Below the pieces are notes generated by a model. It did not search any database and was not told the DNA's origin. It saw only the letters and a program-made list of their open reading frames with translations. Below are positions 1 through 64,000 of a DNA stretch of 64,000 nt, in pieces. This DNA comes from Magnetococcales bacterium. GTDB taxonomy: Bacteria; Pseudomonadota; Magnetococcia; Magnetococcales; UBA8363. Location of the stretch: positions 1 through 64,000 of the forward strand of contig JADGCV010000005.1 of the NCBI GenBank assembly GCA_015228815.1, given 5' to 3'. Position 1 is the first letter of the stretch; every line of letters begins with the position of its first letter. The position numbers and the translations under genes are program-made.

Positions 1-264
1 CTGGACGAAGAGTTCCGCGACATCCCCCAGGAAGTACGCAACGTCCTGCATCCGGTACGGATGATAGGCGCGGACCTCGATCGCCTGTTGCGGGCAGATC
101 TTGACGCAGGAATAGCACTCCCAGCATTGCTCGGGTTCCTGATTGAACCCCTTCATGCGGGCCTTGTCCAGCTTCATCAGGTCGTTCGGGCAGATATACA
201 TGCAGGCCGTCTTGTCCTGGCCCTTGCATCCGTCACATTTATCCTGGATTACAAAACTTGGCAT
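1..264 (-). CDS. aprB: Adenylylsulfate reductase beta subunit, partial
   Basis: This is the N-terminal 88 residues of the iron-sulfur beta subunit of APS reductase, which passes electrons to or from AprA in dissimilatory sulfur metabolism; the gene runs off the left edge. The reading frame starts MPSFVIQDKCDGCKG and carries the two ferredoxin-type cysteine clusters (CDGC with a downstream C-PN, then CWEC-YSC-KICP) diagnostic of AprB. The ATG has a GGAGGGG ribosome site just upstream. It lies 61 bases downstream of sat on the same strand, the usual sat-apr arrangement, so AprA is expected just outside the window. Direction of the pathway (sulfate reduction or sulfur oxidation) cannot be read from this fragment. 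Confidence 0.93.
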   Translation of the reverse strand, partial: MPSFVIQDKCDGCKGQDKTACMYICPNDLMKLDKARMKGFNQEPEQCWECYSCVKICPQQAIEVRAYHPYRMQDVAYFLGDVAELFVQ

Positions 265-325
265 TGGATGCCCCTCCAAATTTCGAAAGTGAGTTGAATG
301 ACTGTCTGCTTCCCGGCCACCAATT

Positions 326-1543
326 TCAGCCGGTCGCAGCCTTGTTGAGCTTGATCTCCACCTTTTGTTCGTCCTCCAGACCGGCATAATAGGCCTGGAG
401 AATCTTGACCACTTCCGGTCGGCTGAATTCAGCCGGCGGTTCCTTGCCTTCGGAAAGAGTCTTGCGCAGCGCCGTCCCCGACAGCAGCAGACGATCATCC
501 TTGCCATGGGGACAGGTTTTCATCGAGGCCATTCCCTGACACTTGTAACAATAGAACGTCCAGTCGATCTTGAGCGGTCGTGTTTGCAGCATCGATTCGG
601 GAACCTGGTCGAAGATGTATTGGGCATCGAATGGCCCGTAATAATCACCGACACCCGCATGATCCCGACCGACGATCAGATGCGAACAGCCATAGTTTTG
701 ACGGAAGACCGCATGCAACAGCGCTTCTTTGGGTCCGGCGTAGCGCATGTCCATCGGATAACCCGCCTGAACGACAGTATCCTTGACGAAATATTTGTCG
801 ATCAGGACGTTGATCGCCTCGGCGCGAACCTCCGCCGGAATGTCTCCCGCCTTGAGTTTTCCAAGGACCGAGTGAACCAGAACTCCGTCAAGGGTTTCGA
901 TGGCGATCTTGGCGAGAAATTCGTGGGAACGATGCATCGGATTGCGGGTCTGGAAGGCGGCAATTTTGCTCCAGCCCTTTTTTTCGAACAAGGCCCGGGT
1001 TTCGGCGGGCTTCATGTAGATGTTCGGATACTTGGCGGGAAATTCTCCTTCCGACAGAACCTGGACTGGACCGCCGATGTTGACATCCCCCTGTCCCATG
1101 ACCATCTGGACCCCGGGATGGGCGGCATCGGTGGTCTGGAACACGCTCTGGCATTCCAGGGTCTTGTCGATGGTGTACTTTTCTTCGACCTTGATGATGC
1201 CGCGGATCTCTCCGGTTTCATCATCGATCAGGGCGACTTCCTGACCGATGCCCAGGGTATCCGCCTTTTGCTTCGTGGTCGAGAGGGTGATGGGAATGGG
1301 CCAGAACACGCCGTTGGCCAGTTTGGTGTGCCGGCAAACTCCTTCCCAGTCCGCCTTGTTCATGAATCCGGGCAACGGCGTGAAGGCGCCGATCCCCAGC
1401 ATGATCAGATCCCCCGCTTCGCGGGAAGAGATTCTCAGGGATTCCAACCCATGGGCTTTCTTGACGGCGGCTTCCAGAGCGGCGCCGGTCAGCAACAGGG
1501 GCTTGAGTTCTCCACCGCCATGAGGTGGAACCAGTTTGGACAT
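326..1543 (-). CDS. sat: Sulfate adenylyltransferase (ATP sulfurylase), dissimilatory type
   Basis: Sat interconverts sulfate + ATP and APS + PPi. The 405-residue product has the [11 protein letters not shown] substrate-binding motif, the [12 protein letters not shown] motif and, near the C-terminus, the CYKC...CPHG zinc-type cysteine set found in the single-chain Sat of sulfur-oxidising and sulfate-reducing prokaryotes. I chose the ATG at 1543, reading [10 protein letters not shown], because a GGAAGGAG site precedes it; an upstream in-frame ATG at 1600 would add 19 unconvincing residues and overlap rdgB. It sits directly upstream of aprB. PPi made in the sulfate-activating direction could feed the PPi-type phosphofructokinase encoded at 27.6 kb, which is inference. 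Confidence 0.96.
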
Positions 1544-1596
1544 GATGTAACTCCTTCCAATGAAAAACGTGTTGGTTCGTTGAACGTTCGCCCCAG

Positions 1597-2196
1597 TCAA
1601 GAAGAGGGCGGACTCCGGGTCAGCGACCGTTCCAGAAGGGCCAGGGCCTGTCCGCGGTGGCTGAGCCGATCCTTCTCACGGGGGGACATTTCCGCGAAGG
1701 TCTGGCGATGCCCTTCCGGGACGAAAACCGGGTCGTAACCAAAACCATTGTCGCCGCGCGAGGCATCGATGATGAATCCAGAGACCGATCCGGAAAAATG
1801 CGCAACCTGCCCCTGGGGGTCGGAAAGGCTCAGAACACACTCGAATCGCGCCTTGCGATCGGCGCCGCCGTGATTTTTCAGGTTGTCGAGCAGAAGGTTC
1901 AGGTTCTGTCGATCGCTCGCCCCGACCCCGGCGTACCGCGCCGAATGGACGCCGGGGGCGCCATCGAGGACATCAACAACCAGACCCGAATCGTCGGCCA
2001 GGGCATGCCTCCGGGTGTGACGCGCGATGGCGCAGGCCTTGATGTCGGCATTCTCGGTGAAGGTGGCGCCGTTTTCTTCGACGTCGGGGCTGTCGGGGAA
2101 ATCATTCAGGTCGAGAAAGGTGATCCCGGTTCCCATGAACATGCGTCGAATCTCTTCCACTTTTTTCTTGTTGCGCGTTGCCAGGACAATTTCCAA
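1597..2196 (-). CDS. rdgB: Non-canonical purine NTP pyrophosphatase (XTP/dITP diphosphatase)
   Basis: RdgB/HAM1 family enzyme that hydrolyses XTP, ITP and dITP to monophosphates and so keeps deaminated purines out of nucleic acids. The 199-residue length is standard. Visible family motifs are the N-terminal [11 protein letters not shown], the [10 protein letters not shown] stretch, [11 protein letters not shown] with its acidic catalytic residues, the [11 protein letters not shown] loop and the SHRGQAL segment near the end. It lies 53 bases upstream of sat in the same direction, so the two may be cotranscribed, although a functional link is not obvious. Confidence 0.95.
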
Positions 2197-2420
2197 TGGA
2201 TGATACCGTGTCGCCGATCTTTAAGTTTTGTCCCTGAACACGGCCACCCGGTCGCATGCCGCGATGGTGCGGTTGGCCCGAACCCGTGTTTGACCATGCA
2301 TCGTTAATCATGGCAAATGTGAATGGGAATGCCGACCGTGTCAAGATACCGTGAAGGGGCGAGGGGATTTTTTTCGGGACCGATGGACCGGGTATTCATT
2401 CTGGTGCGACTTTCCCCGTT

Positions 2421-3107
2421 TCATCGCTGAAGAATATGGAGAATGTGGGGGGTGAAATAGATGATGATTCCGAAGGCCACCGCGATGACGACCCCCATGA
2501 AACCGATCCACAGCTTGATGATCCATTCCGCCACATCGATGCGTCCCGTCAGTTTTCCGGTGATTTCGACGAATTCCTGACCCAGGTAGATGTTTTCGAT
2601 CACCATGCCCAGGTGTCGCGCCGCCTTTTCGAGAACGATCCGATCCGCTTCGGTGAACCCCTCGTTTGCCGTCGTTCCCCTCTTGTTGAGCAGTTGGATG
2701 GCCCCCGGGATTTCATCGCGATTGGGACTTTTGATCGGAACGCAGAGCATGTTCCGGGTGGTGAATCCGGTGACGATTTCGACTTTGCGGGCAAAACTGG
2801 ATTTTTCCTCTTCGGTGGTGATGCTGATCGACTGTCCGGTGGCGATCACCTTGCCGACGTTGGAGCCGGTCTTGGGGATGACGATGGCGCGTTCTTCCAG
2901 TCCGGTGCCGCATTTGAGCCAGACGCCATCGCTGACCGGATCGTGAATGAAAATGCTGCACCGTTCGGCGTCGAGGGCCGACGCCAGGATTTCCATGAAA
3001 AATTCGAGCAGTTCCCGGTTCTGGGTGGGATGCCAGTTCTTGTTGATGCACTCCTGCCAGGCGACCAGTTGCTTGAGGCGTTGTCCCAATTCCTGTTTCT
3101 TGATCAT
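2421..3107 (-). CDS. GAF domain protein with C-terminal membrane anchor
   Basis: A 228-residue protein of unknown specific role. Residues about 30-180 form a GAF domain (FFMEILASALDAERCSIFI at its start, then MLCVPIKS and GAIQLLNK), a fold that binds small ligands such as cyclic nucleotides, haem or nitric oxide. A single hydrophobic helix near residues 200-222 (IGFMGVVIAVAFGIIIYF) would tether it to the inner membrane with the GAF domain in the cytoplasm. No output domain (kinase, cyclase, phosphodiesterase) is present, so it may act through a partner. The start at 3107 is supported by a GGAGGGG site; the longer frame to 3380 has no such support. Confidence 0.8.
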   Translation of the reverse strand: MIKKQELGQRLKQLVAWQECINKNWHPTQNRELLEFFMEILASALDAERCSIFIHDPVSDGVWLKCGTGLEERAIVIPKTGSNVGKVIATGQSISITTEEEKSSFARKVEIVTGFTTRNMLCVPIKSPNRDEIPGAIQLLNKRGTTANEGFTEADRIVLEKAARHLGMVIENIYLGQEFVEITGKLTGRIDVAEWIIKLWIGFMGVVIAVAFGIIIYFTPHILHILQR

Positions 3108-3364
3108 GTTCCCCTCCGTCCGACCTTCGAGCAGTGCTGCCCTTCGCGGCGATGCGCCCCCTGGCCGCGCGGTTGTTTCCGGGGTGTCGCACGGGTGAAG
3201 GCTGCGATTGGAGCACGGACAACCCATCATGTTAACCCGGTTTGGGGATGGAACTAAGGAAAATTCGCCATTGGTCTGGTCGGAACTCCTGGCTGGATAA
3301 ATGCAATGGGAGACCTTGAGTGTCGTTTCCTTTCGCGCCATCACGCTTTTCGGGGAGTCTCTCC

Positions 3365-3526
3365 ATGAACGAACAGACATCGTTTGCCGTGCCGGGCATC
3401 AAGGAATCTCTGCGTCAATCCCTGATCATGATGACCGCCATCGGCGGTTCCATGACGCTGGCCGTTGCCATTTCCCACGGGGTGGAGTATGCGTTCGGCC
3501 TGGTGAGCGATGTCTTGATCAAGTAG
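3365..3526 (+). CDS. Small single-pass membrane protein (53 residues)
   Basis: An unrecognised 53-residue ORF with a convincing GGGGAG ribosome site seven bases before its ATG. The product starts MNEQTSFAVPGIKESLRQS and then has one hydrophobic helix (LIMMTAIGGSMTLAVAISHGV, split by a few polar residues) before a short tail. It lies 57 bases upstream of prfC in the same orientation. Real small membrane proteins of this type are common, but with no recognisable family I can only support it by ribosome site, composition and position. Confidence 0.5.
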   Translation: MNEQTSFAVPGIKESLRQSLIMMTAIGGSMTLAVAISHGVEYAFGLVSDVLIK

Positions 3527-3583
3527 CGCGACGATGTCGGTCGTGGCCATCGCGGGTGATCATCGAAAGGGGGTTCCGGCGAC

Positions 3584-5173
3584 ATGAAGGATCTTTCTCC
3601 CGTTTATGGCAACCGGCGCACCTTCGCCATCATTGCCCATCCCGATGCCGGCAAGACGACTCTGACGGAAAAACTGCTTCTCTTCGGCGGCGCCATCCAG
3701 ATGGCGGGCCGCGTCAAAGCCCGCGGACAGGCGCGCCGCGCCCGGTCCGACTGGATGAAGGTCGAACGGGAGCGGGGAATTTCCGTTACCGCCTCGGTCA
3801 TGACCTTCGAGCATGAAGGCAATGTGTTCAATCTTCTCGACACGCCCGGACACGAGGATTTCAGCGAGGATACCTACCGCACCCTGACAGCCGTCGATAC
3901 CGCCGTCATGGTGCTCGATGCCGCCAAGGGGATCGAATCCCAGACCTTGAAATTGTTCGAGGTGTGTCGCCTGCGCAATGTTCCCATCATCACCTTCATC
4001 AACAAGCTCGACCGGGATGGACGCAGTCCCCTGGAGCTGCTCGACGAAATCGAAAACCAACTGGCCCTCGAAGTGACGCCCGCCTCCTGGCCCATCGGCA
4101 TGGGACGTGATTTTCTTGGCTGTTACGACATCCTTCACGACCAGTTGATGTTCATGCAGCGGGGCGACGGCTCGGAAATGCGCGAGGCCATTCCCTGTCG
4201 CGGTCTGGATGATCCCATTCTGGGGTCGCTTCTTTCGGAAGACACCTGGAACGCCTTGCGCGATGATGTCCTCATGGCCCGGGGGTTGTGTCCCCCCTTC
4301 GATACCCGATCCTTTTTGCGTGGCGATCTTTCACCGGTCTTCTTTGGCAGTGCCGTCAACAATTTTGGCGTCCGTGAACTCCTCGACGGGCTGGCGACGA
4401 TGGCCTCTCCCCCCCGACCGCAGCCGGCACGGGAACGGCTGGTCGATCCCGGCGAGGAGACGGTGACGGGGTTCGTCTTCAAGATCCAGGCGAACATGGA
4501 CCTCAAGCATCGCGACCGCATCGCCTTCCTGCGCCTTTGTTCCGGGCATTTCCGGCGCGGCATGAAACTGATCCATCAGCGGACCGGAAAAAGTGTCAAC
4601 GTTCACAATCCCATGATTTTTCTCGCCCGGGAGCGGGAGACCCTGGAAGAGGCGTGGGCGGGGGACATCATCGGTATTCCCAATCATGGGGCGCTGCGCA
4701 TTGGCGATACCCTGACCGAAGGGGAGACGCTCCGGTTCACGGGGGTTCCGAGTTTCGCCCCGGAATTGTTGCGACGCATCCGTCCCGATGATCCCATGCG
4801 CACCAAACATTTGGGACGGACGTTGATCCAGTTGGGCGAGGAGGGGGCGGCGCGGGTATTCAAGACCCGTTTGGGGTCCGATTGGATCGTCGGCGTCCTC
4901 GGGGCGTTGCAATTCGAGGTATTGGCGGATCGGATTCGGACCGAATATGAAATGGTGGTTCATTTCGATTCGACCCCTTTTTTCACCGCGCGCTGGGTCG
5001 ATGGCGATGATGCGGCAAAGGTCAAGGCCTTTGCCGAGGCCAACGTCGCGGACATGGCCGAAGATCATGATGGACTGCCGGTCTATCTGGCCCGCAATGC
5101 CTGGCGGTTGGAGAATGCCGCGCGAGAATGGCCTTTATTGCGTTTTCTATCGACTCGCGAACAGCTTTGGTGA
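3584..5173 (+). CDS. prfC: Peptide chain release factor 3
   Basis: RF3 is a translational GTPase that recycles release factors RF1/RF2 from the ribosome after termination. The 529-residue length matches the family. G-domain motifs are clear: HPDAGKTTLTE (P-loop), the switch region RGISVTASVM, DTPGHEDF and NKLD. The remainder matches the beta-barrel domains II and III of RF3. A perfect 9-bp inverted repeat (5151-5159 and 5191-5199) spans the stop codon region with a long loop and could form a weak 3' structure. Confidence 0.97.
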   Translation: MKDLSPVYGNRRTFAIIAHPDAGKTTLTEKLLLFGGAIQMAGRVKARGQARRARSDWMKVERERGISVTASVMTFEHEGNVFNLLDTPGHEDFSEDTYRTLTAVDTAVMVLDAAKGIESQTLKLFEVCRLRNVPIITFINKLDRDGRSPLELLDEIENQLALEVTPASWPIGMGRDFLGCYDILHDQLMFMQRGDGSEMREAIPCRGLDDPILGSLLSEDTWNALRDDVLMARGLCPPFDTRSFLRGDLSPVFFGSAVNNFGVRELLDGLATMASPPRPQPARERLVDPGEETVTGFVFKIQANMDLKHRDRIAFLRLCSGHFRRGMKLIHQRTGKSVNVHNPMIFLARERETLEEAWAGDIIGIPNHGALRIGDTLTEGETLRFTGVPSFAPELLRRIRPDDPMRTKHLGRTLIQLGEEGAARVFKTRLGSDWIVGVLGALQFEVLADRIRTEYEMVVHFDSTPFFTARWVDGDDAAKVKAFAEANVADMAEDHDGLPVYLARNAWRLENAAREWPLLRFLSTREQLW

Positions 5174-5287
5174 TCTGTGTTTCGATGGAGCGCGAGTCGT
5201 TGTCCCGGTTGTCAGGCTTTCAAATCCGAAGTGCGTTTTTTAATTGCGACTCTCTTTGTGGGGTGCGTATCAGGGAGAGATTTTTTC

Positions 5288-5296
5288 TGATATACT
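5288..5296 (+). promoter_or_regulatory. Extended -10 promoter candidate
   Basis: The string TGATATACT has the TG-N-TATACT form of an extended -10 element, about 20 bases before the ATG of the DUF1640 remnant at 5317, which also retains an AAAGGAG ribosome site. No convincing -35 box is visible. It may now drive the antitoxin at 5406. Confidence 0.4.
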
Positions 5297-5316
5297 CGAA
5301 TGAAAAGGAGTTCGCC

Positions 5317-5360
5317 ATGACGACAGCGACGTTTGATACCTTGAAGTTTGTGCGACGGCA
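5317..5360 (+). pseudogene. 5' remnant of a DUF1640 (CCDC90-like) gene
   Basis: The first 14 codons read MTTATFDTLKFVRR, matching the start of DUF1640 proteins and closely resembling the intact copy in this window at 56527 (MAIATFDTLEFVASLE). After that the frame continues with unrelated residues to 5562 and overlaps the antitoxin gene in another frame. A good ribosome site and promoter-like element remain. I read it as the 5' scar of a gene whose body was replaced by the antitoxin segment. Confidence 0.6.
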
Positions 5361-5405
5361 ATCGTTCAGAACCATCAGGAATGACGTAATCCTGGAGAGG
5401 CTCCC

Positions 5406-5618
5406 ATGCGGATCGTTCGAAAACAACTGGTTACCGATGAGGAACACAAACCCATCGCTGTCCAGATTGACTACGATGATTGGTTGCGGATCGAACGGCA
5501 ACTCAAAATACAATCCCCGCCGGTCCAAGAAGTTGACCTGTCCCGTTATGTGGGCACAGTGAACCTGACTGAATCGCCGTTGGCCTATCAGGCACGTAGC
5601 CGGAACGAGTGGTCGTGA
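5406..5618 (+). CDS. Antitoxin-like protein of a truncated toxin-antitoxin pair
   Basis: A 70-residue protein starting MRIVRKQLVTDEEHKPIAVQ with the central stretch IDYDDWLRIERQL, typical in style of Phd/VapB-type antitoxins that are followed by PIN-domain toxins. A GGAGAGG ribosome site precedes the ATG. Its stop codon overlaps the GTG start of a PIN toxin frame that survives for only a few codons (next entry), the standard overlap of a TA operon. With its toxin gone it is an orphan antitoxin. The family assignment rests on layout and residue style rather than a diagnostic motif. Confidence 0.7.
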   Translation: MRIVRKQLVTDEEHKPIAVQIDYDDWLRIERQLKIQSPPVQEVDLSRYVGTVNLTESPLAYQARSRNEWS

Positions 5619-5654
5619 ATTACGTTTTAGACACCAACATAGGTACCCGTTCAG
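5615..5654 (+). pseudogene. 5' stub of a PIN-domain (VapC-type) toxin gene
   Basis: The GTG overlapping the antitoxin stop opens the frame VNYVLDTNI, the classic N-terminus of a PIN ribonuclease with the first catalytic Asp in LDTN. Homology ends within about a dozen codons, where the palindromic element at 5655-5801 begins. No later PIN residues are visible after the element, where arsM starts almost at once. The toxin is therefore deleted, not merely interrupted. Confidence 0.65.
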
Positions 5655-5801
5655 ACGTAATCGTTCCCCCCCCTCTCTTTGGGAGAGGGGGGGGGAGGGA
5701 ATGTGCGTTAAAAATCGCGACAGATCTTTGAATCATGGAGTTTTTGTTTGCCCTCATCTCGGTCCTCTCCCAAAGGGAGAGGGGGTGGTGAACGATTACG
5801 T
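5655..5801 (+). repeat. 147-bp palindromic (MITE/REPIN-like) element
   Basis: The ends are a perfect 12-bp inverted repeat, ACGTAATCGTTC on the left and GAACGATTACGT on the right. Just inside each end lies a second C/G-rich palindrome containing TTTGGGAGAGG or its complement CCTCTCCCAAAG, so the whole element can fold on itself. It codes for nothing recognisable. CTCTCCC-AAAGGGAGAG cores are common in dispersed REP-type repeats of proteobacteria. I see no clear target-site duplication. Confidence 0.75.
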
Positions 5802-5821
5802 AACTGTGTGGAGAGATTGCA

Positions 5822-6883
5822 TTGAGCGACCATGACCTGAATCCCGACGAAGTGAAATGGTATTACGGGACGGTTTTGCAAGGGACCCAGGATCTCAAGA
5901 CCAGCGCCTGCTGTATTGGCGATGGATCCCTGGCCCCGAGCGTCAAATCCGCCCTGGAACGGGTCAACGATGAGGTACTGGCCCGTTTCTATGGATGCGG
6001 TTCGCCATTACCCCCGGCCCTTGAGAACTGCACCGTTCTGGATCTTGGTTGCGGTTCGGGACGGGATGTCTATGTCGCCGCGCAATTGGTGGGGCCTGGG
6101 GGACACGTCATTGGCGTGGATATGACCGAGGAACAGCTGACCGTCGCCCGATCCAATCTTTCCTCCCAGATGCAGCGTTTCGGGTATGCCCGGCCCAATG
6201 TGACCTTCCACCTGGGACGGATCGAAAACCTTGCCCTTCTGGGCATTGCCGATGCCAGCGTCGATGTGGTGATCTCCAATTGCGTTTTGAACCTGTCGCC
6301 GGACAAACGGGCCGTCTTCGGCGAAATCTTCCGGATCCTGAAACCGGGCGGCGAATTGTTTTTTTCGGATGTTTTCGCCGGTCGCCGGGTGCCGGAGCGT
6401 TTTCTCGACGATCCGGTCCTTCGCGGGGAGTGCCTCGCCGGGGCCATGTATCGCGAGGATTTCCGCCGCTTGTTGCGAACGTTCGGGTGTCTGGACTACC
6501 GCGTTGTCGAATCCCGGCCTCTGAACCTGAAGCGTCCCGAGGTGGAACGGGTCATCGGCATGGTTGATTTTCACTCGGTGACCATTCGCGCCTTCAAACT
6601 GTCATCGTTGGAAGACCTTTGCGAGGATTACGGGCAGGTGGCCATCTACCATGGAACCCTTGCCGATGCCCCCCATTTCTTCGACCTGGACGATCATCAC
6701 CGCTTTCATACCGGAAAACCCATGCTGGTCTGCGGCAATACCGCCTCGATGATTCAGGAAACCCGCTATCGCTCCCATTTTACCGTCCATGGCGACCGAT
6801 CGACCCACTACGGACCGTTCGATTGCGCCTCCTCCCATGAAAAAAAGGAGAAGGAATCAGGTGTTGGCGGGAGTTGTTGCTGA
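5822..6883 (+). CDS. arsM: Arsenite S-adenosylmethionine methyltransferase
   Basis: ArsM methylates As(III) using SAM, giving methylated and finally volatile arsenicals. The 353-residue product has the family signature YYGTVLQGTQDLKTSACC, the SAM-binding LDLGCGSGRD motif (about 75-84) and the conserved arsenic-binding cysteines: C30/C31, C155 in SNCVLNL and C205 in RGECLAGAM. It ends in GGSCC. The start is a TTG at 5822 behind a GGAGA site; there is no in-frame ATG nearby, so the start is somewhat uncertain. It follows directly on the palindromic element and the toxin stub, so it may have arrived with, or be transcribed from, that rearranged segment. No arsR regulator is adjacent. Confidence 0.9.
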   Translation: MSDHDLNPDEVKWYYGTVLQGTQDLKTSACCIGDGSLAPSVKSALERVNDEVLARFYGCGSPLPPALENCTVLDLGCGSGRDVYVAAQLVGPGGHVIGVDMTEEQLTVARSNLSSQMQRFGYARPNVTFHLGRIENLALLGIADASVDVVISNCVLNLSPDKRAVFGEIFRILKPGGELFFSDVFAGRRVPERFLDDPVLRGECLAGAMYREDFRRLLRTFGCLDYRVVESRPLNLKRPEVERVIGMVDFHSVTIRAFKLSSLEDLCEDYGQVAIYHGTLADAPHFFDLDDHHRFHTGKPMLVCGNTASMIQETRYRSHFTVHGDRSTHYGPFDCASSHEKKEKESGVGGSCC

Positions 6884-6974
6884 GTGACGGCGCCACCCGG
6901 AATGGAGCGACCGTTCCGGTGGGAGGTGGATCCCATCGGGGGCGCTCCGGGCAGTGCCATCCTTCCGGGCGAGC

Positions 6975-8670
<1,696 letters not shown>

Positions 8671-10797
8671 ATGAATCGTCCGTGGTTGGCATTGAAGGTC
8701 GGAGTCGCGGCGGATCCGTGCGGAAGGAAAGGGCGATGGAGTTCGATCCGTTCCTGGGGGCTGGCCGGTCTGCTGGCCCTGTTGGCATGGAATGTTTCCG
8801 GGAGTGCCTGGGCGTTTCAGGCTGCCGGGACCAACGGTTCCGGGGAGGGGGCCATCCACGCGGTGACCGATCCTCCCGGGGCCGGAATTCTCATGGATGG
8901 CCATTTCGTCGGCGTGACGCCGGCCCGATTCGCCTGGGAACCGGGAACCCATCGACTGGAACTCAAGAAATACGGTTATCACGACCTGGTGTTGGACCTT
9001 CAGGTGGTTCGGGGACGAAGGATGGAGGTGGATCTCAAACTCTATCCGCAACAACCGACCCGGCCCCAGGGAAGTCCCTTGATGGACCGCTTCGGCGTTT
9101 CCGACCCTTCCGTTTCCGCGTCCGGTGAATCCGCACGTCTGGTCGATGCGCCGGTGCATGCCCCATCCATTCCGGTCCGGCAAGTGCCTCCGGTCGGGAC
9201 CTCGGTGCCATCCGAAACCGCCAAACCGTCTGCCTGGGTCGTTCAGCCGGGACAGGGGGATTCCTTATCGTCGCGGAAGTCGGAGGGGGATGCCAAGGAT
9301 CGCGATTCCGGCAGGGTCTATACGGTCGAAGAGGGGGGGAGTCAGAAAATTACCGGACGGGTACAGGAAATGACCCGCAGTGAAATGCCGTTTCGCTATT
9401 CCATTCAGGTCGGCGCCTTTCTGGATCGCGAAAGCGCATTGAAACAGGCGGCTCTGTGGCGGCGCAAGGGATACGATGCCTATCTGCTCGAATTGTATGG
9501 GATCAAGGATCCGAGCCGATTGTGGCAAAGCGTCCGCATTGGCCGCTTCGACAGTATCATTGAGGCGCGGCGGTTTCTCGATGATTTTCATGCCAGGGAA
9601 AAAAGTGATGGCTACGTTGCCATGAGCGATTCCTTCGCTCCGCCAACTCAGGCTCCGATCGTTGTCCAGGGAAAAGAAAGTCGAACACCCTTCCCGGAAC
9701 CCGGGGAGATCAAGGAGGCACAAGCGTCGGGTGAAACCGGTATCCCGGTCGCAAAGTCTTTCGCGCCAGGGGCAAAGGAGGCAGGGGCGGCAGCCGGCGG
9801 GGATTCCGCCTTCGGGAAAATGCCGCCGTCATCTTCCCAAACGGTGGCAACCGCGGGTGTGGCGGATACGGGACCGGCTTTGGCGTCATCGGGAGCGATG
9901 GACCGGGCCGCGACGCCGAATCGTCCCGGACCCGAAATGACCGGGGGGGCTGCCATGCCGGCGGTTGTCCCGGTATCGGAACCGGGGAAGGCTGAATCCG
10001 GGAAAGCTGAATCCGGGAAGGGATTGGAGTTGGGACCGGTCGTGTTGTCGTCGGAAGATGGGCGTCCCAAGGTGGGGATCGGGGAAATAATGGACAAGGG
10101 GACTGCCGGTCCGTCCACGGGTTCGACGCCGGTGATGGATTTGAAGGTGGATCTGGCGCGAACCGCGGACCATTCGGTGGCGCTTGGTGACGTGGCCGCG
10201 GGGCAGGGGACCGGTGGTGGAAAGGAACCCTCTGGTGAAAAGGACCAGGTCCCGGCAAGGCCGGAAAAGGTTGCCGCGGTGGGCGATACATCCCAGGACG
10301 GGGCCAACGGAGGGGCGTCCGAGGGACAAGCTTTGTACGACCAGGCGAACGAAGCGGAGAATAAAGGAAATGTCTCCTCGGCGATGGAACTCTATCGACG
10401 GGCTTTGGAACGGGATCCGAACCATCTCCTGGCACGTCAACGTCTGGCGCGCATCCATGTCGAAGGAGGGCGTCCGGCCGAAGCCTTGGCGGTCCTCAAA
10501 CCGGCGGTCGCGGGTCGGGACAGCCGTGGACTGGCCAACGCCGATCCCAATTTTTCCGCGTTTCTCGCCGCCCTCTACCAGAGGCAGGAGGAACATTGGA
10601 AGGCAGTCGATCTTTACGAAGCCTTGTTGCGGATTCATCCCGAACGGGGAATCTGGCAGATGGGAATGGCCATTTCATTGGAAAAACTCAATGAACCGGC
10701 CAATGCGTTGCGTTATTACGAGAAGGCGCTGGCAAGCGGCGACTTGAGTTCGCGCTTGCGCGGGTTCGTCCAGAAGCGTATCCGTAATCTTCGTTGA
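8671..10797 (+). CDS. PEGA-SPOR-TPR envelope protein
   Basis: A roughly 708-residue secreted or membrane-anchored protein. After a basic N-terminus comes a hydrophobic signal or anchor segment (WGLAGLLALLAW...GSAWA). Then follow a PEGA domain (AVTDPPGAGILMDG...GTHRLELKKYGYHD), a SPOR domain near residues 240-320 (YSIQVGAFLDRESALKQA), a long low-complexity Gly/Pro/Ala/Glu linker, and C-terminal TPR repeats (ALYDQANEAENKGN...AMELYRRALERDPNH). SPOR domains bind denuded septal peptidoglycan, so a role at the cell wall or division site is likely. The ATG at 8671 has a GGAG site; an in-frame ATG at 8659 is the alternative. It is convergent with nadK. Confidence 0.85.
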   Translation: MNRPWLALKVGVAADPCGRKGRWSSIRSWGLAGLLALLAWNVSGSAWAFQAAGTNGSGEGAIHAVTDPPGAGILMDGHFVGVTPARFAWEPGTHRLELKKYGYHDLVLDLQVVRGRRMEVDLKLYPQQPTRPQGSPLMDRFGVSDPSVSASGESARLVDAPVHAPSIPVRQVPPVGTSVPSETAKPSAWVVQPGQGDSLSSRKSEGDAKDRDSGRVYTVEEGGSQKITGRVQEMTRSEMPFRYSIQVGAFLDRESALKQAALWRRKGYDAYLLELYGIKDPSRLWQSVRIGRFDSIIEARRFLDDFHAREKSDGYVAMSDSFAPPTQAPIVVQGKESRTPFPEPGEIKEAQASGETGIPVAKSFAPGAKEAGAAAGGDSAFGKMPPSSSQTVATAGVADTGPALASSGAMDRAATPNRPGPEMTGGAAMPAVVPVSEPGKAESGKAESGKGLELGPVVLSSEDGRPKVGIGEIMDKGTAGPSTGSTPVMDLKVDLARTADHSVALGDVAAGQGTGGGKEPSGEKDQVPARPEKVAAVGDTSQDGANGGASEGQALYDQANEAENKGNVSSAMELYRRALERDPNHLLARQRLARIHVEGGRPAEALAVLKPAVAGRDSRGLANADPNFSAFLAALYQRQEEHWKAVDLYEALLRIHPERGIWQMGMAISLEKLNEPANALRYYEKALASGDLSSRLRGFVQKRIRNLR

Positions 10798-10845
10798 AGG
10801 GTATCCAAAGAGTTGTCTGTTCGATTGTTCACGGGTCATGTCCCA

Positions 10846-11757
10846 TCATTCGGAAGAGGGGGTGTTTCTCAGGGGATGGTGGCGGTAGGCGGGGTTTTCC
10901 CACCAGTGCAACTTGTCGCGCAGAACGGAAAAATAGTCACGGTCCATGGCATGCAACACCCGCAGTTTATGCTGCGATTGCCGCACGAGCACCCGGTCGT
11001 TGTCGAAGAGGGCGAATCCTGCCTGACCATCCAGGGTCAGCAGTCGATCCAGCCCATCCCGGGCCAGGGTGACGGTGACGCAACCGGTGCCGGGGACGGC
11101 GATGGCGCGGTTGGCGAGGGTATGGGGACAGATGGGGACCAGAAGAATGGCGTCCAGGGCGGGATGAATGATCGGTCCTCCCGCCGAGAGGGCGTAGGCG
11201 GTGGAACCGGTGGGGGTGGAGAGGATCAGACCGTCCGACCGGGTCGAGAAGGCAAACATGTCGTCGATGGCCACTTCGCATTCCATCATTCGCGCCAGGG
11301 CCTCCTTGTGGACGACCGCGTCATTGAGAACCCGGGTCTTGAGAACCTGCTCTCCGTTACGGATGACCACGACATCGAGCAAGGTCCGGAATTCCTCGCG
11401 GAACTTTCCTTCGAGAATGCTGCTCAGGGTTGCGATCATGTTGTCCCGGACCACTTCGGTCAGGAAGCCGAGCCGTCCGACATTGACCCCCATCAGGGGG
11501 GTGTTGCGGTCGCCGACCGCACGGGTGGCGGCAATGAAGGTGCCATCGCCGCCGATCACCACCACCAGATCGCACTCGGACGGAATCTTCGACTGTGGCA
11601 CCCCATCGGCGATGGTTTCATCGATTCCCGCATCACGGGCGGTTTCGATGGAGACGGTTGCCTTGAGTCCCTGCTCATGCACCCACGAGGCCAGTTGCGC
11701 ACTGGCCTCCAGGGCCATGGGGTCGGAACGTTTGGTGATGATGCCGATGTTTTTCAT
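10846..11757 (-). CDS. nadK: NAD kinase
   Basis: NadK phosphorylates NAD to NADP. The 303-residue product contains the diagnostic VIGGDGTF motif and the TPTGSTAYALSAGGP motif, followed by PICPHTLANR. The start at 11757 (MKNIGIITKRS) aligns with the usual N-terminus; the longer in-frame start at 11853 adds a proline-rich stretch unlike the family. It is divergent from folE2. Confidence 0.95.
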   Translation of the reverse strand: MKNIGIITKRSDPMALEASAQLASWVHEQGLKATVSIETARDAGIDETIADGVPQSKIPSECDLVVVIGGDGTFIAATRAVGDRNTPLMGVNVGRLGFLTEVVRDNMIATLSSILEGKFREEFRTLLDVVVIRNGEQVLKTRVLNDAVVHKEALARMMECEVAIDDMFAFSTRSDGLILSTPTGSTAYALSAGGPIIHPALDAILLVPICPHTLANRAIAVPGTGCVTVTLARDGLDRLLTLDGQAGFALFDNDRVLVRQSQHKLRVLHAMDRDYFSVLRDKLHWWENPAYRHHPLRNTPSSE

Positions 11758-11935
11758 GACGGTTCCCTGGGGTTTGGGGCTTTGCCATGGTTGAAACGGA
11801 TGTTGTGGTCTTGCCGGAAGGCCGGTTGGGGCATACAATGCCCCTTTTTTCATGGAAATGCCAATGAATTCCCGTCATCGCCGGTCCATGTGATGCGGTC
11901 CGGGGTCGTGATCAAACGTCCGATGCAAGATCATA

Positions 11936-12808
11936 ATGATGAACCTTCAAGCCACAACCGTCGATTCCGCGCCATTGACCGATGTCCAGAGTCGCGGCGA
12001 CAGTCGCCGCATCGACATCGACAAGGTCGGGGTGAAGAATATACGTTATCCGATCATCGTTCGCGACCGCAGCCGGGGCAATCAACATACGATCGCCTCG
12101 GTCAACATGTATGTCCGTCTGCCGCACCGGTTCAAGGGGACGCACATGTCGCGTTTCCTGGAGGTGTTGAGCGCTCATGATCAGGCGGTCTCGGTCGAGA
12201 ACCTTCCCAATCTCCTTCAGGGAATTCGCGACCATCTCGACGCCGAAGAGGCGCACATCGATCTGGAATTTCCGTTCTTCATCCAGAAGAAAGCCCCGGT
12301 GACCGGGGCCCAGGCAATGATGGACTACCAGGTCCGGTTTTCGGGCATCCAGAGCGGCGACGATTTTCGCATGACCCTGGGCGTGGTGATCCCCGTGACC
12401 ACCCTGTGTCCCTGTTCCAAGGAAATCTCGGAACGAGGCGCCCACAATCAACGTTCCCATGTCACGGTCAATCTTTCCTTTCATCGTTTCGTCTGGGTCG
12501 AGGAGGTGATCGAACTGGTGGAACGTCAGGCTTCGTGTCCCCTGTACGCCATCCTCAAGCGGCCCGATGAAAAATATGTCACCGAGCGGGCTTATGATCA
12601 TCCGATGTTCGTGGAGGACATGGTTCGCGCTGTCGCGGCGGAACTGGAAAAAGATTCCAGAATTGCCTGGTTTACCGTGGAATCGGAAAATTTCGAGTCG
12701 ATTCACAACCATTCGGCCTATGCCTTCCTGGAAGGGGGCGGAAAAAAAGAAAGCCGGGACCTGTTACGTTACGGTTCGGATGCCTTCGGGGAAAGGAGAC
12801 AGCGATGA
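11936..12808 (+). CDS. folE2: GTP cyclohydrolase FolE2 (type IB)
   Basis: FolE2 converts GTP to 7,8-dihydroneopterin triphosphate, the entry to folate and related pterins, and is the zinc-independent alternative to FolE. The 290-residue product carries the family's PVTTLCPCSKEIS motif with the metal-binding cysteine, then RGAHNQRSHVTV, and ends with a conserved NHSAYAF segment. In some bacteria folE2 is induced by zinc starvation through Zur. Here an ATCATaATGAT palindrome overlaps the start codon, but whether it is an operator is speculative. The next ORF overlaps its stop by an ATGA. Confidence 0.96.
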   Translation: MMNLQATTVDSAPLTDVQSRGDSRRIDIDKVGVKNIRYPIIVRDRSRGNQHTIASVNMYVRLPHRFKGTHMSRFLEVLSAHDQAVSVENLPNLLQGIRDHLDAEEAHIDLEFPFFIQKKAPVTGAQAMMDYQVRFSGIQSGDDFRMTLGVVIPVTTLCPCSKEISERGAHNQRSHVTVNLSFHRFVWVEEVIELVERQASCPLYAILKRPDEKYVTERAYDHPMFVEDMVRAVAAELEKDSRIAWFTVESENFESIHNHSAYAFLEGGGKKESRDLLRYGSDAFGERRQR

Positions 12809-13080
12809 TTCAGTCGGTCGAGGCCGAGATCGGTGTTGATGGCATCGTGGTTCTGAAGGAGCCCCTGTTCCTTGCCGAGAGACGGCGAGCCGTGGTGACG
12901 GTTCTCGAACCAGTGGAGGATATGGCTGGAAAAAGCAACGCCAAACAGGTTTTGGAACTTCTCGATTCCATGGAGTTCCGGGGAACTTCCAGCCTGGGGC
13001 CGGAAGAGATCGATTGGATCATTTGCGAAAACCGTCATGCCTGGAGTGAATGGTCAGGATACCGGCGGAATGTTCCATGA
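12805..13080 (+). CDS. Small antitoxin-like protein coupled to folE2
   Basis: A 91-residue protein whose ATG overlaps the folE2 stop codon (ATGA), which implies translational coupling. The N-terminal half (AEIGVDGIVVLKEP...RRRAVVTVLEP) resembles the beta-rich start of many small VapB-like antitoxins, and the C-terminal half ends with an acidic/aromatic region (EEIDWIICENRHAW). No toxin gene follows; the next 119 bases are non-coding up to proS. It may be an orphan antitoxin or an unrelated small protein. Confidence 0.6.
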   Translation: MIQSVEAEIGVDGIVVLKEPLFLAERRRAVVTVLEPVEDMAGKSNAKQVLELLDSMEFRGTSSLGPEEIDWIICENRHAWSEWSGYRRNVP

Positions 13081-13115
13081 TGATCCGGATTCGGGGTTGG
13101 CGTTTTTTTCATGTC

Positions 13116-13143
13116 TTGACACGATGAAGAATAAATTTATCGA
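13116..13143 (+). promoter_or_regulatory. Sigma-70-like promoter candidate for proS
   Basis: A perfect TTGACA at 13116-13121 is followed after 16 bases by TATCGA, a weak -10 match, about 55 bases before the proS ATG. It resembles the candidate upstream of gap (TTGACA, 17 bases, TATCAA). Confidence 0.4.
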
Positions 13144-13199
13144 ATGGCAGGCGGCTGTTTCCTGGAACATCAACACGTCGCGAACACGAGCGAGGGGCT

Positions 13200-14969
13200 A
13201 TGCGTTTTGGCGCCACATTGATTCCCACATTGAAGGAAAATCCGGTCGAGGCGCGGGTGGAGTCCCATCGCCTGATGTTGCGGGCTGGTTTGATTCGGCA
13301 ACTGGGGGCGGGGATTTATACCTGGCTTCCCCTGGGGTTGCGGGTGTTGCGCCGGGTGGAGGCAATCGTCCGTGAGGAGATGAACGCCGCGGGGGCCCAG
13401 GAAATACTGATGCCCGGAGTGTTGCCCGCCGAATTGTGGCGTGAGTCGGGACGATGGCAGGTGTATGGACCTGAACTGCTTCGCTTTCAGGATCGCGGCG
13501 GGCGGGAATTCTGTCTTGGCCCGACGCATGAAGAGGTGGTGACCGATCTGGTCCGCCGGGAACTTCGCTCCTATCGCGACCTTCCCGCCAATTTCTATCA
13601 GATTCAGACCAAATTCCGCGATGAGGTCCGTCCGCGCTTCGGCATCATGCGCGGACGGGAATTTTTGATGAAGGACGCCTATTCGTTCGATCTTGACGAA
13701 GAGGGATTGGAACGAAGCTATCGTTCGATGGTGGCGACCTACAGGCGCATCTTTGACCGCTGTGGCCTGCGTTACCGTGCCGTCGAGGCGGACACAGGGG
13801 CCATCGGCGGGGCTTTTTCCCATGAATTTCATGTATTGGCCGAGAGTGGCGAGGATGTCATCGTCTCCTGTGACGGGTGCGGCTACGCAGCCAATCTTGA
13901 AAAGGCGGAGGGGACGCCGGTATCCGCGATGACCGAAGTGGACGAAATGTCGCCGCCGCTTCGGGCGGTTGAGACCCCCGGACAAAAAACAATGGAGGAA
14001 GTCGCTTCCTTTCTGGGGGTGCCGCTTGAAAAAACGGTCAAATCCTTGGTGGTGGCGGGGGATGAAGGGGCGTTTCAACTGTTGTTGCGCGGCGACCATG
14101 AACTCAATCTTGTCAAGGCGGCGCGCGCCCTGGGGATGACCGTGGTCCATCTGGCGGAACCGGAACAGGCGGAACGATGGGCTGGGGTTACCGTCGGATC
14201 GATGGGACCGGTGGCGGGACGGTTGCCGATGGTGGCGGATTCGGTGTTGCGGAATCTGTCCGGTTTCGTCGCCGGGGCCAACATCGAGGGATGGCACCAT
14301 GTCGATGTTGCGTGGGGGCGGGATTGTCCGGTTCCGCGCTGGGCCGATCTGCGCAATGTCGTGGCGGGTGATCGTTGCGGGCGTTGCGGCGCGGGGACGC
14401 TGCGGCTGGACCGGGGCATCGAGGTGGGCCATGTGTTCAAACTGGGCGATAAATATACCCGGGCCTTGAAGGTGACGGTTCAGGATGCCCAGGGGCGCGA
14501 ACGGACACCGATCATGGGATGTTATGGAATCGGTGTTTCGCGGATCGTCGCTGCCGCCATCGAGCAGAATCATGATGACAATGGCATCGTCTGGCCTCTT
14601 TCCCTGGCACCGTTCCCGGTGGAACTGGTGGTGGTCAATCCTCGCGACGGAGAATCGATGCGCATTGCCCAGGATGTGGAGCGGGAATTGCTTCGGGGGG
14701 GCATCGAGTCGCTCGTCGATGATCGGGATGAGCGACTGGGGGTCAAATTCAAGGATGCCGATCTCCTGGGGATCCCCTTTCGCGCATTGATCGGCGGACG
14801 CTCCCTGAAGGAGGGGACGGTCGAAATTCAGCAGCGCGGCGGCGCGGAAAAAGTATCAGTCCCTCTGGGGGACGTCGTGGCCCAATTGCGTGCCCGGATT
14901 CGGGCGGCGGCGGATACGGCGGGCGACGACACCCATCTTCGATCCGTGGAAGTCCCGGAACATGAATGA
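13200..14969 (+). CDS. proS: Prolyl-tRNA synthetase
   Basis: ProS charges tRNA-Pro. The 589-residue length and the presence of an editing insertion between motifs 2 and 3 mark it as bacterial-type ProRS. Visible features are the N-terminal TLKENPVEARVESHRLM, motif 2 around FRDEVRPRFGIMRGREFLMKD (interrupted here only for length), the editing domain near residues 230-380, motif 3 (GCYGIGVSRIVAAAIEQ) and the anticodon-binding C-terminus. The stop overlaps the start of the following CheX gene. Confidence 0.96.
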   Translation: MRFGATLIPTLKENPVEARVESHRLMLRAGLIRQLGAGIYTWLPLGLRVLRRVEAIVREEMNAAGAQEILMPGVLPAELWRESGRWQVYGPELLRFQDRGGREFCLGPTHEEVVTDLVRRELRSYRDLPANFYQIQTKFRDEVRPRFGIMRGREFLMKDAYSFDLDEEGLERSYRSMVATYRRIFDRCGLRYRAVEADTGAIGGAFSHEFHVLAESGEDVIVSCDGCGYAANLEKAEGTPVSAMTEVDEMSPPLRAVETPGQKTMEEVASFLGVPLEKTVKSLVVAGDEGAFQLLLRGDHELNLVKAARALGMTVVHLAEPEQAERWAGVTVGSMGPVAGRLPMVADSVLRNLSGFVAGANIEGWHHVDVAWGRDCPVPRWADLRNVVAGDRCGRCGAGTLRLDRGIEVGHVFKLGDKYTRALKVTVQDAQGRERTPIMGCYGIGVSRIVAAAIEQNHDDNGIVWPLSLAPFPVELVVVNPRDGESMRIAQDVERELLRGGIESLVDDRDERLGVKFKDADLLGIPFRALIGGRSLKEGTVEIQQRGGAEKVSVPLGDVVAQLRARIRAAADTAGDDTHLRSVEVPEHE

Positions 14970-15426
14970 CCTTTTGTCGATGGCACTGTCCGATGCCGTG
15001 ACCGAAATCGCCCAGACCATGTTGTTCACGGATATTGGCATCGGACCGTTCGAGGTCCAGGGCAACCTTCAGACAGCCGATTTCAGTGCCATCGTTGGTT
15101 ACGGTGGCGGCTTGAACGGCAGCCTCAGACTTGGGGGATCCCTGAACGCTTCCCTGCGATTGGCTGGGGCTTTGTTGGGTGAAACCCGTGAATCGTGGGA
15201 CCAGGAATTGGAGGATGCGTTTGGTGAAATGGCCAATATGATCGCCGGAGGGGTGCAGACCCGGATCGAGGGGTTGGTCGGGACGATCACTCTGACCCCG
15301 CCCATGGTGATTCAGGGGAAAAACCACCAGATCGCGGGCCAGCAGCCTTCCCACAGGTTGTGTCGCCACTTTGAAATCGATGGGATGGGCTTTTTCTGTG
15401 AAATTCACCGTACCGATCCTGCCTGA
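14962..15426 (+). CDS. CheX-family chemotaxis phosphatase-like protein
   Basis: A 154-residue protein of the CheC/CheX fold. It contains the ELEDAFGEMANMIAGG stretch, whose ExxN (EMAN) motif is the catalytic pair used by CheX and CheC to dephosphorylate CheY-P. The glycine-rich GYGGGLNGSLRLGG strand pattern also fits. CheX domains also occur in proteins not linked to flagellar chemotaxis. The ATG at 14962 overlaps the proS stop, so translation is probably coupled; the frame extends upstream to 14890 but inside proS. Confidence 0.8.
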   Translation: MNDLLSMALSDAVTEIAQTMLFTDIGIGPFEVQGNLQTADFSAIVGYGGGLNGSLRLGGSLNASLRLAGALLGETRESWDQELEDAFGEMANMIAGGVQTRIEGLVGTITLTPPMVIQGKNHQIAGQQPSHRLCRHFEIDGMGFFCEIHRTDPA

Positions 15427-15458
15427 AGGCGGGCGGGCATGACCTTTGGGGAGGACGC

Positions 15459-15851
15459 ATGAATCGGGATCAGGAGCGGAATCGGACCCGGAATCTGCAT
15501 CGGAATCCGATGCAGAATGGCGGTCGGGGAAATCGGGATGCGTTTTCGGAAGCGGCGCGCGTGGACGCGATTTTTCCTGATTCGACCCGGGATGTGGTAC
15601 GGGCGTGGGTGCGCGGCATGTTGCCCAGTATCGCCGAACCTTTGATCCGTGAGGAAATCGCCCGTTTGCGGGATGAGGAACTGCGACGGGTGCCCCCAGG
15701 GGAATTGGCGGAGGCGGTACGGGACTGGCTTGAACCGAGAATCGATTCGATGGCCCGGCAAACGATTCGGGACATGGTGGTTTCCATCCTTCCCGATATT
15801 GCCGCCTCCTTGATCGAGAAGGAGATCCAACGCATCCGCGAAGGGGGCTGA
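15459..15851 (+). CDS. DUF2497/PopZ-C-terminus-like small protein
   Basis: A 130-residue protein with an Arg/Asn-rich N-terminus and two related amphipathic segments: VVRAWVRGMLPSIAEPLIREEI (about 46-67) and, later, DWLEPRIDSMA...ILPDIAASLIEKEI. This W-hx-LPxIxxxLIxxEI pattern resembles the C-terminal oligomerisation region of DUF2497/PopZ proteins of alphaproteobacteria. It follows the CheX gene by 32 bases. Function is not established; the resemblance is by eye. Confidence 0.6.
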   Translation: MNRDQERNRTRNLHRNPMQNGGRGNRDAFSEAARVDAIFPDSTRDVVRAWVRGMLPSIAEPLIREEIARLRDEELRRVPPGELAEAVRDWLEPRIDSMARQTIRDMVVSILPDIAASLIEKEIQRIREGG

Positions 15852-15937
15852 CGGCGGCGCGTCTTGAGGGCGATCGGAAGGCAGGCTTGATTCGGGTTTG
15901 CATTTCCCGGAAGGGTTGATTGGGAATCGGGGATCCG

Positions 15938-17959
15938 ATGGAAAAAGAAAACCTGATGATTCGGTTGCGGCAGGCTTTGCGGATTCACGAATCGGGTGAT
16001 GTCGCCGCCGCCGAGACTGTTTATGCGGAGGTTGTTGGGGTTCTCCCCCATTTTTCCGATGCCTGGCATCTCTGGGGATTGGCGGCCCAGGACCTTGGAC
16101 GCCATGAGGATGCGGTTTTTCGTTTGGGCCGCGCCATCGCCAAGGGGGGCGAACAGGGGCAAACTCTGTATCACCTTGGGGTATCGCTCCACGCCCTGGG
16201 ACGGTGTTTGGCGGCGGTGGCGTGTCTTGAAAAAGCGGTTCGGCTCGAACCCGACAACCCGGAGTTTCTGGCGGAACTGGCCAATGCCATGCTGGAACAA
16301 AAGGACCTGTCGCGCGCGGAGTCGCTGTATCGACAGGTGTTGGCGCTCAAGGAGGCTTTTCCCCAGGTGCATTACAATCTGGCCACGGTGTACCGGGAAA
16401 CGGGACGGGATGCGCAGGCAGTGCATCATTGGCTGCGAACTCTGGAACTTGATCCCGGACACTGGAAGGCCTGTTTCAGTCTGGGACTCACCTTGCAGTT
16501 CGACAATCGAATCGAGGAGGCGGTATCCTGTTTTTCACGCGCAATAACCCTCAAACCCGACTATCTGCGTGCGCGATGGGCGCTGCATCTGGCTTTGCCC
16601 ACCTTGTTTGCCGACGAAGAGGAGATGATACGCGCCAGGCAACGTTGGATGGCGGGGGTGGACGAACTGCAACGCACCTTTTTTCCCGCTTCGGAAGTGG
16701 AACTGGAAGAAGCGCGGTACGCTTGTGAATCGACGACCAATTTCCATCTTCACTATCAGGGGGGCAATGATCTGGAGGCACAGAAGGTCCAGGGGGCACT
16801 TCTGACGCGACTGGCCCATCGGATTTATCCGGGCCATGAGGGACCGTTGCCTCCCGCCGTTCTTCATGAGGGGCGGATTCATGTCGCCTTTGTTTCTTCC
16901 TTTTTGTACGGCCATTCCGTATTCAAAACCCATTCCCGCTTCATCACCCGTCTCGACAGGAGACGATTTTTCGTCCGTGTGTTCTATACCGGGACCGTTC
17001 ATGACGAATACCTCGGGTCGATCATGCGCGAATGCGATGTCTTTCACGATATTGGGCATCGGAGTTCCCGTCTGATCGAAGCCATTTGCGAGGTCGCTCC
17101 CGAGGTCCTGATCTATACCGATCTGGGGATGGATCCATCACTGAATCTGGTATCCGCGCTGCGGTTGGCACCGATTCAGTGCAATGCCGGGGGGCATCCG
17201 ATCACTTCGGGCCTTGCCAACATGGACTATTTCCTGAGCAGTGATGATATGGAATGCGAACATGCGGCGGCTCATTACAGCGAAACGCTCATTCGCCTGC
17301 CACACCTGGCCCACTGCTATCCCTCCCCCAGGGTCGAACATGCCATCATTCCCCCGGGCGCCGAGCGGGAGGAGGGTACGGTGGTTTATTGCAATCTGCA
17401 AAACCTGATCAAACTGTTGCCACGACACGATCATGTCTATCCCGCCATCGCCCGCGCGTTTCCCCAGGCCCGTTTCTGGTTTATCGATGTCGGGGGAGGG
17501 AGCGGCAGCGTTTTTCGGCGGCGATTGCAGAGGGTTTTTTCCCGCTACGACTTGGACCATGAACACTATTGCCGTCTGTTCCCGAAGATGGATCTGTACC
17601 GTTTTTTTGGGTTGATCCGGCAGTCCGACATCATTCTCGACGGGATTTCGTGGTCCGGCAACAATTCCAGCATGGAAGCGCTCGCCCTGGACAAACCGAT
17701 TGTCACCCTGCCGGGAGAGATGTTTCGCAGTCGTCATACCCATGGAATTCTGAAGCGTTTGGGGCTTTTTGAAACCCAGGCGGAAAACCTGGAGCGCTAC
17801 ATCGCCATTGCGGTTCGTTTGGGGAAGGATCCGGCCTTTCGTGCATCGGTCACACGGTCGATCGCCGAGCGAAAACATGTTCTCTACGAGGATCCCGAAC
17901 CGATCCGGGGGTTGGAACGGGAATTGGAACGCCTGGTCGCCCTGAATCATGGTGGCTGA
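15938..17959 (+). CDS. TPR-GT41 glycosyltransferase (SPINDLY/OGT-like), copy 1
   Basis: About 673 residues. The first third is tetratricopeptide repeats (ALRIHESGDVAAAETVYAEV; AWHLWGLAAQDLGRHEDAVF; YHLGVSLHALGR). The last half matches the catalytic part of GT41 O-GlcNAc/O-fucosyl-type transferases: HVAFVSSFLYGHSV, IQCNAGGHPITSG, YCNLQNLIKLLP and the GNNSSMEALALDKPIVTLPG nucleotide-sugar-binding region. Such bacterial proteins glycosylate surface proteins or make glycans; the substrate is unknown. ATG 15938 is preferred; a TTG at 15920 behind GGAAGG is the alternative. A second GT41 gene lies at 59.7 kb. Confidence 0.85.
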   Translation: MEKENLMIRLRQALRIHESGDVAAAETVYAEVVGVLPHFSDAWHLWGLAAQDLGRHEDAVFRLGRAIAKGGEQGQTLYHLGVSLHALGRCLAAVACLEKAVRLEPDNPEFLAELANAMLEQKDLSRAESLYRQVLALKEAFPQVHYNLATVYRETGRDAQAVHHWLRTLELDPGHWKACFSLGLTLQFDNRIEEAVSCFSRAITLKPDYLRARWALHLALPTLFADEEEMIRARQRWMAGVDELQRTFFPASEVELEEARYACESTTNFHLHYQGGNDLEAQKVQGALLTRLAHRIYPGHEGPLPPAVLHEGRIHVAFVSSFLYGHSVFKTHSRFITRLDRRRFFVRVFYTGTVHDEYLGSIMRECDVFHDIGHRSSRLIEAICEVAPEVLIYTDLGMDPSLNLVSALRLAPIQCNAGGHPITSGLANMDYFLSSDDMECEHAAAHYSETLIRLPHLAHCYPSPRVEHAIIPPGAEREEGTVVYCNLQNLIKLLPRHDHVYPAIARAFPQARFWFIDVGGGSGSVFRRRLQRVFSRYDLDHEHYCRLFPKMDLYRFFGLIRQSDIILDGISWSGNNSSMEALALDKPIVTLPGEMFRSRHTHGILKRLGLFETQAENLERYIAIAVRLGKDPAFRASVTRSIAERKHVLYEDPEPIRGLERELERLVALNHGG

Positions 17960-17998
17960 GCGGAAGTACCGGATGATTGGTTTTGGTGTTTGTTTTGG

Positions 17999-18730
17999 TC
18001 ATGATCCATGCCGGCTGTCGAGACCCGAGACGATTTCCCGTTGCAGCATGGAAACGACAGCCAGGGGATCGGCGGCATCCTTGATGGGACGACCGACGAC
18101 GACATGATCGGCTCCGGCATGGATGGCGGCGCGGGCGGTGGCGATTCGCTTTTGATCGTCGCCACCGTCGCGGTCGGAAAACGATCCGGGGCGAATCCCC
18201 GGGGTGACGATCAGGAAGCCGTCGCCGACCGCGGCACGCATGCGCGACACCTCCAGCCCCGAGGCGACCACCCCGTCACACCCCGCGGCAATGGCCCGCC
18301 GGGCGCGACTTAAGACCAGCTGTTCGACCTCGACTCCCGCAAGACCCAGGTCGTCAAGGTCGTGACGGTCGAAGGAGGTCAGGACCGTGACGGCCAGAAT
18401 GCGCACCGATCCCCGCGCCGCAACAGCGGCACGGACGATGGATTCGGGGCCATGAACCGTGGCATAGGTCACCGGACGCTTCGCCAGTTCGCGCACCGCC
18501 AACGCGACCGTTTTGTCGATGTCGAACAGTTTCAGATCCACCATGACCTTGTGGCCGCGTTGGGCGATTTCTTCGATCAGCCCCAGCCCCCCCGCCAGAA
18601 AAAGCTGCAATCCGACTTTGTAGAAGCCAACGTATCCATCAAGGCGATCCAGCCAGTTGCGCGCCTCCTCGGGGCTGTCCACGTCGAGGGCGAAGATGAT
18701 CCGGTCCTTGAGTGGAATGTCTGGTTTCAT
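17999..18730 (-). CDS. pyrF: Orotidine 5'-phosphate decarboxylase
   Basis: PyrF decarboxylates OMP to UMP, the last step of de novo pyrimidine synthesis. The 243-residue product has FALDVDSPEEA at the start, the catalytic DLKLFDID motif, TVLTSF, VTPGIRP and the C-terminal VVVGRPI phosphate-binding segment, all in order. It is 27 bases downstream of the DUF488 gene on the same strand and convergent with the GT41 gene. Confidence 0.96.
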   Translation of the reverse strand: MKPDIPLKDRIIFALDVDSPEEARNWLDRLDGYVGFYKVGLQLFLAGGLGLIEEIAQRGHKVMVDLKLFDIDKTVALAVRELAKRPVTYATVHGPESIVRAAVAARGSVRILAVTVLTSFDRHDLDDLGLAGVEVEQLVLSRARRAIAAGCDGVVASGLEVSRMRAAVGDGFLIVTPGIRPGSFSDRDGGDDQKRIATARAAIHAGADHVVVGRPIKDAADPLAVVSMLQREIVSGLDSRHGS

Positions 18731-18757
18731 CGGATATTCCTGGAGGGGAAGGACATG

Positions 18758-19324
18758 TCAGTGAAGCGGCATGTAATTTTGGACGGAGGAAGGTTGTTGA
18801 TCGTAGATCAGGGGGTGCGTTCCCCTTCGGAGGGTCGGATGCGGCTGGTGTTCGATGAAGCTCTGCCCTTCGACCAGATGGATGACGCGGTGTCCTTGAA
18901 AGGTGAGATAGTCGGCGATCAGGGATCGATGACATTGGCTGGGATGGATGGGAGCCCCCATGATCACCGTTCCGAAACGAAACGAAAGGTTGAGCAGGAG
19001 TTTGATGCCGGTGGCGAAGGTGCCTGATTCCATGTGATGGGCATAGGCCATTTTGTCAGGCGTCTGGAGACCCCAATGGCGGTCGATGTGCATCGGGGTT
19101 CGTTCTCCAAGGTGCTGTCCCCCCAGATGGTAAATGATTTCCATGTCGTTGAGGACCGGTCTGAGATTGGTTTCGTGGAACCAGAAGGGGTAGTCCGAGG
19201 CGTTGGGATTGGAGCGGATGTCGATCAGCGTCTGGGCATCGATATAGGTGAGTATTTCGATGAAGGTATCCAACGGCATACCGCCATGGCCGATGGTATA
19301 AATCGTCTGCCACCTGGAATTCAT
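18758..19324 (-). CDS. DUF488 family protein
   Basis: A 188-residue protein with the DUF488 signature: an N-terminal IYTIGHGGMPLDTFIEIL, the DIRSNPNASDYPFW segment and a later cysteine/arginine CHRSLIADYL motif. The family's biochemical role is not settled. The ATG at 19324 is preceded by AAGGGG; an extension to 19405 lacks support. It is upstream of pyrF on the same strand, possibly in one transcript. Confidence 0.85.
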   Translation of the reverse strand: MNSRWQTIYTIGHGGMPLDTFIEILTYIDAQTLIDIRSNPNASDYPFWFHETNLRPVLNDMEIIYHLGGQHLGERTPMHIDRHWGLQTPDKMAYAHHMESGTFATGIKLLLNLSFRFGTVIMGAPIHPSQCHRSLIADYLTFQGHRVIHLVEGQSFIEHQPHPTLRRGTHPLIYDQQPSSVQNYMPLH

Positions 19325-20029
19325 GAATTCTGACCCCTTGATTACGGCAAGAAAAAATCGTTTCCGTTCCGTCGAAGAAACATCTTCCCGCGCCTGAAAT
19401 GCCATCCCGTTGCTCGATGTTGCATGCGTGAGGGGTGCATTTTGATCACCTGTATAATTTTCGTACCCGATTCATGGATGATACGAGTGTTTCATGGCGG
19501 AGACATCCATGATTCACACGCTGGCTCCGGCGCCGGGCCATCGGCGTATTCGGGACTTTGAAAATGCCGGGAACAACCACTTCGATCGGGCTTTTTTACG
19601 CCATTCGCAAACGGGATACAAGGAAACAGCGAAAAAAAAATAAGTCCATGATGTATTATAATAATTTCAGCTTGTTATAATCGGGGATGGGAGGGGGAAG
19701 GGTGGGGCTCCCAAAGGGGCGCGGTGGGTATGGGATGGGGTGGGATTCGCTTGTGGCATCGGTGGGGAAGTGTCGGTGTTTTTCCAGGGGTTGACTTTGC
19801 GATTTTTCCGAGAGGGATGGCGATGGGCGGATGCCACAATGGTTGTTTGACGCCCTGCCATCCGATCGGATCGCGCCGATGGATGCCTGGTCTTGCGGTC
19901 GGGTTGGCGCGGGAGGGCGAAGGAAAGACTGTGCATTCGTGGAATCGGTTCTGCTAATATCGGATCGAAGATTTGGTTTTACAAATGTTCAATCACCCAT
20001 GCGCTTCAAGGCATCCGGGAGAACGAAAG
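19325..20029. other. 705-bp intergenic region with promoter-like boxes
   Basis: No conserved gene is visible. It holds a TATAAT box at 19453-19458, and an extended -10 (TG-T-TATAAT) at 19673-19681 inside an AT-rich tract (19645-19681) on the plus strand, which could serve the fusion gene at 20030. The part from 19682 to about 19960 is G-rich and low in information. One short ORF (19494-19643) is listed separately. Confidence 0.5.
19494..19643 (+). CDS. Possible 49-residue ORF
   Basis: An ATG-started frame of 49 codons (MAETSMIHTLAPAPGHRRI at the start, ETAKKK at the end) lying 36 bases after a TATAAT box. Composition is basic and soluble with no transmembrane segment. No ribosome site stands out and no family is recognised, so this may be chance. 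Confidence 0.2.
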   Translation: MAETSMIHTLAPAPGHRRIRDFENAGNNHFDRAFLRHSQTGYKETAKKK

Positions 20030-22645
20030 ATGGATCATATTATTAAAATACCCGTAATCAAAGGTGTCTATTGGGTCGAGATTCCCGAAGCCGGATTACA
20101 GATTCTCTGTGGATGTCCCGCCGATTGCGTCAAGCATCTGATGAAGCGGGGATTGATCATTCAGCGTGAGATCGAAGGGGTGATGTGTGAAACCGGGCCC
20201 AATGCCATTCTTCTGTCGGATGTCATGATCCAGCATGGTGAATTTTCCAATCTGGCCGAATTTCCAGTCCTGCAAATGCTCTACAAACAGGGACTGATCA
20301 TTCCCAACCATCCCAACAATACGGGGCTGAAACCACTGCTCATTGGTTTGGGCGAGCAGGTTCACGCCCAGATGCAATATATTTTCCGGGGAAATTACGG
20401 GCTGGTCACGCAACAGGAGATCGAGCAGGCGGGGATCGACGAAGAGACGGCCCGGGAAATGATGCGACTGAAAACCCGTTTCGCGTTTGGTCAGATCAAG
20501 CCTTCCCACATGTTGCTCGACAGTTGCATTCTTGATCGGGGACGCAGGGAAATACGCAACGGGGTTGAAATCGAACGACTGGCAGTCAACGAATTCGAGA
20601 TTTTTTATCGCGGCGCAAGTGTCCATGTGGACCTCAACCTGTATGGCGAGGACCGCTATGAACCGCCTTATCCCCTGGGATTCCAGAGCATTCCCAGGGA
20701 TTATTTCGCGATCATTCATTCGGGGGACGGCGATGGTTGGGACGTCAACCGTCCAACGATGTCGAGTGTTTTGTTGTTCCAGGGGAAAATTTACCTGATC
20801 GATGCGGGGCCGAATCTTTATTTCAATCTGACGGCGTTGGGAATCGGCATCAATGAAATCGAGGGGGTGTTTCATACCCATGCCCACGACGATCATTTCG
20901 CCGGTATCACCACGTTGATGCGTTCGGAGCACAAGATAAAATATTATGCCACCCCGCTGGTGCGCATGACCGTGGAAAAGAAACTCGCGGCCTTGCTGTC
21001 CATGGAGGAAAATCAGTTTCGCGATTTTTTCGATTGTCGCGACCTGCCATTGGATCAGTGGACCGATATCCAGGGGTTGGAGGTCAAACCGATTTTTTCG
21101 CCGCATCCTCTGGAGACGACTGTTTTTGTTTTTCGCACCCTCTGGTCGAGTGGCTACTGCACCTACGGCCATTTTGCCGACATCGTCTCCCTGGGGGTCC
21201 TTGAAAAGATGATCACCGAGGATCCCCAGGCCCCTGGGATCCGGCGTTCGTTTTACGAAAAGACCAAGGCGGGCTATCTGGCCCCATTGAACCTGAAGAA
21301 GATCGATATTGGCGGGGGGATGATCCATGGGTGCGCCGAGGATTTTCGCCATGACCGTTCCGACCGGATCGTTCTGGCGCATTCATCCAGTGGACCCACC
21401 CCCGTCGAAAAGGAGATCGGATCGTCCGCTCCCTTTGGTATTTGCGATGTGCTGATTTCGGGCAAGAACGATTTTGCCCGCCGTCTGGCGTTCCAATATT
21501 TGCAGAGCCATTTTTCCCGGGTTCCGTTTCATCATCTGCGCATGTTGCTTAACAATGATGTGGTGACGATGAATCCGGGGGCGATCATTCTCAAGGAGGG
21601 GGAGGTTTCCTCGGATGTGCTGCTGATTCTTTCGGGATTGGTGGAAAAAATATTTCCGGGTGAAAACCGTCTGAGCCGTCTGATGGCGGGCGCTTTGATC
21701 GGTGAATTGTCCGCCCTGACCCAGGTCCCCGCGCAGTTGACGTTTCGGGCGGCCAGTTATGTCACCGCCATGAAGATTTCATCCGGCCTGTATCAGCAGA
21801 TCGTTCACAAGAACGGATTGTTCGACCAGATCGAACGGACCGCGACCCTGCGGTCGTTTTTCGAATCGATGGATCTGTTCGATGAAGGGTTGTCCCATCC
21901 GGTCATGGCGGGCATCATTGCCCGCCTTACCCATAGCATTGTGGCTCCGGGAGCATCCCTGCCCGAGGAGGAATTCGGGTTTCTCAATGTCGTTCAGCGG
22001 GGAAAAATGCGTCGGTTTCTCGGGGGAGAACGGATGGAAGTCCTCGAATCCGGACGGTTCTTTGGGGAAGAGGGGGCGATCTTCGGCATGCCGGCCCTGC
22101 ATCGGGTCGAGGCTCTGGAGGAGACGGAAGTGCTTCGGATCCGGGGGGACCTGCTCAAGGACATTCCGATCGTCCGTTGGAAGCTGATCGAATCCTACAA
22201 GGCCCGAACGATGCAGAATTATTGTGATGGCGATGATACCCTGGCCTTCCAATGGCGCGAGGAGGATGCCACCGGCATCGCCGCCATGGATGTCCATCAC
22301 AAGCGGTTGTTTGAAATCGGCAACAGCATCGTCGCCATCCTTCGTTCGGGACAGTCCGGAGGATCGCTCATCGCCGCCATGACCGCCCTGGTCGATTATA
22401 CCGAATACCATTTCGAGGCGGAGGAACGATTGATGGAACAATATGGTTTCCCCGAATTGCCAAGGCATCGTCAAGTGCATCGCGGGATGGCCCTTCAGGT
22501 CAAGGATCTCCAGGAACGACTTCATGGCGGTTCCTTGCCAGGCTCTGCCGAATTCCTTTCCTTCCTGAAAAACTGGATGGAACAGCATATCTCCATGGAG
22601 GACCGTGCCTATGCCGTCTTTCTCCAGTCGAAGGGAGTTTTCTAA
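20030..22645 (+). CDS. Metallo-beta-lactamase fold, two cNMP-binding domains, hemerythrin fusion
   Basis: An 871-residue multidomain protein. An N-terminal region (1-240) has no family I recognise. A metallo-beta-lactamase-like domain follows with the HTHAHDDH metal motif at 282-289. Two cyclic-nucleotide-binding-like domains come next (about 520-640, with IGELSALTQVPAQLTFRA; and 650-745, with FGEEGAIFG). A hemerythrin domain (754-871) ends the protein, with the di-iron ligands in place: H756/757, H794 and E798 (HFEAE), H813, H817, and H853 with D858 (HISMED). The layout suggests an O2- or NO-sensing enzyme gated by a nucleotide, though the cNMP domains may be ligand-free. It stands alone with a long upstream region. 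The start at 20030 follows GGGAGA. Confidence 0.88.
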   Translation: MDHIIKIPVIKGVYWVEIPEAGLQILCGCPADCVKHLMKRGLIIQREIEGVMCETGPNAILLSDVMIQHGEFSNLAEFPVLQMLYKQGLIIPNHPNNTGLKPLLIGLGEQVHAQMQYIFRGNYGLVTQQEIEQAGIDEETAREMMRLKTRFAFGQIKPSHMLLDSCILDRGRREIRNGVEIERLAVNEFEIFYRGASVHVDLNLYGEDRYEPPYPLGFQSIPRDYFAIIHSGDGDGWDVNRPTMSSVLLFQGKIYLIDAGPNLYFNLTALGIGINEIEGVFHTHAHDDHFAGITTLMRSEHKIKYYATPLVRMTVEKKLAALLSMEENQFRDFFDCRDLPLDQWTDIQGLEVKPIFSPHPLETTVFVFRTLWSSGYCTYGHFADIVSLGVLEKMITEDPQAPGIRRSFYEKTKAGYLAPLNLKKIDIGGGMIHGCAEDFRHDRSDRIVLAHSSSGPTPVEKEIGSSAPFGICDVLISGKNDFARRLAFQYLQSHFSRVPFHHLRMLLNNDVVTMNPGAIILKEGEVSSDVLLILSGLVEKIFPGENRLSRLMAGALIGELSALTQVPAQLTFRAASYVTAMKISSGLYQQIVHKNGLFDQIERTATLRSFFESMDLFDEGLSHPVMAGIIARLTHSIVAPGASLPEEEFGFLNVVQRGKMRRFLGGERMEVLESGRFFGEEGAIFGMPALHRVEALEETEVLRIRGDLLKDIPIVRWKLIESYKARTMQNYCDGDDTLAFQWREEDATGIAAMDVHHKRLFEIGNSIVAILRSGQSGGSLIAAMTALVDYTEYHFEAEERLMEQYGFPELPRHRQVHRGMALQVKDLQERLHGGSLPGSAEFLSFLKNWMEQHISMEDRAYAVFLQSKGVF

Positions 22646-22725
22646 ATCGTGTCCGGGGCCATGGGGGGGCCGTGGCCTGGGTCACGGCATCGCCGGGAAA
22701 AAATGGCGGGCGATGTCGGGATTCC

Positions 22726-22754
22726 TTGACAAACGGAGGTTGGAAATCTATCAA
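22726..22754 (+). promoter_or_regulatory. Sigma-70-like promoter for gap
   Basis: TTGACA at 22726-22731, a 17-base spacer, then TATCAA at 22749-22754 (four of six consensus positions). It lies about 112 bases before the gap ATG, in the only non-coding stretch upstream, and is the best promoter match in this part of the window. Confidence 0.6.
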
Positions 22755-22866
22755 GGAGCACATCGGTAACGATTAATCCGTTTTTGGTTGAACAAGACCA
22801 TTAGGGACGCCGGTCATCCACCGGAATCAGTCCCCAAACCTGTCAAGAAAGCGCAAGGAGGCAGTA

Positions 22867-23874
22867 ATGACCATCAAGATTGGCATCAACGGCTTTGGCC
22901 GTATCGGACGCAGTGTTTTCCGTGCGATTCAAAAGAATCCGGCATTCAAGGATGTCTCGGTTGTCGCCATCAATGATCCGGTGCCCAAGGCCACCTTGAT
23001 CCATCTTCTGAAGTATGACTCCGTGATGGGAGTGTTCGGTGGTGAAGTCGCCGAGACCGAGAAGGGGTTCAGCTGCAACGGCAAAGGGGTTGCGGTCTAT
23101 GGTTTGCGCGAACCCGCCAAGATTCCCTGGGGTGAAAATGGCGTGGAATTCGTGATCGAATCGACCGGGTTTTTCGTCAAGAAGGAAGATGCCGGCCAGC
23201 ACCTGACCGGTTCGGTCAAACGGGTGATCATCTCCGCCCCCGCCACCGGCGATGTCAAGACCATGGTCGTGGGTGTCAACGAACACGAATTCAACCCCGC
23301 CGAGCATTCCGTGGTTTCCAACGCCTCCTGCACCACCAACTGTCTGGCCCCGTTCGCCAAGGTCATTCACGAGAAGTTTGGCATCGAGTGTGGCCTGATG
23401 ACCACCACCCATGCCTATACCGGCGACCAGAGACTGGTCGATGCCCCGCACAGCGACCTGCGCCGTGCCCGTACCGCCGGCGTGTCGATGATCCCCACCA
23501 AGACCGGTGCCGCTGCCGCCATTGGCTTGGTCATGCCCGAACTGAAGGGCAAATTCGACGGTCTGGCCATTCGCGTCCCCACCCCGAACGTCTCCATCGT
23601 CGATGCCGTCATGCAGGTGAAGAAGGCCACTTCGGTCAAGGAAGTCAACGAGGCCCTTCGGCAGGCGGCGGACAACAAGGTCCTGGGTTACACCGACGAG
23701 CCCCTCGTCTCCGTGGACTTCCAGGGCGACCCCCGTTCCTCCATCGTCGATGGCGGTTGCACCCGCGTCACCGGTGGCACCACCGTGAAGGTCATGTCCT
23801 GGTATGACAACGAATGGGGCTATTCCAATCGTGTCGTTGACCTGATTCTCCATATGAAAAAGGTCGCTGGTTGA
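22867..23874 (+). CDS. gap: Glyceraldehyde-3-phosphate dehydrogenase, type I
   Basis: Interconverts glyceraldehyde-3-phosphate and 1,3-bisphosphoglycerate in glycolysis, gluconeogenesis or the Calvin cycle. The 335-residue product has the Rossmann GINGFGRIGR start and the ASCTTNCLAP active site with catalytic C155. AAGGAGG precedes the ATG, and a strong terminator follows the stop, so it is probably monocistronic. Codon use is strongly biased toward C-ending codons, in line with high expression. Confidence 0.97.
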   Translation: MTIKIGINGFGRIGRSVFRAIQKNPAFKDVSVVAINDPVPKATLIHLLKYDSVMGVFGGEVAETEKGFSCNGKGVAVYGLREPAKIPWGENGVEFVIESTGFFVKKEDAGQHLTGSVKRVIISAPATGDVKTMVVGVNEHEFNPAEHSVVSNASCTTNCLAPFAKVIHEKFGIECGLMTTTHAYTGDQRLVDAPHSDLRRARTAGVSMIPTKTGAAAAIGLVMPELKGKFDGLAIRVPTPNVSIVDAVMQVKKATSVKEVNEALRQAADNKVLGYTDEPLVSVDFQGDPRSSIVDGGCTRVTGGTTVKVMSWYDNEWGYSNRVVDLILHMKKVAG

Positions 23875-23902
23875 TTGTCTGTCCGATCCGCGCAATGAAA
23901 AG

Positions 23903-23929
23903 ACGCACCCTTCGGGGTGCGTTTTTTTT
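23903..23929 (+). terminator. Rho-independent terminator of gap
   Basis: A perfect 8-bp stem, ACGCACCC and GGGTGCGT, closed by a TTCG tetraloop and followed directly by eight T residues. It lies 29 bases after the gap stop codon. Confidence 0.92.
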
Positions 23930-24031
23930 ATCGGGTTTCATGCCTGTGGTGTCGTTGCACTGGGTATTTTCTTGAAAAACGTGTATTCTTTCCTTTTTTG
24001 ACGTTTCGTTGACGTTGATTGGGGGTGGTTC

Positions 24032-24796
24032 ATGGTGAAAGTCGGCATCATCGGTGGTTCCGGTCTGGACAATCCCGATATTCTCAAAGATACTGGATCG
24101 GTGGCGGTGGACACGCCGTATGGCCGACCTTCCTCGGCATTGACGACGGGGCGGATCGGTGGGGTGGAGGTGGCGATTCTGGCCCGTCACGGCCATGGGC
24201 ATACCATTGTGCCGTCCAATGTCAACTTTCGCGCCAACATCGCCGCCCTCGAATCTTATGGGTGTACCCATATTCTGGCAACCACGGCGGTCGGATCCCT
24301 GAGGTTTGAAATCGCTCCGGGACATCTGGTTTTTCCGTCGCAGTTCATCGATTGGACCAAAAAGCGTGCCGGGACGTTTTTCGATGGCGACCATGTGGTT
24401 CATACTCCGATGGCTGAACCGTTCTGTCCCGGTTTGCGGTCTCTGTTGGCCACCACCGCTCGTGTGCTTGGATTGACCGGTCATGAGGATAAGACGGTAA
24501 TCACCATCGAGGGACCACGTTTTTCCACGAGGGCCGAAAGTCATCTGTTTCGTCAGTTGGGGGCGGACATCATCAACATGAGCACCGTTCCCGAGTGTGT
24601 CCTGGCGCGCGAGAAGAAGATCCACTATGCTGCCGTCGCCATGTCCACCGATTATGACTGTTGGCACGAGGAGGAGGCCCCGGTGACCTGGGAGATGATC
24701 CAGAAAACCATGCATGCCAATGCCGACCGGGTGATTCGCCTGTTTCTCGAAGTCATCCCGAAAATTGCCGCGGAAGCGGATGTCTGCACTTCCTGA
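24032..24796 (+). CDS. mtnP: S-methyl-5'-thioadenosine phosphorylase
   Basis: MtnP cleaves methylthioadenosine with phosphate to adenine and methylthioribose-1-phosphate, the first step of methionine salvage. The 254-residue product has the IGGSGL start, ARHGHGHTIVPSNVNFRAN, TTAVGSL, the IEGPRFSTRAES motif, NMSTVPE and the STDYDCWH segment typical of MTAP rather than of plain purine nucleoside phosphorylase. It is followed at once by apt and mtnA, which use its two products. Confidence 0.95.
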   Translation: MVKVGIIGGSGLDNPDILKDTGSVAVDTPYGRPSSALTTGRIGGVEVAILARHGHGHTIVPSNVNFRANIAALESYGCTHILATTAVGSLRFEIAPGHLVFPSQFIDWTKKRAGTFFDGDHVVHTPMAEPFCPGLRSLLATTARVLGLTGHEDKTVITIEGPRFSTRAESHLFRQLGADIINMSTVPECVLAREKKIHYAAVAMSTDYDCWHEEEAPVTWEMIQKTMHANADRVIRLFLEVIPKIAAEADVCTS

Positions 24797-24835
24797 TTGT
24801 GTTTTCCAAGCGCCCCGTCACTCAAGGACATGACC

Positions 24836-25363
24836 ATGAAAAATTTGATCCGGACCATTCCTGATTATCCCAAACCGGGGATCATGTTTCGCGACATCAC
24901 GACCTTGTTGAAAGATCCCATGGGGTTGCGCCAGTCGATCGATGCCCTGGCCCAACGCTGTCTGGCTGCGGACATGGCGTTCGATTGCGTTGTCGGCATC
25001 GAAGCGCGCGGGTTCATCCTGGGCGGGGCGTTGGCATATACCCTGGGGAAAGGGTTTGTCCCGGTGCGCAAGAAGGGGAAACTTCCCGGAGCGGTGGTGA
25101 CCCAGGAATACCAGTTGGAATATGGTACCGACTCGATCGAAATTCACAAGGATGCCATTGTTGCCGGTTCACGGGTTTTGTTGGTCGATGACCTTTTGGC
25201 AACCGGGGGGACGGCCCTGGCGGCGGCGGCCCTGGTGGAAAAATTGGGAGGAATCGTGGCCCAGATGGCGTTTATCGTCGATCTTCCCGATCTGGGAGGC
25301 GGGAAAAATCTGGAGAAACGGGGCTACCGCTTCTTTACCCTGGTCGAATTCGAGGGAGAGTGA
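24836..25363 (+). CDS. apt: Adenine phosphoribosyltransferase
   Basis: Apt converts adenine and PRPP to AMP. The 175-residue product has PDYPKPGIMFRDIT at the N-terminus, GIEARGFILG, the RKKGKLPG loop and the PRPP-binding VLLVDDLLATGGTA motif. ATG 24836 is chosen over 24830 because AAGGA sits seven bases upstream. Placed between mtnP and mtnA, it probably recycles the adenine set free by MtnP. Confidence 0.96.
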   Translation: MKNLIRTIPDYPKPGIMFRDITTLLKDPMGLRQSIDALAQRCLAADMAFDCVVGIEARGFILGGALAYTLGKGFVPVRKKGKLPGAVVTQEYQLEYGTDSIEIHKDAIVAGSRVLLVDDLLATGGTALAAAALVEKLGGIVAQMAFIVDLPDLGGGKNLEKRGYRFFTLVEFEGE

Positions 25364-25408
25364 TCGCAGGGGGCGGTCCTTGATGTATGCATGGGAGTGA
25401 GCGAAGCA

Positions 25409-26461
25409 ATGCGCGTTTTTCCGGTTGTGGTCTGGATCGAGGATCATCTGCGTATGCTGGACCAGCGGCGGTTGCCGCACGAAGTGGTTTCCATCGATTA
25501 TTACAGTGCCGTGGAGACGGCACAGGGGATCCGGGACATGGTGGTTCGTGGGGCGCCAGCCATCGGTTGCGCCACGGCCTTCGGCGTGGCGGTCGAGGCG
25601 TTTCGCATCGTCACCCAGGGGATTCCTCATTCATGGTCCGAGGCGATGGCCCCAGGATTCGATGCCCTCGAAAAAAGCCGTCCTACCGCGGTCAACCTGC
25701 GCTGGTCGCTTGAACGGATGCGACCGCTGCTGACCACAACGCTTCCGGAAGTGGTGCCACAACGCCTGTTGGCGGAGGCCCAGGACATCCTGCGCGAGGA
25801 TCACGATGCCTGTTTGCGGATGGGACGACTCGGGGCCCAGGTGCTTCCCGAGGTTGGCGGGCGTCCCCTGACCATCATGACCCATTGCAACGCCGGGGCG
25901 CTCGCAACGGGTGGGGTCTATGGAACGGCGCTGGGGGTCATCCGCGGCGCTGTCGATGCCGGGCGCCAGGTCCGTGTCATCGCCTGCGAAACCCGTCCGT
26001 TTCTCCAGGGGGCCCGGCTGACTGCCTGGGAACTGCTTGAGGATGGCATCGATACCACCCTCGTCACCGACAACATGGCCGCCCACCTCATGAGCCAGGG
26101 CGAAATCGATGTCGTCATCGTCGGTTCCGACCGGGTGGCGGCCAATGGCGATGCGGCCAACAAGATCGGAACCCTGGGTCATGCCATCTGCGCTGCCCGC
26201 TATGACATTCCGTTCATGGTCGCCGCCCCATTGTCCACCATCGACCTGAAAGCCCCGGACGGGCGTCATATTCCCATCGAGGAACGTCCGGAGATCGAAG
26301 TGACCCACCTGGCCGGAAAACGGATTGCCGCCCCCAATGTCCGGGTACGCAATCCCGCCTTCGACGTGACACCGGCAGCGTTGATCACATGGTTTGTTTC
26401 GGAGCAAGGGGTGGTGGACAAACCTTCCGCGGAAAAAATCAGGACCTTGTTTCATGGTTGA
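25409..26461 (+). CDS. mtnA: S-methyl-5-thioribose-1-phosphate isomerase
   Basis: MtnA isomerises methylthioribose-1-phosphate to the ribulose form, step two of methionine salvage. The roughly 350-residue product carries VVRGAPAIGCATAFG, the catalytic cysteine in THCNAGALAT and the catalytic aspartate in GSDRVAANGDAANKIGT. I prefer ATG 25409 (MRVFPVVVWIEDH) because it matches the usual family start; ATG 25391 adds six residues. Later salvage genes (mtnB, C, D, K) are not in the window, so the pathway may continue elsewhere or end in a shunt. Confidence 0.94.
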   Translation: MRVFPVVVWIEDHLRMLDQRRLPHEVVSIDYYSAVETAQGIRDMVVRGAPAIGCATAFGVAVEAFRIVTQGIPHSWSEAMAPGFDALEKSRPTAVNLRWSLERMRPLLTTTLPEVVPQRLLAEAQDILREDHDACLRMGRLGAQVLPEVGGRPLTIMTHCNAGALATGGVYGTALGVIRGAVDAGRQVRVIACETRPFLQGARLTAWELLEDGIDTTLVTDNMAAHLMSQGEIDVVIVGSDRVAANGDAANKIGTLGHAICAARYDIPFMVAAPLSTIDLKAPDGRHIPIEERPEIEVTHLAGKRIAAPNVRVRNPAFDVTPAALITWFVSEQGVVDKPSAEKIRTLFHG

Positions 26462-26743
26462 CCTGAAAACGGGATGGTTCTATCCTTGTATTTGACCCCG
26501 ATGTCCAGGGATGGGTTGAGGACAGGACCGGGGATGCGTCGTTATTCATGACTTTGATGGTGGTTCCCCGAAGGACTGGGTGTTCGAGGTTCTTTCCATT
26601 CCCTGTTGATTTACTGTCATTCATCATTGTGTACTGGCGTTTTTGTTCTATCGTCATGCCGGTGGGCGTTTCCTCGGAGTCGATCATGGAGGAAAACGTT
26701 GCGCCATGTCTTGGTTCAATCGCAACAGATCGGGGTTATTATC

Positions 26744-27040
26744 GTGGCTGATGCCGTCCAGAAACATTGTTGGAAATGTCAAACAAACCTGGGAGAAATG
26801 GGGTTTTCAAGGGGCGAAACCTGTCCAAAGTGTGGTTTTTCGGTCCGGGTATGCAAAAACTGCCGCCACTATGACCCAAGGGCGTACAATGCCTGCCGGG
26901 AACCGCAGAGCGAACGGGTGGTGGATAAGGAAAAGGCGACGTTTTGCGAATTTTTCAAGCCCGGTCAACTGCAAAAGGTCGATAAGGTCGCCAATCTCCG
27001 CAAGGATGCCCGCAAGGCGGCCGAAGCACTGTTCAAATGA
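26744..27040 (+). CDS. Small multi-cysteine zinc-ribbon protein
   Basis: A 98-residue protein with three CxxC pairs in its first half (HCWKC, CPKC, VCKNC), then CREP and a cysteine in TFCEFF. The order CWKC-CPKC-C-NC-HYDP-CREP is a recognisable family of unnamed bacterial zinc-ribbon proteins. A GTG at 26744 is taken as start because it precedes the conserved part; in-frame extension upstream to 26606 is not conserved-looking. Function is unknown, and binding of zinc is inferred from cysteine spacing. Confidence 0.75.
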   Translation: MADAVQKHCWKCQTNLGEMGFSRGETCPKCGFSVRVCKNCRHYDPRAYNACREPQSERVVDKEKATFCEFFKPGQLQKVDKVANLRKDARKAAEALFK

Positions 27041-27225
27041 TCTGGGAATGGTCCGATGCTTGTCAACGAAAGGACATATTTTTCCTCCTGGGGAGCGAAA
27101 TTTGCCCTGTTGAAGTTGTCATGTCGGTTGTTCATCACGGGCGGAAGTATTTCCATCACGGCAGATCAACTTGGAACGTGTTGAAATAGCATGACAACAT
27201 GATGATGCTTCCTTGTGATGGATTT

Positions 27226-27242
27226 ATGGCACGCTATTTGAA
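27226..27242 (+). promoter_or_regulatory. Sigma-54-like (-24/-12) promoter candidate
   Basis: ATGGCACGCTATTTGAA matches the sigma-54 consensus TTGGCACG-N4-TTGCA with the invariant GG and the right spacing; the only weak point is GA in place of GC at -12. It lies 72 bases before the ATG at 27315, in an otherwise non-coding region. Confidence 0.5.
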
Positions 27243-27314
27243 TAACCTTAAGGCAAATCAATAAGACTCCCTCGGGATGGTCCCAAGGGGCATAAAGCGT
27301 CCAGGAGAGCAGGA

Positions 27315-27560
27315 ATGGCCAGCATTGCAAAACTCGTAGCGATGGAATCCATTCTGGAACAGATGACGGGAGAATTGGTCCTTGATGTGCAGAGTGGCAG
27401 GATGAGCGTGAGCGAAGAGCTGATGCAAGGCCTGGAAGCCCTGGTGGATGCCACCCGAAAGATCCAGATCGTGCGTGAAAACATGGAAGCGGAGGCGGGG
27501 GCGACTGCCGGACAGGATGAGGTCGAGGAACCGTTGTACCGCTTCCGCCTCGCCTCCTAA
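27315..27560 (+). CDS. Small acidic helical protein, unknown
   Basis: An 81-residue protein starting MASIAKLVAMESILEQMTGE, helical and acidic throughout (DVQSGRMSVSEELMQGLEAL). An AGGAG ribosome site precedes the ATG. No family recognised. It stands alone between the zinc-ribbon gene and the convergent pfp gene, and a sigma-54-like promoter sits directly upstream, so it may belong to a motility, nitrogen or stress regulon; that is inference. Confidence 0.65.
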   Translation: MASIAKLVAMESILEQMTGELVLDVQSGRMSVSEELMQGLEALVDATRKIQIVRENMEAEAGATAGQDEVEEPLYRFRLAS

Positions 27561-27582
27561 AGGGGCGATGATCCGTCTGGGG

Positions 27583-27610
27583 AAAAAAAAAGGGAGGCAG
27601 GATGCCTCCC
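27583..27610 (-). terminator. Rho-independent terminator of pfp
   Basis: On the minus strand a perfect 7-bp stem, GGGAGGC and GCCTCCC with a 5-base loop, runs straight into nine T residues. It sits 30 bases past the pfp stop. On the plus strand it could also end the convergent small gene, but the U-tract orientation favours pfp. Confidence 0.88.
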
Positions 27611-27639
27611 TGAAGTCACCGGGATGAACCGGAACGTGG

Positions 27640-28854
27640 TTATTTCTTGAGAATTTTCGCAACCGCCGGCGCCTGAACGCGGGACCACACGGGCAAATCC
27701 CCTCCGAGAAGCGGGCGGAGGTAGTCCATGAAGGCGGGGGTGATGTCATTGCTGCTGCTGTTGATGAAGTTGTCGGACATGACTTTCGTCTTTGCGGCAA
27801 CATCTTCCAACGCGCTCAGGCGGTATTCCACGGCATATTCCGCGACGCGGTGGATGGTGACGGTACCTGATTTGCCGCCATACATGGCGAACTGCACCCC
27901 TTTTTGACCGACTTCGCGGGCTTCTCTCTGATCGACATCGGAGACGACGCCGAGGAAGGAGCGTTGCAGGTAGCCGAAGGTATCGCCGCGGACCCGTTTG
28001 ATTCCCAGCTTGCCCTTGATGGAATCGGTCAGCAGGTCGGCGAGGGCGCCGGTGCCGGAGAGTTGCACATTGCCATGGGCGTCACGTTCGACCTCCTTGG
28101 CAAGTTTGGTGGCGATGGCGGCACCCGACTCGTCGTGAATCCCCTCGGAGGCGGCGACGATGCAACGACCGTATTTGGCGTAGGCGGTTTTGACATCGGC
28201 GAGGAACTGGTCCATGGAAAAGGTCCGTTCCGGGACATAGATCAGGTGGGGACCGTCGGAGTCGTAGCGACGAAGGCCAGCGGCGGCGGCGGTGAGGAAT
28301 CCGGCATGGCGGCCCATGACCACGCCGACATAGACGCCCGGCAGGGCACGGTTATCCAGGTTGGCTCCGGCGAAGGCGGAGGCGACGAAACGGGCAGCCG
28401 AGGGAAAGCCCGGGGTGTGGTCATTGATCATCAGGTCGTTGTCGATGGTCTTGGGAATGTGGATTCCCACGAGTTCGTAATTTTCCTTCTTGGCGAAGTC
28501 GTTGACCAGACGGATGGTATCGGAGGAGTCGTTGCCGCCGATGTAGAAGAAGTAGCGGATGTCGTGGGCGATGAGTACCTTGAGAATTTCGGCGCAATAG
28601 GCGGCATCGGGTTTGTCGCGGGTCGAGCCCATGGCGGAGGCGGGAGTCTCGGCGATGAGTTCCAGGTTGTGGTCCGACTCCTGGGTCAGGTCGAGGAGGT
28701 CTTCCTTGATGATGCCGGAGACGCCGTGGTGAGCGCCATAGATGCGATCGACGTTGGAGAACCTGCGCGCTTCCTTGACGATACCGACGAGGGACTGGTT
28801 GATGACCGCCGTTGGACCGCCTCCCTGGGCGACCAGTACTTTCCCTTTTTTCAT
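27640..28854 (-). CDS. pfp: Pyrophosphate-dependent 6-phosphofructokinase
   Basis: Reversibly phosphorylates fructose-6-phosphate using PPi. The 404-residue product has the N-terminal AQGGGPTAVINQSL, GGNDSSDT where ATP enzymes have GGDG, the PKTIDND motif that marks PPi-using PFKs, and VVMGRHAGFLTAAAA. The ATG at 28854 follows AGGAG by eight bases; the frame is open for almost 400 bases further but without family features. A PPi enzyme fits a metabolism producing PPi through sulfate activation or biosynthesis and allows gluconeogenic flow. Confidence 0.92.
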   Translation of the reverse strand: MKKGKVLVAQGGGPTAVINQSLVGIVKEARRFSNVDRIYGAHHGVSGIIKEDLLDLTQESDHNLELIAETPASAMGSTRDKPDAAYCAEILKVLIAHDIRYFFYIGGNDSSDTIRLVNDFAKKENYELVGIHIPKTIDNDLMINDHTPGFPSAARFVASAFAGANLDNRALPGVYVGVVMGRHAGFLTAAAAGLRRYDSDGPHLIYVPERTFSMDQFLADVKTAYAKYGRCIVAASEGIHDESGAAIATKLAKEVERDAHGNVQLSGTGALADLLTDSIKGKLGIKRVRGDTFGYLQRSFLGVVSDVDQREAREVGQKGVQFAMYGGKSGTVTIHRVAEYAVEYRLSALEDVAAKTKVMSDNFINSSSNDITPAFMDYLRPLLGGDLPVWSRVQAPAVAKILKK

Positions 28855-29131
28855 TTGCCTTGCTCCTGTCATGAGTAGTTGTTGACGAAACTCCCAAAGC
28901 GCATATGCCTTGGATTTCATCGAGGTTTGGCCGATAAAGGGCCTGAAGGAAAGCGCCAATCCGTCCCTTTCCATTCCAATGGATCCATCCTCGGGGGCAT
29001 GGCGAAATCCCGTGTGCGATGCCTTACTATAACCGCAAGAAAATCGTTTTGGAAGGCCGGGCGACAGAGAGGTTTCATGTCGTGGCGTTCCGGGACGCCG
29101 TGTGCCGTGCGACGCATGATGAATGGGGGGG

Positions 29132-29560
29132 TTACCGGGAGAGAAGGAGAATGATTGCCAGGTAGCGTCCCCCTTTTCCGATGGCGACGAGCGACAGGAA
29201 CGGAAAAAAGGGGACGCGAAGAATGCCGGCGGCGAAGGTGAGCGGATCACCGATCACCGGGACCCAGGCCAGGAGAAGCCACCAGGGTCCATGACGGGCC
29301 AGGCGTTGTCGGGCGGTGTCCAGGGTGTCGGGGGCGATGGGAAACCAGGGTCGGTTTTGAAACCCGATCGCGAATCGTCCCAGGAGCCAGTTGACCACGG
29401 ATCCGGCGACATTTCCCACCGTGACGCTCATCCACGGAAGAAACGGGGACTGTGTCTGTTCCATCAACACCGCTGAAAACCACAATTCCGAGGGAATCGG
29501 CAGCAGCGTCGCGGCAAGAAAGGCGTTGAGGCACAGGCCAAGGAGGGTGGTATCGGGCAT
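29132..29560 (-). CDS. YqaA/DedA-like small membrane protein
   Basis: A 142-residue polytopic protein of the SNARE-associated/DedA superfamily, YqaA branch. Hydrophobic helices alternate with conserved polar motifs such as LPIPSELW at the N-terminus, GNVAGSVVNWLLGRF in the centre and WVPVIGDPLTFAAGILRVPF later. DedA-type proteins are linked to lipid transport and membrane homeostasis, but this branch is poorly studied. The start at 29560 (MPDTT) is chosen from alignment style; 29599 is an alternative. Confidence 0.8.
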   Translation of the reverse strand: MPDTTLLGLCLNAFLAATLLPIPSELWFSAVLMEQTQSPFLPWMSVTVGNVAGSVVNWLLGRFAIGFQNRPWFPIAPDTLDTARQRLARHGPWWLLLAWVPVIGDPLTFAAGILRVPFFPFLSLVAIGKGGRYLAIILLLSR

Positions 29561-29798
29561 GGAGCGTCCATGATGTTGGGCGAAACGATGGAAAGACAAT
29601 CAGAAAATTGTATGATCATGTCGTTTTATCGCGGGCAGTCCGTTGCCGTGGTCCCGGCGCGGCCAAAAAAGACAGGATGATTGCGGTTTGAGAAAAAAAT
29701 CAAGGATGCGGAAGATTTTTCCGAAGGTTGAGAATAGGGAATGCCGGGGCATGGCCATGAGGCGGGAATGATCGGTGGGGGGGAGACGGAGTGATGCC

Positions 29799-30464
29799 AT
29801 GGACGTAGTCGAAGCCATCCTTGACAGAAGGTCGGTTCGGGGGTTTCTGGATCGTCCCGTGTCCCGGGAGACACTGACGTCCATTCTCGAAACAGCGCGT
29901 TGGTCGCCGTCGGGGGTCAATCTGCAACCCTGGCGGGTGGTGGTGGCGACGGGAAGGACTCTGGCAGTCCTGAAGGAACGATTGACGGCCCAGGCGTTGT
30001 CCGGTGCGCCGGCGGCGCCTGATTATCGGTTTCACCCGGAGATCTGGAAGGAACCCTATCTTGGGCGCCGACGGTCCTGTGGTTTTGGTCTGCTTGAGGC
30101 GATGGGAATCGATCGGGCGGATGGAGTGCGGCGCAGGGCGGCGTGGCTTGCCAACTATTCCTTTTTCGGAGCCCCTGCGGCGCTGCTGTTGTTCATGGAC
30201 CGCGACCTGGGACAGGGTGGATGGATGGATATGGGCATGTTCATTCAAACAGTCTTGTTGGCCATCCACGCCCATGGCCTTGGCGGCTGTCCCCAGGCGG
30301 CGACGGCTGATTATCCCGACGTGGTGCGTTCGATTCTGGGTGTGGAGCGGCAGTTCTTGTTACTGGGCAGTCTTGCGGTGGGCCATCCTGATCCTGGGGC
30401 TTTGGCGAATGGATGGCGAACGTCACGAATGACGGTCGCGGAGTTCGCGACGTTTCTGGATTGA
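29799..30464 (+). CDS. Nitroreductase family protein
   Basis: A 221-residue flavin enzyme of the nitroreductase fold. It opens with AILDRRSVRGFLDRPVS and ARWSPSGVNLQPWRVVV, the FMN-binding elements of the family, and later has MDMGMFIQTVLLAIHAHGLGGCPQ. Such enzymes reduce nitro-compounds, quinones or flavins with NAD(P)H; the natural substrate here is unknown. GGAG lies just upstream of the ATG. Confidence 0.9.
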   Translation: MDVVEAILDRRSVRGFLDRPVSRETLTSILETARWSPSGVNLQPWRVVVATGRTLAVLKERLTAQALSGAPAAPDYRFHPEIWKEPYLGRRRSCGFGLLEAMGIDRADGVRRRAAWLANYSFFGAPAALLLFMDRDLGQGGWMDMGMFIQTVLLAIHAHGLGGCPQAATADYPDVVRSILGVERQFLLLGSLAVGHPDPGALANGWRTSRMTVAEFATFLD

Positions 30465-30624
30465 CGGGCTTGAGCGGCGTGCGTCCTTTTTCGCGGTCTG
30501 CAAATGTTGGACTGGTGTTTCTGGTATGGATCTGGCAGTGTCTTCTTCACAGCTTGGGTCCGGGGTGGTGGGGTGATGGAATGCGTGGATGATGGTGGTT
30601 CTTACCTGGCAAGGAGTTCGATCC

Positions 30625-31959
30625 ATGAGGTTGCGGTTTGTTGCGGTCACCGGATGGCGGGTGGTTTCGGCGTTGATGGTGATGTTTCTGTTGCCTGGGG
30701 CGGCGTGGTCCGAAACCTTGCAGGAGGCGGTGGATGCGATCCTGCAACAGCACGACCGTATCCTGGCGGCGCGAATGGATCTCGATGCGGCCCAGGAGCG
30801 CAAGGATCAGGTCTTTCGTTCCACCTTCATGCCGACGTTGACGACGACGTCGCATGTCGGTCATGAGCGGCAGAGCGATCAAACCAGTGGTCCCGACACC
30901 GACATGAACTCGCGGGAACTGGATGTGGCGCTTAAGCAGCTCTTGTTCGATTTTGGCAAGGGGATGGCGGATGTCTCGGTCCAGGAGTGGCAACAGCAGC
31001 AGATGCGGGCGGCTTTGGACCATGCCAGTCAGGGGTTGATTCTCGACGCGGTTGTTTCCTATCTGAACCTTGACCGTTCGACGAAGGTTTTGGACTTCGC
31101 CAAGAAATCGGTTGCCAATATTCGCCGTCAGGGGGAGGTCGAAAGCGCCCGGGTTTCCCTGGGGAAGGGATATTCCACCGATGTCCTTCAGGCCAAGGCC
31201 CAGCTTGCCGGGGCCGAGGCGCGTCAGGTGCAATCCCGGGGTATCCTCATGCGTGCCGAGGATCATGTCCGCACCGTTTTTCTTCGGGATCCGCGGGAGG
31301 TTCTTGGTCTGACGCCACCTGACGAATCATTGGTCGTCCTGCCCAAATCCATGGATGATGCGATGACCGCCGCCGTCAGCGGCAACCCCCAGTTGCGTCA
31401 ATTGGCCGCCCAGGTCGATGGTTTGGATGCGGTTCGCCGTGGCACCCGGATCAGTGGTTTTCTCCCAACGGTGAATGGCGTTTGGGAATACAAGATGAAA
31501 AACGATGTCGCCGGGGTCGATGGGTTCGAGCGGGAAAATTTTATCAAGGCAGAGATGTCGTTTCCTTTCAATCTCGGTCTTGCCAGCGTCAGCGCCGTTC
31601 GTGCGGCGGAGCGTGATCTGGCGGCGGCGCGGAATCGTTACAACGACACCCTGCTTCTGGTTCAGGAACAGGTGCGGACCTCGTGGCACAACCTGGAAAC
31701 ATCGCGGGAAAATGCCGAACTTTTGACGACCCAGGCGGGATTGGCGGAAAAGTTTCTCGAACTGGCCAAGGAGGAACGGGCCATGGACAAGAGGACTTTG
31801 CTGGATGTCCTCAATGGTGAAACGGCCCTGATCAATGCCCGGAGCGATGCCCTGTCGGCGACGACCGATGTCCGTATCGCGTCCTATTCGATGTTGCAGG
31901 CGATGGGGGTGTTATCGACCGAGGTGTTGCGTCCGGTGAAGCCGCGAAAAGGCTTGTGA
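30625..31959 (+). CDS. TolC-family outer membrane protein of a type I secretion system
   Basis: A 444-residue outer membrane channel protein. A signal peptide (LRFVAVTGWRVVSALMVMFL to AAWS) is followed by two repeated long-helix halves of the OEP/TolC type: ETLQEAVDAILQQHDRILAAR in the first and NPQLRQLAAQVDGLDAVRRG in the second, and the final TLLDVLNGETALINARSDAL. The ATG at 30625 has an ideal AAGGAG site. It heads a four-gene locus with a secreted FecR/RTX substrate, an ABC exporter and an HlyD adaptor, so it is the outer membrane exit of that machine. Confidence 0.9.
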   Translation: MRLRFVAVTGWRVVSALMVMFLLPGAAWSETLQEAVDAILQQHDRILAARMDLDAAQERKDQVFRSTFMPTLTTTSHVGHERQSDQTSGPDTDMNSRELDVALKQLLFDFGKGMADVSVQEWQQQQMRAALDHASQGLILDAVVSYLNLDRSTKVLDFAKKSVANIRRQGEVESARVSLGKGYSTDVLQAKAQLAGAEARQVQSRGILMRAEDHVRTVFLRDPREVLGLTPPDESLVVLPKSMDDAMTAAVSGNPQLRQLAAQVDGLDAVRRGTRISGFLPTVNGVWEYKMKNDVAGVDGFERENFIKAEMSFPFNLGLASVSAVRAAERDLAAARNRYNDTLLLVQEQVRTSWHNLETSRENAELLTTQAGLAEKFLELAKEERAMDKRTLLDVLNGETALINARSDALSATTDVRIASYSMLQAMGVLSTEVLRPVKPRKGL

Positions 31960-31971
31960 ACTGTTGTGGGT

Positions 31972-32039
31972 CCAGGGGGATCATCCCCCTGGTGGGGTCC
32001 AGGGGCGAAGCCCTTGGTGGGGTCCGGGGCGAAGCCCCG
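31972..32039 (+). repeat. Three tandem REP-like hairpins between tolC-like and substrate genes
   Basis: Three palindromes in a row, each preceded by GGGTCC or GGGGTCC: CCAGGGGGATCATCCCCCTGG (31972-31992 when joined), CCAGGGGCGAAGCCCTTGG (31999-32017) and CGGGGCGAAGCCCCG (32025-32039). They begin 12 bases after the TolC stop. A related single unit occurs at 44057-44074. They could attenuate transcription into the substrate gene or stabilise the upstream mRNA 3' end. Confidence 0.8.
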
Positions 32040-32117
32040 TCAAGGTTCACGCAAGCATGCCATCAATAACGGTGGCTGGCGGGATGGAGCCTCCGAGGTC
32101 TGGAAGGGAAACGCATC

Positions 32118-35100
32118 ATGAAAAAGACATTGGATACCTTTCTTCCCACCCCATCGCGTCTTTGGGCGCCGCAGGTGATGGAACCGGAAGGGGACCGCCC
32201 CCTGGTTCTGGACCATGGGGATTTTCTCCTTTCGGCCCAGTATACCCGGCAGGGTGGGGATCTGTTGTTGGAGGGAGGGGACGATCATCCGGGGCATTCG
32301 GTTTTGATTCCCGGCTATTTCTCCATGGATACCCCTCCCGATCTGGTCACGGGTTACGATGCGCGGATTCCAGCGGGTCTTGCGGGTTATCTGGCGGGAC
32401 CGGCGGTGCCGGTGGTATATGCTGCCAACGAAACGGCGGCGCCCGTGGTATCGGCCAGTGATGGGGTGGGGCAGGTCGCCTCGGTGGAAAAGGGGGCGAC
32501 CATCGTTCGTGCCGGGGTGCGCATGGCCGCGGAACCGGGGATGGCCATCAAGCAGGGGGATGTGGTCGAGACGGTCAAGGGGGGGGGCATCGGTCTGGTC
32601 TATGCCGACAACACGACCATTTCGCTGGCCAATTCGGGACGGATGGTGGTCGAGGAGATGAAATTCGACCCGGCAAAGGGGGAAGGTCGATCCACAACCA
32701 ATGTCGTTCAGGGGGAGTTTTCCTTCGTCAGTGGCCAAGTGGCCAAGATGGGGGCCGATCGCATGGTGTTCAAGACCCCGGTCGCCGTCATTGGGGTGCG
32801 CGGCACGACGGTGGCGGGAAAGGCATCGGCGGAAGGGTCGGAGAACAGTTTTACCCTGTTGCAGGATGCCGATGGCAAGGTCGGTCAGATCGCGGTGACC
32901 AATCAGTCGGGGACCATTCTTCTGTCGCAGCCCAATCAGACCACGACCATCACCAGTTTTTCCGCCAAGCCCACGCCGCCGGTCATCCTTTCGCCCCAGG
33001 AGGTGCAATCGCGTTATGGCGCCGCCACGCGGAATCTGCCACCGCCGCCTGTCAATAATGACGCCGGAAAATCTCCGAAGGATGGTGGCGATGCCGCCGC
33101 CTCGGGCAAGGAGGGCAGTCCGGACGGGGGAGAGGGCAAGGAGGCCAAACCGACCGCCGATGGGGAAAAACCACCCGAAGGAGAAGCGCAACCCAAAGAG
33201 GGAGGTGAGGCCCCTCCCAAGGAAGGGGAAGGTGTGGGCGCCGAGGGTAAACCACCCCTGGCGGGAGAAGGTCAAACCGCTCCTGGCGCCGAGGGCAAGC
33301 CCCCGGGAGAAGGTCTTTCAGGCGCTCAGGGAACGACTGCACCCGTCGATGCGAAAAATGTCGCGCCGCCATCGGCCAAACAAGATGCCTTTTCACAAGT
33401 GACCGGTAATCCACTGGTGCAAAAATCGTTGACAACTCTTATGGGAGGCAACGACAACCCGATCCTGGGAGGGACCCAGCTTTCCACATCGCTGCGAACC
33501 GACGCGATGAACCTTAATCCTTCGCAGTCGGGTATCAATTCCGTCGGCGGTCTGAATCTTCAGGGAATGCAACAGGGAACGTCGATTCTTTCGAATCCCT
33601 TGGCGGAAAACAAAAGCGTCCTGCCTGCCGCAACACGGGTGGAAACGACGACTGTCGTGCCGCAGAACAATCAGCAAAACAATCAGACGACCCCGGCTCG
33701 GGATGCGCAACAGGTCTCCGCGCCGACAGGGGATTCGACCACTCCCGCTTCGCAGACGGGTCAGCCGGGAGGATCGACAACGACGCAACCGGGAGGATCG
33801 ACAACGACACAACCGGGAGGATCGACTCCAAGCGACACACACCCTGGAACTTCCGGAGGGGATTCGGTGACTCCCGTGGTGACCGACCCCGTGACCTCCG
33901 ATGCGATCATGCTGTCGGTCAAAGATGGGTTTGGTTCTGTCGAGGGACCGTTTTATCTCGACATCGACGCTTCTCTGGGAAATAGCACGGGCATGGGGCC
34001 GCTGTCGCTGACCGTGGGAGGATTGCCAGCGAACAGCACGCTGTCCGCCGGGTCGATGGGGAGTGACGGATTGTGGCATCTGACAACGGAACAACTGCCG
34101 GGTTTATCATTGTCGTTACCGCAAACCGGAGTGTCCGACACCTTTGCCCTGACGGTGACAGCCTCCTCCACCGAAACGGCCAGTGGCCAGGTCAAGACCG
34201 CTTCCGACACTCTGGGGGTCTGGATGGCGGGCCAGAATGATATTTACTACCAAAGCTATAGTTATTCTCCAGGAACGAACAACGAATCGGCGGTGTGGGA
34301 AAGCCACCGTTCCGCTACCGGTTCGGCGACGGTGGATCTGCTCCATCAATCGTTGACCTACCAGGAGGAATTCGCTACCGATTCTCCGATTACCAGTCCT
34401 TTTGGGAGCATCGTCAGTCAGGATGACGGCTCCTTTGAAATCGCCCTGGGGACCAATGGAACCGCGTTTGGCGCGGTGACTGAAACGGGAACCCTGGGGG
34501 CTTTTTTCTTCGATCAGGCAAGCTATCAAACGACGACGCCCAGCACCTTGTTCGGTTTGATCGTTCCTGATGGTGTCGGTCACGACCTCGCTTCCGTGGC
34601 AGGGACCTATCGTTTTGCCGCCGTGGATGACGATTCCGTGTCAGGACCAGCAACCTCCTACGGGGTGGTGACTTTGGATGGGGCGGGAAAAGGGACCGCA
34701 GTGGAACATGGTTCCTCCGATGGCCATCCAACGACCGAGGCATTCGACTATCAGGTTCAGAGCAATGGTGAAATTTTGATCACCGAGGCGGATGGAGGCA
34801 TGATGCGGGGAAAGATTTCTCCCGATGGCTCGGCCTTTGTGCTGATGGATCTGCAAACCAATGCCTATAACCTTGTGATCGGCCTGCGCCAGGGGACGGG
34901 AACGCCTGATCTTGGCGTTTTGGATGGCGGATCCTATGCCTACGGAGCGTACAAAACGGTCATCAACGATTCCGCCGATCCGTCGATCGTCTACAACAAT
35001 TGGTTCACCAAGACCGGGATTGCCGATTTCGAGGGGAATGGAACGACAGGATTTCTCGATCAAAGGATTGGTGACGACTATCTGGTGACCTGGGACGACG

Positions 35101-36134
35101 TCAATCTGATGACCGATTCCCAGGGATGGGTCCAGGTATCGAGTCTGTCGAACCCGCAACACAACGGAGTGGGATTTCTTTCCAGCGATGGCAATATTCT
35201 GATCCGGGTCGATACCACTACCGTCGATGGCAGCGACAGTGTCCTCGGGGTCGAGATTGCCTTGCGTCAGGATGTCGTCGAGAGCCAGTGGCAGGGTGAG
35301 ACGACATCCACCGGGATTGCGCTACCCAAACTTGTCGCGGACGGGTCGGATCAGGGGGAGGGGGTTACGGGTATTGCGGTCACCAGTGTCACCGACGTGT
35401 CGGGAGGGGGCCTTTGGCAATACTCGTTGGATGGAGGAACGACATGGGGTGATGTTCATCAGCCCTCGACCGCCTCGGCGCTGTTTCTGTCCAATGATGC
35501 CAATACCCGGGTTCGGTTTCTCCCGGACGATGATTTTTCCGGTGACGCCACTTTGGACTATCAGGTTTTGCGGGGCACGGGAAGTTATCTCAACGGGCAG
35601 TCCGGGGTCGATGTCAACGCTCCCGGCGCGCTGTTTTCCAAGGTGACCGAGGAGGCCACGGTCGTGGTCCATTCTGAAATTCACGATGATTACCGTGTGG
35701 GGATCAATGGTTACGATACCGGTCTGGTCGGGACGACCGAAAAGGATCTCCTTCTGGGTCAGAACGGCAACGATGCGCTGCGCGGCAATGGCGGGTCGGA
35801 TACCTTGGTGGGGGGGAGTGGAAACGATACCTTTTACTATTATTCCGCTGCCGATTCGACGGTCAACGCCCCTGACCGCATCGTCGATTTTGGCAATGGC
35901 AGTGGTGACAAGATCAACTTTGCGCCATCCATGATTGTCGGTTCGTTCAATTATATCGGTTCGTCCACGTTCCATTCGTTGGGGTATACCGAAGCCCGGT
36001 TCGACGCAACTTCTGGAATTCTCCAGGTGGATCTGGGTGGGGATGGGACGGCCGACATGGGGATTCAACTGGATGATGTATCCCTCGTGAACCTTGATTC
36101 CAGTGACTTTGGAACATCCAGTTTTACCATTTGA
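32118..36134 (+). CDS. FecR-domain/RTX type I secreted protein
   Basis: A 1338-residue probable surface or extracellular protein. Residues about 20-110 form an N-terminal module (DHGDFLLSAQYTRQGGDLLL). A FecR domain follows (about 118-300; GATIVRAGVRM, GDVVETVKGGGIGL, TPVAVIGVRGTTVAGKA). Next come a Lys/Glu/Pro-rich linker, an Asn/Gln-rich stretch and a QPGGSTTT repeat, then beta-rich domains. RTX nonapeptides lie near the end (LLGQNGNDALRGNGGSDTLVGGSGNDTF), followed by a hydrophobic C-terminal signal (...SDFGTSSFTI) typical of T1SS substrates. There is no Sec signal. It lies between the TolC and ABC genes and overlaps the ABC start, so it is most likely the cargo of that exporter. Confidence 0.88.
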   Translation: MKKTLDTFLPTPSRLWAPQVMEPEGDRPLVLDHGDFLLSAQYTRQGGDLLLEGGDDHPGHSVLIPGYFSMDTPPDLVTGYDARIPAGLAGYLAGPAVPVVYAANETAAPVVSASDGVGQVASVEKGATIVRAGVRMAAEPGMAIKQGDVVETVKGGGIGLVYADNTTISLANSGRMVVEEMKFDPAKGEGRSTTNVVQGEFSFVSGQVAKMGADRMVFKTPVAVIGVRGTTVAGKASAEGSENSFTLLQDADGKVGQIAVTNQSGTILLSQPNQTTTITSFSAKPTPPVILSPQEVQSRYGAATRNLPPPPVNNDAGKSPKDGGDAAASGKEGSPDGGEGKEAKPTADGEKPPEGEAQPKEGGEAPPKEGEGVGAEGKPPLAGEGQTAPGAEGKPPGEGLSGAQGTTAPVDAKNVAPPSAKQDAFSQVTGNPLVQKSLTTLMGGNDNPILGGTQLSTSLRTDAMNLNPSQSGINSVGGLNLQGMQQGTSILSNPLAENKSVLPAATRVETTTVVPQNNQQNNQTTPARDAQQVSAPTGDSTTPASQTGQPGGSTTTQPGGSTTTQPGGSTPSDTHPGTSGGDSVTPVVTDPVTSDAIMLSVKDGFGSVEGPFYLDIDASLGNSTGMGPLSLTVGGLPANSTLSAGSMGSDGLWHLTTEQLPGLSLSLPQTGVSDTFALTVTASSTETASGQVKTASDTLGVWMAGQNDIYYQSYSYSPGTNNESAVWESHRSATGSATVDLLHQSLTYQEEFATDSPITSPFGSIVSQDDGSFEIALGTNGTAFGAVTETGTLGAFFFDQASYQTTTPSTLFGLIVPDGVGHDLASVAGTYRFAAVDDDSVSGPATSYGVVTLDGAGKGTAVEHGSSDGHPTTEAFDYQVQSNGEILITEADGGMMRGKISPDGSAFVLMDLQTNAYNLVIGLRQGTGTPDLGVLDGGSYAYGAYKTVINDSADPSIVYNNWFTKTGIADFEGNGTTGFLDQRIGDDYLVTWDDVNLMTDSQGWVQVSSLSNPQHNGVGFLSSDGNILIRVDTTTVDGSDSVLGVEIALRQDVVESQWQGETTSTGIALPKLVADGSDQGEGVTGIAVTSVTDVSGGGLWQYSLDGGTTWGDVHQPSTASALFLSNDANTRVRFLPDDDFSGDATLDYQVLRGTGSYLNGQSGVDVNAPGALFSKVTEEATVVVHSEIHDDYRVGINGYDTGLVGTTEKDLLLGQNGNDALRGNGGSDTLVGGSGNDTFYYYSAADSTVNAPDRIVDFGNGSGDKINFAPSMIVGSFNYIGSSTFHSLGYTEARFDATSGILQVDLGGDGTADMGIQLDDVSLVNLDSSDFGTSSFTI
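33762..33833 (+). repeat. Three tandem 24-bp coding repeats (QPGGSTTT)
   Basis: Within the linker of the secreted protein three near-identical 24-bp units encode QPGGSTTT, QPGGSTTT and QPGGSTPS. The unit length keeps the frame, so copy number could vary without breaking the protein. Confidence 0.85.
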
Positions 36135-37885
36135 TCCTGGTCAAAGTTCCGACCGGTGTGATGTCCGATCCTGGAACGTTCCTGATCATTGTGTGGGGTA
36201 CAGGCCTGGTTGCCATGGAACGATTGATTCGCAGGTTGTTGGTCCGGCCGGGTCTTGTGGTGGAGGTTTTGATTGCCTCGCTCATGATTCATCTTCTTTC
36301 GCTGGGGACTTCGATCTATGTCATCCAGGTGCTGAACCGGTATGTGACCAATGGGGTCGATTCGACGTTGGTGACGCTGACCTCCGGGGTCGTTCTGGCG
36401 GTTGTCCTGGAGTGGATTCTGCGTCGGTTGCGTTTTCGGATGATGGACGGGTTTACGGTTCGTCCCGACGCGCAACTGGCGGGACGGGGATTTTTTCAGT
36501 TGACCGGCGCTCGTGGGGGGATGATCGACCGTTTGGGGGAGGGGGGGCGGCGCGAGGCGATGGCAGCCATTGGGCCGTTGCAACAGGCTCTGGGGCGGGA
36601 AAACCTGTTGGCCCTGGTCGATTTTCCGTTTGCGCTGTTGTTTGTCGTGGCATTGTTTTTTTTGAACGTTCGGATTGGCGTGGCGGCGGTTTTCTGTTTG
36701 TCGCTGGTTCTGGTCGCGGCGACGGTGGTGCAATGGTTGCTGAAAGGTCCCATGCGCCGGCAAAACCAGCGCAACCGCGAGCAGATGCACCTGTTGCAGT
36801 CGGTATTGCGGGCGATCGAGGAGACCCGCGTCTTCAATGCCCAGGAAATGTTGCGTCGTCTGTGGGGGGAGCGGCAGACCCGATGGAATCGGGAAAAGGC
36901 CCTGGTCGCTTCGCGACAGGACCTGTTGCGGCAGGTCATCCAGACCGGTTCGGCATTGATGAGCGTGGTGGTGGTGGCTCAGGGGGCGGTCCTGGTGGTT
37001 GGTGGGGATATGAGTGTTGGCGCCATGATCGGCGCCAATATTCTGTCAGCCCGGGCCCTGGCGGTGATTTCCCGGTTTGCCCAGCTGGGTGGGGCTTTGG
37101 AACAGGGAGCGTCGGCGGCGGAAAGCCTGGAACGATTGATGAGTCTTTCGCTGGAATCCTTCCAGGGGACGGCCTTGAATTCCTTTACGGGCCATCTGGA
37201 ATTGAACGATTGCGCTTTTGCCTATCCCGGAAGCCATACCCCGTTGTTCGAGTCCCTGTCTCTGCGTTTGGTCCCTGGAAGCCTTGTGGTCGTGGTGGGC
37301 GACAACGGGGCAGGAAAGACGACCCTCGCCCGACTGCTCACGGGACATCTGGAGCCGATTCGTGGACGCATTCTGGCGGATGGTTTGGAATTTCGTCAGA
37401 TGGCGCTCCCCTGGTGGCGGCGGCAATTGATCTATTTTCCGCAGGAGCCGGTTTTCTTCGACGGAACCCTTTTGGAGAACATCACCATCAACCGCCCCGA
37501 TCTTGCTCCGGATCGTTTGAACATGATGGTCGATATTGCCGGATTGCGCCGTTTCGTCAATGAAAGTCCCGATGGTTTGCAAACCCGTCTGGAAGGTGGC
37601 GGCGGGTATCTGTCACTGGGATTGAGGCGCCGCATCGCCCTGGCCCGTGGCTTGGCGAGTGACGGGATGGTGGCCATTTTCGACGATCCCCTGGAAGGAT
37701 TGGATGCCCCGGGGATTGCCGCAGTCCGGACACTGATTGCCTCGTTGAAGGAAAACCGGCGCACGGTCATCGTCATGACCCACGACGTGCGGCCTTTTCA
37801 AGAATTGGCCGATGCCTTTCTCGATCTGAACAGCAAACCCAAACCTTTGTTGCGACGGACCATGCCCGGCGTCGGTGGAGGGTGA
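36131..37885 (+). CDS. Type I secretion ABC exporter with atypical ATPase motifs
   Basis: A 584-residue half-transporter of the PrtD/HlyB class: membrane helices in residues 1-290 (LVVEVLIASLMIHLLSL; VVLAVVLEWIL; FALLFVVALFF) and a C-terminal nucleotide-binding domain. Walker A is GDNGAGKTT (about 390), the Q-loop is YFPQEP, and the H-loop is VMTHD. The signature, normally LSGGQ, reads LSLGL, and Walker B ends FDD instead of DE. The protein should energise export of the upstream RTX protein. The start is a TTG overlapping the previous stop; an alternative is a downstream GTG or ATG. Confidence 0.85.
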   Translation: MILVKVPTGVMSDPGTFLIIVWGTGLVAMERLIRRLLVRPGLVVEVLIASLMIHLLSLGTSIYVIQVLNRYVTNGVDSTLVTLTSGVVLAVVLEWILRRLRFRMMDGFTVRPDAQLAGRGFFQLTGARGGMIDRLGEGGRREAMAAIGPLQQALGRENLLALVDFPFALLFVVALFFLNVRIGVAAVFCLSLVLVAATVVQWLLKGPMRRQNQRNREQMHLLQSVLRAIEETRVFNAQEMLRRLWGERQTRWNREKALVASRQDLLRQVIQTGSALMSVVVVAQGAVLVVGGDMSVGAMIGANILSARALAVISRFAQLGGALEQGASAAESLERLMSLSLESFQGTALNSFTGHLELNDCAFAYPGSHTPLFESLSLRLVPGSLVVVVGDNGAGKTTLARLLTGHLEPIRGRILADGLEFRQMALPWWRRQLIYFPQEPVFFDGTLLENITINRPDLAPDRLNMMVDIAGLRRFVNESPDGLQTRLEGGGGYLSLGLRRRIALARGLASDGMVAIFDDPLEGLDAPGIAAVRTLIASLKENRRTVIVMTHDVRPFQELADAFLDLNSKPKPLLRRTMPGVGGG

Positions 37886-37887
37886 TC

Positions 37888-39186
37888 ATGGCGGAAATGA
37901 TCGACTACATCGAGGTCGAGACCGGTTTTCGGGGGCAACATCGTCGTTTTTTCCTTTTTTCGATACTGGTTTTTGCCCTGTTCGGCGCCTGGGCCCATTG
38001 GGGGGTGTTGGACATCATCTCGCTGGCGGAGGGCGAGGTTTCCCCTTCGGGCAAGGTCAAAATGGTCCAGCATCTGGAAGGGGGAATCGTTCGCAGCATT
38101 CACGTTCGTGAAGGGGATGAGGTGCAAAAGGGTCAGCAATTGGTGATCCTGGAGCCAACGGCCCCCGATTCCGATGTCCAGGAATTGGAGGCGCGTCAAT
38201 GGTCGTTGCAGGCGGAGGAACGCAGATTGGCCGCCGAGGTGTCCGGAGCGACGAACCTGGAATACGATGCGGAGTTTCAGCGCAAACATCCCGAACTGGT
38301 CGCCCAGGGGCTGGAATTGTTTCAGAATCGTCGGCGACATTTGGACAATCTGTTGTCGGAACAGAGGGAACTGGTCCAGCAGCGGCAGCAGGATATCGAG
38401 GAAACCGAATCACGGATTGAAAATCAAAAGAAAAGACTGGCATTGTTGCGGGAACAGGTGTCCATCAGCACGTCCCTGCTGAAGCGGGACATTACCAATC
38501 GCTACGGCCATTTGGACCTGTTGAAGGAGACCAACGCCCTGGAAGGAAAGCTCGACGAGGACAGGGTTGCCCTGGGGCGGGCGCGGTCGGCGCTCAAGGA
38601 GGCCCAGGTCCGGTTGGGGGGACGCCAGAGCGCCTTTGTCGCCGAATCCCAGACGGAATTGCTTCGGGTGCGTCGGGAGTTGCAGGAAATTGCCGCCCGT
38701 TCGGGCAAGTTTCGTGACAATCTTGATCGGACGGTGATTCGGGCGCCGGTGGAAGGGGTGGTCAAGACGCTGAATGTGTTTACCATCGGCGGCGTGGTCA
38801 AGCCGGGCGATGTGGTTTTGGAACTGGTCCCCAAGGGGGATCGTCTGGTGATCGAAGCAAAGCTGCCGACGCGCGATATCGGCTATGTGCAACCGGGGCA
38901 GGTGGCGGAGGTGCGTTTGATCGGGGCCGATGCGGCCCGCTTCGGTAAGATCGACGGCGTGGTGGCGGCGATCAGTCCCGATACCCTGATGACCGAAAAG
39001 GGGTTGCCGTTCTACAGGGTGCGCGTGGAAACAGAACGGACGTTTTTCCAGAACGGCGAGCACCGCTACCTCCTCTATCCCGGGATGATCGTGCAGATAC
39101 TGATCCATACCGGACAACGCACGGTGCTGGAATACCTCCTTTCTCCGTTTCTTTCGAGCGCCCGACTGATCATGAAGGAACCATGA
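37888..39186 (+). CDS. HlyD-family membrane fusion protein of the T1SS
   Basis: A 432-residue periplasmic adaptor that links the ABC exporter to the TolC-like channel. One N-terminal membrane helix (FFLFSILVFALFGAWAHWG) is followed by the MVQHLEGGIVRSIHVREGDEVQKGQ lipoyl half-motif region (quoted here in part), a long coiled coil from about residue 90 to 260 rich in Glu/Arg/Gln, and the C-terminal lipoyl/beta-barrel part (TVIRAPVEGVVKTLNV; VVKPGDVVLELVP). GGAGG precedes ATG 37888, two codons after the ABC stop, so the genes are in one operon. Confidence 0.93.
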   Translation: MAEMIDYIEVETGFRGQHRRFFLFSILVFALFGAWAHWGVLDIISLAEGEVSPSGKVKMVQHLEGGIVRSIHVREGDEVQKGQQLVILEPTAPDSDVQELEARQWSLQAEERRLAAEVSGATNLEYDAEFQRKHPELVAQGLELFQNRRRHLDNLLSEQRELVQQRQQDIEETESRIENQKKRLALLREQVSISTSLLKRDITNRYGHLDLLKETNALEGKLDEDRVALGRARSALKEAQVRLGGRQSAFVAESQTELLRVRRELQEIAARSGKFRDNLDRTVIRAPVEGVVKTLNVFTIGGVVKPGDVVLELVPKGDRLVIEAKLPTRDIGYVQPGQVAEVRLIGADAARFGKIDGVVAAISPDTLMTEKGLPFYRVRVETERTFFQNGEHRYLLYPGMIVQILIHTGQRTVLEYLLSPFLSSARLIMKEP

Positions 39187-39204
39187 GCGCAGGGAGGTTC
39201 GGGG

Positions 39205-40182
39205 ATGACGGATCACGATTCCATCTACCATCGTCTTTTTTCCCATCCGGAAATGGTTGCCGAGCTGCTGCGGGGGTTTCTGCCGTCCGAGTGGATCGAG
39301 GAATTCGATTTTTCCGGGATGAAGCGGATGAACACGAAATATACTGCGACGACGGGAGAACGCCGGCGTGGGGATCTGGTGTGGGAGATTCCAACCCGTG
39401 CCGGAGGGAGTGTATTCATTCTGCTGGTGTTGGAATTCCAGTCGGACATCGATGATTGGATGGGATTGCGCCTGGCAGTGTATATTGGACTGTTGTACCA
39501 GCAGTTGGTGGAGGAGCGGCGGTTGCGGGCGGTCGATGGACTTCCTCCGGTATTGCCTGTGGTGTTGTACAATGGGGACTCCCGTTGGAACGCTGCGACC
39601 GACCTTCGGAAGCTGATTCGATTGCGGTGTGGTTCGGCGTTGTGGCCGTTTCAATTGCGGATGGGGTATCATGTCATCGATGAAGGGCGTTATTCCGAGG
39701 AGGAGTTGAAGGGACAGGGATCGTTGGTGGCACTTTTTATCCGGATGCAACACCCGACGACCCCAGAGTCGCTGTTGGAATCGGGTCGGGAGGTGGTGTC
39801 CTGGTTTGCCGGGCATCCGGATGGGCCACCGGTGAAACGATTGTTCCGGGAATTGATCGCATCCGGTTTGCGTCGGTTGGAGGATACGGTCTCCTTGCCC
39901 GGCATACCCGAAGACCTTGAGGAGGTGGTGAACATGTTGGCAACTCAGGTCGAGAAATGGTCGAGGGAAATTGAACGCAAAGGCCATCGTGAGGGCCATC
40001 GTGAGGGCCATCGTGAGGGTGAGGCCTGGATGCTGATGCGCCAGTTGCAACGTCGTTTTGGGATTTTGCCCGAATGGATTGGGGAAAGAATCGCCCAGGC
40101 CAAACCGGAACTTCTGGAGGAATGGGGTTTGCGGATTCTGGATGCCCGGTCGCTGGAGGAAATTTTTTCGGGGCGAGACTGA
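39205..40182 (+). CDS. Rpn-family recombination-promoting nuclease / putative transposase
   Basis: A 325-residue PD-(D/E)XK nuclease of the Rpn/YhgA group, tied to RecA-independent horizontal transfer. The core shows D57 in RRGDLVWEI and E77-x-Q79 in LVLEFQS, then the family block DDWMGLRLAVYIGLLYQQL and PVVLYNG. The C-terminal part has a repeat of HREG (three units) and the DUF4351-like RRFGILPEWIGERI segment. It is 18 bases downstream of hlyD. The 3' end is duplicated just downstream. Confidence 0.88.
   Translation: MTDHDSIYHRLFSHPEMVAELLRGFLPSEWIEEFDFSGMKRMNTKYTATTGERRRGDLVWEIPTRAGGSVFILLVLEFQSDIDDWMGLRLAVYIGLLYQQLVEERRLRAVDGLPPVLPVVLYNGDSRWNAATDLRKLIRLRCGSALWPFQLRMGYHVIDEGRYSEEELKGQGSLVALFIRMQHPTTPESLLESGREVVSWFAGHPDGPPVKRLFRELIASGLRRLEDTVSLPGIPEDLEEVVNMLATQVEKWSREIERKGHREGHREGHREGEAWMLMRQLQRRFGILPEWIGERIAQAKPELLEEWGLRILDARSLEEIFSGRD
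39919..40170 (+). repeat. Direct duplication, copy 1 (3' end of the Rpn gene)
   Basis: This 252-base segment recurs, nearly identical, at 40231-40470. Copy 1 holds three units of the 12-bp GGCCATCGTGAG repeat (39982-40017) where copy 2 holds two (GGCTATCGTGAG, 40294-40317), so copy 2 is 12 bases shorter and has synonymous-looking changes. The missing unit is a whole in-frame repeat. Confidence 0.9.
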
Positions 40183-40200
40183 AGGACCTTTTCTGGAACG

Positions 40201-40500
40201 ATGATCCAACATTTGGTCCATGTCGTCCAAGAGGAGGTAGTGAACATGTTGGCAACCCAGATCGAGAAATGGTCGAGGGAAATTGAACGCAAAGGCTATC
40301 GTGAGGGCTATCGTGAGGGTGAGGCTTGGATGCTGATGCGCCAGTTGCAACGTCGTTTTGGGATGTTGCCCGAATGGATTGGGGAAAGAATCGCCCAGGC
40401 CAAACCGGAACTTCTGGAGGAATGGGGTTTGCGGATTCTGAATGCCCGGTCCTTGGAGGAGATTTTCTGGGTCGGGACCGATGGCGATGTCTTGAGATAA
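40201..40500 (+). pseudogene. Duplicated C-terminal fragment of the Rpn gene
   Basis: A 99-codon frame starting MIQHLVHVVQEEVVNML and then repeating residues about 239-320 of the Rpn protein with few changes (HREG units become YREG). It lacks the whole nuclease core. It ends with a different tail (FWVGTDGDVLR). It has an ATG and could be translated, giving a free C-terminal oligomerisation or DNA-binding module; such shortened Rpn products are known from internal starts in other Rpn genes. I list it as a fragment because its origin by tandem duplication is clear. Confidence 0.75.
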
Positions 40501-40536
40501 TTGATAATTATCAATAACCCTGAAAAACAACGATCC

Positions 40537-40767
40537 ATGGCATGGGAGATGAACGTGGGGTGTTGCGTTGATGCGGGTGAAATGGATCGGGAGGTGGCCC
40601 GGGGATTGGGAATAACGGTGGCGGAATATGTCGATGCCCTTCTCAAGGGTCGGGTACGGGTGGAACGGATGGAACGGGGAGATGTCGTCGATGGCGCCAC
40701 GCTCCTGTTTCCCCGGGTTGTATTTCATTATCAGGGTCGTTGGACCCGGTTGGACCTTGCGGGATGA
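40537..40767 (+). CDS. Hypothetical protein, 76 residues
   Basis: A short frame with ARGLGITVAEYVDALLKGRV suggesting a small helical domain, then VERMERGDVVDGATLLF and a basic-aromatic end. The frame is open from a TTG at 40501; I prefer ATG 40537, although no ribosome site is obvious. It lies 36 bases after the Rpn fragment and 12 bases before the next ORF. No family recognised. Confidence 0.4.
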   Translation: MAWEMNVGCCVDAGEMDREVARGLGITVAEYVDALLKGRVRVERMERGDVVDGATLLFPRVVFHYQGRWTRLDLAG

Positions 40768-40779
40768 TGGTCGTTCCTT

Positions 40780-41112
40780 ATGCGTCGGTCTGCCACAAGA
40801 CACAGCAGCCTGACCGAAAAGGCGGCGCTGTTATGCAAGGCGCTGCGCCAGGCTGGATTTCATCCCCATCCCGGACCGATCAATGCCCGTGGTCGCGGCG
40901 GTGGCGATTGTCGTGTCAAGATCAATTCCGAACCGGGCCGGATTCGTTTGCGGGTGACCGGGCACGGGGTACAGGAGGTGTTCCTTTATGGTCCGGTGGC
41001 CATGGACCGGGTGGTCGCGACCATCAAGGAAATTCAGGGGGTGCGCATCGAATCCATCGCCGATGCCCGTCTTGTGAACAAAAAGGTCCTGGCCTCGTCG
41101 AAGGAACGCTGA
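40780..41112 (+). CDS. Hypothetical protein, 110 residues
   Basis: A basic protein with SSLTEKAALLCKALRQAGFH at the start and a strand-rich centre (CRVKINSEPGRIRLRVTG; VQEVFLYGPVAMDRVVATIK). The alternating hydrophobic pattern and the glycine-arginine turn look like a real folded domain. No family recognised. It follows the previous ORF by 12 bases and precedes gyrA by about 215 non-coding bases. Confidence 0.55.
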   Translation: MRRSATRHSSLTEKAALLCKALRQAGFHPHPGPINARGRGGGDCRVKINSEPGRIRLRVTGHGVQEVFLYGPVAMDRVVATIKEIQGVRIESIADARLVNKKVLASSKER

Positions 41113-41327
41113 CCTCCGCATTGGGATCTCGTTTTGGTATTCCCTCATCGTCGGATTTCCCTCGTGGACGCTTCGATCCACCCTTTTTTCATGATTGAAT
41201 TCACTAAAAAAGGGTGGGCAAGGGAGGTGAAATCGGGTAAAGTTCCAATCATCAAGGTATTGATCCGTCATCAAGCCCGCGGTCGATCCGGACCGCGACA
41301 CTGCCAAGAAAAACACACGATCCCTTC

Positions 41328-44024
<2,697 letters not shown>

Positions 44025-44056
44025 ACACGGGCACAGCCGCAATAACGATTGTGGGT

Positions 44057-44074
44057 CCGGGGGCGAAGCCCCGG
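44057..44074 (+). repeat. Single REP-like hairpin between gyrA and serS
   Basis: CCGGGGGCGAAGCCCCGG, preceded by GTGGGTCC, matches the units at 31972-32039, and its 3' flank (AAAGTTTGCATGC) is similar to the flank there (AAGGTTCACGCAAGC). It lies 32 bases after the gyrA stop. Confidence 0.8.
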
Positions 44075-44133
44075 TAAAGTTTGCATGCGACCGCATCGAC
44101 GGATGGGTCATTCACTAAGGAGAATGTCGGGCC

Positions 44134-45426
44134 GTGTTGGATATCAAGTTGATTCGCGAACAACCCCAATGGGTTGAAGATCGGTTGAAACGCCGGGGTG
44201 GCCGGATCGATCTGTCGGGGTTTCATGCCTCCGAGGCCAGGTTGCGGGAGATCCGTGTCGAAACGGAACGGCTTCAGGCGCGGCGCAACGAGATTTCCAC
44301 TGAAATCGGTCGCGGAAAAGCGAAAAAACTGGATATTTCCGAATTGTTCGAGGAGATGAAGACCCTGGGGCCCCGGTTGAAGAATCTGGAAACCCTGCTC
44401 CGGGAACAGGAACGGATCGTCGAATCGTCGCTGGCCCTCATCCCCAACATTCCCCTTGATTCGGTTCCCGACGGGAAGGATGAACACGACAATGTGGTTC
44501 TCAGGTATTGGCCCGGGGAAAAAAGTGCCGGACAGGAAGTGTCTACACCCAAACCCCACTGGGAGATTGGCGAGGCCCTGGGCATCATGGACTTCGATGC
44601 GGGGGTGCAGCTTGCCGGGTCAAGATTTACCGTGCTCAAGGGGTTGGGGGCGCGGTTGTCGCGTGCCTTGATCAATTTCATGCTCGACCTGCATACCGGC
44701 GAGCATGGTTATACCGAAATCATGCCACCCATGCTTGCCAACGAACGGACCCTGTTTGGCACGGGCCAGCTTCCCAAGTTCGAGGAAGATCTTTTTTCCT
44801 GCCGCGACAACCCGTTGTTCCTGATTCCGACCGCGGAGGTTCCCCTGACCAATCTGGTGGCGGACCGCATCATCGAGGAGCGGCAACTGCCGATTCGAAT
44901 GACCGCCTGGACCAGTTGTTTCCGGCGGGAGGCGGGGGCGGCGGGAAAGGATACCCGCGGTTTGATCCGGCAGCATCAGTTTGACAAGGTGGAATTGGTC
45001 TGGGTGACCCGTCCCGAGGAGAGTGCCGCGGCCCTGGAACAGTTGACGGCCCATGCCGAGGAGGTCTTGCGCCGGTTGGAACTGCCGTTCCGGACTGTGG
45101 CTCTGTGTGCCGGCGACATGGGATTTTCCGCCGCAAAAACCCATGATCTGGAAGTGTGGTTGCCGGGCCAGGGGTGTTATCGCGAGATTTCCTCGTGTTC
45201 CGACACCCAGGCTTTTCAGGCACGGCGCATGAAGGCGCGTTTTCGCCGCAACGGCGAGAAAAAAACCGAGTGGGTCCATACCTTGAACGGATCCGGGGTC
45301 GCGGTGGGTCGTGCTTTGGTGGCGATTCTGGAAAACGGACAGCAGGCGGATGGCAGTGTCGTGGTGCCCAAGGCTTTACGTCCCTTCATGGGCGGCATCG
45401 AGGTCATAACGCCCGTATCAGGGTGA
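44134..45426 (+). CDS. serS: Seryl-tRNA synthetase
   Basis: SerS charges tRNA-Ser and tRNA-Sec. The 430-residue product starts LDIKLIREQPQWVEDRL, followed by the long coiled-coil tRNA-binding arm (about 30-105, rich in Arg/Glu). Class II motif 2 is seen as TSCFRREAGAAGKDTRGLIR and motif 3 as LNGSGVAVGRALVAILEN. The start is a GTG at 44134 behind AAGGAG. It is convergent with the HD-GYP regulator. Confidence 0.97.
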   Translation: MLDIKLIREQPQWVEDRLKRRGGRIDLSGFHASEARLREIRVETERLQARRNEISTEIGRGKAKKLDISELFEEMKTLGPRLKNLETLLREQERIVESSLALIPNIPLDSVPDGKDEHDNVVLRYWPGEKSAGQEVSTPKPHWEIGEALGIMDFDAGVQLAGSRFTVLKGLGARLSRALINFMLDLHTGEHGYTEIMPPMLANERTLFGTGQLPKFEEDLFSCRDNPLFLIPTAEVPLTNLVADRIIEERQLPIRMTAWTSCFRREAGAAGKDTRGLIRQHQFDKVELVWVTRPEESAAALEQLTAHAEEVLRRLELPFRTVALCAGDMGFSAAKTHDLEVWLPGQGCYREISSCSDTQAFQARRMKARFRRNGEKKTEWVHTLNGSGVAVGRALVAILENGQQADGSVVVPKALRPFMGGIEVITPVSG

Positions 45427-45450
45427 TCCGGGAATGCGTTTCAAGGAGCG

Positions 45451-47043
45451 TCAGGAGAGAAATTTTTTATAATCCGTGGACCTTCGGGGCCAGGGTTCCT
45501 TGAATTCGCCACCGCTTCTTTTTTCGTTTCGGTTATGATGGGCCTTGAGAAAGGCTTCGACGACGGCAGGATCGAAATGAGTCCCCGATCCCCGTTGGAT
45601 TTCGGCCAGGGCCTCGGCGACCGGCCAGGATTTTTTGTATGGGCGGACGCTTACCAGGGCATCGAATACATCGACCACCGCCACGATTCGGGCGGCGAGC
45701 GGGATTTCGTCCCCTTTGAGCCCCATGGGATAACCCGTCCCGTCCCAACGTTCATGATGGGACAAAGCGACCTGCAAGGCTACCTTGAAGCGGTCGTCCT
45801 CGGAGAGAATTGCCGCCCCGATGCCTGGATGGGATTTGATCATTTCGAATTCGTCATCGGTCAGGCGTCCGGGTTTGAGCAATACCGCGTCGGGGATGCC
45901 GATCTTGCCGATGTCATGCATCATGCTGGCCTGTCCCATTTCCATGGCTTCCTCGGCAGGACATCCCAGTTCCAGGGCGGTTTCCACCGTCTGGCGCGCC
46001 AGACGTTTGATGTGGTCGCCTGTTTCGCTGTCCTTGAATTCGGCGGCAACCGCCAACATGCGCATGGCATTGCGGTTGGCCCCCTCCAGGGCATCGTACA
46101 GGCGAAGGTTTTCCAGGGCGTTGGCGCATTGAATGGAAAAAACCTCCAGAAGGTGGCGTTCGTTTTCCGCCAGGGGACCGACCTGTTCCAGGAAAATCAG
46201 ACCGATCGGTTTATGGTGTATCATCAGCGGCAGAAATACCTGGTCGGGAGGGAATGGTTGTCGCGTTTCATGGGGGGCCAGTTCCGCCAGACGATCCTTG
46301 AGGGATTGTATTTTCGCGTCATCGCCGATCTTTTCGCCCCACCAGGATTGGGGGGTCAGGAGACCATGGGCATAGGTGGCGATGAAGCCGCGGACATTGT
46401 TTTCTTCGACCTTTTCCTTGTCCTGGAAGCGACAGCTGATTTCGCACAGGCGGATGATCTGGGTCAGGGCATCCTTGAAGAAGGTCGTCGTTCCGCCAAC
46501 CGGGTGCAGATACATTCCGGGGGCGGCGTTGAGGACCATCTCCAGGCCTTGACGGCTGTTTTCGATCTGTTTGATGTCGCGATAGGATTTGATGGCGGAA
46601 CGGATCGTGGTATACAGTTTGATGGCAGTGAGTTCGGTTTTTTCCTTGTAGTCATCGATGTCGTAATTGTCGATGACGTAGCGTTCCGGGGCGTGTCCGG
46701 GTTGACCGGTGCGAATGATCAGACGAATGGCCGTATTGCCGAACTCCTCACGGATCGTCCGGACCAGTTTAAGCCCGGCATCGTCGGTTTCCATGACCAC
46801 ATCGATCAGCGCGACCGCAATTTCGGGTTCGCGGCGATAGAGTTCCAAGGCTTCTCCAGCCCCATGCGCCAACAGCAGGCGAAGTCCCCTTCCGGCGAAT
46901 TGAAAATCCCTGAGACTGATCCTGGTGATGGCCAGTATGTCCGGATCATCGTCAACGACAAGAATCGTCCATGAAGTTCGGCTGCCGCTTTCCCGGGATG
47001 TGACAATCCCGGGTTGGACGATGGATTTGCGGATGATTTTCAT
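45451..47043 (-). CDS. Response regulator with DUF3369 and HD-GYP output
   Basis: A 530-residue two-component output protein. A receiver domain (27-150) has WTILVVDDDPDI and a central LIDVVMETDDAG around the phospho-accepting Asp. It is followed by a DUF3369 sensor-like region (about 150-330; RLIIRTGQPGHAPE and DYKEKTELTA between them) and a C-terminal HD-GYP phosphodiesterase (about 350-510; HDIGKIGIPDAVLLKPG, HPGIGAAIL, HHERWDGTGYP), which degrades c-di-GMP. All key HD-GYP residues are present. It starts four bases after the stop of the sensor kinase at 47048, its evident partner. Confidence 0.92.
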   Translation of the reverse strand: MKIIRKSIVQPGIVTSRESGSRTSWTILVVDDDPDILAITRISLRDFQFAGRGLRLLLAHGAGEALELYRREPEIAVALIDVVMETDDAGLKLVRTIREEFGNTAIRLIIRTGQPGHAPERYVIDNYDIDDYKEKTELTAIKLYTTIRSAIKSYRDIKQIENSRQGLEMVLNAAPGMYLHPVGGTTTFFKDALTQIIRLCEISCRFQDKEKVEENNVRGFIATYAHGLLTPQSWWGEKIGDDAKIQSLKDRLAELAPHETRQPFPPDQVFLPLMIHHKPIGLIFLEQVGPLAENERHLLEVFSIQCANALENLRLYDALEGANRNAMRMLAVAAEFKDSETGDHIKRLARQTVETALELGCPAEEAMEMGQASMMHDIGKIGIPDAVLLKPGRLTDDEFEMIKSHPGIGAAILSEDDRFKVALQVALSHHERWDGTGYPMGLKGDEIPLAARIVAVVDVFDALVSVRPYKKSWPVAEALAEIQRGSGTHFDPAVVEAFLKAHHNRNEKRSGGEFKEPWPRRSTDYKKFLS

Positions 47044-47047
47044 TCAT

Positions 47048-49984
47048 TCATTCCGGAATGGGAAAGGATATGTGAAACTGGGTTCCATGTCCCGGTGAAC
47101 TTTCGCATGAAATGGAACCATTCAGCTTGGACGTCACAATATTGTAACACAAATAAAGCCCCAAACCACTCCCTCCCTGATTTCTGATGGTGGTGAAAAA
47201 AGGTTCGAACACCAGACCGCGAACCGATTCCTCCATGCCGCATCCGTCATCGGAATAATCAAGGAATAGTCTGTTGTCGAACCTGTGGGAAGAGATGACG
47301 ATCGTTCCCGCGGGAGATTCTCCCTTGTAGCCATGGGTGAGGCTGTTGATGATCAGGTTGGTGAGGATCTGTTCAAGGGTTCCCGGCCAACTGAGGACTT
47401 TGAGCGTGGGTTCGATGGTGACCTGAATGGTGATGTTTGTTTTCTTGAGTTGATTGTGGAGGGAGCGGACGACATCCATGACGACCTCGCGGACATTGAA
47501 CGATCGCTGGATGTCGGCGCTCTGATCGACGGAGGTTCGTTTGAAGCTGGCCACCAGTTCTCCTGCCCGTGAAATGTTGGCCATCGCCAATTCGGAAGCC
47601 TCCCGGATGGTGGCGATGATCACCTGAAGTTCCTCTTCGCGGACTTCGTCCTGTTCCAGCAAGCGTTCCAGGGAACGCAGGGACTCGCCGACAAGCGAGA
47701 ATCCGGTGACGGCGACGCCGATGGGGGTATTGATTTCGTGGGCGAATCCGGCGACCAGACGTCCGAGGGAGGCCATTTTTTCACTTTTCACCAGTTCGTT
47801 GCGCGTCTGTTCGAGTTCGTCGATTTTGGCGTTGAGTTCCCTGGTTCGCTCCACGACCTTGATGTCGAGGGTGCCGAGCAGTTCGGCAAGCGAGGCTTCC
47901 AGGTGTTTGCGTTGGGAAATGTCCTCTTTGACCGCGAGAAAGAAACGGATGCCGCCGCTTTCGACACGAATGGGGGAAATGGAGGCGTCCTCCCAGTAGA
48001 GTTCACCATTTTTTCGGCGATTGAGCAGTTCTCCATGCCAGACCTGCCCGGCGAGGATGGTTTCCCAGAGTGTTTTGTAGATTGAAGGGGGCATTTCTCC
48101 CGAATTGAAAAGTTTTGGATTCCGCCCGATCAGTTCGCTGGTGTCGTAGCCCGAGACCCGGCAACAGGTCGGATTGACGTATTCGATCAAACCCTGGGTA
48201 TCGGTGATGACGATGCTGGAGGGACTTTGTTCGAGGGCCTGGGACAGATAGCGCAATTTTCGTTCGGTCATTTTGCGGTCGATGATTCCGGCCAGGGTCT
48301 GGGCGATGGTTTCCAGGAACCGGACCTCTTCGACATCGCGGGCATGACCGACCTGAAGATAGAGGTTGATGACGCCCAGAAGGCGATCGCCCAGGAGGAT
48401 GGGGACGCAATAATGTCCGTGATCGGACATTCCCTCGAATTGGAAGGAATGATCTTCGTTGACGTGGGATGCGAAGATCAATTGTTGGGTCGAGGCTGCC
48501 CTGCCGCACAGGCATTGCCCCATGAAAATTTCCCGGCATTCTGCCTTGACCGGGTCGGCAAGCCCGTGTTCGACGAGCATGTCGAGTTTTCCTGTTTTGT
48601 GATTCAACAGGAAGATGGCCCCTTTGTATTGCAGGGCGAGCCAGGGGACGGCGAGGAGGATTTGCAGGGACTTTGTCAGTTTTTCGTTGAGCGTCAGAGG
48701 TTTGAGGGCAACTTCAAGAATATTGTTGATGGCGACGCGGGACATGAAGTCGCGGTGGTTTTTTTCCGCGTTTCGTTTGCGTTTGCCGATGTCGCGCATG
48801 ATGGCGCAAAAATAGCGGCGTCCGCCGATCGACCAGGTGGACAGAGCCGCCTCGACGGGGAGAATCTGGCCGTTCTTGTGCAGTCCCTGGAGTTCGAAGG
48901 TTTCCTCGCGGCGACGGGTGACGCCGGCGGCGACGGCGGAGGCGTATCCGTTGAGGTGCGCCGAAAGATGTTTCGCGGGGATCAACAATGCCACTGCCTT
49001 GCCGAGGATTTCCGCCTCCTGATGACCGAACAGGCGCTCGGCGCCGCGATTCCAGGAAGTGATGAATCCCTCTTCATCCGCCGAAATGATGGCATCGGTG
49101 GCGGATTGTGTCAGGGCGCGGAATCGGTTTTCCTCCTCTTCGAGTTCCTTGAGCCCTGCGTTCAAGGACAGTTGGGCGCGTTTAAGTTCCCGCCCCAGGT
49201 GTTCGAACATCCGGTGCTGGGATGCCAATTCGTCCCAAACCTGCCCCTCAGAGGCCAATCCCTGTTCCGGGGCGGCGGTGAATCGTTCCATGGCGCGACG
49301 GCTCGATGCCAGGGGATCAAGCACCAGTTTTCTCAGCAACAGCCACAGGAACAGGGAAGCGAGGATCACCCACCCCATGAGCGAAAGCGTTATGGCGTCG
49401 GAAAGGAAAAAATCGGCGTTGGAAAAGGTCGATGGATCCAGAAGGACCAGGGTTGCCGCCAAGGTCGCGGGGGAGGATAGGGGGGGGGATCCCTGATGCG
49501 CATCCTTCGTTGTGTCCAAGGCGACAGCGTCGCGGACGCCCTCGTGACATCCCAGGCATCGTGACGAATAGTGGATCGGTCGTGCCAGGGCATACCAGTC
49601 GGTCCCCTCGATGGGGACCCATCCTTCGGCACGGTTTTCAAGAATCGACGGCGCCAGGGAAGACAGGATGTGTCGTTCCTGGGGCGAAGGATGGTTCAGG
49701 GGGTTGAGCGGATGGAGACTGATGTCGCGGATGAGATAGGCGTTATGTGATCCTGTTGCGAAATGGCGTGTTGTCATGCACCAGGGGTTGCCTGGATCAT
49801 CCCCGTGTTCCGCAGGTCGGGCGGCGCGGTATTGAAATACCATGTCCAGAATTTGATTGGCTTGAACGTTCAGCATTCGCTGCCAATCCTGGGTGCGATG
49901 ATGGTGGGACAGCATCAGGAGCCCGGCAAGAAAGACGATGCCGAATGCCGTGATCCATCGTGAAAGCTGCGTTGCCAATGACAT
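47048..49984 (-). CDS. Hybrid-domain sensor histidine kinase with c-type haem motif
   Basis: A 978-residue membrane sensor. TM1 (about 12-28) and TM2 (about 198-218) flank a periplasmic domain with RCLGCHEG, a CxxCH motif (C143, C146, H147) that binds covalent haem c in DUF3365/Tll0287-like sensors. Cytoplasmic domains in order: linker, PAS (about 290-410), GAF (about 430-590), PAS (about 600-720), HisKA with H749 in GFAHEINTPIG, and HATPase_c with INSLTHG, DDGCGM and GGSGLGLYL. It probably senses redox, O2 or NO and controls c-di-GMP through the next gene, an HD-GYP regulator. Confidence 0.9.
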   Translation of the reverse strand: MSLATQLSRWITAFGIVFLAGLLMLSHHHRTQDWQRMLNVQANQILDMVFQYRAARPAEHGDDPGNPWCMTTRHFATGSHNAYLIRDISLHPLNPLNHPSPQERHILSSLAPSILENRAEGWVPIEGTDWYALARPIHYSSRCLGCHEGVRDAVALDTTKDAHQGSPPLSSPATLAATLVLLDPSTFSNADFFLSDAITLSLMGWVILASLFLWLLLRKLVLDPLASSRRAMERFTAAPEQGLASEGQVWDELASQHRMFEHLGRELKRAQLSLNAGLKELEEEENRFRALTQSATDAIISADEEGFITSWNRGAERLFGHQEAEILGKAVALLIPAKHLSAHLNGYASAVAAGVTRRREETFELQGLHKNGQILPVEAALSTWSIGGRRYFCAIMRDIGKRKRNAEKNHRDFMSRVAINNILEVALKPLTLNEKLTKSLQILLAVPWLALQYKGAIFLLNHKTGKLDMLVEHGLADPVKAECREIFMGQCLCGRAASTQQLIFASHVNEDHSFQFEGMSDHGHYCVPILLGDRLLGVINLYLQVGHARDVEEVRFLETIAQTLAGIIDRKMTERKLRYLSQALEQSPSSIVITDTQGLIEYVNPTCCRVSGYDTSELIGRNPKLFNSGEMPPSIYKTLWETILAGQVWHGELLNRRKNGELYWEDASISPIRVESGGIRFFLAVKEDISQRKHLEASLAELLGTLDIKVVERTRELNAKIDELEQTRNELVKSEKMASLGRLVAGFAHEINTPIGVAVTGFSLVGESLRSLERLLEQDEVREEELQVIIATIREASELAMANISRAGELVASFKRTSVDQSADIQRSFNVREVVMDVVRSLHNQLKKTNITIQVTIEPTLKVLSWPGTLEQILTNLIINSLTHGYKGESPAGTIVISSHRFDNRLFLDYSDDGCGMEESVRGLVFEPFFTTIRNQGGSGLGLYLCYNIVTSKLNGSISCESSPGHGTQFHISFPIPE

Positions 49985-50296
49985 TCAGTTTAATCCGGCT
50001 CCCCCTCCGGGAGGAACAAAACAGGGGTTAAAAATTTACATTTTGTTACGGCATGCAGACATTGAACACCATCATGGTCAGGTTTTCAATCGAATTTTCC
50101 GGTTTCATGTTCAATTCATGGGCGTAATGGGAGGGAGCCTGCGATGAAATGGACATCCATTTCTGGCGGAAACAGGATCATCGCACGGATTATAATTGAT
50201 AAAATGTTTTATTTGATGATATGGAATAAAAATTGCTCGATGGATCGAAAGCGGCATTATCGAATGTTGAACCCAAGCTTTCGGGGAGCCCGGACG
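49985..50296. other. AT-rich region upstream of the sensor kinase and small ORF
   Basis: About 310 bases with several A/T-rich stretches (for example 50020-50050 and 50185-50240), likely carrying the promoter of the minus-strand kinase-regulator operon and of the short plus-strand ORF. A frame open on the plus strand from 50144 continues into that ORF but has no coding character before 50297. Nothing else recognisable is seen. Confidence 0.45.
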
Positions 50297-50425
50297 ATGA
50301 CCATCGACATCCAACCTTCCGACCTGGCCAAGCTCAAGGAACTCGACGATTATGAAGAGTGGCTGGAGTTTTTCATCGAGATTGGCGAAATACAGGTCAT
50401 CGATGGGGAGGATTCCTCAATGTGA
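50297..50425 (+). CDS. Short acidic ORF, 42 residues
   Basis: A frame starting MTIDIQPSDLAKLKELDDY, strongly acidic with aromatic residues (EEWLEFFIEIG), led by GGGGAG about nine bases upstream and followed at once by a perfect hairpin. Small acidic ORFs like this may be regulatory or phage-type proteins. No family recognised; it may be a fragment. Confidence 0.4.
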   Translation: MTIDIQPSDLAKLKELDDYEEWLEFFIEIGEIQVIDGEDSSM

Positions 50426-50426
50426 A

Positions 50427-50466
50427 CAAGGGGATGCCATCCGGAACGTAAAGACACATCCCCTTG
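50427..50466 (+). terminator. Perfect 10-bp hairpin after the short ORF
   Basis: CAAGGGGATG (50427-50436) and CATCCCCTTG (50457-50466) are perfect inverted copies separated by 20 bases, starting one base after the ORF stop. No U-tract follows, so it is either a weak terminator, an RNA stability element or a binding site. Confidence 0.45.
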
Positions 50467-50678
50467 AACCAGGCACTTTCCCGGGGAGGGAAAACGGGAT
50501 AGAATCCTCGTTCAGTCTCCGGTGCTGCGTCGGGGAGTTTGGGGAACGCACATTTTGAGGTTTCCTGGCGCCGAAGGCCCGAGGGGCTTGGCTTCCGGTA
50601 TTCCGGGATCTGGCTGCCTGGAATCGGATGGTCTCCTGGCATGCCACCGCGCAAAATTCAACCTGAACCTCAATCCCC

Positions 50679-52928
50679 ATGCTTGATTCCCTCTTTTCCC
50701 GGTTTACCATCACCTTCTGGATCCGCTGGATCGCCGTCAGTTCCCTGGCGATATTCTTGACGGTCATCGGGTTGAACTATTCGTCGATCGGAGCGGTCCA
50801 GGAGATGAACCGGGCACTCCAGGAAGGCCCGCTGGATGCTCGGGGGCGATGGTTGTCGATTGCCTTGCGGTTTGCCCAGATGGAGGCCATTCGCATGGCC
50901 TTTCTGGCCCATCCATCCGCCGAGACCGCGGCGAAGGTTGAACCGATTCAGGAGTCCATGGCTGTGGATCTGGCGGCGCTTGGCGGGGCCGCCACGGACG
51001 AGGTGCGGCGGGAAGCGCGGAACTATTCCCAGGCCTACGCGCAGATTGTCGAAGCGGTCGATGAGAAAGTGCGATTGAACCAACTTCTGGTCAAGGATCG
51101 GGAGGAGGTCGAAACGCAGGTCTATGAGTTGGACAACAAGACCATGGAGGAGGTACTGGTCGAATTTCAGTTGGCCGAGTTGGGATACATGGCGCGGCAG
51201 ACTGCGGAACGGGTCAATTCGATCCGGGTGATCCTGGACCGCATGGCCCGTGATGTTTCGGCGCATCCCAAGGCGGTGCCGGTGCTTGCGGCGGTGACGG
51301 GTTATCGTAAACGGTTCGAGGAGATCGTCGCCAAGGATCAACGGGTGACGGAGCGGACCGGGTGGATGTCGTTGACCGCCGAAAAGGTGACGCGGCTGGT
51401 CACCGAGCGGGTTGCGGAGGCGGATCGGCAGGCGGAAGCGGCGGCGCGAATGGCCCGGGACAAAGCGGCATCGGCGCAACGGATCGCCCTGGTGTGGACG
51501 GTGGTCGGGACGGTGGTGGCGATGGTTCTCTCTTTCCTGTTCGATCGTGTGTTCAAGGAGCGGATTCGTTTGACGCTGGAGGGGTTTTCGGTGTTGTCCC
51601 AGGGTGATCTGCGTTTTCGTTTTGCTGGCACCGGTCAATCTTCCAACGAACTGTATCGGATCAATGCTGCCGCCAATCGGATGGCCGATACGTTGTCGGC
51701 CTTGTTGACGACGATCACCACCCGGGTGAATGCTCTGAACAGCATGATCGACATCCTGAACGCCACCCAGCATGCGTTGCAAAAGAAGTCACACGACGGT
51801 CTGGAACGAATTGGCGCCATCCATGTCCGCAACGAGGCCGTCGAGGATTCGTCGCGCAAGGTGGATGACCATGCCCGGGCGACACTCGGACAGGCGGAGG
51901 AATCCAGGGATGGGGCGTTTTTGGTCCTCAACCATATCAATACCATTGCCGCGGCTTCCGAGGAGGCCAGCAGCAATGTTTCGACCATGGCCGCCGCCGC
52001 CGAGGAGATGACCGCGAATCTGGCGGGGGTCAACACCAGCCTGGCAGACACGACGCGATCGGTCGCCGATGTCGCCAGGGAGATCCGGCAATTGGATCAA
52101 TCCCTGGATCAGGTACGGCAGCGTTGTGAAATGGCGGCCCATGAGGCCGGCAGATCCATGGAAAACGTGGAGAAGGCGCGGGAGATCATTCAGGTATTGA
52201 CCGACGCCAATCAGGAGATTGGTTCGGTGGTCGAGCTGATCAACAACATTGCCGACCAGACCAACATGCTGGCGCTCAACGCTTCGATCGAAGCGGCGGG
52301 GGCGGGAGAGGTCGGGCGCGGGTTTGCGGTGGTAGCCAACGAAGTCAAGGAACTGGCCAAGCAGACCTCCAACGCCACCCTGACCATCACCGACCGCATC
52401 ATGGAAATGCAGTCCCAGGCCAGGGATGCCCGGACCGTGATGGTGGACGTGGTTGCCAGCATTGTCAAGGTCAATGACATGAATGCCCAGATCACGTTGA
52501 CGGTGAATGAGCAGAGCCAGACCACGCGCAGGATTTCCTCTTCGGTGGGTGATGTGGCTCAGGGGGCCGAGGCAGTCAGCGTCAATGCCCAGGAGTTGAA
52601 TCTTGCCGCCAACGAAATCGCCCGGGCGGCGGGTGAAGCGGCGGCGGGGACCTCGGAAATCGCCCGGGTCGCCGCCGATACCTCGACCCAGACCCGGTTG
52701 CTCCATGGCAGCGCCGAAACGACCCGTGATCAGTCGCAACAGGTTTCCGGAATGACCCGGGAAATTTTTACCGCGAGCGACGAGGTGCGCAATCTGGGTT
52801 TGCGCATGATGGAGGAAATGAACGAACTTCAGGTCGTGACCGATACCATCAGCGCCATGGTTGACAAACTGCATGAAGTCGCTTCGGAATTGCATCAGGC
52901 GACGACGGTGTTCCGGGTTGTGGGATGA
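50679..52928 (+). CDS. Methyl-accepting chemotaxis protein
   Basis: A 749-residue chemoreceptor. Two membrane helices (about 17-35, [18 protein letters not shown]; about 268-290, [20 protein letters not shown]) flank a helical periplasmic sensor domain with no recognised ligand family. A HAMP-like region follows, then a long signalling coiled coil. The conserved hairpin tip reads [20 protein letters not shown] with [13 protein letters not shown], so it should couple to CheA/CheW. No ribosome site is obvious before ATG 50679. No che operon is adjacent. Confidence 0.93.
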
Positions 52929-53016
52929 ACGCCTCGATGTATCCGAAGAAGAAACCGTAACGTACCCGTCTCCCGTTTCCATTATTCATGTTTGATTGTC
53001 CGATGCGATTGCCATC

Positions 53017-54945
53017 ATGACCTATAATGCTTCTCATATCGAGGTTCTCGAAGGTTTGGAGGGGGTTCGCCGTCGTCCCGGCATGTATGTCGGGGGGACC
53101 GATCTCAAGGCGCTGCACCATCTGGTCGCGGAAATTCTCGACAATGCCACCGATGAGGTGGTGGCGGGACATGCCGACCGGATCGATGTGCTCCTTTCCC
53201 GGAGCGGATCGATTGCGGTTCAGGACAATGGCCGGGGTATTCCGGTCGATCCCCATCCACGTTATCCCGACACCTCGGCGTTGGAAATCATCCTGACCCG
53301 ACTCCATGCCGGCGGGAAGTTTCACAACAAGGCTTATGCGACGTCGGGAGGATTGAACGGTGTCGGCATTTCGGTCGTCAATGCCTTGTCCAGCCATACC
53401 GAAGTCACCGTCGAAAGGGATGGCCACTGTTGGCGTCAGACGTTTTCCAAGGGAGTGCCGAGTTCGCCTCTGATCGAGGTCGGCCCGACGAAAAAGCGTG
53501 GCACCCGGGTTGAATTTCTTCCGGACGTGGGCATTTTTCCCGATGTGGCGTTCCATGTGGAGCGGATCCTGGAGATGTGTTGCGCCAAGGCTTATTTGAA
53601 TCGCGGGGTTCGGATTCATCTGACGGTCGAGGAGACGGGGGTGGGGCATGAGTTCCATTATCCCGGTGGCGTCCGGGATTACATGGATCAATGGCTGGCG
53701 GAAAAGAGCTTTGTCATCGACAAGAAGTTTTCCGGGAATGTGGATCAACAGGGGGAGGGGACCAATCCGTTGCGTCTGGAATGGGCCATGGCCTGGACCC
53801 ATGAAGAGAAGGGGAGGATTCTGTCCTATTGCAACACCATTCCGACGCCGGATGGCGGGACGCATGAAGCGGGACTTCGTTCGGCTCTGCTCCGGGGGAT
53901 TCGTGAGTATGCCGAAACGCGCAACCTGTTGCCCAAGGGGGTTGCCATCATTGCCGATGACATTTTCGATGGTTTGTGGGCGATCGTGTCCCTGTTCATT
54001 CATGAACCCGAGTTTTCGGGACAGACCAAGGAGAAACTGGCGGCGGCCTGGGTTGCGCGGCCCGTGGAGAGTGTGATCAAGGATCATCTGGATCATTGGT
54101 TGCATGGCGACGTGGAGCAGGCGACCCGTCTGGTGACGGTGATTGCGGATCGGGCCCAGGAGCGGCAGAACCGGCGAAAGGATTTGAACGCCGTCAAGCG
54201 CAAGACGGCGACCACCCGTCTGACGCTTCCTGGAAAACTGACCGATTGTTCCGTCGGCGACAGTTCCCAGTCGGAACTGTTCATCGTCGAAGGGGATTCG
54301 GCGGGGGGGTCGGCCAAGCAGGCGCGCAATCGTTTCAATCAGGCGGTTTTGCCGCTTCGGGGCAAGATTCTCAACGTCGAGCAGGCCAATCTGGAAAAAT
54401 TTGAGAAAAACTCCGAAATACAAAGCCTGATCACCGCCATCGGGACCGGATTTGGACAACGATTCGATTTGGGGGGGTTGCGTTATGGTCGAATCGTGAT
54501 CATGACCGATGCCGATGTCGATGGTGCGCACATTGCGAGTCTTCTGTTGACTTTTTTCTTTCGCTTCATGTTTCCGCTGATCGAGAATGGCCATTTGTAC
54601 CTGGCGCAACCGCCTCTGTACCGGCTGACCTGCGGCGCCGACTCCTGGTATGCCCTGGATGATGCCGAAAAGGAGGTTGTGATTGCCAGGATCCACAAGA
54701 AAAAGGCCAAATCGGGCAAGGTCAAGATTGATCAATCAAGGTTCAAGGGATTGGGCGAGATGGATCCCCGGCAGTTGCGCGAGACAACCATGGATCCTGC
54801 ATCGCGGCGATTGATGCGGGTGTTCGTTGACGATGGCGATTTGACCCGGGACACCTTCAACCGGCTGATGGGAAAAAAACCGTTGGAACGGTTCAGGTTC
54901 ATTCAGGAGAAGGCGCCGTTCGCGGAAGGGAGTCTGGATATCTGA
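53017..54945 (+). CDS. parE: DNA topoisomerase IV subunit B
   Basis: ParE supplies the ATPase of topoisomerase IV, which decatenates chromosomes. The roughly 642-residue product has VLEGLEGVRRRPGMYVGGTD; the GGTD rather than GDT is typical of ParE over GyrB. GHKL ATP-site motifs are DNATDE, DNGRGIPV and GGLNGVGISVVNAL, and the TOPRIM part has LFIVEGDSAGGSAKQ and DADVDGAHI. Length is right for ParE and too short for GyrB. Start is uncertain: ATG 53017 is chosen, TTG 52996 is in frame upstream, and neither has a clear ribosome site. Confidence 0.93.
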   Translation: MTYNASHIEVLEGLEGVRRRPGMYVGGTDLKALHHLVAEILDNATDEVVAGHADRIDVLLSRSGSIAVQDNGRGIPVDPHPRYPDTSALEIILTRLHAGGKFHNKAYATSGGLNGVGISVVNALSSHTEVTVERDGHCWRQTFSKGVPSSPLIEVGPTKKRGTRVEFLPDVGIFPDVAFHVERILEMCCAKAYLNRGVRIHLTVEETGVGHEFHYPGGVRDYMDQWLAEKSFVIDKKFSGNVDQQGEGTNPLRLEWAMAWTHEEKGRILSYCNTIPTPDGGTHEAGLRSALLRGIREYAETRNLLPKGVAIIADDIFDGLWAIVSLFIHEPEFSGQTKEKLAAAWVARPVESVIKDHLDHWLHGDVEQATRLVTVIADRAQERQNRRKDLNAVKRKTATTRLTLPGKLTDCSVGDSSQSELFIVEGDSAGGSAKQARNRFNQAVLPLRGKILNVEQANLEKFEKNSEIQSLITAIGTGFGQRFDLGGLRYGRIVIMTDADVDGAHIASLLLTFFFRFMFPLIENGHLYLAQPPLYRLTCGADSWYALDDAEKEVVIARIHKKKAKSGKVKIDQSRFKGLGEMDPRQLRETTMDPASRRLMRVFVDDGDLTRDTFNRLMGKKPLERFRFIQEKAPFAEGSLDI

Positions 54946-55010
54946 CGACGTGGGATCGGGTTCGGACCGTCATGTTTCTCGGGTTGATCCATGGGGGAGG
55001 AACGTGACGG

Positions 55011-56297
55011 CTATGGTTCTGTCCGGATCCGGTGGCGTTCCGTCCATTGCACCATTCCCAGTGCCCCCAGACCCGACAGGACGAAACCACCGACCAGTGG
55101 CATCACGGTGCCATCGTACATTTGGCCGATTCCGGATCCCAGCGACAGGGAGATCAACGAGGAGAGGGAACCGACGACGCTTGCGGCAACGCCTGCATGA
55201 TGGCCCATTGGTTCCATGGCCAGTGCCGTCAGGTTGCCGAAGAGTATTCCCATGCAGAACAGACTGCTTCCCCCCCACGCCAGCCACCCGCCCAGGGGCA
55301 ATGCGGTTCCCTGAGTCACCAGCAACAGCAGGACGCCTGTTGCGATGGTGGTCATCAGGATGAGGGCGCCCCGGACCAGACGTTGCATGCCCCATTTCAT
55401 GACGAGGCGGGCATTGGTCACCGTCGCCGCTCCGACGCACAGGGCCAGGAGTCCGAAGTAGACCGGAAACCGTTCTTCCAGGGCATATTGTTTTTGCAGT
55501 ATTTGCTGCACCGACACCAGGTAGCCGATAAAGGCGCCGAAGATCATCCCCATCGCCAGGGTATAGCCCAGGGTGATGCGGTTGTGGCAGGTGTTGTTGA
55601 CTGTTGCGGCAAGTTGCCGGAGGGAGAACGGGCGCTGTTTTTCCGGGGGCAGGGTTTCCGGATGTCGCAGACCGAACCACGCCAGGACGATCAGGGCCAG
55701 GAGCAGCAGCACGGCGAAGAGAATCCGCCAACTGCCGATGGCAAGGAGTCCCTGTCCCAGGGCGGGGGCGAGGACCGGGACCAGGATGAACACCGTCATC
55801 ACCAGCGACATGATCCGGGCCATCCGGCGTCCGGTATAGAGATCACGGACCAGGGCGATCGAGACGGTACGTGGACTGGCCACGCCGACGCCCTGAAGGA
55901 ACCGTCCCATGAGCAAGGTCGCATATGTTTCCGCGAGCGCGGCCATGAGACACCCTGTCATGAAAAGGGTCAGGCCGGCGAAGATTGTCGGTTTGCGTCC
56001 GATGCTGTCCGACAGGGAACCGAAGAACAGTTGTCCGACCGAGAACCCGAAAAACAGGAAGGAGATGACCATTTGATTGTCGTTGGGATCGGTTGTCCCC
56101 AGATCATGGCCGATGATTTCCAGGGCGGGCAACATGACATCGATGGAGAGCGCGACCATGGAACTCATCAACGCGATCAGGGCGACAAATTCTCTCTGGC
56201 CGATTCCGGGGAGCGTGGTGGCGGGTGGTGGGGCGGAGGCGGTGGCGGGCATGGACCGGATCAAGGAAGAAGGCGTCTTGGAAGTTTTCCCGATCAT
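55011..56297 (-). CDS. Bcr/CflA-type MFS drug efflux transporter
   Basis: A 428-residue, 12-helix major facilitator of the drug:H+ antiporter (Bcr/CflA) type. After a short Ser/Pro-rich N-terminus the first helix is LIALMSSMVALSIDVMLPAL; motif A is GSLSDSIGRKP; RFLQGVGVA and RDLYTGRRMARIMS follow. The substrate cannot be predicted. The ATG at 56297 follows AGGATGAG. The 5' end of this gene and its upstream flank are duplicated at 56843-56973. Confidence 0.9.
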   Translation of the reverse strand: MIGKTSKTPSSLIRSMPATASAPPPATTLPGIGQREFVALIALMSSMVALSIDVMLPALEIIGHDLGTTDPNDNQMVISFLFFGFSVGQLFFGSLSDSIGRKPTIFAGLTLFMTGCLMAALAETYATLLMGRFLQGVGVASPRTVSIALVRDLYTGRRMARIMSLVMTVFILVPVLAPALGQGLLAIGSWRILFAVLLLLALIVLAWFGLRHPETLPPEKQRPFSLRQLAATVNNTCHNRITLGYTLAMGMIFGAFIGYLVSVQQILQKQYALEERFPVYFGLLALCVGAATVTNARLVMKWGMQRLVRGALILMTTIATGVLLLLVTQGTALPLGGWLAWGGSSLFCMGILFGNLTALAMEPMGHHAGVAASVVGSLSSLISLSLGSGIGQMYDGTVMPLVGGFVLSGLGALGMVQWTERHRIRTEP

Positions 56298-56334
56298 GTC
56301 TCATCCTGGAGCCTTTGTCCATGCCGACTTCCAT
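56188..56334 (-). repeat. 5' end of MFS gene, parent of a nearby duplicate
   Basis: This 147-base block (start of the MFS coding region plus upstream flank) is matched by 56843-56973 with about ten substitutions and a small deletion in the Gly/Pro/Ala-coding part. The two copies are in the same orientation, 655 bases apart, and the DUF1640 gene lies between them. Confidence 0.88.
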
Positions 56335-56526
56335 ATGGAAATGCGGGCGCAAAAAAGCCGCCATGGCTGTTGGAGGCGGTTGTCCTCTGTTGGTGTTTGT
56401 GGAGGTGCTCAAACTCCGGCCCCGGGCATGTCCCGGATGGCGGGGGGGGCGAACGAAAATTTTCTCGAATCTGGATTTGGTTGTGGTATGCTGTTGGTGG
56501 CATCAATCCTGGATGGAGAAACCGTC

Positions 56527-56820
56527 ATGGCCATTGCCACCTTTGACACTCTTGAATTTGTCGCGTCTCTTGAATCGTCCGGCTTCACCAAGGAGCAATC
56601 CAAGGGGATGGTGAACGCCTTCAAGAAGGCGCAAGACGTTCAATTGAAAGAACTGGCGGCTACCAAGGGTGATCTGAAGGAACTGGGGATGCGCATGGAT
56701 GCCAAGTTTGAGAAAGAACTGGCCCCCATACGCGCAGACCTGTTGCTCATCAAATGGATGTTGGCCCTGGTGATCACGGCAACCGTGCTCCCCGCATTGA
56801 AGATGTTCTTTCCGAATTGA
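56527..56820 (+). CDS. DUF1640 (CCDC90-like) coiled-coil membrane protein
   Basis: A 97-residue protein starting MAIATFDTLEFVASLESSGF, the hallmark DUF1640 beginning, with a helical middle (KGMVNAFKKAQDVQLKELAA) and a C-terminal membrane helix (WMLALVITATVLPALKMFF). Such proteins oligomerise through the coiled coil and resemble the mitochondrial CCDC90/MCUR1 family at the fold level. GGAGA precedes the ATG. It sits between duplicated ends of the MFS gene, and a decayed relative lies at 5317. Confidence 0.85.
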   Translation: MAIATFDTLEFVASLESSGFTKEQSKGMVNAFKKAQDVQLKELAATKGDLKELGMRMDAKFEKELAPIRADLLLIKWMLALVITATVLPALKMFFPN

Positions 56821-56842
56821 CCGTTCAAGCCTGTCTCCTTTG

Positions 56843-56973
56843 AATTCTCTCTGGCCGATTCCGGGGAGCGTGGTGGAGGGGGGGAGGGCATGGAGCGGAT
56901 CAAGGAAGAAGGCATCTTGGAGATTTTCCTGATCATGTCTCATCCTGGAGTCTTTGTCCATGCCGACTTCCAT
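56843..56973 (-). pseudogene. Duplicated 5' fragment of the MFS gene
   Basis: On the minus strand the frame MIRKISKMPSSLIRSMP is followed by PPPPRSPESARENS-like residues, closely matching the start MIGKTSKTPSSLIRSMP of the MFS pump and then diverging. The shared upstream flank is retained. Nothing of the membrane domain follows. Confidence 0.8.
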
Positions 56974-57129
56974 TCAGGACTGTTTGCGTGTATCCCAGGT
57001 TTGCTGCTGACACTGCCGACACATTTTAATTGTTATATGATGTTTCGTGATGTACCATGCGTACATGAGATGTCATGGAGTCAATGTACGACATTTCCTT
57101 TCGATAACTTCTGCCGACGATGGACAGCC

Positions 57130-57768
57130 ATGAAATTCCCCAGAAAAAACGTTTTAAGGGGTGTGGGAAGCGTGTTCTGCCTTTGTCCGGAAATCGACTA
57201 TTTTCACCTTGTTCCCGATTCCCCACGCGCCCAGATTGCCCATGCCTGGTTCGCCACGGGCCATGAGATCATGAAGGCGATGGATCAGTTTGAACATGAG
57301 CAGAAAGCGGCGGCAGGCCAATCTTCCACGGGCAAACCTTCCTATCGTGTCCGTTCGGGTGTTGCCAACCATGAAGTCCGGCCACCATCCCGGGAGCTGG
57401 TCCATGCGAATATCAGTTTCGAAGGCCCCATTCCGCCTCCGAGGATTATGGAGAAATACGAGGAACTTGTTCCAGGTTCCGCGGATCGTATTCTTCGCAT
57501 GGCGGAAAAGTCTGTCGATTTTCAGCATTCGATGACAAGAGACGCCCTGTCGCTTCAGGCGAACGATACCCGAAGGGGCCAATGGTTTGCCTTCCTGGTT
57601 GCCTTTGGCGCCCTTGTGGCTGGAGTGATTGCCATCCCGACGGGCAACCCTGGAACGGGGGCTGCGATCATTTCCACGACATTGGCCGGTGGAATCGGAA
57701 CTTTCATCATCAGCAGGAGAAATGACGACCCTCCCGAGACGCCCAGGCGCGACGATTCACAGGGGTAA
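57130..57768 (+). CDS. DUF2335 family membrane protein
   Basis: A roughly 212-residue protein with the DUF2335 core: GPIPPPRIMEKYEELVPGSADRILRMAE (in part), a charged helix, then two membrane helices (WFAFLVAFGALVAGVIAIP and AAIISTTLAGGIGTFII) and a polar tail. It resembles small membrane effectors and phage-carried proteins of unknown role. The conserved part begins near 57415. ATG 57130 is a best guess; ATG 57271 or 57280 are possible. The frame is open back to 56890 but that part repeats the MFS duplicate in another sense and is not coding. Confidence 0.7.
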   Translation: MKFPRKNVLRGVGSVFCLCPEIDYFHLVPDSPRAQIAHAWFATGHEIMKAMDQFEHEQKAAAGQSSTGKPSYRVRSGVANHEVRPPSRELVHANISFEGPIPPPRIMEKYEELVPGSADRILRMAEKSVDFQHSMTRDALSLQANDTRRGQWFAFLVAFGALVAGVIAIPTGNPGTGAAIISTTLAGGIGTFIISRRNDDPPETPRRDDSQG

Positions 57769-57990
57769 CCCCCGGTGTGGGCATGTCTTCTCTGGCGGAG
57801 GCAGCGGCGAAGGCGATGACGGCGCGGATATCCTCCACCCCCACCGAGGGGAATCCCGCCACTATGTCCTTGGGGGTGCAACCATCCTCCAGACTGGCCA
57901 GGATGGTGCGCAGGGTGACACGGGTGCCTTTGATGATCGGTGTGCCACCGCAGATGTCGGGTCGCTGACGATACGAGCGTTATAGTCCAT
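57710..57990 (-). pseudogene. Frameshifted DUF433 antitoxin gene
   Basis: From an ATG at 57990 the minus strand reads MDYNARIVSDP, then one base is missing near 57957-57963. In the next frame it goes on DICGGTPIIKGTRVTLRTIL, SLEDGCTPKDIVAGFP and VEDIRAVIAFAAASARED, which is the DUF433 fold in full. DUF433 proteins are usually paired with a DUF5615 PIN-like toxin, which is absent; its place is taken by the DUF2335 gene. The pseudogene's 3' end overlaps the end of that gene in antisense. Confidence 0.85.
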
Positions 57991-58141
57991 GACGTGAGTT
58001 TCATTTTGCACGGGGTTGGAAAATTCGGGGACATGATTATTTTTTTGCGGAAAGGCCAATCTTCCCTTCCCTAAAAAGGCTTCGACTGGGAATCATCCTG
58101 GGATGATGATCCGGGAGGAGGGCAGGGAGGGATGGGGTGTC

Positions 58142-58354
58142 TTATTCTTCACCGTCCGCCAGGGTGACGATGGCCTGGGCCCAGAGGACATAGTTTAGAC
58201 GGGCCAGATCCTTGATGGTCTTGACATTGAAGGCGCTCTTGAGCAGAACGGCGTCCTGGTCACTGACCCCTTGCAGGGCTGAAACAGGTGCATCCACGAG
58301 TTGTTTCAAGGATTTTTTTTCGTAGGCCTTGTCCAGAAACGCATTGATGTTCAT
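58142..58354 (-). CDS. Small helix-hairpin-helix-like protein, 70 residues
   Basis: The sequence starts MNINAFLDKAYEKKSLKQLV. The middle ALQGVSDQDAVLLKSAFNVKT fits the LxGhsxxxAxxLKxAF pattern of a helix-hairpin-helix, ending KDLARLNYVLWAQAIVTLAD. AGGAGG precedes the ATG. Some such small proteins bind DNA, but others of this style are structural. Function unknown. Confidence 0.7.
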   Translation of the reverse strand: MNINAFLDKAYEKKSLKQLVDAPVSALQGVSDQDAVLLKSAFNVKTIKDLARLNYVLWAQAIVTLADGEE

Positions 58355-58531
58355 GAGTGGATCCTCCTTGTCCTGGAAGAGGTCAATGGCCGGTTTCGGC
58401 GTGACGGTTCATGGTTGGGTTCCGAGGGGGGGGCTGCCTTTCCCAAGGCTGCATGTGCCACGAAGAAAGGCAGCCCCGGAATCATCCATTGGAAACAGGG
58501 GATTCTTCAACAATGTCGAAGAGAAAATCGA

Positions 58532-58843
58532 TCATTCCCAATTGGCGTGTTTGCTGCACAGATTGCTGAGTTGCGCTCCCGCTTCGGACTCGGAAAATTT
58601 GGCGAGCCCACCACGGAAATTATCTGGGGTTTCATTCCAAAGGCAGGTGCAGAACGCAGTCGCCTTCGATTGACCGGGCACGGGGCTCGGTTCGTCACCG
58701 CCGGTCCACTTGTTCGTGGAATAGGCGACGCAATTCTTGAATTGACCATCATCGGTGGGGGTGTTGTAATCGGTATAGGCAAACGCGGCGCCACTCTGCA
58801 TCAACAGAGCCAGTCCTAACACGGAAACTCCAACCTTCTTCAT
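58532..58843 (-). CDS. Small secreted cysteine-containing protein
   Basis: A 103-residue product with a clean Sec signal peptide (MKKVGVSVLGLALLMQSG, then AAFA) giving a mature protein of about 81 residues with four cysteines (KNC, FCTC, NLC), which could form two disulfides. The FCTCLWNETPD segment is distinctive, but I do not recognise the family. GGAGG lies just before ATG 58843. The upstream 300 bases are AT-rich and non-coding. Confidence 0.7.
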   Translation of the reverse strand: MKKVGVSVLGLALLMQSGAAFAYTDYNTPTDDGQFKNCVAYSTNKWTGGDEPSPVPGQSKATAFCTCLWNETPDNFRGGLAKFSESEAGAQLSNLCSKHANWE

Positions 58844-59155
58844 AAAACCTCCATGAGCGCATACATAACAAAGATGAAAGACCATACGAAGTTGCCGAAA
58901 TGGCCATGATTACGCCAGAAATAGGACCATCGAAACTTCGTATTGCTTCCTATTAAGGAGCGAAAGGTTTCATTTGTCAATGGAGATCGCTGTCGAGCCG
59001 ACTCTGTATTCTTGAAAAAATCCGGGAGCAACAGTGTTTCATATGCTGTAAAGATGTCATAAAGACAGTACATGGAAGGGGGATGATGGTTCGGGAAACA
59101 GGGGAATGGCATATGAGATGATGGAGGTTATTGGGTAAAAGGGTTCTCTCTAACT
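58844..59155. other. AT-rich intergenic region
   Basis: About 310 bases between two minus-strand secreted-protein genes. It is rich in A/T, and likely holds the promoter of the gene at 58532-58843. Frames through it on either strand show no coding character and no hairpin stands out. Confidence 0.45.
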
Positions 59156-59551
59156 CTAAGGAAGGCTGCCGCGGCGCAGGGTGGCATTCCACTGGCCGCC
59201 AGAGCCTGGAGCTTCATCGCAGTAGGACCATTCGCCCCAGAGGCGGTTTCCGTCGTCGGATGATCGCCAGGTGAGCCGGCCCCAATAGCGGGTGCCGACC
59301 TGTGGGGTATGGCAACGCCGTTCGGAGGTGGGTTGCAACCAGAGAAGACGCAGCGATCCATCTTCCGCGACCTGGCCGGCCAGGGTTCCCTGATAATTGG
59401 TATAGCGGCCACTGACCGATCCGTCGGGGTTGATGTCCAGGTGAACCGGGCCGAAATCGGAATTCCAGTCGCTGCCGCGTCCCCAGGCGGTTTGGCTGAC
59501 CGCGACGAAGGACAGGGATGCCAGCGCGACCATGGTCCATTTTATGTTCAT
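59156..59551 (-). CDS. Secreted protein with beta-rich fold, 131 residues
   Basis: A signal peptide (WTMVALASLSFVAVSQTAWG) precedes a mature beta-rich domain: HLDINPDGSVSGRYTNYQGT, GSLRLLWLQP, RYWGRLTWRSSDDGNRLWGEW and a final GQWNATLRR. The repeated W-G strand pattern looks like a lipocalin- or beta-barrel-like module, similar to small proteins that report 'modified versus blank' products, but no family is certain. AGGAG precedes ATG 59551. Confidence 0.7.
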   Translation of the reverse strand: MNIKWTMVALASLSFVAVSQTAWGRGSDWNSDFGPVHLDINPDGSVSGRYTNYQGTLAGQVAEDGSLRLLWLQPTSERRCHTPQVGTRYWGRLTWRSSDDGNRLWGEWSYCDEAPGSGGQWNATLRRGSLP

Positions 59552-59654
59552 GCGACAGACTCCTGTCATGGATTGGCGACGTAACGGGACAGGGGGTTCG
59601 GATGTTGCCGAATCCCTTCCGGAAATGGGTCTCGTGGTATCTTCCATGATATAC

Positions 59655-61565
59655 TCAAACCGCAGGTAGTATGCCAAAATCGGTCCGTTCTGGCAACGGG
59701 CATTCGAAAGTGCGGATCGGGCTAAGAAGTGTGCCAGGATTGACTTTCATGGTACCTCTTAAAGGATGATTCGAGGAGGCTGTCATGGATGCCTGGATGA
59801 AAATGGGGGCAGGGGGTTGGTGTTGCCGGTGGCGTTTCCAGGCTTCAAGAAATCCCTGCTCCAGATGTCCGGCGAAGATACGTCCGTTGAAGATTGGGCT
59901 TTCAGGGACCAACTGGTGCAGGCGGTGACGCAGTTGTTGTCGTTGTCGATGGTCCTGGGCCAGCGTCATGGCCAGGCGTTCATAATCGGCCAGGCTGGTG
60001 GTGACCAGTTGCGGCAATCCCAGGTGAATGAGCAGGCTGGCCGCCACGCGACCGGGAAAGGTGGATCCCAGGCATGTCAGGACGGGACACCCCCCCCACA
60101 GGGCATCGCTGGCGGTTGTGTGGGCGCCGCAGGGAAGGGTGTCCAGGAACAGATCGGCCAGGCGGTAGCGGGCAAGATGTTGCGCCAGGGGGAGGCGGGG
60201 GGCAAAAATCACCCGTTGGGGGTCGATACCGCAGGACGCGACCATGGCATGCAACCGCTTCATGGCGTAGGGGTGAAACGCCAACAGCCACAGGACGCTT
60301 TCGGGGATTCGTTGGAGCAGCCGCAGCCACAGGGTCAGAAATTCCGGGGTGATTTTGGCGCTTTGATTGAAACAGCAAAAGACCATTCCCCGCTCGGGCA
60401 ACCCTGCCTGGCGGCGGGACAGGGGATCCGGGGCGATTGGGCGGTGGGAATCGTTGACCTGGTAGCCGTGCGGTAGCCGGATGGGGTGTTCGTCGAAGAA
60501 GGGTTCATGTTCGGGGGGCAGGACGATGGTGTCGGCGATGATATAATCCATGAAGCGGGCCCCCATGGTCCCTGGAAATCCCAGATAGTTGACCTGGAGG
60601 GGAGCGGGACGCAGGGCCAGGACTCGTGGTCGGGCATCGCGGGTGTACCCTTTGAGGTCCACCAGAATGTCGATGCCATCCTGGCGTATTTTTTCGGCCA
60701 GGGCTTCGTCGGACAGGTGACCGCCGTCGAAAAAATGATCGAAGGCGCGGTACAGACGATCTCTCAGGGGACTGTGATCTTCGGGCCCCACGGAATAGGC
60801 CGAGATTTGGAACCGGTCGCGATCGTGCGATTCGAACAGTTCCGCCGCCAGGACACTGGTGGCATGTTGGTGAAAGTCCGCCGAAAGATAGCCGACATGC
60901 ACCCGTTGCCGAGGCATGGAAGGAGGGACGCAGCGGGGCGGAAGCGGGGTGATCGCAGTCACAAGGCGTTTGCTGTGGTTGCGCGCCGCTTTTTGCAGTT
61001 CGGCAGGATTTTGGCAGATGAATACCAGCAGATAGGGATCGATGTCGCCGGCATTCTGGTGGATCATGGCGCCGAGACGGGTGATGGCCCGATCCAGGCG
61101 TTCATCCCAGGAGCAGATTTGCAGTTTGTGGAAAATAAACTGGGTCAGGGTATCGCCGCGGTTGGGGGCGAGGGACAGCGCCCGCGCGAAGGCGGCAACC
61201 GCCTGTTCCATCTCTTCCAGTCTGGAGTAGGCCAGCCCCAGGTTGTGCCAGGCCAGGTCGTGGCCCGGATCCTGGGCGACGCAGATACGATAGGCCTGGG
61301 CCGCCTCGTCGAAACGTTTTTGCGCCGAAAGGACCACGCCAAGACCGTTCAAGGCTTCGACATGGTGGGGATCGATGGCGAGGGCGTGGCGCAGGGTGTG
61401 TTCCGCGTCTTTTGATCGGCGTTTGACATGCCAGATCATGGCCAGGTTGGTCAAGGCCCCCAAATGGTTCGGTTCTCCACCAAGAATGTCCTGATACCCC
61501 TTGAGGGCACGTTCCAGATCGCCGCGTTGATGCTCTTTCAGGACGCTGGCAAAGGTGTTCGGCAT
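59655..61565 (-). CDS. TPR-GT41 glycosyltransferase (SPINDLY/OGT-like), copy 2
   Basis: A 636-residue protein. TPRs fill residues 1-150 (LERALKGYQDILGGEPNHLGA; ALNGLGVVLSAQKRFDEAAQ). The GT41 catalytic part follows: HVGYLSADFHQHATSV, DILVDLKGYTRDARPRVLAL, VNYLGFPGTMGARFMDYIIAD, CFNQSAKITPEFL and GAHTTASDALWGGCPVLTCLG with the sugar-nucleotide site. It is classic bacterial SPINDLY-type, closer to the family norm than copy 1. It starts six bases after a TIGR03032-like gene in the same direction. Confidence 0.9.
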   Translation of the reverse strand: MPNTFASVLKEHQRGDLERALKGYQDILGGEPNHLGALTNLAMIWHVKRRSKDAEHTLRHALAIDPHHVEALNGLGVVLSAQKRFDEAAQAYRICVAQDPGHDLAWHNLGLAYSRLEEMEQAVAAFARALSLAPNRGDTLTQFIFHKLQICSWDERLDRAITRLGAMIHQNAGDIDPYLLVFICQNPAELQKAARNHSKRLVTAITPLPPRCVPPSMPRQRVHVGYLSADFHQHATSVLAAELFESHDRDRFQISAYSVGPEDHSPLRDRLYRAFDHFFDGGHLSDEALAEKIRQDGIDILVDLKGYTRDARPRVLALRPAPLQVNYLGFPGTMGARFMDYIIADTIVLPPEHEPFFDEHPIRLPHGYQVNDSHRPIAPDPLSRRQAGLPERGMVFCCFNQSAKITPEFLTLWLRLLQRIPESVLWLLAFHPYAMKRLHAMVASCGIDPQRVIFAPRLPLAQHLARYRLADLFLDTLPCGAHTTASDALWGGCPVLTCLGSTFPGRVAASLLIHLGLPQLVTTSLADYERLAMTLAQDHRQRQQLRHRLHQLVPESPIFNGRIFAGHLEQGFLEAWKRHRQHQPPAPIFIQASMTASSNHPLRGTMKVNPGTLLSPIRTFECPLPERTDFGILPAV

Positions 61566-61571
61566 GAATTG

Positions 61572-62642
61572 TCAACAGAGGGGCTTGAGTTCATCGATCC
61601 TGAGGATATGATCGATTTCATTCGTTTTCATTCCCAGCGCCATCGGTTGCCGTATTCCGGGCAGTGTGGCCACGTCATAGAGTTCCTCGACGACTCCTTC
61701 GAGAATCAGGCTGTGCGAGGCGTCGCCGGTGGTGGTGTGAACGACCTGGAGACCGCAACGGGGCTGAATCCGTTCTTTTTCCAACCGTTCATTCAATGGC
61801 AGGCCGTTGAAGGTGCTGTTGTGGCGTGGTTTGGACATGCCAATGACCGCATGATTGCCCACAAAGGCAAGACCACGCAAAAAGCCGGGACAAAAGGCCA
61901 GGGGTTGAAATGTTTTTGTGTCCGGATCGACGGATCCCACCTCTCCCGTGCCCGCATTGAGCAGCCATACCCGTCCGCGATGCCAGCGGGGAGAATGCGG
62001 CATGGACAGACCTTCGCACAGGATTTCATTGGTGACGACATCCATGAGCACTCCGGCGCCGATCCGGTCTTCCCGCCACCCTTCCACCACGTTGGAACGG
62101 CGCACCAGGGTGGCGTAACGAGGGTGTCCGGTTTCATCCAACGCCAGGCCGTTAAGATGGCAACGGTCTTCCGCCGCCAGACGGTTGATGAACGGTGGCA
62201 TCCAGAAGGGGCGGAAGGAATGGTCATGACCCAGGCTGGCGAAACAATTGAACAAGGTTACGGCAAAGACCGGGGTCTGATCGTTCATGATGGCCATGTC
62301 ATGAACATCGATATCGCCGGTGGTGTGGCTTGCCATGGGGACATACAGGGCGTCATGACCTTCGTGCAACTGGCCGGGATCGAGAATGTTGACAAAACGC
62401 CACAGTTGATGGCGGGTGGCGAGCCACAGGGTTCGTTGTTGGACGGCCAATCCCATGCATCGGTCGAAACTGCGTTCGAAGACCGACAGGTTGCCGTCCG
62501 GTTTGATGCCGATGAAAAATATTTTTCCCGCCTGATAGGTGGTAAAGGCCAGACTGACCTGTTCTCCCTGCAACCAGCGTGTGAACAGACGGGAACCTTT
62601 GATGCTCAGTGTCGGGGGCGACTCGTTCTCAGGGGTATTCAT
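61572..62642 (-). CDS. TIGR03032-like protein
   Basis: About 356 residues resembling TIGR03032 proteins: SRLFTRWLQGEQVSLAFTTY at the start, FFIGIKPDGNLSVFERSFDR, HDMAIMNDQTPVFAVTLFNC, HLNGLALDETGHPRYATL and later VGNHAVIGMSKPR. The repeated pattern suggests a beta-propeller. The family often lies beside glycosyltransferases and large surface proteins, as here. The ATG at 62642 overlaps the stop of the upstream RTX gene (ATGA), so it is translationally coupled to it and precedes the GT41 gene by six bases. Confidence 0.85.
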   Translation of the reverse strand: MNTPENESPPTLSIKGSRLFTRWLQGEQVSLAFTTYQAGKIFFIGIKPDGNLSVFERSFDRCMGLAVQQRTLWLATRHQLWRFVNILDPGQLHEGHDALYVPMASHTTGDIDVHDMAIMNDQTPVFAVTLFNCFASLGHDHSFRPFWMPPFINRLAAEDRCHLNGLALDETGHPRYATLVRRSNVVEGWREDRIGAGVLMDVVTNEILCEGLSMPHSPRWHRGRVWLLNAGTGEVGSVDPDTKTFQPLAFCPGFLRGLAFVGNHAVIGMSKPRHNSTFNGLPLNERLEKERIQPRCGLQVVHTTTGDASHSLILEGVVEELYDVATLPGIRQPMALGMKTNEIDHILRIDELKPLC

Positions 62643-64000
62643 AAGGAGTGCTCTGGCATCCATTGCTCGGGAAGGTTGGGCTGGAACAGGTCAAACTCAT
62701 GGCGTTCTCCTCCATCCATGGCGGTCAGACCCCAGCCGGGATCCGGATGAACTTCCACCAGGTCGCCGTATCCGGGAGGCATCGTTCCTTCCATGGATTG
62801 AACAGGATACCACAAGGACTGGACGGAATCATTGGTGGTTTGTGGAGGGGGGGGGCTGATTGAGGTCAACAGGTTGAACAAGAGCTTATCGAACACCTCC
62901 GGATCCATGGTTCGAGGGTCTTCGGGGGGGGCTGTGTCGGAAAGAGTGGCCTCGGGACGATGAAGAAAAGAAACCTCGGCCAGGTGTCCGTGTTGACCCT
63001 GATCGTCGATGAAAGAACCATCGGTCAAAATCTGGTTTCCTTCCCGCCATGAACCGTTGACGGTGGTCTCCAGGGCGAGGGTGGCGATTCCTTTTTGCGC
63101 GAGTGTGGTCAATTCTTCCGGGTCTGATATTCCATCCTGGTTTTGATCCTGCCATACCAGAAGATCGGCATAAGCGAGGTCCAGGGCGTCGAGCAGGTGG
63201 TTGTGGTCGTCATCCAACCGGGAGAGGGCTGCCATGCCTGAAGGGGTATCGGGGAACATACGCTCCGAAAACAGTTCGGTGGCATCGTCGATGCGGCCAT
63301 TATCGTTGCGATCCCAGGCCAGCAGGGCATCTCCGGGACCGACCCAGCCGGTGGTCTGGGGTTGTCCCGTCAGGGCCATGTCAAAGCGGACCCCTCGTTC
63401 GAGACCGACCAGATCGAGGCCGTCGCCGGTCAGATCCAGGACGATGGGATCGAGGGCAGTGGCAATGTCGGCGTCCACCAATAGAGAAACACCTCCCTGA
63501 ACATATTGGTGGTACACCTGACTGTCGATGGTGCTGAAATTGGCGGTGTAGTTCCAGCCGGTGCCGATATGGAGTGTATCGTTGCCATCCCCCATGATGC
63601 GCAGGTCCGAGCCGGCACCGGCGATCTGACTGACGTGTCGTGCTGTCAGGGTCAGGGTATGCGCACCACTTCCCGATTGCAGGTCGATGAGTTCGATGTC
63701 GTGGATGCGGTTGGCCTGGCCTGTGGTCGTCAGATTGAGATGGAAGCCCGTACCCTCCAGGCGCAAGGTGTCGGTGTTGCCGCCACCATCGATTTTTCTG
63801 AAGGTGGCATCGGAAATGGCTAAAATATCGTTACCCGCCCCTCCGACCAGCACATCCGCGCCCCCACTGCCCGTCAGAATGTCATCTCCCAACCCGCCAC
63901 GCAGAATATCGGCCCCGGTTGTGCCACTGATGGTCTGGGCTGTGGTGAAGGCATTGGTAAAATTGCCGCCGAAGAAAATGTACGAAGCGCCTGAATCGCT
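62639..64000 (-). CDS. FG-GAP/RTX surface protein, C-terminal part (5' end off window)
   Basis: The 453 C-terminal residues of a larger protein; the frame stays open to the window edge. At the left of the protein is an FG-GAP-like piece (SGASYIFFGGNF), then RTX repeats (ADILRGGLGDDILTGSGG, GGAGNDIL), a domain with LDLTGDGLDLVGL, and EF-hand/dockerin-like calcium loops (DRNDNGRIDD; DQNQDGISDPEE). The last 110 residues are proline-rich and acidic without the usual hydrophobic T1SS tail. Two coupled genes follow, the TIGR03032-like and the GT41 gene, which may modify it. Confidence 0.88.
   Translation of the reverse strand, partial: SDSGASYIFFGGNFTNAFTTAQTISGTTGADILRGGLGDDILTGSGGADVLVGGAGNDILAISDATFRKIDGGGNTDTLRLEGTGFHLNLTTTGQANRIHDIELIDLQSGSGAHTLTLTARHVSQIAGAGSDLRIMGDGNDTLHIGTGWNYTANFSTIDSQVYHQYVQGGVSLLVDADIATALDPIVLDLTGDGLDLVGLERGVRFDMALTGQPQTTGWVGPGDALLAWDRNDNGRIDDATELFSERMFPDTPSGMAALSRLDDDHNHLLDALDLAYADLLVWQDQNQDGISDPEELTTLAQKGIATLALETTVNGSWREGNQILTDGSFIDDQGQHGHLAEVSFLHRPEATLSDTAPPEDPRTMDPEVFDKLLFNLLTSISPPPPQTTNDSVQSLWYPVQSMEGTMPPGYGDLVEVHPDPGWGLTAMDGGERHEFDLFQPNLPEQWMPEHSL

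Follow-up and report, generated by a model that had tools for sequence, protein, structure and literature searches.

The genome of a Magnetococcales bacterium (GCA_015228815.1) contains a gene that joins a metallo-beta-lactamase (MBL) fold, two domains of the cyclic nucleotide-binding (CNB) type and a hemerythrin, and the question raised by this locus is whether such a fusion is real and, if so, what kind of protein it encodes. We analysed a 64,000-nucleotide stretch of contig JADGCV010000005.1 (positions 1 to 64,000, hereafter the window), in which the gene and its parts are located as follows:

20030..22645, + strand: N-terminal module, MBL hydrolase, CNB, CNB and hemerythrin in this order, 871 amino acids (Pfam, NCBIfam, AlphaFold2 model)
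20030..20674, + strand: N-terminal module, residues 1-215 (high conservation, without Pfam match)
20675..21484, + strand: MBL-fold hydrolase, residues 216-485 (Pfam, invariant ligands, Foldseek)
21527..21853, + strand: CNB domain 1, about residues 500-608 (Pfam, alignment; Arg replaced, A568)
21854..22225, + strand: CNB domain 2, about residues 609-732 (alignment; Arg replaced, A689)
22241..22642, + strand: bacteriohemerythrin domain, about residues 738-871 (Pfam, NCBIfam; full ligand set)

One open frame encodes all 871 amino acids and its start ATG has gggaga, a plausible ribosome-binding site, upstream. The protein gave Pfam matches to cNMP_binding (3.1e-16, two stretches), Hemerythrin (3.3e-15), Lactamase_B (8.8e-9) and Lactamase_B_2 (3.2e-8), all exceeding the Pfam gathering scores, and its C-terminus matched the NCBIfam bacteriohemerythrin model NF033749 (5.9e-31; 107 bits versus a cut-off of 84). 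Because these matches are joined by a confident AlphaFold2 model (pLDDT 88.5, pTM 0.90; computed from a 73-sequence family alignment), the four-part fusion that an earlier note had read from the DNA sequence is real, with the domain order set by sequence and model together. That reading had overlooked two features, a conserved N-terminal region of 215 amino acids and the fact that neither CNB domain retains its phosphate-binding Arg.

Members of the family were found in all 48 Magnetococcales genomes searched, including the source genome, and a full-length member with hemerythrin in 39 of the 48 (counted from the match table). Contigs 14 and 26 of the source genome each carry a paralogue of the window gene, so that this genome has three members in all; the contig 14 copy has hemerythrin and is 56% identical. 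The one named relative, from 'Magnetococcales bacterium DCbin4' of the same genus and the only relative in the contig scan, is 82% identical, and the whole layout is preserved among relatives at 46-82% identity. Outside the Magnetococcales, two further classes yielded members. In the first, 6 of 78 genomes were positive, all from a single genus, and in the other 4 of the 385 genomes sampled; hemerythrin was seen in just one of these, G169. Since the layout is kept in relatives and the family is present throughout the Magnetococcales searched and scattered in other proteobacteria, the fusion is no chance event, and we conclude that the gene represents a real, conserved and uncharacterised protein family. 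A phage or plasmid origin and a defence-system role were considered and rejected: a viral-contig scan with the family gave no relatives; tblastn matches to plasmids reached a query coverage of 17% at most and, among the matches listed, lay in the hemerythrin part only; and the best PADLOC defence-system matches were CNB-TIR effector models aligning with the CNB stretch only (E 1e-5).

For the MBL domain the active-site residues were compared in 75 members. The motif HTHAHDDH corresponds to residues 282-289, and H284, H286, D288, H289, H359, D384, H433 and H451 are invariant in 75/75, such that the metal ligands beyond this motif, on which the MBL assignment in the earlier note depended, are present in every member. 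The domain thus has the HxHxDH motif and the distal His, Asp and His that characterise RNase Z and class II phosphodiesterases within the MBL superfamily; we take H433 to replace the RNase Z motif histidine and H451 to be the last metal ligand, with a spacing that fits RNase Z. Foldseek searches with the model of residues 1-485 (pLDDT 92) gave Apyc1 as the top match (7e-11), followed by a PhnP-family diphosphatase, RNase Z structures (third and below) and the MBL phosphodiesterase YhfI at rank 8; Apyc1 and YhfI have been placed among the class II phosphodiesterases (PMC9117128). All 69 members scanned gave a weak match to the Apyc1 Pfam family PF23023; the 871-residue protein scores 19.3 bits versus a gathering score of 50 and so does not count as a member of it. 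MBL folds act on many substrates, and on ligand pattern and modelled fold the domain is probably a zinc phosphodiesterase. The alternative suggestion of a reductase finds no support: flavodiiron proteins, whether O2 reductases or sensors, carry the di-iron motif HxExDH, whereas HAHDDH conforms to HxHxDH, the zinc phosphodiesterase/RNase Z type, in 75/75 members, and no flavodoxin or rubredoxin domain was detected by Pfam in the 871-residue protein.

Residues 1-215 rank among the most conserved stretches of the family (C27 in 75/75, C29 in 73/75 and H36 in 70/75 members; conserved motifs CGCP...VKHLM, ETGPNAILL, EFPVLQMLYxQG and RGNYGL), and they gave no Pfam match in the 69 members scanned. 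As judged from the model, this module may be an extra MBL half as in long-form RNase Z. Prompted by the Foldseek matches to long-form RNase Z, we tested this region as a degenerate repeat of the MBL half, for which neither profile comparison nor a shuffled pairwise test gave support. These results bear on the reading that the protein is an RNase Z-like nuclease for RNA processing or decay, set by O2 or redox state, with an N-terminal module that binds RNA or is a degenerate half MBL. The complete RNase Z ligand set and the rank of the RNase Z structures are consistent with it, as is the larger part of the model covered by long-form RNase Z (ELAC2; TMq 0.53 versus up to 0.39 for single MBLs). 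However, apart from the negative repeat comparisons, PF13691 (tRNase Z endonuclease) was matched in only one of 69 members (E 0.097), and fusions with CNB, receiver and hemerythrin domains better suit small-molecule signalling; we therefore consider an RNA nuclease fairly improbable.

The two CNB domains align in tandem with PKG and with PKA regulatory subunits, and the best structural match of the modelled tandem is the cAMP-independent PKA-R of trypanosomes. In the PKG alignment, the register of which was confirmed, the phosphate-binding Arg positions are occupied by A568 (CNB1) and A689 (CNB2), so the pocket residue that the earlier note had wanted checked is absent from both. Among the 75 members Arg is present at this position in none of the CNB1 and in eight of the CNB2 domains, and a canonical phosphate-binding cassette, defined as GE + PRxA(T/S), was found in 0/75 in either domain, with GE mostly kept. 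Given the lost Arg and the missing cassette, ordinary cAMP or cGMP binding by either CNB is unlikely on sequence grounds, which weakens the idea that a nucleotide gates the enzyme in the ordinary sense. It also weighs against the reading that the protein is a phosphodiesterase stimulated by cAMP or cGMP, in which at least one CNB still binds the nucleotide without the Arg and the hemerythrin has a tuning role. The order of an MBL followed by two CNBs matches that of GbpA/GbpB (PMC11988041), and the source genome has genes for four class III cyclase domains. Against this, no member has the canonical cassette, CNB1 is without the Arg throughout, and this residue is kept in all three further CNB proteins from the source genome that have a readable cassette; we judge cyclic nucleotide stimulation to be improbable.

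A non-cyclic ligand of the tandem, for example a nucleoside, could also gate the MBL enzyme. The nearest CNB folds include cAMP-independent Trypanosoma PKA-R bound to inosine or guanosine, and the kinetoplastid protein, likewise without the Arg, binds purine nucleosides via a Glu at cassette position 4 (PMC10959531). Applying the rule from that study, i.e. Glu at cassette position 4 together with a polar residue at the Arg site, we found that the ribose-holding Glu is nearly absent (1/75 in CNB1, 4/75 in CNB2). A kinetoplastid-type nucleoside pocket is for this reason not supported, and gating by such a ligand appears very unlikely.

In the C-terminal domain, the complete hemerythrin ligand set noted earlier was recovered as seven di-iron ligands (H757, H794, E798, H813, H817, H853 and D858), which are all kept in 48 of the 49 hemerythrin-bearing members compared, the exception being H794C in one. 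The domain is modelled as four helices and thus has the five His, one Glu and one Asp in a four-helix bundle that define bacteriohemerythrins. Its nearest solved relative is DcrH-Hr, which has been proposed as an O2-sensor domain (PMC2556348). The source genome also has several short open frames with a single hemerythrin domain, and at locus L099 a single-domain hemerythrin gene (6970-7554, + strand) lies 10 bases downstream of a hemerythrin-bearing family member.

The input domains differ among family members. A Pfam scan of six members identified SBP_bac_3 in one and Response_reg in four, one of which also has hemerythrin, and no recognised extra domain in the remaining member; Response_reg, or SBP_bac_3 with a transmembrane (TM) helix, is positioned N-terminal to the same core. 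The contig 26 paralogue of the source genome (3651-6923, - strand) is without hemerythrin and has a solute-binding domain and an apparent TM helix, read by eye from the sequence, before the MBL-CNB-CNB core. On the core tree the members with a solute-binding domain form one group (80/91), and the tree requires 12 changes of architecture compared with 26.3 when the labels are shuffled; gain or loss of modules has thus taken place repeatedly. At locus L106 an apparent loss of hemerythrin is a frame break, either real or assembly-derived, with an intact-looking hemerythrin frame (3580-4086, - strand) adjoining the core (4056-6197, - strand). The core stays constant while the input domains change, which indicates that it is the output module, and N-terminal fusion to a receiver or to SBP_bac_3 and a TM helix, as in classical output modules, supports a sensor-gated output. 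That the hemerythrin merely stores or scavenges O2 or iron, with the other domains as tethers, is highly improbable: stand-alone hemerythrins with storage or scavenging roles are known, and short hemerythrin frames do occur in the source genome, but the hydrolase ligands are invariant in all members, hemerythrin-less ones included, and hemerythrin is exchanged with receiver and solute-binding domains.

The genes next to family members, named by eye from sequence, vary by genome and often encode REC-histidine kinases (in an overlapping gene), REC-HD-GYP proteins and a CheC/CheX-like protein; other neighbours of this kind are a diguanylate cyclase, MCPs and a single-domain hemerythrin. Such company of two-component, c-di-GMP and chemotaxis genes counts in favour of a signalling role. 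At loci L077 and L083 the first 25-49 bases of the family gene's open frame are shared with the frame of a REC-histidine kinase, which suggests that both belong to one operon. In the window, the 871-residue gene looks monocistronic and its neighbours (by eye) are the housekeeping genes pyrF, gapA, mtnP, apt and mtnA, for which reason this context says nothing about a signalling role. The window also encodes a CheX-like protein (by eye) at about 14960-15426 (+ strand) and, close to it, a TPR/O-GlcNAc-transferase-like protein at 15920-17959.

Taken together, we find it somewhat probable that the protein is a cytoplasmic, sensor-gated MBL phosphodiesterase with hemerythrin as input, the CNB tandem as relay and the MBL as output. 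The earlier description of a sensor-effector with a hydrolase is in agreement with the intact hydrolase and hemerythrin ligand sets and with sensor parts that are exchangeable across the family. In the mechanism that we propose, the hemerythrin would bind O2, or report the redox state, at its di-iron site; the CNB tandem, placed between hemerythrin and MBL, would carry a conformational signal; and O2 would in this way alter the activity of a di-zinc phosphodiesterase of the RNase Z/PhnP/class II type that would probably act on a small phosphodiester, with a cyclic mononucleotide as the most plausible candidate. In the paralogues the same core, i.e. N-terminal module, MBL and tandem CNB, would be an output module that takes its input from a receiver or from the combination of periplasmic solute-binding domain and TM helix. 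More tentatively, and with considerable doubt, we suggest that this Arg-less core is a hitherto undescribed bacterial output module that can be switched by O2, phosphorelay or a periplasmic ligand, that it provides O2-gated nucleotide turnover in all sampled Magnetococcales, and that its CNB ligand is not a cyclic nucleotide.

Hemerythrins are numerous in Magnetococcales genomes, and magnetotactic cocci have their habitat at oxic-anoxic boundaries, where the protein might be used in positioning; to our knowledge few outputs of magnetococcal hemerythrin sensors are known. The MBL protein appears to be an enzyme output of bacterial signalling that is little known so far and possibly under oxygen control. 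If the proposal is correct, O2 sensing would be linked directly to the turnover of nucleotide messengers via a family universal in the Magnetococcales sampled, and MBL enzymes would join the list of sensor-driven outputs in bacteria; the Arg-less tandem CNBs moreover raise the question of which ligand, if any, they bind.

Several of the parts have counterparts in known systems. A 2008 survey reported many chimeric hemerythrins in Magnetococcus, and across all surveyed genomes about 20 partner domains were unidentified (PMC2556348). As in DcrH, Bhr-DGC and Bhr-HD-GYP, a bacteriohemerythrin with full ligand set is joined to a signalling output, and fusions of hemerythrin sensors with GGDEF and HD-GYP domains have been characterised (PMC9388753, review); the described outputs are MCP, GGDEF and HD-GYP (PMC9388753, PMC2556348), whereas here it is an MBL, for which our literature search found no precedent. 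Apyc1, YhfI, PhnP and RNase Z share the metal set (HxHxDH + His + Asp + His) and are the best structural matches, but they are stand-alone enzymes, without the N-terminal module, CNB pair and sensors of the magnetococcal protein. The tandem CNB fold is that of PKG and PKA-R, with the Arg loss shared by kinetoplastid PKA-R, and differs in having no kinase and in lacking the ribose-binding Glu of the kinetoplastid protein. In described domain order the protein resembles Dictyostelium GbpA and GbpB, class IIb MBL-type phosphodiesterases activated by cyclic nucleotides via two downstream cNBDs (PMC11988041). The magnetococcal protein has the same layout of MBL followed by two CNB folds, in which cNMP binding is doubtful; it is without the CNB phosphate Arg, has hemerythrin added and can be preceded by receiver or solute-binding modules. 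The earlier statement that no standard gene joins these domains accordingly holds for the combination of MBL, two CNBs and hemerythrin, of which our literature searches found no description, and not for an MBL with two cNBDs, which has been characterised in GbpA/GbpB. Hence, an MBL with two cNBDs is known, and what is new is its coupling to hemerythrin, the degenerate CNBs, the N-terminal module and the swapping of sensors.
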